Shown: in pieces, positions 1-39,014 of the stretch
How the letters are laid out: each line of letters begins with the position of its first letter
How positions within the stretch are numbered: position 1 is the first letter of the stretch
Source: Chloroflexota bacterium
GTDB taxonomy: Bacteria > Chloroflexota > Anaerolineae > UBA4142
Assembly: GCA_016208315.1 (NCBI GenBank)
Contig: JACQYF010000028.1
Coordinates: 1-39,014 of the forward strand
DNA: 39,014 nucleotides
Direction: 5' to 3'
Position numbers and translations under genes: made by a program
Notes under the pieces: model-generated
The model's input: only the letters and a program-made list of their open reading frames with translations
Told to the model about the DNA's origin: nothing
Database searches by the model: none

Positions 1-1
1 C

Positions 2-388
2 ACCGCGCAGCCCGAACCGGAGACGGTCGGCGAGCTGGCGCGCGGTTGCTTGGAGGGGCTGGCGCTCAAATACCGTTGGGTCATCACCGCGCTCGAATCT
101 CTGACCGGTGTTGCCGTTGAGACGATCCGCATCGTGGGCGGTGGATCACAAAACGCGCTGCTCTGTCAATTGGCCGCCGATGCCACGGGACGACCGGTGG
201 TCGCGGGACCGGTTGAAGCCACGGCGATTGGTAACTTGCTGATGCAAGCCATCGCGACCGGATACATCGCCTCGCTGGCCGAAGGACGCGCGGTGGTCGC
301 GTGTTCGTTTGCGGTCAAAGAGTACGAACAGCACCCCTCGGACGCGTGGGACGCCGCGCACGCGCGATTTTCGAAATGGCTCGCGTGA
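2..388 (+). CDS. rhaB: Rhamnulokinase, C-terminal part (cut by window edge)
   Basis: This is the C-terminal ~128 residues of an FGGY-family sugar kinase; the reading frame is open from base 2, so the 5' part lies outside the window. The segment with VGGGSQNALL, then GRPVVAGPVEATAIGN, is typical of rhamnulokinase: the glycine-rich ATP-binding loop followed by a conserved AxxGPxEATAxGN stretch. The enzyme phosphorylates L-rhamnulose in the cytoplasm to L-rhamnulose 1-phosphate. The gene overlaps the next one by 13 bases, and an aldolase of the type that would cleave its product lies downstream, so it is probably part of a rhamnose (or fucose) catabolic operon. Another FGGY kinase such as a fuculokinase is less likely from the wording of the motifs. 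An internal TTG at 50 is not the real start. Confidence 0.85.
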   Translation, partial: TAQPEPETVGELARGCLEGLALKYRWVITALESLTGVAVETIRIVGGGSQNALLCQLAADATGRPVVAGPVEATAIGNLLMQAIATGYIASLAEGRAVVACSFAVKEYEQHPSDAWDAAHARFSKWLA

Positions 389-672
389 CATTGTACGGAG
401 GACTGCGTCGTCTCGGCCGCGCGTCCGGGCAAGAAGCGCCGGGGGCAACGGTGCGCGTGGTCTTGAACACGCTCTGCGCGACGAATGTGGAACTGGCTCG
501 AGCGCTGCTCGACGGGAACGGCGATTTGCGCCCGCACGTGCGCGTCCTGGTCAATGGACGCGATATCGAACTGATGCGCCGGCTCGATACGCCCCTCGAC
601 GAATCCGATCAAGTGGCGATTTTCCCGCCGATTGCGGGCGGTGGGCAACAATACGGTAGAGGAATGAAATGA
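376..672 (+). CDS. MoaD/ThiS-family sulfur-carrier-like protein
   Basis: A 98-residue beta-grasp protein. The ATG at 376 is chosen because it gives a family-sized product starting MARVTLYGGLRR; longer reading in the same frame would run back into the kinase gene. The end VAIFPPIAGGG matches the MoaD/ThiS C-terminus, where a terminal Gly-Gly is thiocarboxylated for molybdopterin synthesis. Here about nine residues (QQYGRGMK and one extra Gly) follow the Gly-Gly, so the tail would need trimming or the protein does not act as a sulfur carrier. It overlaps the kinase upstream and shares an ATGA with the AOR gene downstream, so it is translationally coupled to the tungstopterin enzyme. MoaD-like genes beside AOR genes are a known arrangement; the specific role here is inference. 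Confidence 0.75.
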   Translation: MARVTLYGGLRRLGRASGQEAPGATVRVVLNTLCATNVELARALLDGNGDLRPHVRVLVNGRDIELMRRLDTPLDESDQVAIFPPIAGGGQQYGRGMK

Positions 673-2462
673 ACGGTTGGACAGGCAAGATACTAGAGAT
701 TGACTTGAGTGCTGCGACAATCAAAACGTATGCGTTGGACATAGATATGGCGCGTCGCTTTCTGGGGGGACGCGGTTTGGGTGCGCGACTGTTGTGGGAC
801 GCGGTGGGTCCTGATGTTGAACCGCTCTCGCCAGACAACGTGCTTATCTTCGCGACGGGCCCCTTGACGGCCACGGGCTATCAAACGAGCAATCGCTTTT
901 CGGTCAGCACCAAAAGCCCGCTGACCGGCACGATACTCGACGCGAACAGCGGCGGCTTTTGGGGCATGCAATTCAAGAAAGCCGGCTACGATGCGCTGAT
1001 CGTGCGCGGGCGCGCGGCGCGACCGGTCTACATCGAGATCACGCCGGCCGGCGTGACGATCAAGGACGCGCAACATTTGTGGGGCGCGCGCGTCGGCGCG
1101 GTGACCGCGGCGCTGGGCCAAAATGACAATCGGCGCAACGTGCTGTGCATTGGACCGGCGGGCGAAAATTTGGGCCGCATGGCGGCGATCATGAACGACG
1201 GCCGGCGCAGTCTCGCGCGCGGCGGTCCGGGCGCGGTCATGGGCAGTAAGAACTTGAAGGCGATCGTCGTCGAAGGGAAAGAGCGACCGGGCATTGAGAA
1301 TCAAGAGCGTTTCAAGTTCCTGCTCTACGAGAGCCGCAAGATGCTGCGCACGAGTCCGCTCACCAGCCAGGCGCTGCCCGAGTTTGGAACGGCAGTCGTG
1401 ATGAATTTGGTCAACAACATCGGCGCGCTGCCGACGCGGAATTTTCAGCAGAGCCAGTTCGAGGGCGCGGAGGCGATCTCGGGCGAGGCGTTGACGGAGA
1501 GATACCTCGTAAAGAATGCCTCGTGCTGGGCGTGTCCCATTGGCTGCACGCGCATCAGCCGCACGGACCACGTGGAGGGCGAAGGGCCCGAGTACGAAAC
1601 GACGTGGGCCTTTGGCGCGCAGTGCGGGATTGACGATCTGGAAGCGATCGTCGAGGCGAATCACCTGTGCAACGAGGTGGGGCTGGACACGATCTCGACC
1701 GGCTCGACCATCGGCTGCGCGATGGAGTTGACCGAGCGCGGCCTCCTCGATTCCGATTTGCGCTTTGGTCGCGCCGATTTGCTCTCGCCGATCATTGAAG
1801 CGATTGCCTATCGCCGCGAGCTGGGCGACGATTTGGCGGAAGGCAGTTTGCGCTTGGCGAGCAAGTACCGCGCGCCGGAACTTTCGATGAGCGTCAAAGG
1901 ATTGGAAATGCCCGCGTATGATCCGCGCGGGATGCAAGGGCAAGGACTGCTCTACGCGACCTCGAATCGCGGCGCGTGCCACATGCGCGGGAATATGCTG
2001 GGTTTGGAGGTGCTGGGACTGCCCAAGTTGATTGACCGTTTCCAGGTGCAAGGCAAGTCGTCCTACGTGATCCTGCACCAAAACACGGCCGCGGCGATTG
2101 ATTCGCTCGTCGTCTGCAAGTTCACGCACATGGCCGTCGCCGAGGAATATTTCGCGCGCGTCCTGAGTGCGGTGAGCGGCATTGAGTTCTCGACGGGCGA
2201 TCTGGTGCGCGTCGGAGAACGGGTTTGGAACCTCGAACGATTGTACAACCTGCGCGAGGGGTTCACCTGCGCGGACGATTCGCTTCCTGCGCGCTTGCTT
2301 CGCGAACCATTGGCGGATGGCCCCAGCAAGGGGTGGGTCAACCAGCTCGAGCCGATGCTGGCAGAATACTATCGCGCGCGGGGTTGGGACGCGCAGGGCG
2401 TGCCGGGGCGGGCGAAGTTGAAAGAGATTCAATTGGAGTTGGATAGTTTGACAGTTGAATAG
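669..2462 (+). CDS. Tungsten-dependent aldehyde:ferredoxin oxidoreductase
   Basis: A 597-residue member of the AOR family, which oxidises aldehydes to carboxylic acids with ferredoxin using a tungsten bis-pterin and one [4Fe-4S] cluster. The N-terminal domain has the family segments RFLGGRGLGARLLWD and SPLTGTILDANSGGFWG. The cluster ligands are visible as C286-x2-C289-x3-C293 plus a distant C483. Length is normal for the family (about 600). The start overlaps the MoaD-like stop by four bases, and an aldolase follows after 58 bases. In this setting the likely physiological substrate is lactaldehyde released by the aldolase; that is inference from context. The stop codon lies inside the left arm of a hairpin (2454-2500). 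Confidence 0.93.
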   Translation: MNGWTGKILEIDLSAATIKTYALDIDMARRFLGGRGLGARLLWDAVGPDVEPLSPDNVLIFATGPLTATGYQTSNRFSVSTKSPLTGTILDANSGGFWGMQFKKAGYDALIVRGRAARPVYIEITPAGVTIKDAQHLWGARVGAVTAALGQNDNRRNVLCIGPAGENLGRMAAIMNDGRRSLARGGPGAVMGSKNLKAIVVEGKERPGIENQERFKFLLYESRKMLRTSPLTSQALPEFGTAVVMNLVNNIGALPTRNFQQSQFEGAEAISGEALTERYLVKNASCWACPIGCTRISRTDHVEGEGPEYETTWAFGAQCGIDDLEAIVEANHLCNEVGLDTISTGSTIGCAMELTERGLLDSDLRFGRADLLSPIIEAIAYRRELGDDLAEGSLRLASKYRAPELSMSVKGLEMPAYDPRGMQGQGLLYATSNRGACHMRGNMLGLEVLGLPKLIDRFQVQGKSSYVILHQNTAAAIDSLVVCKFTHMAVAEEYFARVLSAVSGIEFSTGDLVRVGERVWNLERLYNLREGFTCADDSLPARLLREPLADGPSKGWVNQLEPMLAEYYRARGWDAQGVPGRAKLKEIQLELDSLTVE

Positions 2463-2500
2463 TTGGGTAGTTGAGCCAGCCTACTATCCAACTATTCAAC
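2454..2500 (+). repeat. 18-bp inverted repeat across the AOR stop codon, built of tandem words
   Basis: Arms at 2454-2471 and 2483-2500 pair over 18 positions with one G-T wobble and an 11-base loop. The right side holds tandem copies of the word AACTATTC. The AOR stop codon (2460-2462) is within the left arm. There is no run of T after the hairpin, so it is not a standard intrinsic terminator, although it could still slow transcription or protect the mRNA 3' end. It belongs to the tandem-word class seen elsewhere in the window. Confidence 0.8.
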
Positions 2501-2520
2501 TATTCAACTAGGAAACTAAA

Positions 2521-3129
2521 ATGGACGAACGCATCATTCAGCAATTTCAAGAGATCGGGCGCGATTTGTTCGAGCAAGATTTGGTGAGTTCGCACGGCGG
2601 CAATATCAGCGTGCGCCTGGGGGATCGCGTCGTCATCAAGCGGCGCGGGGCGATGCTCGGCCGGCTCAAGCCGCACGACCTGATCGAGACCGGCCTGACC
2701 AAGAACGACAGCGGGGTCGCGCTGGCGTCCACCGAGTTACTCGTCCATCGCACGATCTATCTGAACACGCCCGCGCTCGCCGTCATCCACGCGCACCCGC
2801 GCACCGCCATCGCCTATTCGCTTTCGCGCGACGAGATCGTGCCGATTGACAACGAAGCGTCGTACTTACTGAAAAAGATCCCGGTTGTCTCCGAAGAAGT
2901 CCCGTCGGGGACAAAAGAGATGGCCGATACGCTGGCGAACGCGCTGGCAGCGTACAAGATCGTTGTACTGCGCGGGCACGGGAGTTTTGCCATCGGCCAG
3001 ACGTTGGACGAGGCGTTTCACTGGACGTCTACGTTGGAAGAAGCGTGCGAGATCGCGCTGAAAGCCAAGCTGATTGACGAGCCGTTTATTGAGTATCGCA
3101 AAATGAGCGACGGATATACTCAATGGTAA
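2521..3129 (+). CDS. Class II (zinc) aldolase, fuculose/rhamnulose-1-phosphate aldolase-like
   Basis: A 202-residue class II aldolase/adducin-family protein. It cleaves a ketose 1-phosphate into dihydroxyacetone phosphate and L-lactaldehyde. Residues matching the E. coli FucA active site are visible: catalytic E72 in ASTELLVH, zinc ligands H90 and H92 in HAHPRT and H153 in RGHGSF, and the N-terminal SHGGNIS phosphate-binding loop. The size is that of FucA and of short archaeal and bacterial homologues rather than the longer RhaD. It lies 58 bases after the AOR and two genes after the rhamnulokinase, which suggests rhamnulose 1-phosphate as substrate; fuculose 1-phosphate remains possible. It faces the HD-GYP gene convergently across a 73-base gap in which I see no clear terminator. 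Confidence 0.88.
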   Translation: MDERIIQQFQEIGRDLFEQDLVSSHGGNISVRLGDRVVIKRRGAMLGRLKPHDLIETGLTKNDSGVALASTELLVHRTIYLNTPALAVIHAHPRTAIAYSLSRDEIVPIDNEASYLLKKIPVVSEEVPSGTKEMADTLANALAAYKIVVLRGHGSFAIGQTLDEAFHWTSTLEEACEIALKAKLIDEPFIEYRKMSDGYTQW

Positions 3130-3202
3130 ATCAAGAGACAATTCCATGCGGGTCACGCGGTGGCAACTAGGCTTGGAAACTTGTAAACCGGTACTGCCAT
3201 GT

Positions 3203-6200
3203 CTACCGCGGCATGACTGCAAATGTCTTCAAAAAAGCTACGACGACCTGCGGATCGAAATGGGTACCGGAGAGTGATCGGATGTGCTCGCGGACTTGAA
3301 CCTCCGGCCACGCCGAACGGTACGGGCGGTCAGAGCGGAGTGCATCCCACACATCTACGACAGCGAAGATGCGCGCGGCGAGTGGGATTTGCTCGCCTTT
3401 CAGTTCGCGCGGGTAGCCCGTCCCATCCCATTTTTCGTGATGGCCGTAGGGGATGTCAATCGCCGAACGCAAGTAGCGGATGGGCGCGAGCATTTGATAC
3501 GCAAAGACGGGGTGTTGCTTCATCACCACCCATTCCTCGTCGGTCAGCGGACCTGGCTTGAGCAAGATATTATCGGGAATACCCATCTTGCCGATGTCGT
3601 GCAAGAGCGCACCCCACCGCACCTGGATCAATTCGTCCTCACTCAGCCCGAGGGCGCGCGCGAGTCTTACCGTCGTGTCCGTCACCCGCTGCGTGTGCCC
3701 TTCCGTCTCTTTGTCGCGTAAATCCAGCGCGCGGGACCACCCTTCAATCGTGGCATCGTAGGCCAAGGCCAGTTCGGCGTTCGAGCGTTGCATATTACTA
3801 AACAGCATCGCATTGTCAATCGCGATGGCGCACTGGCCCGCGAGCGTGTTCAGGAAATCAAGCCATTCACCATCGGGTTCGAGCGGGGCCCGGTGAAAGA
3901 CTTGGAGCACCCCTTCCACCTCGCCTTGCGCGATCAGGGGTACTCCGTAGTAGCACACGAAATCTTCCTTGCTCGACCCTCTGGCCGAACCCCAGTTTCC
4001 CGGCTCCTCGTTCAGATTGGGAATATGAATGATGCGGCGTTCTAAGGCCGCACGACCGGCGTAGCCCTCGCCCAGGCGCAGTTGCAGGTTCTCCTCGCTT
4101 GGGGAGTGAAAACCACACCCCGCGACATGGGTGAGCCGCTGCGAATTCGCATGGTACACCAGCACATTCGCCGCATCCACACCCAACTGCGCCAGGACGT
4201 GCGTGAGCAGCGTTTCCAGATTAGCGCGCAGATCGAAACTGGACGTGATCGCCCGGTCAATTTCACTCAGCGCCGCCAGATGCCGCAGGCGCCGCTCGGT
4301 CTGTTCGTGCAGTTGGGTGCGTTGAATCGCATTGCCCGCGATCTCGCTCAGGATGGTCAAGAGATGCACCTCACCCGCTGTCAATTCGCGGGGCAACGCG
4401 ACATTGACATCCAAAGTTCCAATCACCGTATCGCCCGCGCGAAGGGGGACGGCGGCCCCGCCGATCCCTGGCGGGATGCGCCGCCGCACCACGTCCGGCA
4501 ATCGCGGATCAAGACCGTATTCCTTGGACCGGTAGGGCTGGCTGGTCGCAAAGGCGTAACCGGAAATTCCTTCCCCGGGCTTCTCCGGCGGCGGGCAAGG
4601 CGCACTGGCTTCAGTGTTCCAACCGCGGGACACGGCCAACCGCAAGTGATCCTTAACAGGGTCAAACAACCAGATACTGCCGGCGGTCGCATGCACCACG
4701 GTGAGCGTGGCTTCCAGGACCACCGGGAGCATTTGCTCCAGCGTCTGCGCGGCGCGCATCGCCGTGGATAACTGATGGACCGCTTCGAGTTCCGCGAGGC
4801 GGCGTTTGATTTCCGCTTCGGCCTGCTTGCGCTCGGTAATGTCGCGCGAAATGCCACTGAGCCGAATGCCCTTGGTCGTGCGAATGGGGAACAAGCTCTG
4901 TTCCGCCACCCGGAGCGTGCCGTCGCGCCGCACAAATTCGGCTTCGACGACCCTGTTCACCATGGGCGATGTCCCTGTGCGCAGGGCTTGAGCAAACGTC
5001 GCCTTGAGCCGCGCGTACATGGCCGGGTTCTTGCGCGCGGGCGACACGAGTTGGTACTGTACATCCCACACCGGCTGGCCCACGACCGCTTCCCATCCCA
5101 GTCCCGTGATCTGCTCGGCGCCGCGATTCCATTCGACGATCGTTCCTTCTTCGTCCGTCATGAGAATCCAGTCGGACGTATGCTCGACAAAACTGCGGAA
5201 GCGGGCTTCACTTTCACGGAGCCGTTCCTCGGCGAGTTTGCGCTCGGTGATATCGCGTTGGATCGCCAGGAACCCGATGATCTCGCCGTGCTCGTCGAGA
5301 ATCGGATTGCTGGTGCTCTCGATGTTCAAGAGGCGACCATCTTTGGTCTTGTTGATCAGTTCGCCCGCGACGATCTGTTTCGCGAGGATCGTCTGCCAGA
5401 AAGCCGCGTATGCCTCGGGCGGCAGTACACCCGATTTGAGTAGGCGCGGCGTTTGGCCCAAGGTCTCTGGCTTGGCATAGCCGTAGATTTTCTCGAAGGC
5501 GGGGTTCACGTAGACGATCGAGCCATCGGGTTCCGTGAGGAAGATCGCCTCGCCGGACCGCTCGATGCCCAAACCAAATTTCAGGCGATCCAATTCGGTT
5601 CGCTTGCGCTGCGTCACGTCGCGCGAAATTCCCATAACGATTTCCGGTTCCCCGGCGCCATCCCGCAGCGGGACGAGCTTGGTATCCAGCCAGACGTCTC
5701 GGCCGTTGATCGTGACCTTGGCTTCCGATTGGATGGGCTGCTTCGTTTCGAGCACCTCGCGAATGTGCTGGACAAACCCCGAGGCGGCCGCGGGTGGGAA
5801 GAGTTCGTTCAGCGTCTTGCCGACGACCTCTTCGGGCGGACAACCCACCAACTGCGCGGCGGAACCATTGCCGTAAAGCACGCAGCCGTACCCATTCACA
5901 ATGAAAATCGCATCCGGCGCGTGCTCGGCCAGCGTGCGATACCGCGATTCGCTCTCGCAGAGCGCATCCTCGGCGCGCTGTCGCTCGATCAGTTCCAATT
6001 GCAGCCGCTCGTTCGCGAGTCGCAGTTCGGCGGTGCGCTGGGCCAAACCGTCCAGCGTTTGCCGCAGTTGTTGCGTCATCGTGTTAAAGGTCATCGCCAG
6101 TGTGCCGATCTCGTCCCGGGCTTGCACCGGCGCCTGCGTCGTCAAGTCGCCGGCCCCCACCTTCTCAGCCACCGCGGTCAACCGAAGGATCGGAGCGGTC

Positions 6201-7312
6201 AGCACGCGGGTCCCGCGGTGGACGATCAAGACCACCAGAAGCGTTGTGAGCGCGGCGATGAGGAAGGCATTGCGCGTTTGTTGGGCCACGGGCGCCAAAA
6301 ACACATCCTCATGTTGAGCAAACGCGACCAGCCATGGCTCTGTGGCCAGATGCGCCACGGCCATGGCTTCGGAGGTGCCCCCCGACGTATGCACTTCGCC
6401 CCGGAAAAAGGGTTGGGCGGCAGCATTCGTAAGCCCCTGCTCAAACGCCGGCAGGTGAGTGGCAAGTTGATCCACGGGTCGCCGCGGCAAGCGGTGAGTG
6501 GCTTGCAGTTTGCTGATTTGATCCGGGTCGAGCGGCACGACCGTTTGAAAACTCAAATCCGGCTGGGAACCATCCGCCAGCCGCAGGTGGTTCTCGTCGA
6601 GCAAGACGGCAAACGATTCTCGACCGGCGAGACCACTCATACTCACGATCCGTTGCTGGAGGACGGCGGCGTTGTAGCCGACGCGCAACACACCCACGAT
6701 TTTTCCATGCGCGTCGCGGATCGGTGCGCTGAAATGCAGCGCGGGCGGATCGCCGCGCTCCGAAAACTCGACGGGTGAGACGTAGGGTAAACCGGTCGCC
6801 AGAGGTCTTTGAAAATATTCGTGTTGGGATTCGTCGGCGCCGACTTTAGAATTGTTGGTGTCGAGTACGTCAATTCCGTCGGCATCCAAAAGCGCATACG
6901 ACAAGATATACAGTTGATCCCGCCGGCTGAGCGCGCGCAGCGTCGTCGCGATTTCTGCGCTCTCAGCGCCCAATTCGGCGGCAGTCGCTCGCTGTTCCGG
7001 AGACAGGTCCAGGAATTTGCCAAAGATCGGCAGTTGGGCTTCGGTGCGCACGGCGTCGAGATTGGCCTGGATAAAGCCATCCAAACTGGCGGCGGTCTGA
7101 GCCGCGGCCCCGGCCAGCGACTCATTGGCTGCGTTGACCAACGCCGCGTGCGTCGCCACGTTGGCAATCGCGCCGATGATGCCCAGGGGAATGAGCGTCA
7201 CGATCAGCGCCGCAACCGTGAGTTGCGTGCGTAGGGAATGTTTCCGAAGCTTTCCCAGGATCAAACGTCCTGGGTCAACAGGCGGGAGTTTGGGTATCCG
7301 GTGAGAAACCAT
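3203..7312 (-). CDS. Membrane sensor c-di-GMP phosphodiesterase: dCache-HAMP-PAS3-GAF2-HD-GYP
   Basis: A 1369-residue multidomain protein from the ATG at 7312; a TTG at 7372 in the same frame would overlap the upstream gene. Order by residue: transmembrane helix ~28-55, extracytoplasmic dCache-like domain ~60-335, second helix ~348-366, HAMP ~367-420, coiled coil, PAS ~450-570, PAS ~580-700, PAS ~702-828, GAF ~845-1000, GAF ~1017-1172, HD-GYP ~1180-1369. The HD-GYP domain keeps LLHDIGKMG (HD pair near 1238), HHE and the DGTGYP signature, so hydrolysis of c-di-GMP is expected. It is the last gene of a minus-strand group with an orphan solute-binding lipoprotein (37-base gap) and a GGDEF cyclase. 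The ligand of the extracytoplasmic domain is unknown; the lipoprotein may deliver it (inference). Confidence 0.92.
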   Translation of the reverse strand: MVSHRIPKLPPVDPGRLILGKLRKHSLRTQLTVAALIVTLIPLGIIGAIANVATHAALVNAANESLAGAAAQTAASLDGFIQANLDAVRTEAQLPIFGKFLDLSPEQRATAAELGAESAEIATTLRALSRRDQLYILSYALLDADGIDVLDTNNSKVGADESQHEYFQRPLATGLPYVSPVEFSERGDPPALHFSAPIRDAHGKIVGVLRVGYNAAVLQQRIVSMSGLAGRESFAVLLDENHLRLADGSQPDLSFQTVVPLDPDQISKLQATHRLPRRPVDQLATHLPAFEQGLTNAAAQPFFRGEVHTSGGTSEAMAVAHLATEPWLVAFAQHEDVFLAPVAQQTRNAFLIAALTTLLVVLIVHRGTRVLTAPILRLTAVAEKVGAGDLTTQAPVQARDEIGTLAMTFNTMTQQLRQTLDGLAQRTAELRLANERLQLELIERQRAEDALCESESRYRTLAEHAPDAIFIVNGYGCVLYGNGSAAQLVGCPPEEVVGKTLNELFPPAAASGFVQHIREVLETKQPIQSEAKVTINGRDVWLDTKLVPLRDGAGEPEIVMGISRDVTQRKRTELDRLKFGLGIERSGEAIFLTEPDGSIVYVNPAFEKIYGYAKPETLGQTPRLLKSGVLPPEAYAAFWQTILAKQIVAGELINKTKDGRLLNIESTSNPILDEHGEIIGFLAIQRDITERKLAEERLRESEARFRSFVEHTSDWILMTDEEGTIVEWNRGAEQITGLGWEAVVGQPVWDVQYQLVSPARKNPAMYARLKATFAQALRTGTSPMVNRVVEAEFVRRDGTLRVAEQSLFPIRTTKGIRLSGISRDITERKQAEAEIKRRLAELEAVHQLSTAMRAAQTLEQMLPVVLEATLTVVHATAGSIWLFDPVKDHLRLAVSRGWNTEASAPCPPPEKPGEGISGYAFATSQPYRSKEYGLDPRLPDVVRRRIPPGIGGAAVPLRAGDTVIGTLDVNVALPRELTAGEVHLLTILSEIAGNAIQRTQLHEQTERRLRHLAALSEIDRAITSSFDLRANLETLLTHVLAQLGVDAANVLVYHANSQRLTHVAGCGFHSPSEENLQLRLGEGYAGRAALERRIIHIPNLNEEPGNWGSARGSSKEDFVCYYGVPLIAQGEVEGVLQVFHRAPLEPDGEWLDFLNTLAGQCAIAIDNAMLFSNMQRSNAELALAYDATIEGWSRALDLRDKETEGHTQRVTDTTVRLARALGLSEDELIQVRWGALLHDIGKMGIPDNILLKPGPLTDEEWVVMKQHPVFAYQMLAPIRYLRSAIDIPYGHHEKWDGTGYPRELKGEQIPLAARIFAVVDVWDALRSDRPYRSAWPEVQVREHIRSLSGTHFDPQVVVAFLKTFAVMPR

Positions 7313-7349
7313 GAATGAGGCGATCCTATGTCTGGTAGGGATGCCGTGG

Positions 7350-8333
7350 CTACTTGAGAAACGACGGGTCAATCAGCTTTTCAAGATCGGGCGCACGACT
7401 GAGACTCCCGGTAACGGTCAGGAATCTCACGTACTCGTCGCCCGTATAGTACAGCGAACGGTAATCGGCGCCGCGCGTCATTGCCGCCCGGCTCTCCGCC
7501 AACGTGAACACCCGGTCGCCGCCGTCCATCCAAATATCTTCCGGTTTGAGACCGGTGACCTGCGCGACGACGGCCGGGACTTGGTCGCTGTGGGCGTTCA
7601 TCCAGTCCACCGCCTCGAACCAAGCGGCGACGAACGCGCGAATATCATCGGGGCGCTCGCGCACTACTTGGGCGCTGAACGCAAACACGTTCGGAATCAA
7701 GCCAGGCGTCTCAGCGCTGGTAAAGACGACGTGGCCGCCTTTGGCGACAGCCTGTGAGGTAAACGGCTCGAAGGAATGGCCCACGTCAATCTTGGTCGGA
7801 AACGCGGCGGGGACCGCTTCGGGGTTGATATTAACGAAGGTCACGTCGTCGGGTGCCAGACCGTTGGCGGCCAACATCTTGCGCACAAACAACTCGCCGT
7901 AGGTGCCAAAATGCACGCCGATGCGTTTGCCTTTCATGTCCGCCACCGTCCGAATGGCGTTGATCGCGAACACTTGGTCGCCGCCTTCCGAGCTATCCGT
8001 GACCATGATGGCTTTCGAGTCCCGCTTGTCGAGCAGGAGCAGCAGGTCGCCGAGCACCATTTCGCTTCCATCCACCTTGCCCGAGGCATAGTCGGTGTAA
8101 GCCGTTGTGTAGGCATCGTACACGACGAGCTTGACCGCGACGCCATGTTTGGCGAACAAGCCCTGCTGTTGGGCGATTGCCAAGGGATAATAGCCCGGCC
8201 ACACGGTCCAAGATACGGTGAGCGGCGGACGCGTCGCTCTGGGTTGCGTGAGTCCACTGCAAGCCGCCAGCCCCAACGAAATGGCGAGCGCGATCAGCAG
8301 GACGAGCCGATAGGTTCTCATCTGATTCTTCAT
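7350..8333 (-). CDS. Solute-binding lipoprotein, NMT1/SsuA/ThiY-like, without ABC partners
   Basis: A 327-residue periplasmic binding protein of the NMT1/SsuA type. It has a lipoprotein signal peptide (hydrophobic residues 9-22 and lipobox LAAC with C25). Residues after ~38 read SWTVWPGYYPLAIAQQQGLF, typical of the nitrate/sulfonate/taurine/thiamine-precursor binding group, followed by a two-lobe fold. The start overlaps the stop of the upstream GGDEF gene as ATGA; AAAGGA lies just upstream and would also suit the ATG at 8321. No ABC permease or ATPase gene is next to it. It sits between a cyclase and a phosphodiesterase that both have sensor domains outside the membrane. A role as ligand-sensing subunit of the c-di-GMP circuit is therefore plausible, but the ligand cannot be read from the sequence. 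Confidence 0.85.
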   Translation of the reverse strand: MKNQMRTYRLVLLIALAISLGLAACSGLTQPRATRPPLTVSWTVWPGYYPLAIAQQQGLFAKHGVAVKLVVYDAYTTAYTDYASGKVDGSEMVLGDLLLLLDKRDSKAIMVTDSSEGGDQVFAINAIRTVADMKGKRIGVHFGTYGELFVRKMLAANGLAPDDVTFVNINPEAVPAAFPTKIDVGHSFEPFTSQAVAKGGHVVFTSAETPGLIPNVFAFSAQVVRERPDDIRAFVAAWFEAVDWMNAHSDQVPAVVAQVTGLKPEDIWMDGGDRVFTLAESRAAMTRGADYRSLYYTGDEYVRFLTVTGSLSRAPDLEKLIDPSFLK

Positions 8334-10330
8334 GTCCTTTCTGTCTCGTTATCATCTTCAATGGGTCGAAGATCGCGCTGACGGATGTGACGGGGCTGGG
8401 CCGCTTTGTCTTGATACATGCGCTCATCTGCCAGACTGTAGACTTGGGGTAGTTCGGCTCTCTGTTGGGCCGTGGCGACACCCAGGGAGAGACTTAACCG
8501 ATGTCCACCACCAGAATCGTTGTGCAGGCACAGGTTATGGCGCAGGCGTTGGGCAACGGCCTCGGCCACCGGCGCATCGGTGGCCGGCAGCAGTACGGCA
8601 AACTCGTCACCGCCGATGCGTGCGATAATGTCTTGAGCGCGAAAGGACGCAGTGAGGAGCGCGGCGGCTTGTTTGAGGACCTCATCGCCCACGGCATGTC
8701 CCAGCCGATCATTCGTGTTTTTCAAGTTATCCACATCGAGCATGATAATGCTCGCCGGGAAATCATTCGCCCGTTGCAGACGGCGCTGCGCCTCCACAAA
8801 GTAACCCCGGTTGTAGAGGCCGGTGAGAGAATCGTGCGTACTGACATAGACCAATTGTTGTTCCGCTTGTTTGCGAGCGGTAATGTCGCGGAAGATGCCC
8901 CGTGTCGCGACCGGTTGGCCGTGATCGAAGCGGCAGTTGATACTCCCCTCGACGGTGATCTTTTGCCCACCCTTACTCACAAAGCCCGCTTCGATCCGTT
9001 CGATTTTCTCTCCCGCCATGAGCCGCCCAAAGACCTGCAGGCAATGATCCTGGCAATCGGGGTCAATGATGTCCACGAGGGAGAGGTGGGCCACCTCGTC
9101 CTCGGTGTAGCCGAGCGTTTCGCGCCAGGCGCGGTTTGTGTAAACCAAGCTCCCCGCGGGCGTCACACATTGAATGAGGTCGTTTGCGTTTTCAAACAGA
9201 TCGCGGTAGCGGTCATCGCTTTCTCGCAGCGCTTGCACGGCCCGCGCATGTTCCGCCTCGCGTTGCTCCAGCGCCCGCGCCATCTCGTCGAACGTGTGCG
9301 CGAGTTCGCCGAATTCTCCCCAGCCGTTGACAAGCCCGGTGCGCGTGCTGAGATCGCCAGATGCCCAACGCCGCGCAGTACCCGTGAGCAGTTGGAGCGG
9401 GCGACGGACAAACACTTCGCCGCCAAACCATGCCGCCGCCATTGCGATGGCGGTGACGACCCCGAGGACCGCCAGATGGCGGGCGAACGTGTCCTGGATG
9501 TCAGCCAGAGCATCGGCTTCAGACACGTCCAGATTCAGATAGAGCGTCGCGTCAGGGTTATCCTGCAGCGGACGGAAGAAAGAGAGATGCGGGGTCCCGT
9601 CCGGCGCAAGGCCTTGCGCCGTGCCAGATGGCTGAGAGAGGATCGTTTTCACAATGGGGAGATCGGCCGTTGACTGGCCGACCGCACTTGCGGACTCTGG
9701 ATAGCGAGCGAGGACGATCCCTTGGCGATCAAAGAGCGTGAGGGTCGAATGCGGAGGGAGGTCGGATTCCATAAGCAGGCGATTGAGCCAGGCCAAGTCC
9801 AGGGTCGCCACCACGACCGCTTGCACTTGGCCGGTTTCGTCCAGGACCGGATAGCCAAAACCGACCATGGGTTTCTGGGAAATGGGTCCAACCTCAAAAT
9901 TGCCGATCGCAAAATCGTGGGTTGTGAGGACCGATTGAAAGTAGCGGGCATCGGCTACGTTCACTGGCTCGGTCATGAGACGAGCGCTGCAAAAGACCTC
10001 GCCGTCAAGAGTGCTCACGCGCAGGTTGGCAAAACGCGAATCCGGTGTGAGTAATCGGGACAAAACCGCGTGGCAAGCCCTCGCGTCTCGCTCGCGCACT
10101 TGAGGGAGTTGGGCCAAGAGCATCAAAAGCTGACGGGTACTGTGAATCAGTTCGCCTTGTTTGGTGACCGTCAGTTGGAGCGCTCGCTCGGCCTTGTGTT
10201 GGATATCGGCGATGGCCTGGCGCCGTTGTTCCAAATCGCCGTACAGTGTCAGCCCAAAGACCGGCAGAATGGCAATGAGAACGAGCAGCATCAGGCGAAC
10301 GCGCAGAGTTGACCGGAGAGACGCAACCAT
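8330..10330 (-). CDS. Membrane-bound diguanylate cyclase: Cache-HAMP-PAS-GGDEF
   Basis: A 666-residue sensor cyclase that makes c-di-GMP from two GTP. It has a transmembrane helix at ~11-30, an extracytoplasmic double-Cache-like region ~35-280, a second helix ~284-303, HAMP ~305-360, PAS ~370-487 and GGDEF ~490-645. The active-site motif is intact as GGDEF at 573-577. The inhibitory I-site RxxD is present as RAQD at 564-567, five residues before it, so product feedback inhibition is expected. A short charged tail follows. It overlaps the lipoprotein gene by four bases and shares an operon with it and the HD-GYP sensor, so synthesis and breakdown of c-di-GMP are encoded together. Confidence 0.93.
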   Translation of the reverse strand: MVASLRSTLRVRLMLLVLIAILPVFGLTLYGDLEQRRQAIADIQHKAERALQLTVTKQGELIHSTRQLLMLLAQLPQVRERDARACHAVLSRLLTPDSRFANLRVSTLDGEVFCSARLMTEPVNVADARYFQSVLTTHDFAIGNFEVGPISQKPMVGFGYPVLDETGQVQAVVVATLDLAWLNRLLMESDLPPHSTLTLFDRQGIVLARYPESASAVGQSTADLPIVKTILSQPSGTAQGLAPDGTPHLSFFRPLQDNPDATLYLNLDVSEADALADIQDTFARHLAVLGVVTAIAMAAAWFGGEVFVRRPLQLLTGTARRWASGDLSTRTGLVNGWGEFGELAHTFDEMARALEQREAEHARAVQALRESDDRYRDLFENANDLIQCVTPAGSLVYTNRAWRETLGYTEDEVAHLSLVDIIDPDCQDHCLQVFGRLMAGEKIERIEAGFVSKGGQKITVEGSINCRFDHGQPVATRGIFRDITARKQAEQQLVYVSTHDSLTGLYNRGYFVEAQRRLQRANDFPASIIMLDVDNLKNTNDRLGHAVGDEVLKQAAALLTASFRAQDIIARIGGDEFAVLLPATDAPVAEAVAQRLRHNLCLHNDSGGGHRLSLSLGVATAQQRAELPQVYSLADERMYQDKAAQPRHIRQRDLRPIEDDNETERT

Positions 10331-10488
10331 GGTTTACTTTCAACACCGAAAAGGATGGGAATCGAAGCGGGGCGATGTGGGTTCACGCGGGGATCGTACG
10401 GGTCAACATCCCGAAGACTTGCTGGTCAGCAGCAGACAAAGGGCACTAACCCGAACACACACCCCCTTTCCCCCCTCTGCCCGACCTC

Positions 10489-10517
10489 AAGATAGCATTG
10501 AATCGCAGCAATCACAA
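10489..10517 (-). promoter_or_regulatory. Possible sigma-70-type promoter for the c-di-GMP operon
   Basis: On the minus strand TTGTGA (10517-10512) and TATCTT (10494-10489) are separated by 17 bases, about 160 bases before the GGDEF start codon. The 305-base gap 10331-10635 holds this candidate and a G-rich stretch on the minus strand near 10464-10480; I see no gene in it. The match is moderate. Confidence 0.4.
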
Positions 10518-10635
10518 TGACGCAATGGTACTGGGAGCGTTGTCCTGTCAGGCCACTTGTGCGGAGTCGCTACGAGCCGCAGGCTGTGGTCCATGATTTC
10601 TGACCAACCCTCGACGAGCAGGCACACTGTACCGC

Positions 10636-11358
10636 TTATGATGCGTGTCCCTGCTCGCTGATCAAGCTGAGGAATCGCTCCACCACCTGCGGATCAAAAT
10701 GCTTACCGGCCTCTGATCGCAGGTATTCGCGCACCTTTTCTTCAGACCATGCGGCGCGATAAGGACGATCCGAACGCAGCGCGTCCCATACATCTGCGAC
10801 CGCAAAGATGCGCGCCGCGAGCGGTATTTCCGCGCCTTTCAATCCACGCGGATAGCCGGTGCCGTCCCACTTTTCGTGATGGCCGTAGGGGATGTCTAGC
10901 GCCGGACGAAGGTAAGCGATCGGCGACAGGAGATCAAGCGCATAGGTGGGATGCCGACGCATGATTTCCCATTCCGTATCAGTCAGCGCACCGGGCTTGA
11001 GCAGGATGGCGTCCGGAATGCCCATCTTACCGATGTCGTGCAGCAGCGCGCCCCGGCGCACATGCACTAATTCACTTTCGCTTATGCCCATCTCCCGCGC
11101 CAAATGCACTGCCACTTCCACCACCCGCTGGGTGTGACCTTCCGTCTCTTTGTCGCGCAGGTCGAGGGCACGCGACCAACCTTCCAAGGTGGTGTCGTAA
11201 GCGAGCATCAGTTCGATATTCGAGCGCTGCAGGTCCCCGAACAATGCCGCGCTCTCAATGGCGATGGCCGCCTGCCCCGCCAGAGTTTCCAAAAAGCCAA
11301 GCCACTCCCGATCGGGGATCAGTGGGCTGCGATGAAAAACCTCCAAGACTCCTCGTAT
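10636..11358 (-). pseudogene. Decapitated HD-GYP sensor gene (tail of GAF plus intact HD-GYP domain)
   Basis: About 240 codons remain of a protein closely related to the C-terminus of the 3203-7312 product: end of a GAF domain (RGVLEVFHRSP, then the LAGQAAIAIES helix), a linker, and a complete HD-GYP domain with LLHDIGKMG, HHE and DGTGYP. Similarity stops at about 11356-11358, where IS110-like sequence begins; the ~27 codons upstream in the open frame (to 11439) have no relation to the family. All sensor domains and the native start are gone. The remaining domain could be active if expressed, because its catalytic motifs are intact, but the absence of a native start argues for a broken gene. 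It points the same way as the GGDEF operon and was probably its neighbour before the insertion. Confidence 0.75.
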
Positions 11359-11615
11359 TATAGATTTGCACGAACGGGGCGTCCCAGAGAAAATGACCCT
11401 GCGTTTCAATGGGTCACGTGGGCAGTTCTCTGACTCCATGTTGGCACGTGACTTCTACTCAAAGACTGTTACCCACGCCGAGCGGTCCTTCTCACTCGCA
11501 AGCTGTTCCCGTGCGGTCAGGGCTCCGCCTGAGTTCTCATAGCCGACGAGGTTGTTGAACTACTCGGTTCCCTGGGACACCCACCCGCCCGTTGCAACGA
11601 CACTATCCAACAGGA
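11359..11615 (+). ncRNA. Candidate bridge-RNA-like leader of the IS110 remnant
   Basis: IS110 elements encode a structured bridge RNA in the noncoding end before the transposase (established for IS621 and relatives). This leader has a suitable fold: CAGAGAA (11385-11391) pairs with TTCTCTG (11426-11432) around an inner stem TGACCC (11394-11399) with GGGTCA (11411-11416), leaving a one-sided internal loop of nine bases. Two smaller hairpins follow near 11518-11535 and 11546-11570. The RNA assignment is inference from position and folding by eye. Confidence 0.3.
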
Positions 11616-11622
11616 GGTTTGT

Positions 11623-12003
11623 ATGCCCACCACTCTCTGTGTCGGTGGGGACATCCACCAAGAAACGCTCCAGCTCCGCGCGATTGACAAGACCGATGGG
11701 CATGAAGTCGGTCAACGGCTCACCGTCCAAAACAATCGGCCGGGTGCGGAGCAAGCCATTGCCCATCTCGTCCAACTCCTGACCCAGCACGGCTACACGC
11801 AGCTGGAATTCGGGTTGGAAGCCACGGGTTTGTTCTGGCTGCCGTTCTACGTCTATCTCCAACACAGTCCCGCCCTCGCGCCGTTTCAGCCCACCTGGGT
11901 CTGCTTCAATCCCAAACTGGTCGCCAAGTTCAAGGAGGGCGTCACCCTCAGCGAGACGGAGCAGTCGTTGGGCTGGATCAAAGAGTACGGCTACTCATTG
12001 TGA
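11623..12003 (+). pseudogene. IS110-family transposase, truncated after the N-terminal DEDD part
   Basis: A 126-codon ORF with a strong ribosome binding site AGGAGG six bases before the ATG. It begins with the RuvC-like fold: D10 in GGDIHQ and E66 in GLEATG match the first two acidic catalytic residues of IS110 transposases, followed by the family-typical FNPKLVAKFKEG. After LSETE (about residue 112) the expected KTDRxDA segment carrying the remaining acidic residues is absent and an unrelated 14-residue tail leads to a TGA. Full-length family members have about 330-420 residues, so this copy is inactive on its own. Confidence 0.75.
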
Positions 12004-12060
12004 AGGATGAAGACAGAGGAATGAGGAATGAGAATCAAATTCATCCTTCATCCCACTTCC
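12001..12060 (+). repeat. Tandem-word tract with 11-bp perfect inverted repeat at the transposase-remnant stop
   Basis: TGAAGGATGAA (12001-12011) pairs perfectly with 12040-12050. Between them lie tandem GAGGAATG-like words, and CATCC/ACTTCC-like words continue to 12060. The TGA stop of the truncated transposase is the first three bases of the left arm. The rest of the gap before the next gene (12061-12099) holds its ribosome binding site. Confidence 0.7.
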
Positions 12061-12099
12061 CTCTTCAGGGAACCAGTCTATACATGAAAGGAAAATAGC

Positions 12100-12996
12100 A
12101 TGGCCGAACGCATCGGCTTTTTCGGACTGGGCATTATGGGGAAACCGATGTCCCAGCATTTGTTGAACGCGGGTTACTCGTTGACCGTACTCGATGTTGT
12201 CAAGCCCGCGATGGATGAACTCGTCGCGTTGGGCGCGCAAGCGGCGGCGGCGCCGAAAGCGGTCGCCGCGCAGAGCGATGTCGTCATCACGATGTTGCCG
12301 GACTCGCCGCAAGTAGAAGAGGTCGTGCTTGGCAAATACGGTTTGCTCGAAGGACTGCACGCGGGAATGCTCGTGATTGATATGAGCACTATCATGCCCT
12401 CGGTCGCGCGCAGGGTGACCGCAGCGATTCGTGCGAAGGGTGGCGATGCGCTCGATGCGCCAGTGTCCGGTGGCGAGGTCGGCGCGAAGAATGCGGCGCT
12501 AACAATCATGGTTGGCGGTTCGCAAGCCGCATTCGACCGCGCGAAACCGATCTTTGAAAAGATGGGCAAGAACATTACGCTCGTCGGCGAGGCGGGTGCG
12601 GGGCAGATCACCAAAGCGGCAAATCAAATTATCGTCGGCGTAACGATTGCGGCGGTGAGCGAAGCGTTGCTCCTCGCGGCAAAAGCTGGTGCCGATCCGG
12701 CGAAGGTGCGCGAGGCGTTGATGGGCGGCTTTGCCGCGAGTCGCATTCTCGAACTGCACGGCAATCGGATGGTTCAACGCACGTTTGCGCCAGGCTTCAA
12801 GATCAAACTGCATCGCAAAGACTTGAACATCATCCTGAACACGGCGCGCGAGTTGGGCGTATCATTGCCCATGTCGGCGAACGTGGCGGAGTTGATGAAC
12901 GGGTTGATTGCGAACGGTTGCGGTGACCTCGACCACTCGGCATTCGTGACGATACTCGAAAAGTTGGCGAACTTTGAGATTAAGTCGAATGTTTAG
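12100..12996 (+). CDS. Tartronate semialdehyde reductase-like beta-hydroxyacid dehydrogenase
   Basis: A 298-residue member of the 3-hydroxyisobutyrate dehydrogenase/tartronate semialdehyde reductase (GarR/GlxR) family. The Rossmann motif is GLGIMG (9-14) and continues KPMSQHLLNAG. The substrate loop DAPVSGGEVGA lies at ~119-129, and the catalytic lysine is K172 in GAGQITKAANQ. The length is normal. AAAGGA lies about 11 bases before the ATG. Substrate choice within the family cannot be read with certainty; the wording is closest to 2-hydroxy-3-oxopropionate reductases. It stands alone on the plus strand between an IS remnant and minus-strand genes, with a small hairpin and T-run after its stop. 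Confidence 0.85.
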   Translation: MAERIGFFGLGIMGKPMSQHLLNAGYSLTVLDVVKPAMDELVALGAQAAAAPKAVAAQSDVVITMLPDSPQVEEVVLGKYGLLEGLHAGMLVIDMSTIMPSVARRVTAAIRAKGGDALDAPVSGGEVGAKNAALTIMVGGSQAAFDRAKPIFEKMGKNITLVGEAGAGQITKAANQIIVGVTIAAVSEALLLAAKAGADPAKVREALMGGFAASRILELHGNRMVQRTFAPGFKIKLHRKDLNIILNTARELGVSLPMSANVAELMNGLIANGCGDLDHSAFVTILEKLANFEIKSNV

Positions 12997-12999
12997 AAG

Positions 13000-13026
13000 G
13001 AAGCTTGGTTTTCGCTTCTGTTTTTT
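13000..13026 (+). terminator. Possible intrinsic terminator after the dehydrogenase gene
   Basis: GAAGC (13000-13004) and GCTTC (13014-13018) form a five-base-pair stem with a nine-base loop, followed by TGTTTTTTG. It lies four bases after the stop codon. The stem is short, so confidence is limited. The rest of the gap to 13161 shows nothing I can name. Confidence 0.45.
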
Positions 13027-13161
13027 GTTGTCTCGACACTTTAGTGTGATCGATTGTTAATGCAAAACCGAATCGTTCATTCCAAGGTTTGTGAACCGAT
13101 TACGGATATCGATGTGCGTGCGATTTCATTGATTGCTTGTGTGGGCTAGGAATCGAAGTTG

Positions 13162-13878
13162 TTATTGTTGGTGAAAAACATCGCCTACCGATGCCATAAG
13201 CAATGAGCAAACATCCGATGGATGGTTTTTCAGATGAGCCAGCATAGGGCGAAATCGGCTTGCGGTCCAGGTGGTCGCTACCCAAAACATCGAACCGGCA
13301 ATCGTGGGAACGACGAGCCCCCAGGGGCCCCACCTAGCGATGGATAGCGCCACCCATCCGATGAACAAAATGAGTTCATGGATCGTTTGCAGTCCCTCGT
13401 GAACGGCAAACCGGAATCGTTTGAGCAGCAGCTCGGCCGGCACGACCGCCGCGGCCTGAAACAGAAAGGTGATGACCATCGCTCGTGTCAGCGGGGCCGC
13501 GAGGGGCGATTGATAGAATTGCGCCCACACTCCCGCAAAGATCATCACAATGGTGGCGGCGACAGTGGTAAAAGCGGCCAAGAGCCAGAAGGCCGCGCTG
13601 CTGTGCGTCTATTCCTGCGCCTGGTAATAGACCACCGCATCGCGAATCGGCGCCTCGACGAGCAAGAACAGTCCGTTGTAAACCATGAAGGCCAGTCCAA
13701 AGACCCCCACATCCTCGGGCTGTAGACAGCGCGTGTAGGCGAACGCGCCCACCGTACCCACCAGCCCTGTGACGACCTGGCGCAGAGTCGCCCACCGCAA
13801 CCCGCTTTCGATACGAGCGTCCAGCATCACGGTCCGCGCTGGCGCGCTTGGAGGATAATGGTTGTGGGTATTCGCCAA
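13162..13878 (-). pseudogene. Polysaccharide flippase (Wzx/MATE-like) fragment with in-frame TAG
   Basis: The N-terminal half of a polysaccharide-export flippase. Codons from about 13827 (ATG; a TTG at 13878 with GGAG before it is also possible) read LRWATLRQVVTG, then the LQPEDVGVFGLAFMVYNG helix and VEAPIRDAVVYYQAQE. A TAG at 13609-13611 follows, then the same frame continues THSSAAFWLLAAFTTVAATIV and further membrane helices. Because both parts are in one frame, a single nonsense change explains the break. The total of ~239 codons is about half of a full flippase (about 450-500), so the 3' half is also missing. The tail before the final stop at 13162 is not recognisably flippase. Translation of the two halves separately, or read-through, is possible but unlikely. 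Confidence 0.7.
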
Positions 13879-14707
13879 GCGCTCCTAGCACCTCATTGAG
13901 CACGGGTACGGTTGGAGCATCCTTGAAGCGCGCCAAGCGGCGATAGATGATGGCTGCCGCGGCATGGAAATCGCCGGGCAGACCGGCTGCGCGAAAGGTG
14001 GCCGCAATTTCGTCCATCTCGCCGGCAAAGCGCCACGCCTTCGCGGTCACTTTCCGAACGCGCTGCTCCGTCTGCGCTGAGAAATTCGGATCTTCCTGAT
14101 TCCACTGCTGGTAGAGCGCGTCGCGCACACCCAGTTGCTCAGCGGTGGCGAGGGTGGCCGAAAGGAGCGCCGTCGTGCCTTTGGTGTAGCCAGCGTAGCA
14201 CATCTTGAGCGCGGACGCCTTGCCGATTGCCGCGTCCAACACGCGCGTCCTCAGGGGACCGGCGGAAAAACACGCGGCGATCTCGTCGGCGCGTGGACCA
14301 GAGAGATACAGCCACGTCTTGTCTGGCTCCCAGCAAGGTCCGCCGATGATCCCGCCATCCACAAAGCCGATGCCGGATTGCGCCATCGTTTCGCCGATCT
14401 GGATTGCCCGCTGCGGAGAGATGGCATTCGCATCCAGGTAGAGTCCCGTAAAGCCCGATGCCACGACTTGATGGGCGACGGTTTCCGCGGCGTGAGGCGG
14501 GCAGACACTGACGAGGATCGAGCATTCGGCACACAGATTCGCGACGCTTCGGGCATCGTGCAGTTGAAATTGCGCGGCGCGGTTGTGCGTCGCAGCACTC
14601 CGGCCCTCAGAGGCCCAATACACCGTGTGCCCGCTCTTTTGCGCGGCGGCGGCAAGCGAAATGCCCATTTCGCCAGGATGAAGGATACCGATCGGTTGTG
14701 TGGCCAT
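13376..14707 (-). CDS. NAD-binding 6-phosphogluconate dehydrogenase-like protein with an overrun C-terminus
   Basis: The start is the ATG at 14707 (GGGAG eight bases upstream); four extra in-frame codons precede it. Residues 1-~280 form a dehydrogenase of the NAD-binding/DUF1932 group: Rossmann start IGILHPGEMG, a middle segment FVDGGIIGGPCW, the catalytic-type lysine segment GKASALKMCYAGYTKG, and a C-terminal helical domain ending in RRLARFKDAPTVPVLNEVLGAL. Relatives normally stop about there. Here the frame instead continues ~160 codons through the flippase fragment in another frame, giving an Arg/Gly-rich nonsense tail. So the native stop was lost, probably when the flippase fragment was joined at about 13870. 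Function is likely a reductase of unknown substrate; stability of the long product is doubtful. Confidence 0.7.
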   Translation of the reverse strand: MATQPIGILHPGEMGISLAAAAQKSGHTVYWASEGRSAATHNRAAQFQLHDARSVANLCAECSILVSVCPPHAAETVAHQVVASGFTGLYLDANAISPQRAIQIGETMAQSGIGFVDGGIIGGPCWEPDKTWLYLSGPRADEIAACFSAGPLRTRVLDAAIGKASALKMCYAGYTKGTTALLSATLATAEQLGVRDALYQQWNQEDPNFSAQTEQRVRKVTAKAWRFAGEMDEIAATFRAAGLPGDFHAAAAIIYRRLARFKDAPTVPVLNEVLGALGEYPQPLSSKRASADRDAGRSYRKRVAVGDSAPGRHRAGGYGGRVRLHALSTARGCGGLWTGLHGLQRTVLARRGADSRCGGLLPGAGIDAQQRGLLALGRFYHCRRHHCDDLCGSVGAILSIAPRGPADTSDGHHLSVSGRGGRAGRAAAQTIPVCRSRGTANDP

Positions 14708-14721
14708 GTCGTCTCCCAAGA

Positions 14722-15207
14722 TTATTCTGATTTGGTTCGCCGGGTCAGGGGTGGCATGGTACGCCCATACGCCGAATCGTCAATCAACTGCTCCAAGCGC
14801 TTGAGCCGTGTTTCTTCTTTCTTTGCGCGCATCACCCAAAAGCGCGCCGTGCTCCGGTACCCGGGCGGTTGAGCGTGAATGAAAGCCCACGCTTTTGGAT
14901 TCGCTCGAAATCGGTCTTCGTAAGCCGCGTCCAGCTTGGCCGTCGCGCGTTCGTACGAACAGAGGCCCGATTTCTTGCGGTCGCGGGCGTGAAGCGTTCT
15001 GAGTCCGGCGGGCTGCATCCGCCCTTGGCTCGTCAGTTCATTAACGCGCTGGAGGTTGACACGGCTCCAAGTGTTGTTGGACTTGCGCGGAGTAAACCGA
15101 ATCGTATAGCGGTTCTCGTCAAGGCTTTGGCGTACGCCGTCAATCCAGCCCAAACACAACGCCTCATCAACTTCCCCACAATCCGTTTTGCCATTCTGGA
15201 TACTCAC
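14722..15207 (-). pseudogene. YdeI/OmdA-family protein lacking its N-terminus
   Basis: 161 codons from a GTG at 15207. The segment EVDEALCLGWIDGVRQSLDENRYTIRFTPRK, continued by NTWSRVNLQRVNEL, is typical of the YdeI/OmpD-associated (OmdA) family, whose members are usually about 190 residues. About 35-40 residues that normally precede EALCxGWIDG are missing, and an in-frame TGA lies just upstream (15220-15222). It ends 14 bases before the NAD-binding gene start. The family has been linked to protection against bacteriocins and peptides, but the biochemical role is not established. It may be a pseudogene or a shortened but expressed version. Confidence 0.6.
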
Positions 15208-15240
15208 TCGCGAAATTATTCAATCGAATCCGACGGACCA

Positions 15241-15834
15241 TTATTCCGAGTTTTGAAGCTCGAATGCTTCTTTCACCAGCTGACTCCGCCGCGGGCCGGG
15301 ACGCTCCTGTTTGAGCTGGCGGTAAATCTCGATGTACCGGCTACGCACCCGACGAAATCCCGCGCTCTCGTATGTCTCTTTCGCCCATTGCAGAGCCGGC
15401 CTGTCCCATAACGCCTCGAACTCTGGCGGCAAGTAGTGGAGATAATCCTTCATCGCGACATTGGAACCGTGCCAGATATCCAGCTCCGATTGGTCTTGAT
15501 GGAGCAAGTGGGGAATCAAGTACAAGTTGGAGAGCATCGTGTGGCGCAGTTTCTGGGTGGCCTTGGGAATGTTTCCAGAGCGATACAAGGCTAGAGTCCA
15601 GCACAAGGAGTGAAATGGTTCGCCCGAATCATTTGGAAACGTCTGCTTAAACCACTCAAAGGCTCGCATGGCACCGGCGAAATCGCCCATCAACAGATAG
15701 AGCGGCCCGAGCCAATAGCGTTTCCCAGCACTGTCGTCAATGCCCCCGAACCGCTCGGCCTCTTGGCGCAACCCGCGTTCGTAGCGCCGAATGCGCTCTC
15801 GGATTTTCTTTGGCTCTTGGGGAAATGAATGCAT
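15241..15834 (-). CDS. Tetratricopeptide-like hypothetical protein
   Basis: 197 residues, soluble, no signal peptide. It begins with a charged helix (residues 1-28) and then helical pairs with TPR-like spacing (GDFAGAMRAFEWFKQTFPND and a following YRSGNIPKATQKLRHTM). The C-terminal half has many aromatic residues (PHLLHQDQSELDIWHG, LHYLPPEFEALW). The start codon directly follows the stop of the 100-residue gene upstream, so the two are an operon and probably work together. I recognise the look of a conserved uncharacterised protein but cannot assign a function. Confidence 0.7.
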   Translation of the reverse strand: MHSFPQEPKKIRERIRRYERGLRQEAERFGGIDDSAGKRYWLGPLYLLMGDFAGAMRAFEWFKQTFPNDSGEPFHSLCWTLALYRSGNIPKATQKLRHTMLSNLYLIPHLLHQDQSELDIWHGSNVAMKDYLHYLPPEFEALWDRPALQWAKETYESAGFRRVRSRYIEIYRQLKQERPGPRRSQLVKEAFELQNSE

Positions 15835-16137
15835 CTACTCATCCTGGCTCGTGTGAGTTTCTGTTTCCTGCGGCTCTTTTGACTTGACCGGCTCGGCGGG
15901 TTTCCGTTCAGCCGGGCGCGTTTTCCTGAAGCGTTTGAAATAGATCGCTTCGATGAAATCGGGCAAGGGCGCTTTCCACGGTTCTTGTTTCGTGTTCGCC
16001 AGCCCACCAAATTTCTTGGGATTCAGACCCAGTTCTTTCGCCATCTGAATATGCATGTCCGATAGGTGATACCTTTTCTGCACTTCGATCCAGATCTGGT
16101 TTTTGCTCGCTCCTGTTTTCTGCTTCGACATCCCCAT
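15835..16137 (-). CDS. Conserved hypothetical small basic protein
   Basis: 100 residues (98 from the second ATG at 16131). The N-terminal ~70 residues (SKNQIWIEVQKRYHLSDMHI, MAKELGLNPKKFGGLAN, WKAPLPDFIEAIYFKRF) have the feel of a widely conserved small protein of unknown function. The last 30 are charged, low-complexity and probably disordered (Pro, Glu, Lys, Thr). It abuts the TPR-like gene with no spacer. AAGGG lies before the first ATG. No function can be given. Confidence 0.7.
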   Translation of the reverse strand: MGMSKQKTGASKNQIWIEVQKRYHLSDMHIQMAKELGLNPKKFGGLANTKQEPWKAPLPDFIEAIYFKRFRKTRPAERKPAEPVKSKEPQETETHTSQDE

Positions 16138-16176
16138 CTGCCCTTCGATTATTACGCGCTGAGACTTGAAGCTCCG

Positions 16177-16635
16177 CTAGCGTCCGTTTGTCTCTTCGTC
16201 GGGGCATGTCAGTCGCCGAGCACTGTCAAGGTGCAGCACCACCTCTTCCAACTCGGTTTCGGGATGCTCGAGATCGGCATCGGGGTCGGATGCGAATGCT
16301 AAAGCAATGCCCTCGGGTTCTGTGCTCGGCTCGACGTAGGCGACTCCCACGAGATAGAGACCTGCGCTTTGATCCAAGACGTGGTCTTCATCTTCAGGAG
16401 CGACATGGAGTGCGCCGCCGCAATCTGGGCAGAGCAGCGGCAAGGTGTGCCCGTCGTCAAAAACCAGGGTGAGCGGTGTTTTCCGCTTGCCCGGTACAAT
16501 ATCCTTAACCCGCTTGCCGCCGAGATGGGCATCCACTCTCTCGATCACACATTCGTAATTTTCCCCAACCTGGATCATCGGACAATTGTGCTCTTCGCAT
16601 CTCAGCAGTCCATCCAGCAAACCCGAAGCTCCCAT
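16177..16635 (-). CDS. Hypothetical protein with paired cysteines (possible zinc binding)
   Basis: 152 residues from an ATG preceded by a strong GGAGG at six bases. Cysteines occur as C13/C18 (RCEEHNCP), C28, and a CPDC knuckle in LLCPDCGGALHV near residue 69, so a zinc site is possible. The C-terminal part is rich in Glu and Asp. I do not recognise the family. It lies 39 bases upstream of the small two-gene operon on the same strand and may be co-transcribed with it. Confidence 0.65.
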   Translation of the reverse strand: MGASGLLDGLLRCEEHNCPMIQVGENYECVIERVDAHLGGKRVKDIVPGKRKTPLTLVFDDGHTLPLLCPDCGGALHVAPEDEDHVLDQSAGLYLVGVAYVEPSTEPEGIALAFASDPDADLEHPETELEEVVLHLDSARRLTCPDEETNGR

Positions 16636-16650
16636 TCCATCCTCCTGCCT

Positions 16651-16788
16651 TCACTTGGCGCCAACGTCGGAATTTCTTCTTGGTCTGTTCCTCAACTCTT
16701 TTGACTGATCCGTGCCCATGAAATAACACACAACACCCTGGGTAGACTTGGTTTGTTCTACGACCTCGCCCCATTCTCCAATGTTCAT
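16651..16788 (-). CDS. Possible small protein (45 residues) or gene remnant
   Basis: An ATG-started frame on the minus strand ends 15 bases before the 152-residue gene. It reads MNIGEWGEVVEQTK, then STQGVVCYFMGTDQSKELRN, and a basic tail. Its composition is protein-like, unlike the neighbouring frames. There is no clear Shine-Dalgarno sequence, and its start abuts the serine-recombinase-like fragment, so it may be the tail of a gene cut by that insertion. Confidence 0.35.
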   Translation of the reverse strand: MNIGEWGEVVEQTKSTQGVVCYFMGTDQSKELRNRPRRNSDVGAK

Positions 16789-16791
16789 TGA

Positions 16792-16953
16792 GAGAGCCGG
16801 GAAAAGCTGGCTATCAAATATGCCGCCACAATTCAGGACAAGCGGGAGATTCTGGAAATTCTAAACACCAAAGTGGAGATAAAAGAGGGGAAAGCCGTAG
16901 TCACGTGCTACATACCGGCGGAGCCCGGTGTATTTAGGTTGCGCGATTCTTGA
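16792..16953 (+). pseudogene. C-terminal tail resembling a serine site-specific recombinase
   Basis: An open frame of 53 codons with no start codon, directly after a TGA. It reads SREKLAIKYAATIQDKREIL, then EILNTKVEIKEGKAVVTCYI and PAEPG. The pattern (helix KRxxLExL followed by a two-strand VxIxxGxxVVxCxIP end) resembles the extreme C-terminus of large serine recombinases. It overlaps the truncated end of the DUF2089 gene by 20 bases on the other strand. It is probably what remains of an integrase-type element; family assignment is by eye only. Confidence 0.4.
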
Positions 16954-17110
16954 TGAACGTCTCGACGAATTCAATCTCATCGGACCTGAGGCGGGCCAGA
17001 CGGCCTATCGAAAACTGGCCGCTAATATCGGTCCCGCAAGCGCGACACTCGAGGCGTGTGACGGTCAATTCTTGACCGCAGACGGGGCATTTGCCAAAGA
17101 CTGGATGCAT
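16934..17110 (-). pseudogene. DUF2089-like zinc-ribbon protein, 3' end lost
   Basis: 58 codons from the ATG at 17110, chosen because AAGGA lies about 11 bases upstream and the promoter at 17142-17170 would leave a 25-base leader; the longer frame to 17170 runs into the promoter. It has two CxxC-type knuckles (CPVCGQEL and CRACGTD) and then the family helix LRSDEIEFVETFIKNR. Full-length DUF2089 proteins continue with a helix-turn-helix of about 45 residues; here the frame stops two codons after FIKNR. The truncation point coincides with the recombinase-like fragment, so the gene was probably cut by that element. Confidence 0.65.
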
Positions 17111-17141
17111 TTGAGCAATTCCTTCCTTGTTTTCGTCAAAG

Positions 17142-17170
17142 ATTGTAGCATAAACCATAATATTTGTCAA
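17142..17170 (-). promoter_or_regulatory. Near-consensus sigma-70 promoter for the DUF2089 gene
   Basis: On the minus strand TTGACA (17170-17165) is followed after exactly 17 bases by TACAAT (17147-17142), one mismatch from consensus. Transcription would start near 17135, 25 bases before the ATG at 17110. Confidence 0.75.
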
Positions 17171-17208
17171 TTAGCGTCAAAAGATTGAACTATTCCAGAA
17201 ATAATTAT

Positions 17209-17232
17209 CTCCCGTGTTCGTCCTTACGGGAG
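17209..17232 (-). terminator. Hairpin after the mannose-6-phosphate isomerase gene
   Basis: CTCCCGT (17209-17215) pairs with ACGGGAG (17226-17232), seven base pairs with a ten-base loop, ten bases after the manA stop on the minus strand. A moderately A/T-rich stretch follows rather than a clean T-run, so it is only a fair intrinsic terminator. Confidence 0.45.
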
Positions 17233-17241
17233 GTTGATGGC

Positions 17242-18342
17242 TCATTCTCGAATTGCCACCAGGAGATCATTGTGTTCGCGCGCCGGTCCACCGAGGCGCA
17301 TGATGCTCGCCTTGTCGTAGCCAGCCCTTATCAAGGGCACGACGACCTCACGCTCCAGATCCGGCACGTACGCTCTCAACAGCCGGCACGATGTTCGCGG
17401 CGAAATCACATACGCGCCAAGCTGCGCCGGCAGCAAAAAGGTCTGCCCTTGTTTCGCCACGATGGACGATTGATTTCCGTACGCGATATCCGCTGCCCCC
17501 GTGATGACCGAGAGGATTTGGAATTTCTCATTCAGCGCGAGGGACGGCGTCGGCTGGCGCACCTCGAGCAGTTCGAGCACAAAGTAGCGGCACGCGACGA
17601 GATAGTGCTGATCGAAGTGTGGATGGTGGATGGTCAGCGATGGAATTTTGGCATCGTCGAGGCGGCCGAAATCAAGCACGTCGAGCGATTGCGCGACGTG
17701 CAGCGCGCGTCCCTGCACGGCCCGACCCCAATCGTACAACCGGTACGTGATATCCGAATTTTCTTGGATTTCGGCGAGGACGATACCTTTGCCGATTGCG
17801 TGGACCGTTCCCGCTGGGACGAACAGCACATCGCCGCGCTGGACCGGCGCCGACGCGAGCAAATGGGTCAGCGTATCGTTGGCGATGCTCGCCGTAATTT
17901 CGTCGCGACGGACATCGCGGTTGAAACCCAGAATCAGTTTCGCATTTGGTTCGGCGTGCAAAATGTACCACGCCTCGGTTTTTCCGAACGCATAGTTCTC
18001 GCGCGCCCGCGCTTGTGCGTCGTCCGGGTGAACTTGGACCGAGAGATCATCCTGGGCATCAATGAATTTGAACAGGAGCGGCAATCGTCGCCCGCCCACG
18101 GAAGCCGAACCGAGTACGCCCGCGGCATCTTGATCCATAACGCGATCCAACGTCTGCCCCTGGTAGATCCCATTCTCGACGATGCAGCCCTCCCAGGCCT
18201 CCCACGTCTCGCCGATCATCACCTTCGGCGGCAGCGTTTTGCCGAGCACGGTCTCGAGGTTCCGCCCACCCCAGACTTTTTCCTTGATCACCGGCTCTAG
18301 TTGGTACGGATAAATTGCGTAATAGTCAGGCACGCCTGCCAC
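17242..18342 (-). CDS. manA: Mannose-6-phosphate isomerase, class I
   Basis: 366 residues from a GTG at 18342. Class I phosphomannose isomerase interconverts mannose 6-phosphate and fructose 6-phosphate, feeding GDP-mannose and polysaccharide synthesis. Visible motifs: KEKVWGGRNLETVLG near the N-terminus, zinc ligands in SVQVHPDD (Gln and His), in KTEAWYIL (Glu) and in PAGTVHAIG (His), and the catalytic-arginine segment EIQENSDITYRLYDWGR. It is slightly longer than Bacillus-type enzymes (about 315). The reading frame extends to a TTG at 18357, but that codon lies against the ribosome binding site, which decides the start. Confidence 0.93.
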   Translation of the reverse strand: MAGVPDYYAIYPYQLEPVIKEKVWGGRNLETVLGKTLPPKVMIGETWEAWEGCIVENGIYQGQTLDRVMDQDAAGVLGSASVGGRRLPLLFKFIDAQDDLSVQVHPDDAQARARENYAFGKTEAWYILHAEPNAKLILGFNRDVRRDEITASIANDTLTHLLASAPVQRGDVLFVPAGTVHAIGKGIVLAEIQENSDITYRLYDWGRAVQGRALHVAQSLDVLDFGRLDDAKIPSLTIHHPHFDQHYLVACRYFVLELLEVRQPTPSLALNEKFQILSVITGAADIAYGNQSSIVAKQGQTFLLPAQLGAYVISPRTSCRLLRAYVPDLEREVVVPLIRAGYDKASIMRLGGPAREHNDLLVAIRE

Positions 18343-18349
18343 GTCCGTT

Positions 18350-18355
18350 ACCTCC
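18350..18355 (-). promoter_or_regulatory. Ribosome binding site that sets the manA GTG start
   Basis: GGAGGT on the minus strand, seven bases before GTG at 18342. It overlaps the apparent TTG start at 18357, so the longer frame cannot be the true protein. Confidence 0.7.
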
Positions 18356-18398
18356 AATTAGCAACTAATTGACCAATTGACTAATTGCCTAATTGCCT
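18355..18398 (+). repeat. Tandem-word tract (TTGACTAA/CTAATTGCC words) across a stop codon
   Basis: Four to five degenerate copies of a 9-10 base word (CAACTAATTG, ACCAATTG, ACTAATTG, CCTAATTG) with self-complementary AATTAG/CTAATT parts. The tract supplies the last codons and stop of the 18381-18692 gene and ends beside the manA ribosome binding site. Confidence 0.7.
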
Positions 18399-18692
18399 TT
18401 CATACTCTTCCGCCGTGATGAAATCGCCGTTCTCAATGGATTGGCTGACCACCTTGCGCTGCGCGTCGAAATGCACCGTGGCGCGCATCAGCGCAAAGCA
18501 CTTGCTATCCATCATTTCCTTGTTGAGCACATACCCGCCGCTTTCATAATCGCTGCTCGGCTCGTTCCGCAAATCGACGCGCACGGCGAGCGGCGCGCCG
18601 CAGCGCTTGCAGCGCACGTACAGCCACATCGCCCAATCGTCGCTGCGGCCCTGCGGCGCGAAGAAGGATTTGATGCTGTCAAGCAAGCCCAT
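18381..18692 (-). CDS. Small conserved-looking hypothetical protein with CxxC
   Basis: 103 residues from the ATG preceded by GAGGT at five bases; the longer frame to 18725 lies in repeat sequence. It begins MGLLDSIKSFFAPQG, has a single knuckle CKRCGAPLAVRVDLRNE and a middle segment YVLNKEMMDSKCFALMRATV. It resembles small uncharacterised proteins found in this bacterial group, but I cannot give a function. The last residues (RQLGN) and the stop are encoded by a tandem-word repeat, so the original C-terminus may have been replaced. Confidence 0.7.
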   Translation of the reverse strand: MGLLDSIKSFFAPQGRSDDWAMWLYVRCKRCGAPLAVRVDLRNEPSSDYESGGYVLNKEMMDSKCFALMRATVHFDAQRKVVSQSIENGDFITAEEYERQLGN

Positions 18693-18705
18693 GGGTGACC
18701 TCGAT

Positions 18706-18798
18706 TCGTAAAACGTGAAACGCAAGACGTGAAACGTAACGAGTAAAACGTAAACTGAAAGCGTGCCGCCTTTACGTTTTACGTTTCACGCTTTACGG
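18706..18798 (+). repeat. Tandem-word palindromic tract (AAACGTGAAACGTAA words)
   Basis: At least six degenerate copies of a word like AAACGT(G/A)A on the left are followed, after GCGTGCCGCC, by the complementary series TTTACGTTTTACGTTTCACG. The whole can fold into one long stem. It fills the gap between the 103-residue gene and the DUF2142 gene stop. Confidence 0.8.
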
Positions 18799-20139
18799 CC
18801 TTAGCTGTGGCACAATATACAAGAAGAGCGAGGCGATGTCTAGCCCCACAAACATGACGTACAGCAGCGCGAACGTGAGGCGCGCGTGTTCTTTGGCGAG
18901 AATCTCGCGTATGCCGAGCACGAGGAAGAACGCGATGGGAATGATCGCGGGGAACAGATAGCGTCCTTGGAGCTGAAGGAATTTGAAATTATAGGCAACG
19001 TAGTCGAGAAGGGCCACGACGGTCAAGAGTCCGAGCAAGCCAATCGCCCAGTGTTGAAGCGGTGTCAGCAATTCACGATGGCGCACGATCCTGACAGCCC
19101 ATAGCCCGAACCCGAACAGCGCAATCGCCATGAGTATGAACAGCGCCACGTAAATGCGATCGTTGACCAGCACGCCCATCCACCCAAATTGCGCCCAGAA
19201 CGATTTGAACGTAACCGCAAAAAAGCCGAAAAGAACGTGGCTGAATCCGTACTGCCGAATCATCTCCGCCGTGGTCGGCTGCCCGATGACGACTGCATCG
19301 TGCCGCGCCAACCCGAGCGGATCGGCAAGCCCGTACGTGAGCATGTTGCGGAGGAACATGGGGGCGGAGAGGAGGAGCGCGAGAGAAAAAGTTGCGAGTA
19401 GACTAGCGTAATTCGTAATTCGTAACTGCGAAGCGTCCCTGTGGGATTCGTAATTCGCAACTCGCTGATGGGCAATTTCAGCCCCGATGAGTAACAGCGC
19501 GCCGGTTGCGTACGCGGTCGTCTTGGTCAGCAGAGCCGCGCCGAACAAGATGCCGCCAAGGATCACAAAGCGACGGTCTGAGATCTTGTTCTTGACGCGC
19601 AGCACAGAGAGGAAAAGAATGAGCGCGAGGATGAGTTCGGCTGCGATGTCATTGCTGATGGATGCGGTGATGGCGATATGCATCGGGATTGTCGCCATCA
19701 AGCCGACGGTGGCGAGCGCCAGCAGCGGGTCGTCGGGGAACATCTCACGGACGATGGCGAAGGCGAGCAGGAGCACAATCACTTCAAGCGCGACCGAGTA
19801 CAGGCGCAGGGCAAGCACCGCCGCATCTATGCCACCGGCACGCGCAACCAAGTACACCGGCACTGCCGACAAATAGTACAACGGCGGCTGGTACGATTCG
19901 TAACGGATCGAATCAATCGGCATGGAGGCGGGAAATTTGGCCGCCTTTATCTTTTCGAGATAGTCCTGATTGTAATCGCCCTCCTGTAGGACGGGCAGGG
20001 TGCCCGTCTCCCCAATGGTGCGAATGTAATTAAAGTGCGCCGGCTCATCCGGCGCTTGCCACTTGGGGGTGAAGATCGCGTACAGCGCGGCGATAACAAC
20101 ATAGACGACGAGGATAGCAAATAGGATGACGCGATGCAA
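18793..20139 (-). CDS. DUF2142 multi-spanning membrane protein
   Basis: About 448 residues from a TTG at 20139, chosen because GAGGAG lies eight bases upstream and the first helix (LFAILVVYVVIAALYAIF) then starts directly; the frame is open further back into dprA. The segment FTPKWQAPDEPAHFNYIRT is the signature of DUF2142/GT-C-like glycosyltransferase membrane proteins, with an acidic pair (DE) in the first outer loop. About ten to twelve helices follow. GT-C relatives transfer sugars from lipid carriers, so cell-envelope glycan work is possible but unproven. A cytoplasmic loop (residues ~225-250) is encoded by a tandem-word repeat. It lies 11 bases after dprA and is probably co-transcribed. 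Confidence 0.8.
   Translation of the reverse strand: MHRVILFAILVVYVVIAALYAIFTPKWQAPDEPAHFNYIRTIGETGTLPVLQEGDYNQDYLEKIKAAKFPASMPIDSIRYESYQPPLYYLSAVPVYLVARAGGIDAAVLALRLYSVALEVIVLLLAFAIVREMFPDDPLLALATVGLMATIPMHIAITASISNDIAAELILALILFLSVLRVKNKISDRRFVILGGILFGAALLTKTTAYATGALLLIGAEIAHQRVANYESHRDASQLRITNYASLLATFSLALLLSAPMFLRNMLTYGLADPLGLARHDAVVIGQPTTAEMIRQYGFSHVLFGFFAVTFKSFWAQFGWMGVLVNDRIYVALFILMAIALFGFGLWAVRIVRHRELLTPLQHWAIGLLGLLTVVALLDYVAYNFKFLQLQGRYLFPAIIPIAFFLVLGIREILAKEHARLTFALLYVMFVGLDIASLFLYIVPQLRP
19405..19465 (+). repeat. Tandem-word insert inside the DUF2142 gene
   Basis: Repeated CGTAATTC/GCAACT words lie in frame in the coding sequence and encode HQRVANYESHRD and QLRITNYASLL. This stretch falls in a loop between membrane helices and looks inserted. 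Confidence 0.65.
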
Positions 20140-20150
20140 AAGGCAACTCC

Positions 20151-21065
20151 TCACAGCAGCGGCATTTGTTTGCTCGTCTCGCGCGGCGCATCCATACTCC
20201 ACGCATCCAACGCCGCGACAATACCATCCCAATTTATGGCTTCGGTTTCGATCATCGGTGCGCCGCCGCGGATCAAATTCTCGGTACCGGTGCCTCCACC
20301 GCGCACGGCAAACACCAACCGTCCCTGCCGCCGCGCCCGACTCGCCGTGTCCATGCTGCCGCTGTCCGGAGCGGCTTCCACCACGACCACGCCACGCGCT
20401 AGGCCGCTGATCACGCGGTCGCGCGCCATGAGCGCCGGTCCCTTGGGTGGCGCGTTCGGTGGGAATTCCGAGAGCACCGCCCCGCGCGCGTTGGCAATCG
20501 TGTCCGCGAGCCCCAGATTCTCGCGCGGGTGAATGACGCGGATGCCGGAACCGAGCACCGCGAGCGTGCGTCCGTCTGAAACCAACGCGCTGGCGTGCGC
20601 GGCCGTGTCAATCCCGCGCGCCAAGCCGCTCACCACCGTGAAACCGCGTTCGGCGAATCCGCGCGCCAATTGCGTCGCCGCGGTCTTGCCCCAATCGCTC
20701 GCCTCACGCGTGCCGACAATTGCCACCGCGCGCGCATCCTCCCTGCGGAACGCGCCGCGCACGAAGAGGACCGGCGGCGCGTCGTGAATCTGTGCCAGAT
20801 TGACCGGATAATCGTCGTCCTCAAGGGTGATTGTCGAAATGTTCTCTTCGCCGAGCGCGTACAGTTCGTCTTCGATCCGGTCCAGGTCGGCCGCGCGCAA
20901 CTGAATTGCGACTTCCGCCGTGACGCGCGGCACGTCGGTCAATTCATCTTGCGACGCTTCGAATACGGCGCGCGGCGAACCGAACCGCTCAATGAGCGCG
21001 GCGAACGTGCGCGGCCCTATCCCGCTGGCAGTTGCCAGCGCGACCCAGTAAGCCTTCTCAGTCAT
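20151..21065 (-). CDS. dprA: DNA processing protein DprA/Smf
   Basis: 304 residues from the ATG at 21065. DprA protects incoming single-stranded DNA and loads RecA during natural transformation. The Rossmann-like core shows VAIVGTREASDWG, VVSGLARGIDTAAH, LAVLGSGIRVIHPREN and the LMARDRVISGLARGVVVVEA stretch, all typical of the family. An N-terminal helix-hairpin-helix-like segment (SGIGPRTFAALIERFGS) precedes it. The C-terminal winged-helix domain found in many DprA proteins is absent, which is a common short form. It follows recQ after 45 bases of word-repeat sequence, with only a weak ribosome binding site. Confidence 0.92.
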   Translation of the reverse strand: MTEKAYWVALATASGIGPRTFAALIERFGSPRAVFEASQDELTDVPRVTAEVAIQLRAADLDRIEDELYALGEENISTITLEDDDYPVNLAQIHDAPPVLFVRGAFRREDARAVAIVGTREASDWGKTAATQLARGFAERGFTVVSGLARGIDTAAHASALVSDGRTLAVLGSGIRVIHPRENLGLADTIANARGAVLSEFPPNAPPKGPALMARDRVISGLARGVVVVEAAPDSGSMDTASRARRQGRLVFAVRGGGTGTENLIRGGAPMIETEAINWDGIVAALDAWSMDAPRETSKQMPLL

Positions 21066-21069
21066 TGAT

Positions 21070-21108
21070 TTTTTTCTCTTCGCGGAGATTCGCGTAATTC
21101 GCGGATAA
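21070..21108 (+). repeat. Tandem-word tract between recQ and dprA
   Basis: Degenerate copies of TTCGCGGA/ATTCGCG words (CTTCGCGGAG, ATTCGCGTA, ATTCGCGGAT) occupy nearly the whole gap between the two genes. It is the same class as the other tracts but with its own word. Confidence 0.55.
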
Positions 21109-21109
21109 C

Positions 21110-24082
21110 TCAATCTGCATGAATCGTTTTCGTCACCGTCAACACGTTTACACTTGCCGCGCCGGCCGCGAGCAAGACGCGGGTCGCCTCGCCCAGCGTC
21201 GCGCCCGAATCGTAGAAATCGTCGAGCAGCAGGATTTGTTTGCCGCGCACCGCGCCTGCGTCGGCAACGTGGAACGCGCCTTTCATGTTGGCCTGTTTCT
21301 GCACGACGTTGGTCATGGCTTTTTGCAACTCGGTCGCGCGGGCTTTGACGAGCGCCGTCTCGTGTACGGCCACCGCGATCTGATTCCCCAAGGCGCGCGC
21401 GAGCAGCGGCACCGGATCGTAGGGGCGGTCCTTCTTGGTCGAGGGAATCGGAACGATGACGTCCGCGTGGAGGTCTGGGCGTGTCCGAATCAAATCGCCC
21501 AAACGCGTCGCGAGCGTTTCGGCGACCGTGCGATCGCCGGCGTACTTGAAGCGATAGACCAGCTCTCCGAGTTCGGTCCGCTCCCAGCGCGCGCCGGCGA
21601 ACTTGCTGTTAAAGTCGAGCGCAAAGCCACTGCGCCACGGCCCGCGCAGCGGCTTGGGGCGCGCCGTGGATAGAAATTCCGCGACGGCGTCGTCTGGCTG
21701 TTTGCGTGGATACTGTCGTAGAATCGCGAGCACGCGCTCGCCGTATTTCGCAGTTTTGCTTGCCCCAATCCCAAAAACCGCGCTGAATTCGGCAGGGGTT
21801 TGTGGGCGTTGGCGCGCGAGGCCACGGAGCGTCCGGTCGTGGAAAATGACGTAAGGCGGTAGTTGTTCGGCGCTGGCGAGTTGAGTGCGGAGCGCGCGCA
21901 GCGCATCAAAGATTACTTGCTCTTCGGGCGTCAGAGGCGCAAGCTCCTCGTCGGCGGTCGGCTTGAGCGGCGCAGGGCCTTGTTGCTCCAAATCATGCGC
22001 CGCGCGGACACACCGAATCATATCGTACGAGATGGTCTCCGGCAGCAGCGCCTTGATCGCGGAAAGGTTGAGCGATTCGGCTTTGCCCATCGCTTGGCGC
22101 ACTTGCGCCTGAAGCTCGGGCGCGATGACGGCGTCCACGTGTACCAAACCCTGCGCGATCAACTGCGCGAGATGATCGTACACCGTGCTCGTTTTCAGCC
22201 CACGCTGTTGAGCGATCGCGTCCGGCGATAGCCCTTGTCCAAACAGTTGGTGCGTGTACTCGACCGTGCCCAGATCGCGTTCACCGCGCGCGGTTTCGGC
22301 ATTGCGCGTCGTCTGCGGCAAGCGGAGCGCGATCGCGGCGCGGGTCTTGATCGCGGACGCGCCGAGCGGCGAGAGCGCGACGACGGGATAATCGCCGCCG
22401 ACGATTTTGATGTAACCCTTGGCAATCAACTCGTTGACCAAATCGTCGAGTTGACTCTGTTTAAAATGCGCCAGACGACCGTAGAACGGATTGCGCTGAA
22501 AACGCGCGACGTCCTGCGAGCGCGAACCGGCAAGAATCTTGCTCACGCCCAATCGCCCGATATGGTTGCTGACCACACGCACGCAATCCAGAATCGTCAA
22601 CGCGACCGACTCGTCTTCCGTTTCGGCGGGCCGCGCCGGAGTCAAAGCGTGATGATTGTCGCAACAATCCGGCGCATCGGCGGGCCCGCGGTCGCCGAAA
22701 TAGTCCAGGATGAAGCGGCGGCGGCACCCATCCGTCTCCGCGTACCGAATCATCTGCGCCAGCTTTTGCCGTTTGCGCTCGCGAAAGCGCTCGATCTCTG
22801 CCGCGCTCGCCGACAAGTCCAGCCGCGCGAGCGCGATCACTTGGACGAGCATCGTTCCGCGCTCGTCGCCCAAGCGCCGCAGCGCGCCCGCGTTTTCGAG
22901 TTGGCGCAGCGCGATCTTGAGTTTCGAGTCAATCAGCCCGGTCTGGCGTTGCAGGTCGAGCGGGGAGACGAGATGCGTGCCGCGCGGGAGCAAGCGATAA
23001 AGATTCTCGACTTCGGCGCGGGTCGGCGCATCGTTCTCGATGAACCACTCTTGCAGCGCGCGATCTTGCGGCGAATAGAGGAGCACGCCGCGCGCGGGCC
23101 GCCCATCCCGTCCCGCGCGCCCGATCTCCTGGTAATACGCCTCGACGGTCGCGGGCAAGTTGTAGTGGATCACAAATCGAATATTCGCCTTGTCCACGCC
23201 CATCCCGAACGCGTTCGTCGCCACGATGACGGGCGTCTCATCGCGCATGAACGCGTCTTGCGCGCGCGTCCGCTCGTCGTCGTCCAGCCCGGCGTGATAG
23301 TGCGCCGCGCGAACGTGCGCGACGTCGTTGACGAATTCGGCAACCTCCTCCGCCTCCCGCCGGGTGCCCGTGTAAATGATACCGGCGCAATGCGGGTCGG
23401 ACAAGAGCGCCTTCAATCCACGCAGCTTTTCCGGCTCACTTGGCGCATAGCGCACGGTGAAACTCAAATTCGGACGATTAAAACCGGTGACGATTCGTTC
23501 CGCCTGGGCCAGTCCGAGTTGCTTCAAAATATCATTTTGCACTTCGGGCGTCGCCGTGGCGGTCAGCGCAAAGACGGGCGGCTTGCCGATGTGCGGAATA
23601 AAATCGCGCAGGTACATATAGTCGGGGCGAAAGTCGTGACCCCACTGCGAGATGCAGTGCGCCTCGTCCACGGCCAGCAGCGCGACCCGCACATTCGCGA
23701 GCGCGCGCAGAAAATCGCTATTCCGCAAACGTTCCGGCGCGACGTAGACGATCTTGTAATCGCCGCGCGCGAGGCGCGCGATTCGTTCGCGTTGCTCTCC
23801 CGGAGCGAGCGTGCTGTTGATAAATGTGGCGCGTTTGTTCGCGGCGACGAGCGCATCCACTTGATCTTTCATCAACGCGATAAGCGGAGAAATGACCAGC
23901 GTCGTGCCGTCGAGGAGGAGCGCGGGGAGTTGATAGCAGAGGGACTTGCCGGAGCCGGTGGGCATCACCACCAGCGCGTCGCGCCGGGCGAGCGCGTGCT
24001 CGATCGCGGCGCGCTGGCCTAGGCGGAACGAATGAAAACCAAAGTGCTGGCGCAGCGCGGCGGCGAGATCAAGATTGTCCAT
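21110..24082 (-). CDS. recQ: RecQ helicase fused to a C-terminal ComF-like phosphoribosyltransferase domain
   Basis: 990 residues. N-terminal superfamily 2 helicase: Walker A PTGSGKS at 41-47, the DEAH box in VDEAHCISQWGHDFRP, TATATPEV and GRAGRDGRP. A zinc/winged-helix RQC region follows near 445-570; its ligand row reads C...DCCDNH rather than the usual CxxCxxC end. Then an extra helix-turn-helix-type domain (~600-700) and an HRDC domain (~725-800). The last ~190 residues (RGPWRSGFALDF onward) form a type I phosphoribosyltransferase-like domain ending in the PRPP-loop motif LLLDDFYDSGATLGEA, as in ComFC. RecQ unwinds DNA during recombination repair; the added domain is unusual, and with dprA next to it suggests a link to DNA uptake (inference). 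The start overlaps the MNT-HEPN gene. Confidence 0.93.
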   Translation of the reverse strand: MDNLDLAAALRQHFGFHSFRLGQRAAIEHALARRDALVVMPTGSGKSLCYQLPALLLDGTTLVISPLIALMKDQVDALVAANKRATFINSTLAPGEQRERIARLARGDYKIVYVAPERLRNSDFLRALANVRVALLAVDEAHCISQWGHDFRPDYMYLRDFIPHIGKPPVFALTATATPEVQNDILKQLGLAQAERIVTGFNRPNLSFTVRYAPSEPEKLRGLKALLSDPHCAGIIYTGTRREAEEVAEFVNDVAHVRAAHYHAGLDDDERTRAQDAFMRDETPVIVATNAFGMGVDKANIRFVIHYNLPATVEAYYQEIGRAGRDGRPARGVLLYSPQDRALQEWFIENDAPTRAEVENLYRLLPRGTHLVSPLDLQRQTGLIDSKLKIALRQLENAGALRRLGDERGTMLVQVIALARLDLSASAAEIERFRERKRQKLAQMIRYAETDGCRRRFILDYFGDRGPADAPDCCDNHHALTPARPAETEDESVALTILDCVRVVSNHIGRLGVSKILAGSRSQDVARFQRNPFYGRLAHFKQSQLDDLVNELIAKGYIKIVGGDYPVVALSPLGASAIKTRAAIALRLPQTTRNAETARGERDLGTVEYTHQLFGQGLSPDAIAQQRGLKTSTVYDHLAQLIAQGLVHVDAVIAPELQAQVRQAMGKAESLNLSAIKALLPETISYDMIRCVRAAHDLEQQGPAPLKPTADEELAPLTPEEQVIFDALRALRTQLASAEQLPPYVIFHDRTLRGLARQRPQTPAEFSAVFGIGASKTAKYGERVLAILRQYPRKQPDDAVAEFLSTARPKPLRGPWRSGFALDFNSKFAGARWERTELGELVYRFKYAGDRTVAETLATRLGDLIRTRPDLHADVIVPIPSTKKDRPYDPVPLLARALGNQIAVAVHETALVKARATELQKAMTNVVQKQANMKGAFHVADAGAVRGKQILLLDDFYDSGATLGEATRVLLAAGAASVNVLTVTKTIHAD

Positions 24083-24788
24083 CTTGGGCAGCTTGAGACC
24101 GCGCGGCGAGTTCTTCGATGAACGTACTCACCTTGCCGCGCCAATCCTGAAACGTCTCGTCCACGCGATCTTTGGGCCAAGTGCCTTGGTAATTGAATTG
24201 CACGTGCAGAAAACTGATGAACTCGCGGAAGCGCTTGTTGAACGGCACGGGCAGTTTCTTGGGCAGTTCGCTCCAGCGCGTCTGCTCATCCAACACTAAG
24301 AACGTCATCGCCGCGTGACGAACGGCATCGAATAGCAGGTCAAATGCGAGTCTATAGCGCGCGTCGCGGAAATCATCCTGACGCTCTTTAGGCGCCTGTT
24401 TCATTTGTTCATCGGCCATGATCAGATAGTTTCGCGCGCTTTCAAAAGTTGGAACAGGCATATTCTCCATCGCCTCCTTGCGCGTTCTGCCATTCCCGTA
24501 CAATGTTTTGCTGAACGCCAAGATCGAAAGAGCAATGTCGGTGCCCATAGATTCGCTTGGCTCTTTGACTACAACGTCTACATTCTTGCTTCCGAACTGC
24601 GCGGCGTCTAAATAAACTTCATAGTCCTTTTTAGCGCGCGTCAGCACCAGCAAATCTACATCGCGCGCCAAGCGCGGCGCGTAAACGCTTGACCCGAACT
24701 GGACGATTTCGAGAATATCGGGATCCGCGGCGCGCAGGGCGCGCGTGAGTCTATCAAACTGGCTGGTTCGCTTGGAATGGCGATTCAT
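24069..24788 (-). CDS. MNT-type nucleotidyltransferase with HEPN-like C-terminal domain
   Basis: 239 residues from the ATG at 24788; a longer frame upstream overlaps the previous gene and is not protein-like. The minimal nucleotidyltransferase motif is QFGSSVYAPRLARDVDLLVL (GS near 32-33, Asp pair near 43 and 45). The C-terminal ~130 residues (NYLIMADEQMKQAP, RLAFDLLFDAVRHAAMTFLV) are helical and HEPN-like. In several two-gene toxin-antitoxin systems an MNT protein AMPylates and silences a HEPN RNase; here both parts are in one chain. The stop overlaps the recQ start by 14 bases, so expression is coupled to it. Whether it is a self-contained toxin-antitoxin or a modifying enzyme cannot be read. 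Confidence 0.75.
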   Translation of the reverse strand: MNRHSKRTSQFDRLTRALRAADPDILEIVQFGSSVYAPRLARDVDLLVLTRAKKDYEVYLDAAQFGSKNVDVVVKEPSESMGTDIALSILAFSKTLYGNGRTRKEAMENMPVPTFESARNYLIMADEQMKQAPKERQDDFRDARYRLAFDLLFDAVRHAAMTFLVLDEQTRWSELPKKLPVPFNKRFREFISFLHVQFNYQGTWPKDRVDETFQDWRGKVSTFIEELAARSQAAQDGQS

Positions 24789-24795
24789 GTCTCGA

Positions 24796-25416
24796 TCACT
24801 TTTTACGTTGCGGGCGGCGCGTTGCCTTGCGTTCCTTGCGGGGCGTGGATCGCCGCACGGCTTGCCACGTTTGCTCAAAGCGTTCCAACGCCACTGGCTC
24901 CGGCAAGAGGTTATCAAAGAAGGTCAGCCATTCACGGACATAGACGATGTCCAGCGCATTGAATTGGCGCGCGACCACCCCGTGTACATCGCGCAAATCA
25001 TGCGCGCGACCGGCTACACACTTGTGGACGACCAAATCCTCTGCCGCACAGATACGAACGACTTTGCCGCGGGTCAATTTATAGTCCACGGCTCGCCGCA
25101 AAAACTCTTCTTCATAACCGGGCACGCCAAACGACACATCAATCCCTCGCCCGTTCGAAGCCGAAATCAGAATGACCCGATCCTGCCGCGCTCTAACAAA
25201 CGGGTCGGACACGCGTGACGGAAATTGTGAAAGCACAAGACGAACCAATTCCGCGCTGCCTTCCTCGAGTGGCGCACGCACTTCAAGATCAACGTCAACG
25301 GTCAAGCGCGGAATTCCCCAGTGCTGAACCGCGAATCCACCGATGATGGCGTAGGGAATCTTGTGGCGAGTCAGGAATTGATGGATTTCCCATGCGGCTT
25401 GAAATAGTGGGATCAC
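24796..25416 (-). CDS. AbiEii-like nucleotidyltransferase
   Basis: 206 residues. The N-terminal motif YAIIGGFAVQHWGIPRLTVDVDLEV (split GG and Asp pair) is typical of the AbiEii/DUF1814-like nucleotidyltransferases, which include toxin components of type IV-like systems and other small enzymes. The middle has ISASNGRGIDVSFGVPGYEE, and the C-terminal tail is very basic (RRSTPRKERKATRRPQRKK). It overlaps the 103-residue gene upstream as ATGA, so the pair is translationally coupled, and it sits seven bases before the MNT-HEPN gene. A toxin-antitoxin or phage-defence role is plausible but not shown. Confidence 0.7.
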   Translation of the reverse strand: MIPLFQAAWEIHQFLTRHKIPYAIIGGFAVQHWGIPRLTVDVDLEVRAPLEEGSAELVRLVLSQFPSRVSDPFVRARQDRVILISASNGRGIDVSFGVPGYEEEFLRRAVDYKLTRGKVVRICAAEDLVVHKCVAGRAHDLRDVHGVVARQFNALDIVYVREWLTFFDNLLPEPVALERFEQTWQAVRRSTPRKERKATRRPQRKK

Positions 25417-25724
25417 GTTCGCCTCACACGCCGTGCCACATGGGCAAAGGGGCGCTGCGCCTCAACCAATTCTTTGATCCTCAAACGGTCAACGGCTTGC
25501 CAATTCCCGCCTGCTTTTGCGCCGCTGCGCTCCCAGACTTGGCACAGTTCCACAAAGATTCGGCGCGCCTCTTCAGGCGTCAATCGTGCGGCCCACTCAC
25601 GTTCTTCGGCCTGCGTAAACTCGTTCACCCGTGCATAGCCGCGCAGCATCTGTCTCACAATGCGCTTGTTCCGTTTGAGGGTTGCGCTTTTGTCCGTGTT
25701 CGTCCGGGTTTGTCTGTGTCCCAT
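25413..25724 (-). CDS. Small coupled partner of the AbiEii-like gene
   Basis: 103 residues, helical and charged, of unknown family. The core reads YARVNEFTQAEEREWAARLT followed by PEEARRIFVELCQVWE. The first ~22 residues (HRQTRTNTDKSATL) come from a repeat-like stretch (tandem GTCCGTGTTC words, 25690-25724), so the true start may be the ATG at 25649. The stop overlaps the start of the nucleotidyltransferase by four bases. This order (small gene first, overlapping nucleotidyltransferase second) is that of many antitoxin-toxin pairs, but similar small ORFs also precede ordinary nucleotidyltransferases, so the role is open. Confidence 0.6.
   Translation of the reverse strand: MGHRQTRTNTDKSATLKRNKRIVRQMLRGYARVNEFTQAEEREWAARLTPEEARRIFVELCQVWERSGAKAGGNWQAVDRLRIKELVEAQRPFAHVARRVRRT
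25690..25724 (+). repeat. Short tandem-word stretch at the 5' end of the small partner gene
   Basis: Three degenerate words (GTCCGTGTTC, GTCCGGGTTT, GTCTGTGTCC) in a row. They encode the doubtful first residues of the 25413-25724 product. Confidence 0.45.
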
Positions 25725-25744
25725 ATTTCCATTCTACCCCGATT

Positions 25745-25790
25745 CGCGCAGAATGCAATCTCTAATCTCCAATCACCAATTACCGATCCT
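25745..25790 (+). repeat. Tandem-word tract after priA
   Basis: Words of the form CTCTAATCTCCAATCACCAATTACC follow each other in the gap between the small partner gene and the priA stop. No hairpin partner is obvious here. Confidence 0.5.
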
Positions 25791-28365
25791 AAAGCACACT
25801 CACCGGATCCACGTCCACCCGCCACCCCAGCGGCAGCGCGAGGCCCTGCAGCAACGCGTGCGGGTCGGCGCCGCGGATCAGGAGTTGGTAGCGATACGCG
25901 CCGCGCACGCGGTGGAAGAACGCCGGCGCGGGGCCGATCAGGTCGAGCGCGGGCAGGCCGCGCTGCGCGATGCGGGTCGCGAGCAGGCGCTGCATCTGCG
26001 TCGCCGCCTCGGCCGCGCGCTTGTCACTTGGATTCGTGTACAACAATCGGATCAGGCGGCTGAAAGGCGGGTAATTTTGTTCGCGGCGGAAGGCAAGCTC
26101 GCGCGCGTAGAACGCGCCGTAATCGTGCCGCGACGCGGCTTGGATCGCGTAATGGTCGGGCGCGTAGGTCTGCAAGATGACCTTGCCGCCGAGAATGCTG
26201 CGTCCCGCGCGGCCCGCGACCTGGGTGAGCAATTGAAATGTCCGCTCGCCCGCGCGAAAATCCGGCAGGTTCAGTGAGGTATCCGCACTGACCACACCGA
26301 CGAGCGTGACGAGCGGCAAGTCCAGCCCTTTGGCGATCATTTGCGTGCCGATCAAGATGTCGGCTTGATGCTGGACGAACTTTTCGAGGATCGCTTCGTG
26401 TGATTCCTTGCCCCGCGTCACGTCGAAATCCCACCGCAGTGTGCGCGCCGTGGGAAACATCGTTTGGATTTCTTCTTCCACCTTTTGCGTACCCGTGCCA
26501 AAATAGCGGATGCGCGCGCTCATGCAATTCGGACATCGCGTCGGCACGCGGTCGCGGCGGTTGCAGTGATGGCAAACCAATTGCTCGCCCGCGCCGTGGT
26601 AGGTCATGGGGTTGTCGCAGCGGCGGCACTTGAAGACATTGCCGCAGTCGCGGCACAGGATAAACGTTGCCGTTCCGCGGCGGTTGAGAAAGAGGATTAC
26701 TTGCTCGCGGGCCGCAAGCACCCGCGCCATCTCGCGTTGGAGCGCGCGCGAAAAGATCGAGCGATTGCCCGCTTTCAACTCGGCGCGCAGGTCAACAATT
26801 TCGACGGGCGGCAGCTCTTGATAGCGCGCTTGTTGGTAATTCGCTCCGATCTCGCGGACTGCTAATTTGCTGGTTGGTAATTGGTAATTGGTAATTTCGG
26901 ATTCGATGACCTGGAGATGGCCCATAATCCGCTGCGGCAATTCGAGCAACCTGAATTCGCCGCGCGTGGCGCGATAGTAGGTTTCGAGGTCGGGCGTCGC
27001 GCTGCCGAGGATCACGGTCGCGCCGACGCGCCGCGCCAGTTCTAGCGCAACCGCACGCGCGTGATAATGCGGAACCGATTCTTGCTTGTAGGCCGGTTCG
27101 TGCTCTTCGTCTATAGCGATCAAGCCGAGGTTTGGCAAGGGCGCACATAGCGCAGAACGCGAGCCGATGACAATGTCCACTTTGCCATCGCGACAGCGCC
27201 GCCACGTATCGTAGCGTTCGCCAAGCGAAAGGCGCGAGTGCAGCACGGCGAGGCGATTGGGGAACCACGCGCCAAAGCGGCGAATGGTCTGCGGCGTCAG
27301 CGAAATTTCGGGAACGAGGACGATGCCCTGCTTGCCCTGCTTGAGGATTTCGTCGAGTGCGCGCAAGTAGATTTCCGTTTTGCCGGAGCCGGTTACTCCA
27401 TGCAGTAAGAAGCAGGTTGCAGGTCGCAAGTCCCAAGTCGCAGGTCCCAGGTCCCAGGTTTCAGTCTGCGCGTCTACCGCGGTTTGTGACTTGAGACCTG
27501 CGACTTGGGACTTGAGACTTGCTTCAATCTCGCGCCACGCCGCCTCTTGCTCCGGCGTCAGTTTCGGCGGCTCGACCACATCGAACGTGCGCGTGGCAAG
27601 CGAATCGCGCAGTACCTCCTCTTCTTCCAGCGCGACGACGCCGAGCGCTTCCAATCGCCGCAAGTCATGTAAAGCGCAGTTGGCTCCGGCATACACCGCG
27701 CTCACCCACACGGCCCCCGGCTCGCCGCGCAAGACGTCGGCGATTTTTTGCGCCTTGGGCTGGCTGCGCGGCGGTAATAGTCCAATCGCCTCTTCCGAAA
27801 TCAGGCGCACCGATTTGACGCGTTTGGGTTTGGCGCGCGGCGGCGTGATGAGCGACCGCTTGACGACGACTCCGCGCCGCGCGAGCGGTTCGACGGCCGC
27901 GCGTAGTTCGCGCGGGAGCGCGCGCAACTTGGCTTCGCCGTCGCGCCGAAGTAATTCGACCAACGCGGCTTGTTTGGCGTTGAGATTCTCGAGAGGTGGG
28001 TCGGGGGCAAGGGCGATGAGGAGTTCCGGTTCTTGCTCGATGCCGGTTGGGAGCATCAACTGGATCGCATCGTTGAGTGAGCAGAGGTACGTTCGCGCGA
28101 TCCACCGCGCGAGATCAATGCGCGCGGCAGATAGGAACGGACGCGGATCAACAACCGCGTCAATGTCTTTGGTTTTGTCAACGGGCGAAGTATCGCCGAG
28201 CAAGACGACGATGCCCTGCACGCGCCGGGCGCCGAACGGCACCCACACCAGTTGGCCGAGTGCGAGCGCGTCCGCGAGCCGCGCCGGAATCGAATACGTG
28301 AACGCTTGGACGGCGTTGCCGGATGCGGCCAAAGGCGTATTGACGACAATCTCGGCGTATTTCAT
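25789..28365 (-). CDS. priA: Primosomal replication protein N' (PriA helicase)
   Basis: 858 residues from the ATG at 28365, which gives the usual PriA beginning MKYAEIVVNTPL; a TTG seven codons upstream lies in a palindrome. PriA restarts stalled replication forks. The Walker A motif is HGVTGSGKTEIYL, the DEAH-type box is DEEHEPAYKQ, and a zinc region has paired knuckles (CRDC, CRRC, CHHC, CPNC) before the C-terminal helicase half with QVAGRAGRS. Two in-frame tandem-word repeats add peptides: one directly before Walker A (27408-27525) and one later (26850-26905). Both are in positions where relatives have shorter loops. Confidence 0.93.
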   Translation of the reverse strand: MKYAEIVVNTPLAASGNAVQAFTYSIPARLADALALGQLVWVPFGARRVQGIVVLLGDTSPVDKTKDIDAVVDPRPFLSAARIDLARWIARTYLCSLNDAIQLMLPTGIEQEPELLIALAPDPPLENLNAKQAALVELLRRDGEAKLRALPRELRAAVEPLARRGVVVKRSLITPPRAKPKRVKSVRLISEEAIGLLPPRSQPKAQKIADVLRGEPGAVWVSAVYAGANCALHDLRRLEALGVVALEEEEVLRDSLATRTFDVVEPPKLTPEQEAAWREIEASLKSQVAGLKSQTAVDAQTETWDLGPATWDLRPATCFLLHGVTGSGKTEIYLRALDEILKQGKQGIVLVPEISLTPQTIRRFGAWFPNRLAVLHSRLSLGERYDTWRRCRDGKVDIVIGSRSALCAPLPNLGLIAIDEEHEPAYKQESVPHYHARAVALELARRVGATVILGSATPDLETYYRATRGEFRLLELPQRIMGHLQVIESEITNYQLPTSKLAVREIGANYQQARYQELPPVEIVDLRAELKAGNRSIFSRALQREMARVLAAREQVILFLNRRGTATFILCRDCGNVFKCRRCDNPMTYHGAGEQLVCHHCNRRDRVPTRCPNCMSARIRYFGTGTQKVEEEIQTMFPTARTLRWDFDVTRGKESHEAILEKFVQHQADILIGTQMIAKGLDLPLVTLVGVVSADTSLNLPDFRAGERTFQLLTQVAGRAGRSILGGKVILQTYAPDHYAIQAASRHDYGAFYARELAFRREQNYPPFSRLIRLLYTNPSDKRAAEAATQMQRLLATRIAQRGLPALDLIGPAPAFFHRVRGAYRYQLLIRGADPHALLQGLALPLGWRVDVDPVSVL
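26850..26905 (+). repeat. Tandem-word insert inside priA (GGTAATT words)
   Basis: GCTAATTTGCTGGTTGGTAA continues as TTGGTAATTGGTAATTTCGG. On the coding strand this gives EITNYQLPTSKLAVRE, in frame, between two conserved helicase segments. Confidence 0.7.
27408..27525 (+). repeat. Large palindromic tandem-word insert inside priA before Walker A
   Basis: Left words of the AGGTCGCAAGTCCCAAGTC type pair with the right words; 20 bases of the right arm (GACCTGCGACTTGGGACTTG) are the exact reverse complement of the left. It encodes LKSQVAGLKSQTAV and TWDLGPATWDLRPATCF in frame, immediately before FLLHGVTGSGKT. Confidence 0.8.
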
Positions 28366-28374
28366 CTTAAATGG

Positions 28375-28407
28375 CAAGTAGGACAATTTTGAAAATTGTC
28401 CTACTTG
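28375..28407 (+). repeat. Perfect 16-bp palindrome with GTAGGACAA core between two genes
   Basis: Arms 28375-28390 and 28392-28407 are exact reverse complements around one central base. The inner 13 bases of each arm match a second copy at 34020-34058 except for two paired, compensated changes. It contains the stop codon of the nucleotidyltransferase gene (28401-28403) and lies nine bases before the priA start. Confidence 0.85.
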
Positions 28408-29243
28408 AAATCCGATTCGTCAATGCCGCGCTCGACGAGGAATCGTTTCATCCGCTCGATGTACCGCTCGCCGTCGCGCAAAAATTGGCGCAATTCGTCA
28501 TCACTAAGAATTTTTTCGCCAGCTTGTGCCTTTTGGGGACGATAATCTACGTTCTGCCGTCCCTCCATCAAGTCGGTGTAGATTTTGGCGTACTCTTGTT
28601 CCAGCAGGCCTGGCTTGACCAGAAACTGATTTACGGCGTCACTGACGCCCTGGTGTTTTCCGCGAACGACATTGACGGTGTAGAGCGCGGCAGTCGTGAG
28701 ATAAAAAGCCGCGTAATAGAACGGAGAAACTGCTTCCCCCGGCTGTCCAGTTTTCTCGACGTCACGTGCCAATCTCAATTTTGTCTCGAACTCGCGAACG
28801 TACAATCGGATCGTCTCAATCGTCTCGTAATCGAGCATCCGAAATTCTCCTTCCCGGAAATCGAGCGGAACGTCCTGTGTTTCTTGCGCGTGCGCGCTCG
28901 GATCCCAGAGTTCGATACCGTCGCGGCGAACGTTGACGTACAGCGGCAACTTGATCGCTTGGATGCCACGATACTCGTCGTCAGTGTAGATGAGCGCCGT
29001 GATCGAGGAAACCCTTTCTCGTTTGTAGAAAGCTTTGACTTGATCCAAATGTTGGTCGCCATTCCGCGCGACGATCATCAAGTCCACGTCAGATTCGTCA
29101 TCCGCATCACCGCGCGCCTGAGAGCCAAAGAGAATCACGCGCAGCACATCTTCCGCGCATTCGAATTCCAAGCGCGACAAGAACTGCGCCAGCGCCTCGC
29201 GCTTTTCGCCGACGAGGTACGGCGCATGAACTTGCCGCAACAT
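28401..29243 (-). CDS. MNT nucleotidyltransferase-HEPN fusion protein
   Basis: 280 residues from the ATG at 29243, chosen because GGAGAG lies seven bases upstream; the longer frame starts with GTG inside a repeat. The nucleotidyltransferase motif ILFGSQARGDADDESDVDLM (GS at 40-41, Asp pair at 52 and 54) is textbook. The C-terminal half is a HEPN-like helical domain (FYYAAFYLTTAALYTVNVVR, then GLLEQEYAKIYTDLMEGRQN and VDYRP), with a possible R-x4-Y type site. It belongs to the same broad class as the 24069-24788 product but is clearly different in sequence. It precedes priA and may be co-transcribed. Function may be toxin regulation or antibiotic or tRNA modification; undecided. Confidence 0.78.
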   Translation of the reverse strand: MLRQVHAPYLVGEKREALAQFLSRLEFECAEDVLRVILFGSQARGDADDESDVDLMIVARNGDQHLDQVKAFYKRERVSSITALIYTDDEYRGIQAIKLPLYVNVRRDGIELWDPSAHAQETQDVPLDFREGEFRMLDYETIETIRLYVREFETKLRLARDVEKTGQPGEAVSPFYYAAFYLTTAALYTVNVVRGKHQGVSDAVNQFLVKPGLLEQEYAKIYTDLMEGRQNVDYRPQKAQAGEKILSDDELRQFLRDGERYIERMKRFLVERGIDESDFK

Positions 29244-29267
29244 TCTCTCCGCGCGTCCAGAAGCGAG

Positions 29268-29305
29268 TTTACTGTCCACTGTTCACTGTTTACTGCTTAC
29301 TGTTG
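29268..29305 (+). repeat. Tandem-word tract (GTTTACTGTTCACT words) across the Memo-gene stop
   Basis: Five degenerate copies of TTTACTGTCC/ACTGTTC words occur in a row. The tract encodes the final residues (VSSKQ) and stop of the Memo-family gene and lies just before the nucleotidyltransferase gene. Confidence 0.75.
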
Positions 29306-30170
29306 TTTTGTACACCGCCGCCGCCAGGTAGCCCACCGTATATTGCCCGCGCGTGCGGACGCCGGTCACGTCGCCCGAGTTGGTGCGGTGGAGCACCCGC
29401 GCGCGGTTCGCGCCGAGTTGCTGCGCGGCCAGGAGCGCGATAACGATCGGCGCGTCACCGCACGCGCGGCACTCGCCGTCTTGCGACATGGCTTGCGCCA
29501 AGCGGGGAATGTCGAACGCCGCGACCATTTCGGCGGTCTGGGCGTCGAACTGGTTTACCGCTTCGTAATCGGGAATGTGGGACAGGTCGGAACTGGCGAC
29601 GAACAGAACCCGGCGCCCGCGGCCCAAGTCCGCGAGCGTGGCGGACAGTTCTTGGCAGGCTTCGAGCACCCCCGCGCCCAACAAATAAAACGGTAGCGTC
29701 ACCATGATCGGCACCAGCTTGAAATCGCCGAGGGTGCGCTGCAAGTAAGGCAGTTGAATTTCGAGCGAGTGTTCGCGGTCCCGTTCGACTCGGGCGATCG
29801 CGATCCGGTCCGCCAGCCGGTCAATGAAATCGTGGGCCAGTTCAATTTCGCCGAGCGGCGTCGCGTAATATTGCTTGGCGCTGATGGCAAAAGGGCCCCA
29901 GTTTTCCGAGTGGCTGGGGCCCAACAAAACTACGGTCTCGAACGTTCGGCCCGTCAGTTGCCGATACGCATGGCCGGAGGTTGGCCCGGAATAACGATAG
30001 CCCGCATGTGGGGCGATGAGTGCGATCAGTTCATCGTCGGTCGCATAGAACTCGGCTTGCGCGAGGAACTCGTCAACTGCTTTGGCCAGTTCACGTTTTG
30101 AGCCGGGATACCAAGTACCGGCAATGGCGGAGGTCCGAACGGTTCGCGGATCATGCGTCTCATTGCTCAT
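29283..30170 (-). CDS. Memo-family protein (AmmeMemoRadiSam protein B)
   Basis: 295 residues. Memo/AmmB proteins are metal-binding relatives of class III extradiol dioxygenases. The conserved histidine segments are visible: LIALIAPHAGYRYSGPTSG near the N-terminus, LLGPSHSEN, SLEIQLPYLQ, ASSDLSHIPDYEA, and a CGDAPIVIALLAA segment. Members are often found with a radical-SAM protein (AmmA) and an AMMECR1 protein (the system named from the three); neither is visible in this window, so here it stands apart. The biochemical role is unknown. The C-terminal VSSKQ and the stop come from a tandem-word repeat. Confidence 0.88.
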   Translation of the reverse strand: MSNETHDPRTVRTSAIAGTWYPGSKRELAKAVDEFLAQAEFYATDDELIALIAPHAGYRYSGPTSGHAYRQLTGRTFETVVLLGPSHSENWGPFAISAKQYYATPLGEIELAHDFIDRLADRIAIARVERDREHSLEIQLPYLQRTLGDFKLVPIMVTLPFYLLGAGVLEACQELSATLADLGRGRRVLFVASSDLSHIPDYEAVNQFDAQTAEMVAAFDIPRLAQAMSQDGECRACGDAPIVIALLAAQQLGANRARVLHRTNSGDVTGVRTRGQYTVGYLAAAVYKTTVSSKQ

Positions 30171-30183
30171 CGCGACGCCTATC

Positions 30184-30205
30184 GGGCGACCACAAGGGTC
30201 GCGCC
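30184..30205 (-). repeat. Hairpin directly after the infA stop (GGGCGACC type)
   Basis: GGGCGACC pairs with GGTCGCGCC with one bulged base and a five-base loop (left arm 30184-30191, right arm 30197-30205). The infA stop codon is next to the stem. No T-run follows, so it is a weak terminator candidate; the sequence type is a common intergenic repeat in some bacteria. Confidence 0.5.
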
Positions 30206-30460
30206 CTACTTTTTGAATCGGTACGTGATGCGCCCGCGCGTCAAATCGTAGGGCGAAAGTTCCACCGTCACGCGGTCGCCAAGCAGAATGCGAATATAGT
30301 ACATCCGCATCTTGCCCGAGATGTGCGCGAGCACGCTGTGCCCGCTGTCGAGTTGCACGCGGAACATGGCGTTGGGGAGCGCTTCGGTGACCGTCCCCTC
30401 CGCCTCGATCACATCCTTTTTTTGCTTTTTCTCTTCGCGCTCTTGTGTTGGTCTTGGCAT
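30206..30460 (-). CDS. infA: Translation initiation factor IF-1
   Basis: 84 residues. IF-1 binds the A site of the 30S subunit during initiation. The family core [37 protein letters not shown] and [20 protein letters not shown] with the final YRFK is complete. The 14-residue N-terminal extension ([14 protein letters not shown]) is charged and makes it longer than the usual ~72 residues. The start is supported by GGAGAG a few bases upstream. It lies ten bases after ftsK on the same strand and is probably co-transcribed. Confidence 0.95.
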
Positions 30461-30470
30461 TGACTCTCCT

Positions 30471-32690
30471 TCATTTTTTCTTTTTCGAGCGTCCTGGCTC
30501 GGGCGGTTCGGGCGGTATCACGGCCCGGGCCTTGCCGCCTCCCTCATCCGCGCTCACGACGCCCAACTCTTCCAATTGATCCATCAACCGCGCCGCGCGC
30601 GGATACCCAATCCCCAATTTGCGTTGCAGGAACGAAATGGACGCGGTGTCCGCTTGGCGCACCAGCTGGGTCGCTTTCTCGACCAACTGGTCCCCGCCGC
30701 CGTTCTTGCCCGATTCTTCCAACGCTTTCCACGGCGGCTCGTGGATAATGTCGCGCATTTCCATGATCGCCTTTTCGCGCCAGAAATGGACAAGCCGCGC
30801 CAACTCTTCATCCGCGACAAAGCACCCTTGCAGGCGCAGCAATTTCGACGAATCGGGCGCCATGTACAACATATCGCCGCGGCCGAGCAATTTCTCCGCG
30901 CCGGGCGTGTCGAGCACGACGCGCGAGTCCACGCCGCTCGTCACCGCAAACGCGATGCGCGCCGGAAAGTTCGCCTTGATCAGGCCGGTCACCACATCCA
31001 CCGATGGCCGCTGGGTCGCGATGACCAAGTGAATGCCGGTGGCGCGTGCCATCTGCGCGAGCCGCGTTAGCAGTTTTTCGGTTTCGTCCGGCGCGGCGAG
31101 CATCAGGTCGGCCAGCTCGTCAATCAGGACGACGATGTACGGCATGCTGTTCTCGGTGGCTTGCGCGTTGTACGCCTCGACGTTCCGCACGCCCGTTTTG
31201 GCGAACAGCGTAAAGCGGCTGTCCATTTCTTCTACGACCCAGCGCAGCGCGGAAACTACCTCGTCCATGTTGACGACCACGGGGCCTAAAAGATGCGGGA
31301 TGTTGTTGAACGTCGTCAGCTCGACGCGTTTGGGGTCCACCAGGATGAGGCGCAAGTCGTCGGGCGAATTGTTGAACAGCAGGCACGCGATAATCGTGTT
31401 GATGCACACCGACTTGCCGGAGCCGGTCGCGCCCGCGATCAGCAGGTGGGGCATGCTCCCCATGTCCGCCGACATCGAGGCGCCCGAAACATCGCGCCCG
31501 AGCGCCACGCGCAGCGCCCCCTTTTTCTTTTTGAATTGCTCGCTCTCGAGAACGCCGCGCAGCGAGACGACCGAGACCGATTGGTTCGGCACCTCGATCC
31601 CGACGATCGGGCGGCCCGGCACGGGCGTTTCAATGCGAATCGGCGCGGCGGCGAGCGCGAGTTCCAAATCGTGTTGCAGCGCGGCGATCCGGCTCACCGA
31701 GACCTTGCGGCGGCGCATTTGCCCGTCGGTTCCGCGCCGTTCGAGAAAACCCGGCTCCAGCCCGAATTGGGTGACCGTCGGTCCCGCGTTGATTTCGATA
31801 ATTTTCGCCGGGATGCCGAAATTCGCCAGCGCCTCGACGATCAGTTCGCTTTTGCGTTTGGCGTCCAATTCGCCGTATTTCGCTTCGTTCGATTCGGCGA
31901 GCAAATCGAGCGCGGGCAATGCGCCGGCGCGCCGCCGGGCGCTCTTGCGCGCGCTGAGAATCGGATGGGTCAGGCGCGCCGTTTCCGCCACCGCAGGGGC
32001 CGGTTTGCCAAAGACCGGGCGCGTCGGGGGCGCAGCCGGTAACGGCCAGTCTTCCGGCTCGGCAATCATTGGCCGGGGTCTTTCCACTCTGGGCCGCGGC
32101 GTCGCGGCGACTGCCGGCGCCGGCTTGGTCTGCGCTGCGCGCGCCTTGAGCGTTTCACTCCAAGCGCGCAAATGGCCGGCGCTCAAGCCGATAATCGCAG
32201 GCAAAGTAAACAACACCAGCGCGAAAAGGATCAAGCCCGCGCCCACCTCGCCGATCACGGCCACGAGCGCGTTACTAATCGTATAGCCGATGAATCCGCC
32301 GCCCTCGCCTTTATCGGCAAGCGCCGCGGGGTTGTCCGCCGGCGTGAACAAGTGAACGAGCGCGAGCGCCGCGCCGGAGAAAATCTCGGCGGCAAAAACT
32401 CGGCCCCAGGCCACGCCGGTCGCCCGATGATCGCCGCGGCGCAGCAGGAATCCGCTGCCGATAAAAGCCAAAAGCGGCAAGCCAAACGCGCCCCAACCAA
32501 ACATGACGCGCAAGAGTTGCGCGGCATAGTTGCTGATCGCGCTTGGGGCAATCCGCAGCAAGCTCAACAGAACCAAACCCCCCAACGCGAACAGCGCGAG
32601 TCCCGCGATCTCGCGCTGCCGGGCCGGGTCTATTTTCAATTGAAATCGGTTTGCAACCGAACGGTCCTCTTTGACTCGTTTGCGCGTCAT
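30471..32690 (-). CDS. ftsK: DNA translocase FtsK/SpoIIIE
   Basis: 739 residues. FtsK pumps DNA across the division septum and helps resolve chromosome dimers. Four membrane helices occupy ~25-170 ([19 protein letters not shown] segments), followed by a Pro/Arg-rich linker ~190-260, the alpha and beta motor domains with Walker [10 protein letters not shown] near residue 405 and the Walker B-type segment [12 protein letters not shown], and a C-terminal winged-helix gamma domain ([25 protein letters not shown]). The gamma domain would read KOPS-like orientation sequences. It precedes infA with a ten-base gap. A 19-base gap separates it from the S1 gene upstream, so all three could be one transcript. 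Confidence 0.95.
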
Positions 32691-32709
32691 GTCATCTTTG
32701 GGGTGGGGG

Positions 32710-33816
32710 TCAAACCCCCGATTGCGCCAAGCTCTCCCAATAGCCCGCGTCGGGCGGTGGCGGCGGCGGCGGGGTATCGTAGAAAAGTTTTGCCTTGGCT
32801 TGAAACTTATAATCGCCGTGGGCCGGTATCGCCGGCCGATGCGGCCGCGTGGCGGCGCGGTCGCGCAAGCTTAGACCAATGCGCTGGCGCGGCGAATCAA
32901 TATTGATCACACGCGCGTGTACGATTTGGCCTTCGTGAACGACATCGCGCGGATGCAGGAAACTACCTTCGGCTAATTCCGAAATGTGGATTAGGCCTTC
33001 GACCCCCTCGGCCACGCGTACGAACGCGCCGAATTCGACAACGTTCGTAATCGGACCGTCTATCCAATCGCCCGGATGTAATTTTTCGGCGATCTGCGCC
33101 CAGGGATTAGGGATCAGGCGCTTGATGCTGCACGCGATCCGTTTTTGTTCGCGGTCCACGTCCATAATATAGATCTGGACTTGCTGCCCGGGCGCGAGCA
33201 CATCGCGCGGGTGGCCCACATGCTGCCACGACAACTCGGACACGTGGATCAATCCTTCGACGCCGCCCAAGTCTACGAACGCGCCAAAGTCGGTAACGTT
33301 GCGAATCACGCCCTGGCGCGTTTGCTGTGGTTCGATGGAGGCGAGGACTTGATCGGCGCGCGGGACTGCGGGGTTGGCAATTCGTTCGGACAGGATCAGG
33401 CGATTGCGCTGTCGGTCGAATTCGATCACCTTAAGGTGCAGCGTAGTATTCACGTACCGCGCTAACTCTTGCATCCGTTCGTCTTCCTGCACCTTGCGCG
33501 GGAAACTTGAGAGCTGCGACGCGGGGACAAAGCCATGGATCTCGCCGAGGTCAACTAGCACCCCGCCGCGATTGTAACCGACGACGCGAAGCTGGAGCGT
33601 ATCGCCCTGGGCATAACTTTTTTCGGCCAGCGCCCATCCGCTGCCGGTCAAAGCAGGTCGGGAAGGGGGCGTAACGGCCGCGCTCCGATTCTCATCGCCA
33701 TTCGTCGGCGCAGGGGATGCCGGGCGCGGCTCGGGCGGGGGCGCGGGTTTCTCTCCCAGCAATGCCCGCCAATACCCATCATCAGGTACTTCTTCCCACG
33801 GTTTAACTTCAGCCAT
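32710..33816 (-). CDS. rpsA: S1-domain RNA-binding protein (30S ribosomal protein S1-like, three S1 repeats)
   Basis: 368 residues from the ATG at 33816, with GGAGG eight bases upstream; the longer frame to 33987 runs through the promoter and a terminator hairpin. Three S1 OB-fold repeats occur at ~69-143, 165-233 and 249-319; the second and third carry the classic VTDFGAFVDLGGVEGLIHVSEL and VVEFGAFVRVAEGVEGLIHI patterns. Bacterial S1 commonly has four to six repeats, so this is a short form; a general S1-type RNA-binding protein is the alternative. The N-terminal 60 residues are Pro-rich. The ends both carry a D-x-GYW motif (GYW at 14-16 and 358-360), an unusual symmetry. It heads a minus-strand group with ftsK and infA. 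Confidence 0.85.
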   Translation of the reverse strand: MAEVKPWEEVPDDGYWRALLGEKPAPPPEPRPASPAPTNGDENRSAAVTPPSRPALTGSGWALAEKSYAQGDTLQLRVVGYNRGGVLVDLGEIHGFVPASQLSSFPRKVQEDERMQELARYVNTTLHLKVIEFDRQRNRLILSERIANPAVPRADQVLASIEPQQTRQGVIRNVTDFGAFVDLGGVEGLIHVSELSWQHVGHPRDVLAPGQQVQIYIMDVDREQKRIACSIKRLIPNPWAQIAEKLHPGDWIDGPITNVVEFGAFVRVAEGVEGLIHISELAEGSFLHPRDVVHEGQIVHARVINIDSPRQRIGLSLRDRAATRPHRPAIPAHGDYKFQAKAKLFYDTPPPPPPPDAGYWESLAQSGV

Positions 33817-33857
33817 CGGGCTATTCCTCCACAGCGAACCGGCGAACCATCCAGCCG

Positions 33858-33966
33858 AAATAAAAAATCGGTTCTCCCACCCCAATACCACGGCGGGGTG
33901 GCACAACCGATCTCCTGACTGCAACCGATTCCTCACGCTAAATCCGGCAAAGCTATCCCACCCCGC
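33858..33966 (-). promoter_or_regulatory. Candidate transcription attenuator in the S1-gene leader
   Basis: On the minus strand a strong hairpin (arms 33910-33895 and 33883-33868; 14 of 16 positions pair, 11-base loop) is followed by TTTTTTATTT, a good intrinsic terminator, 42 bases before the S1 start. Upstream in the same leader GCGGGGTGG (33966-33958) is an exact nine-base complement of CCACCCCGC in the terminator's first arm (33901-33893). A copy of AATCGGTT (33930-33923) can also pair with the second arm. These would form mutually exclusive structures, as in attenuators and riboswitches. The ligand or signal is unknown; no known riboswitch core is recognised. Confidence 0.6.
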
Positions 33967-33985
33967 GACAGGCGAATCCATCGTC

Positions 33986-34015
33986 ATTATAAGCGCAATG
34001 ACGCGGATTTGTCAA
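33986..34015 (-). promoter_or_regulatory. Consensus sigma-70 promoter for the S1-ftsK-infA group
   Basis: TTGACA (34015-34010) and TATAAT (33991-33986), both perfect consensus, are separated by 18 bases. Transcription would begin near 33979, leaving a leader of about 160 bases with the terminator-like hairpin inside. Confidence 0.85.
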
Positions 34016-34019
34016 GGCA

Positions 34020-34058
34020 CGGGCCGTAGGACAAGTTGCCAACTTGTCCTACGGCCCG
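34020..34058 (+). repeat. Perfect 19-bp palindrome with GTAGGACAA core
   Basis: Arms 34020-34038 and 34040-34058 are exact reverse complements around one base, with ATTTTTAT next on the plus side. The inner 13 bases of each arm correspond to the palindrome at 28375-28407 with two compensated differences. It lies between the cupredoxin fragment stop and the S1 promoter -35 box. There is no plus-strand gene before it, so it is not needed as a plus-strand terminator. Confidence 0.85.
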
Positions 34059-34062
34059 ATTT

Positions 34063-34154
34063 TTATGGCACGACGGTGACCGTCCCGGTCATCGGCGCGC
34101 TATGGATGAGGCAAACGTATGGGAACTTTCCGGGCTGGCTGAAAGTAAAGACGT
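34063..34154 (-). pseudogene. Cupredoxin (plastocyanin-like) C-terminal fragment
   Basis: About 30 codons in an open frame read NVFTFSQPGKFPYVCLIHSA, then PMTGTVTVVP and TAA. This is the end of a type 1 copper protein: the copper ligands Cys, His and Met appear as CLIHSAPM (C-x2-H-x3-M), followed by the closing beta strand GTVTVV. The rest of the domain, including the first His ligand, is absent; upstream the sequence is the end of the cyclase gene in another frame. It is therefore a remnant, too short to fold alone. Confidence 0.6.
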
Positions 34155-34787
34155 TCAGCCCTCGATCAAGATCGCCCGACAAGGACCTCCATCACCCTTT
34201 GCGATTTTGAGCGGCAAGCAAGCCAGTGTGTAAGCCCCGGGCGCGACATCTTTCAGATTCAGCCCTTCGACGATAATAACGCCGGCGCGCAGCAGAATGT
34301 GATGGGTATCGGGCTGGACGGCGCCAAATGGCTCGATGCTCAAATAGTCAATTCCAACCAAGAGAATTCCGCGGTCGATCAGCCACTTGGCCGCGTCCGC
34401 CGAGACGCCGACGTAATCTTGGTCGAACCCAGTGCGAGTCCACAAGCGTGAATTGCGAGTCTTGAGCAGCGCTCGTTCGACGCCTCGTGGCAGTTTTGCC
34501 GCTTCCAAATCCTGTGGCGTGATGACGCCGGAGACTCGGGTCAAGTCTGCTACGATCGCCGGGCCATACAGGACATCCAGGTCAAGTTGGTCCACGGTCT
34601 TGCCGCCGGGGACAAAGTGGACCGGCGGGTCGAGATGTGTGCCGGTATGATCGCCCATACAGAGTTGCGACACGTTGGCGCTATCGCCGTTGGCGATCTG
34701 GAGCACCGGCGTGATACTGACCGTGGGGTCTCCGGGATACGTGGGCATGTCGGGAGATATGGGGATCGAAATGTCGTGGATGCGCAT
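34155..34787 (-). CDS. Cyclase/kynurenine formamidase-family metal hydrolase
   Basis: 210 residues from the ATG at 34787 (six extra in-frame codons with a TTG precede it). The KynB/putative cyclase family hydrolyses amide or lactone bonds. The start MRIHDISIPISPDMPTYPGDP and the metal-binding signature HTGTHLDPPVHF are clear, followed by GVSADAAKWLIDRGI and VGIDYLSIEP. Family members include kynurenine formamidase, isatin hydrolase and polyketide-type cyclases, and the substrate cannot be fixed from the sequence. It follows the DUF255 gene after about 20 bases and is probably transcribed with it. Confidence 0.85.
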   Translation of the reverse strand: MRIHDISIPISPDMPTYPGDPTVSITPVLQIANGDSANVSQLCMGDHTGTHLDPPVHFVPGGKTVDQLDLDVLYGPAIVADLTRVSGVITPQDLEAAKLPRGVERALLKTRNSRLWTRTGFDQDYVGVSADAAKWLIDRGILLVGIDYLSIEPFGAVQPDTHHILLRAGVIIVEGLNLKDVAPGAYTLACLPLKIAKGDGGPCRAILIEG

Positions 34788-34808
34788 GGCAATTGCTTTC
34801 TGCAAACG

Positions 34809-36893
34809 TCAGCCATTCAGCTGTGCCGCAAGGGCATCCGGCTCGGTCACGGGCAGCTGGCACGTGAAATTCTGACACACGTACGCGGTCGCACGGTTTT
34901 TGAGCGACACGCGTGTGCGCAACAAAGGAATCGCCGACGCGTCGCCTTCGGTCGCGTAAGCAACCACTTGATTGGGGCGATACTCGCGATAGACCACATT
35001 CAGCAATTCGCGCGTGCCTTGCGGGTCGCCCACAATCGCGATTTCCTTCGGCTTGCCAAGCGCAAAATCGAGCGCACACAGCCACTGCGCGAATCCCAAC
35101 GGCGCAACGGCCAATGCTTTCTGAACCAATTGCAGCGCGCGTTCTGCCGCTTTAGTATAACGGCTCTCGCCCGTATACGCGCCGAGCTTGAGCAACACGG
35201 TTGCCGCCATCGCGTTGCCCGATGGAACGGCATTGTCTTGTACATCTTTGGGCCGCGTCACGAGTTGTTCTGCCTCATGGCTCGTGTCATAGAATCCGCC
35301 GCGCGGATCGGAGAAAAGTTCCAGCATCGTATCCGCCAGTTCGCGTGCGGCGATGAACCAGCGCTCGTCAAAGGTGGTTTGATACAACGCCAGCAAACCC
35401 TCGATCAAATTGGCATAGTCTTCCAAAAATCCGCCGATGCGCACCTCCCCGTCTTTCCACGAACGGTGCAGGCGACCGCGGCTATCGCGGAGTTCGGCGA
35501 GAATAAAATCGGCATTTCGTGCTGCGATCGCGCGATAATCGTCGCGACTGAGCGCCCGCGCCGCTTCGGCGAACGCGGCGAGCATCAACCCGTTCCAACT
35601 CGTCAACACTTTTTCATCCCGTGCCGGCTGGACGCGCCGTTCGCGGGCATGGAATAATTTGCGCCGCGCCGCGTTCAAGCGTCGCTCGACTTTTGACTCG
35701 TCGAGATGATACATCGCCGCGATCACATCGGGATCACGCGCGACATGCAAGATGTTTTTCCCCTCAAAGTTTCCTTGCGCGGTCACGCCGTATGCGTCCA
35801 TGAACATCTGCGCGTCGTTCACATCGGACGGCGATTGGCGCGCGACAATCACCCGTCCCGACGGCGAAGCGCCTAACGCGGCGCGGATTTCGTCCGGCGT
35901 CCAAACGAAAAATTTTCCTTCGTGCCCTTCCGAATCGGCATCGGCGCTGGAGAAGAAACCGCCGCGCGCGTGGGTCATCTCGCGAGCGACGTAATCGAGC
36001 GTCTCTGCCGCGATGCGTCGAAAGGAATCATTCCGCGTCATCTGCCAGGCATGCAGGTACGCTCGCGCGAGCTGCGCATTATCATAGGCCATCCGCTCGA
36101 AATGGGGCGTACCCCAAACCGCGTCCGTCGCATAGCGGTGAAAGCCGCCGCCGAGTTGGTCATAGATGCCGCCGCGCGCCATCTTGTCGAGCGTTTTCGT
36201 CAACATTTTCAGGATGATTTCTTCGCGCGTGCGCGCATAGACGCGCATCAGGAATTCGAGCGCCATGGGCTGTGGGAATTTCGGCGCGCCGCCCCAGCCG
36301 CCTTCGCCCCAATCGAACGCGCTTTGCATTTGCGCCACGGCTTGGTCGAGCGTGCCTGGGCCGAGCGGCGCTTCGTCGCCGCCGAGATCAATTGGCTCGA
36401 TGGCGGCGACGACGCGCGCGCTAGCGCCGATCAATTCGGCGCGCCGGCGCGGAGCGTTCCATGCCGTCGCAATCGCGTTCAGCACGTCTTTGAACGCGGG
36501 CATATTGTAGCGTCGCGTGTTCGGAAAGTACGTGCCGCCGTAAAACGGCTTGCCGTCCGGCGTGAGAAACATGCTCATCGGCCAGCCGCCTTGCCCGGTC
36601 ATCGCGACGACCGCGTTCATGTAGATCGAGTCCAGGTCCGGTCGTTCTTCGCGGTCCACTTTGATATTTACAAAATGCTCATTCATGATCTGCGCGGTCT
36701 CGGCATCCTCAAACGACTCGTGCTCCATGACGGTACACCAATGACAGGAGGCGTATCCGATGCTTAAGAAAATCGGCTTGTCTTCCGCTTTCGCTTTTTG
36801 CAACGCTTCCGCATCCCAAGGATACCAAGCGACCGGATTGTGGGCGTGCTTGAGCAAGTACGGACTGGTTTCTTGAATGAGACGATTCGGCAT
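34809..36893 (-). CDS. DUF255 thioredoxin-fold/glycoside-toroid protein (YyaL/SSP411 family)
   Basis: 694 residues from the ATG at 36893, supported by AAAGGAG about 11 bases upstream; the longer frame upstream is noncoding. It begins [20 protein letters not shown] and has a thioredoxin-like domain with C50-H-W-C53 in [18 protein letters not shown]. The rest is an (alpha/alpha) barrel-like region typical of the YyaL/spermatogenesis-associated protein 20 family ([31 protein letters not shown]). The role in bacteria is not established; a redox or sugar-related activity has been proposed for the fold. It shares its upstream region with the divergent two-component genes. Confidence 0.9.
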
Positions 36894-37013
36894 GCGATCA
36901 ATCTCCTTTCTAATCTCACCCGTCTCCCGTACGCGTCCCACGCAGAATACGTTGATCCTTGCCACCCTGTTGGGAACGACGCGAGCATCGGCGGTGGTCG
37001 GCGTATCGGCGCC

Positions 37014-37043
37014 ATTGTAGCACAGACGCAGCGCGCGGCGCAA
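37014..37043 (-). promoter_or_regulatory. Possible promoter for the DUF255 gene
   Basis: TTGCGC (37043-37038) and TACAAT (37019-37014) with 18 bases between, about 120 bases before the start codon. The -10 element is good, the -35 weak. The 252-base divergent gap (36894-37145) shows no other gene. Confidence 0.4.
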
Positions 37044-37105
37044 GTCGTGCGTCCCCTGGACCAACCGCTTGCCAGAGAACACGAGTTTCCATTCCAACGT
37101 CCCAT

Positions 37106-37133
37106 TTGAATTTCGTCGGCCCTGTGGTATATT
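37106..37133 (+). promoter_or_regulatory. Promoter very close to the histidine kinase start
   Basis: TTGAAT (37106-37111) and TATATT (37128-37133), 16 bases apart. Transcription would start near 37140, only about six bases before the ATG at 37146, and no Shine-Dalgarno sequence precedes that ATG. The mRNA may be leaderless. Confidence 0.5.
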
Positions 37134-37145
37134 GTAGCCGGACAT

Positions 37146-38363
37146 ATGCCTACGCCTCTTTCCGTCCTCATCCTCGAAGACCGCGCATCCGACGCCGAGT
37201 TGATCGTGGCGGAGTTGCGCCACGCCGGGTTTGACCCGCAGTACGAACGCGTGTACCGGCGCGCAGACTATATCGCGCGTCTAACTCCGGCGCTCGACGT
37301 GATCCTGGCCGATTATTCCATACCCGGGTTCAATGCCAAGCGCGCCCTTCGGACGCTTCAAGAGTGCGGCTTGGATATTCCCTTCATCGTCGTCTCGGGC
37401 ACGATTGAGGAAGAGAGCGCGGTGTCCTTGATCCGGCAAGGGGCCACCGACTATTTGCTCAAAGACCGCCTGGCGCGCTTGGGTCAAGCCATTACGCGCG
37501 CTTTGGAAGAGAAAAAGTTGCGTCACGAAAGCGCCCGCGCCGAACAAGCCCTGCGCGAAAACGAACGGCACACGCATGCGGAATTGGAACAGCGCGCCGC
37601 CGAGCTGGGCGCACTCTACGACGAAAATCTCCAATTGTTCGAGCAGGTCCGCGCCAGCCGCGAGCGTCTCCAATTTCTTTCGCGTCGTCTGCTGCAAGCG
37701 CAGGAGAGCGAACGCCGGAATATCGCGCGCGAATTGCACGACGAAATCGGTCAGGCGCTCACCGGCGTGCAGCTCAATTTGCAGGCCATCGAACCGGCCC
37801 TCGCGCGCAAATCCGCGCGGGCGACCTTGCAAGACGCGATGGCGACGATCGAACGCACCTTGCAGCAGGTCCGCGATCTCTCGCTTAATCTGCGGCCCTC
37901 GATCCTGGACGATTTCGGGCTGGTCCCCGCGCTCAAATGGCTCGTCGCGCAGCAGATGCGGCGCGCCAATCTGACCATCGAGTTCACGCCCGACCCATTG
38001 GAACCGCGCGCGTCGATTGAAATCGAAACGGCGTGCTTTCGAGTCGTGCAGGAAGCATTGACCAACACGGCGCGGCACGCGCACGCCACCCATGTATCGG
38101 TGCGGCTGCAATGCGCCGGACCCGCGCTCAAGTTGGTTGTTCAAGACGACGGAACCGGCTTCGACACCGCGCTGGCCTTGCGACGCGCCTCGGGCGGCGC
38201 AAGCTTGGGGTTGCTCGGGTTGCAAGAACGCGTGAGTCTCGCGGGGGGCCAGATCGAGATCAAATCCGCTCCGGGCCAGGGGACACGCATCGAAGCCCGT
38301 TTCCCCCTGGATTCTTCGGTGGCCTTTATCGAGCGACGTATTCGCAGGAGACAGATGTCATGA
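37146..38363 (+). CDS. Hybrid receiver-histidine kinase (REC-HisKA_3-HATPase)
   Basis: 405 residues, cytoplasmic. The N-terminal receiver domain (1-~120) has the acidic pair E11/D12, phosphoacceptor D56 in ILADYSIPG and K106. A coiled coil (~125-180) leads to a HisKA_3 dimerisation domain with H198 in [17 protein letters not shown], then a HATPase domain with [11 protein letters not shown] (N box), DDGTGFD (G1) and [10 protein letters not shown] (G2). This is the NarX/DegS-type kinase class, with a receiver in place of a membrane sensor, so it probably relays a signal from another kinase. It overlaps the next gene, a NarL-type regulator, by four bases, which makes that regulator its likely target. 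Confidence 0.93.
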
Positions 38364-39014
38364 CTCGTATTCGCATTCTACTCGCCGACGATCACGCGCT
38401 GGTCCGCGCCGGGATTCGCGCGCTGCTCCAGCAAATTCCGGGCATCGAAGTGGTGGCCGAGGCGGACGATGGCAACGCGGCGGTCGAATGGGTTGAAAAG
38501 CTACAGCCCGATATCGCGTTCATGGACATTGCGATGCCGGGGCTGACCGGACTGCAAGCCACCGCGCGGATCACAAAATCTTTTCCGAACGTCCGGGTGA
38601 TTATGCTTTCTATGCACGCGGAGCAGGAATACGTGCTCCAAGCCCTGCGCGCGGGCGCGGTCGGGTATTTGCTCAAAGGCGCGCGCACGTCCGAATTGGA
38701 GCTAGCCATCACCGCGGCGATGCGCGGCGAGGCGTACCTCAGCCCCGCCGCGTCGAAACAAGTCGTCGGGGACATGCTCGCGCGCCGGTCCGACGAGCCG
38801 AGTTCGGGCGCGCATCTGACCCCGCGCCAGCGCCAAGTGCTTCAGTTGATCGCCGAGGGCTGCTCGCGCAAACAGATCGCCCAAAAGATCGGCGTGAGCG
38901 CCAAGACCGTGGACACGTATCGCGCGCAGATCATGGAGCAGTTGAACATCCACGATACCGCCGGTCTCGTGCGCTATGCGATGAAAGTAGGTTTGGTTGA
39001 GACGGAAGAACGCG
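38360..39014 (+). CDS. NarL/FixJ-family response regulator (cut by window end)
   Basis: 218 codons are visible and the frame is still open at the window edge, so only the last few residues are missing. The receiver domain has D10/D11, phosphoacceptor D56 in AFMDIAMPGLTG and K106 in YLLKG. After a linker, a LuxR-type helix-turn-helix reads LTPRQRQVLQLIAEGCSRKQ followed by IAQKIGVSAKTVDTYRAQIM. It is a DNA-binding regulator phosphorylated by the kinase encoded by the overlapping gene upstream. Target genes cannot be read here. Confidence 0.93.
   Translation, partial: MTRIRILLADDHALVRAGIRALLQQIPGIEVVAEADDGNAAVEWVEKLQPDIAFMDIAMPGLTGLQATARITKSFPNVRVIMLSMHAEQEYVLQALRAGAVGYLLKGARTSELELAITAAMRGEAYLSPAASKQVVGDMLARRSDEPSSGAHLTPRQRQVLQLIAEGCSRKQIAQKIGVSAKTVDTYRAQIMEQLNIHDTAGLVRYAMKVGLVETEER

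Follow-up and report, generated by a model that had tools for sequence, protein, structure and literature searches.

In gammaproteobacteria, ribosomal protein bS1 is outlined as an autogenous repressor of rpsA that acts at translation, and in the E. coli S10 operon uL4 is outlined as causing attenuation at a leader terminator (PMC10931766). Similarly, rplJL of B. subtilis is outlined as being attenuated by L10(L12)4 (PMC4538822). Here, we describe the leader of an S1-domain gene in a stretch of Anaerolineae DNA of 39,014 nucleotides (the window). As far as the outlines in these sources go, the leader resembles those of rplJL and S10 in that an intrinsic terminator precedes the gene in the unit of an RNA-binding protein; it differs from them in that no conserved protein-binding fold or antiterminator was found, the regulator is only putative, and the protein is of the S1-domain type, with ftsK as a neighbour. 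As in gammaproteobacterial rpsA, a gene for an S1-domain protein is preceded by a leader that is conserved and specific to this gene. However, control of rpsA is exerted, in the same outline, on translation, through a structured initiation region that lacks a canonical Shine-Dalgarno (SD) sequence (PMC10931766), whereas the visible device in the Anaerolineae S1 leader is a transcription terminator and the SD sequence is canonical. The terminator has the same stem base and T-run as the ordinary intrinsic terminators of the window's family (ATCGG...CCGATTTTT), but it sits between a promoter and a gene, and the gene is the same one at each of the 13 orthologous loci. In a literature search that covered titles and the starts of abstracts, mostly of papers available without subscription, no description of this S1 leader was found, nor, among the titles listed, a paper on the S1-ftsK neighbour pair. 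The words Chloroflexi and rpsA are absent from the main texts of an r-leader survey (PMC7247131) and of PMC11109978. The leader is probably an undescribed, protein-controlled attenuator of the S1-ftsK unit.

The features of the locus are listed in Table 1. The perfect-consensus promoter and the leader of ~160 bases with a strong hairpin and a T-run, both reported in the initial annotation, were confirmed in the sequence base by base. Among five promoter-like sites detected within positions 30000-39014 (2.3 expected), the one ahead of the S1 gene is the sole 12/12 site. The consensus is likewise 12/12 at 12 of the 13 orthologous promoters of the family S1 loci (9/12 at the remaining one, L013), and even the sequence of the promoter spacer is conserved across the family leaders. 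When up to three mismatches are allowed, the promoter-plus-spacer pattern turns up in 8 of the 14 family genomes, with a single occurrence in each, and this occurrence invariably precedes the S1 gene. Between the leader start and the ATG, no second promoter scoring above 8.5 (on the same 12.5 scale) was found at any of the 13 family loci; therefore, S1 transcripts must cross the terminator. Just upstream of the promoter lies a palindrome, CGGGCCGTAGGACAAGTTGCCAACTTGTCCTACGGCCCG (window 34020-34058), with similar matches at 18 other places in the genome (31 hits when both strands and the window itself are counted). It looks like a dispersed palindromic repeat, and a look-alike is present in one orthologous leader (L025) between the terminator and the start codon.

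Table 1. Features of the S1-ftsK locus, in window positions
Feature	Position	Strand	Details
Promoter	33986..34015	-	TTGACA 34015-34010, 18-nt spacer, TATAAT 33991-33986; 12/12 consensus; spacer conserved in family
Leader transcript	33817..33979	-	Start inferred ~7 nt past the -10 box; length ~160 nt
GCGGGGTGG in 5' G-rich block	33958..33966	-	Exact complement of CCACCCCGC at 33901-33893 (first arm of terminator)
AATCGGTT (GTCGGTT-like)	33923..33930	-	Copy of the start of the first arm, ~20 nt before it
Intrinsic terminator	33858..33911	-	ATCGGTTGTGCCACCCC - loop - GGGGTGGGAGAACCGAT, then TTTTTTATTT; hairpin 33911-33867, T-run 33867-33858; -28.5 kcal/mol
SD sequence (GGAGG) of S1 gene	33826..33830	-	Sequence; ATG 33816-33814
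S1-domain gene, 368 aa, three S1 domains	32710..33816	-	Pfam PF00575, E 2.1e-49, three stretches
ftsK	30471..32690	-	Pfam FtsK_SpoIIIE, alpha and gamma; 19 nt past the S1 stop codon
IF-1-like gene	30206..30460	-	Pfam eIF-1a, E 1.1e-28

The S1-domain protein scored below the cut-offs of the NCBIfam equivalogs for 30S ribosomal protein S1 (best, 270 versus 368 bits). Against the model of the CvfD/Ygs/GSP13 subfamily (NF040579; cut-off 117) it scored 120.6, but this model spans 113 residues against the 368 of the protein, and two of its orthologues (L011, 115.9; L016, 113.1) fall below the cut-off. The closest named relatives, from Chloroflexota or Anaerolineae, are 48% identical or less (80 loci kept), and no leader terminator was found in the nine of these loci that were checked. 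No stop codon interrupts the S1 frame in the leader (window ORF 32710-33987), which reaches back to an ATG that overlaps the -10 box; automated annotation could therefore yield an S1 protein of 425 aa, the first codons of which would not be transcribed from the likely start. Downstream, ftsK, which the initial annotation did not mention, is likely the second gene of the transcription unit, and the IF-1-like gene possibly belongs to it as well, as judged from spacing only.

The family of the window comprises 14 genomes in the collection compared, 13 of which contain an orthologous S1 gene. The orthologues of the other 12 are 60-69% identical to the window protein; in the 14th genome (G003, 70% complete), no S1 match was obtained at 1e-40. 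The promoter-leader-terminator layout precedes the S1 gene at all 13 orthologues, in one copy per genome. In these 13 leaders, the T-run of the terminator begins 101-173 nt and the start codon lies 145-223 nt after the -10 box, and in L025 the terminator is located ~120 nt before the ATG.

The folding energy of the whole leader is mildly unusual (-65.2 kcal/mol versus -58.0 +/- 3.9 in shuffles, z -1.85; 7 of 200 shuffles as good), and a simple terminator scan of positions 30000-39014 found no excess of terminator-like sites (12 versus 11.7 expected) and missed the leader hairpin because its loop limit is eight bases. The terminator is lifted above chance by its conservation, namely by the species specificity of its arms and its paired cells. 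When the homologous leaders were aligned and tested for covariation, the hairpin proved to be conserved at 13 of 13 family orthologues, and its arms fit the partner of their own species better than those of other species (permutation P = 5e-5, the minimum attainable with 20,000 permutations). Over 12 pairs, 87.2% of the cells are paired versus 82.7 +/- 1.3 in shuffles (0 of 500), and the proportion falls to 33-54% when the alignment is slid. The covariation score was reached by 8 of 500 shuffles, and double-sided changes occur in 4 of the 12 pairs, as many as 52 of 500 shuffles reach. In an RNAalifold analysis of the whole family leader, only the terminator stem pairs (-0.38 kcal/mol). As judged from these sequence comparisons, the terminator is under selection. 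The ATCGG...CCGATTTTT pattern occurs 3-21 times per family genome, S1 leaders included, versus 0-4 times for the reversed control, and several of the occurrences are perfect hairpins by eye; thus, the stem base and shared core are partly a habit of the lineage.

With a covariance model of the leader (R1), a single strong match of 50.9-94.1 bits was obtained per genome in 13 of the 14 genomes of the family, located in every case at the S1 gene. These matches are obtained by construction, and the informative part is the absence of further copies: no other match in the family exceeded 25.1 bits, the 25.1-bit match being the reverse strand of a leader, among the 150 of 1,266-4,565 first-look candidates that were scored per genome. 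The best match in six sister-family genomes reached 22.3 bits, and a search of 199 genomes of the class with stricter filters gave, besides six family genomes, one weak match (G102, 27.5 bits). A larger regulon was considered and set aside. Of seven inspected loci with weak R1 matches, four contain what look like ordinary terminator hairpins and one falls within a coding frame, while two (L061 and L068), on short contigs, were not placed. The single site per genome fits autogenous control. In the sister family, S1 and ftsK are likewise paired, and a promoter and a short leader precede them, but the terminator is absent; the promoter pattern is present at five of its six S1 loci, and at the remaining locus only 55 nt are available ahead of the projected start.

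The leaders were also compared with known RNA families. The initial annotation had recognised no known riboswitch core, in agreement with Rfam 15, in which neither the window nor the leaders of the 13 family loci gave a match at the gathering score. Elsewhere in these 13 loci, five matches were obtained, four tRNAs and a c-di-GMP-II-GAG aptamer. The latter riboswitch match (L011, 3355-3463; 42.9 bits, gathering 40) lies near the S1 locus of G008. There were no matches in 18 other loci, and the only additions under a lax threshold were three models of microRNAs and one of a snoRNA, whose scores lay far below gathering.

Both elements that had been noted upstream of the terminator are present, namely nine bases exactly complementary to part of its first arm and a further AATCGGTT; competing structures of this kind had been taken as a usual sign of regulated termination. 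In the window, the competing helix exceeds chance (interaction -15.3 kcal/mol versus -5.4 +/- 3.2, p = 0.015). The truncated window leader folds into the antiterminator. Across the 13 family leaders, pairing between the upstream part and the first arm did not differ from shuffles in the last test (P = 0.11), the measure of which was fixed before the run but after other variants had been seen, nor did it depend on species in swaps of partners (P = 0.60; 0.55 in an earlier version). One variant was positive: when pairing probability was computed for an 18-nt arm, counted from its start, Fisher P values of 0.0008 and 0.0013 were obtained in two runs. The corresponding values were 0.26 for a 12-nt arm, 0.07 for a 22-nt arm, 0.45 when only the last 45 nt of the leader were used, 0.09 in a species swap, and 0.99 in 11 leaders of other families; the last test gave 0.78 in other families, with only L097 being low (p = 0.016). 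When duplex energies were compared with dinucleotide shuffles, only the window (p = 0.01) and L020 (p = 0.03) stood out for the first arm and only L017 (p = 0.035) for the second arm, for which a species-swap permutation gave P = 0.69. Pairing of the AATCGGTT copy with the second arm is suggestive only (P = 0.07). We took the pairing as not conserved, despite the one positive variant, and rejected a general antiterminator model: alternative pairing is a property of the window and not one conserved in the family. What stands of the original claim is an attenuator-like layout at 13 of 13 loci; its competing pairing does not extend to the family. Conserved antiterminator pairing is not required of protein-dependent attenuators.

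Short sequence blocks are retained in the family leaders where the pairing is not. The 5' G-rich block, GTCGCGCGGRTGG, is found within three mismatches in 7 of the 13 leaders, and AGTCGGTTG, the consensus of the AATCGGTT copy, within two mismatches also in 7 of 13, each versus 0.67 expected, with both consensuses drawn from the same 13 leaders that served as the test set. In 11 of 13 leaders, no more than 50-71 nt precede the terminator, and this part is poorly conserved, without a shared fold. A conserved leader peptide with an SD sequence before the terminator was searched for as well, and no ORF is shared among the 13 leaders.

To our knowledge, regulation in this class has been little studied. 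We collected 88 S1 loci of the class, 30 from a first search and 18 plus 40 from a second; places at which the alignment began deep in the protein were mostly left out. In 66 of these, ftsK lies downstream of the S1 gene on the same strand, within flanks limited to 1-1.5 kb; therefore, a conditional terminator would gate both genes. Terminators better than -15 kcal/mol were found in the leader zone of 23 of the 88 loci, comprising 11 of the 13 family loci and 12 of the 75 others; the two family loci missed by the automatic rule (L010 and L015) have terminators visible in the alignment. A promoter pattern precedes the terminator at 8 of the 12 non-family loci (families f8, f17, f25, f35, and f44). 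The other four, including L097 of family f52, lack such a pattern and could represent the ends of upstream genes. In f17, one of three loci contains a leader terminator. In three of the four f25 genomes, the stem GTCTCGGC...GGGACTTT has a single occurrence, which lies in the S1 leader, and its reversed control gave one match, in G126. Two S1 leaders of f35 (L100 and L101) also have a promoter, but their terminator stem is another one, AAGCCAGTTC...GAACTGGCTTG, with TTTTG after it. The motif TCGG stands at the stem base of 16 of 24 leader-zone terminators versus 3 of 74 hairpins elsewhere in the same 88 loci, a control that consists mostly of chance hairpins, and several non-family stems begin with CTCGG. 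Homology of the leader terminators was not concluded from this motif, given the nature of the control and the abundance of ATCGG...CCGATTTTT in the family. Attenuation of S1-ftsK may thus be recurrent in the class, although most loci have no terminator.

Two features point to an attenuator: the terminator separates the gene from its promoter without a second promoter following it, and it is conserved at the same gene in all family orthologues. The absence of the terminator from the sister family and from the nine named relatives checked, the lack of a conserved antiterminator helix, and the frequency of the stem base in the family genomes speak against it. Our preferred reading, to which we assign a probability of roughly 0.4, is that the leader attenuates the S1-ftsK unit and that plentiful S1 protein would bind the nascent leader, favour termination, and thereby limit itself and FtsK. 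RNA polymerase starting at the consensus promoter would meet the terminator before the S1 gene, and the terminator is predicted from its sequence to cut short some of the S1 and ftsK transcripts. Termination would be conditional, and S1 and ftsK would be carried on one transcript. The only site of the leader is a gene that encodes a putative RNA-binding regulator, with three S1 domains; by analogy with the autogenous systems, the S1 protein is the leading candidate for the regulator, as the initial annotation had suggested as a possibility. As the leader is found at one gene only and the unit can be reached only through the terminator, it would be most economical if the terminator were read by the unit's own product. 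The sensor would then be the S1 protein, reading the 5' G-rich block and the GTCGGTT copy and not a conserved antiterminator helix, and an excess of the protein would increase termination, a negative feedback whose sign we presume.

The main rival to this autogenous reading is a constitutive partial terminator, a brake of fixed fraction on a very strong promoter by which nothing is sensed. We regard it as rather unlikely: strong conservation is indeed confined to the terminator and the promoter, and a conserved antiterminator, an Rfam match and a leader peptide are all lacking, but a fixed brake would need neither the short motifs kept before the terminator (7 of 13 versus 0.67 expected) nor a promoter spacer that is conserved and gene-specific. 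Short conserved blocks without a shared fold would suit any protein, and the genome of the window encodes a second S1 protein (437-aa ORF). Regulation by a factor other than the encoded S1 protein, such as NusA, NusG, a Csr- or TRAP-like protein or an S1 paralogue, is nevertheless improbable, since a general factor would be expected to act at several genes and the leader occurs at one. Still smaller is the chance that a small-molecule riboswitch, the alternative offered in the initial annotation, or another RNA-structure switch operates through the 9-base antiterminator. The folding of the truncated window leader, the interaction that beats shuffles, and the single positive variant of the family test speak for such a switch, whereas the short, poorly conserved pre-terminator part without a shared fold, the outcome of the last test and its species swap, and the lack of an Rfam match speak against it.

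Two further explanations concern the transcript itself. Promoter and terminator bracket a short transcript, so that the unit might produce a small RNA of ~120 nt while transcription of S1 originates elsewhere, perhaps as read-through of the gene upstream. That gene ends at 34155 on the same strand; no minus-strand terminator was seen in the interval from there to the promoter, and the palindrome at 34020-34058 is terminator-like on the plus strand only. However, there is no other promoter before the start codon, read-through would meet the same terminator, and neither of the two upstream genes recurs at any of the other 87 loci; we regard a small RNA as very improbable. Finally, the open frame of the window from 33987 and an in-frame ATG at the likely start site (33981-33979) would be compatible with ribosome-mediated attenuation through a translated leader or with a 5'-extended S1 protein. 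An S1-frame start runs through in only 3 of the 13 leaders (L008, L016, and L020), SD-like sites precede TTG codons only, again in 3 of 13 (L008, L016, and L018), and no peptide is shared among the 13 leaders; we consider this explanation extremely improbable.

Control of S1 by attenuation of its own transcription would be a solution different from the translation-level autoregulation outlined for rpsA (PMC10931766). If the terminator of the S1 leader is conditional, the leader represents a cis-regulatory element without a match in Rfam 15, and a chromosome-segregation gene would be placed on the same switch as an RNA-binding protein. A broader proposal, which we hold to be doubtful at present, is that of an Anaerolineae attenuator class in which a protein with three S1 domains controls its own leader through short motifs and sets the dose of FtsK. 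If true, chromosome segregation would be linked directly, through gene regulation, to an RNA-binding protein.
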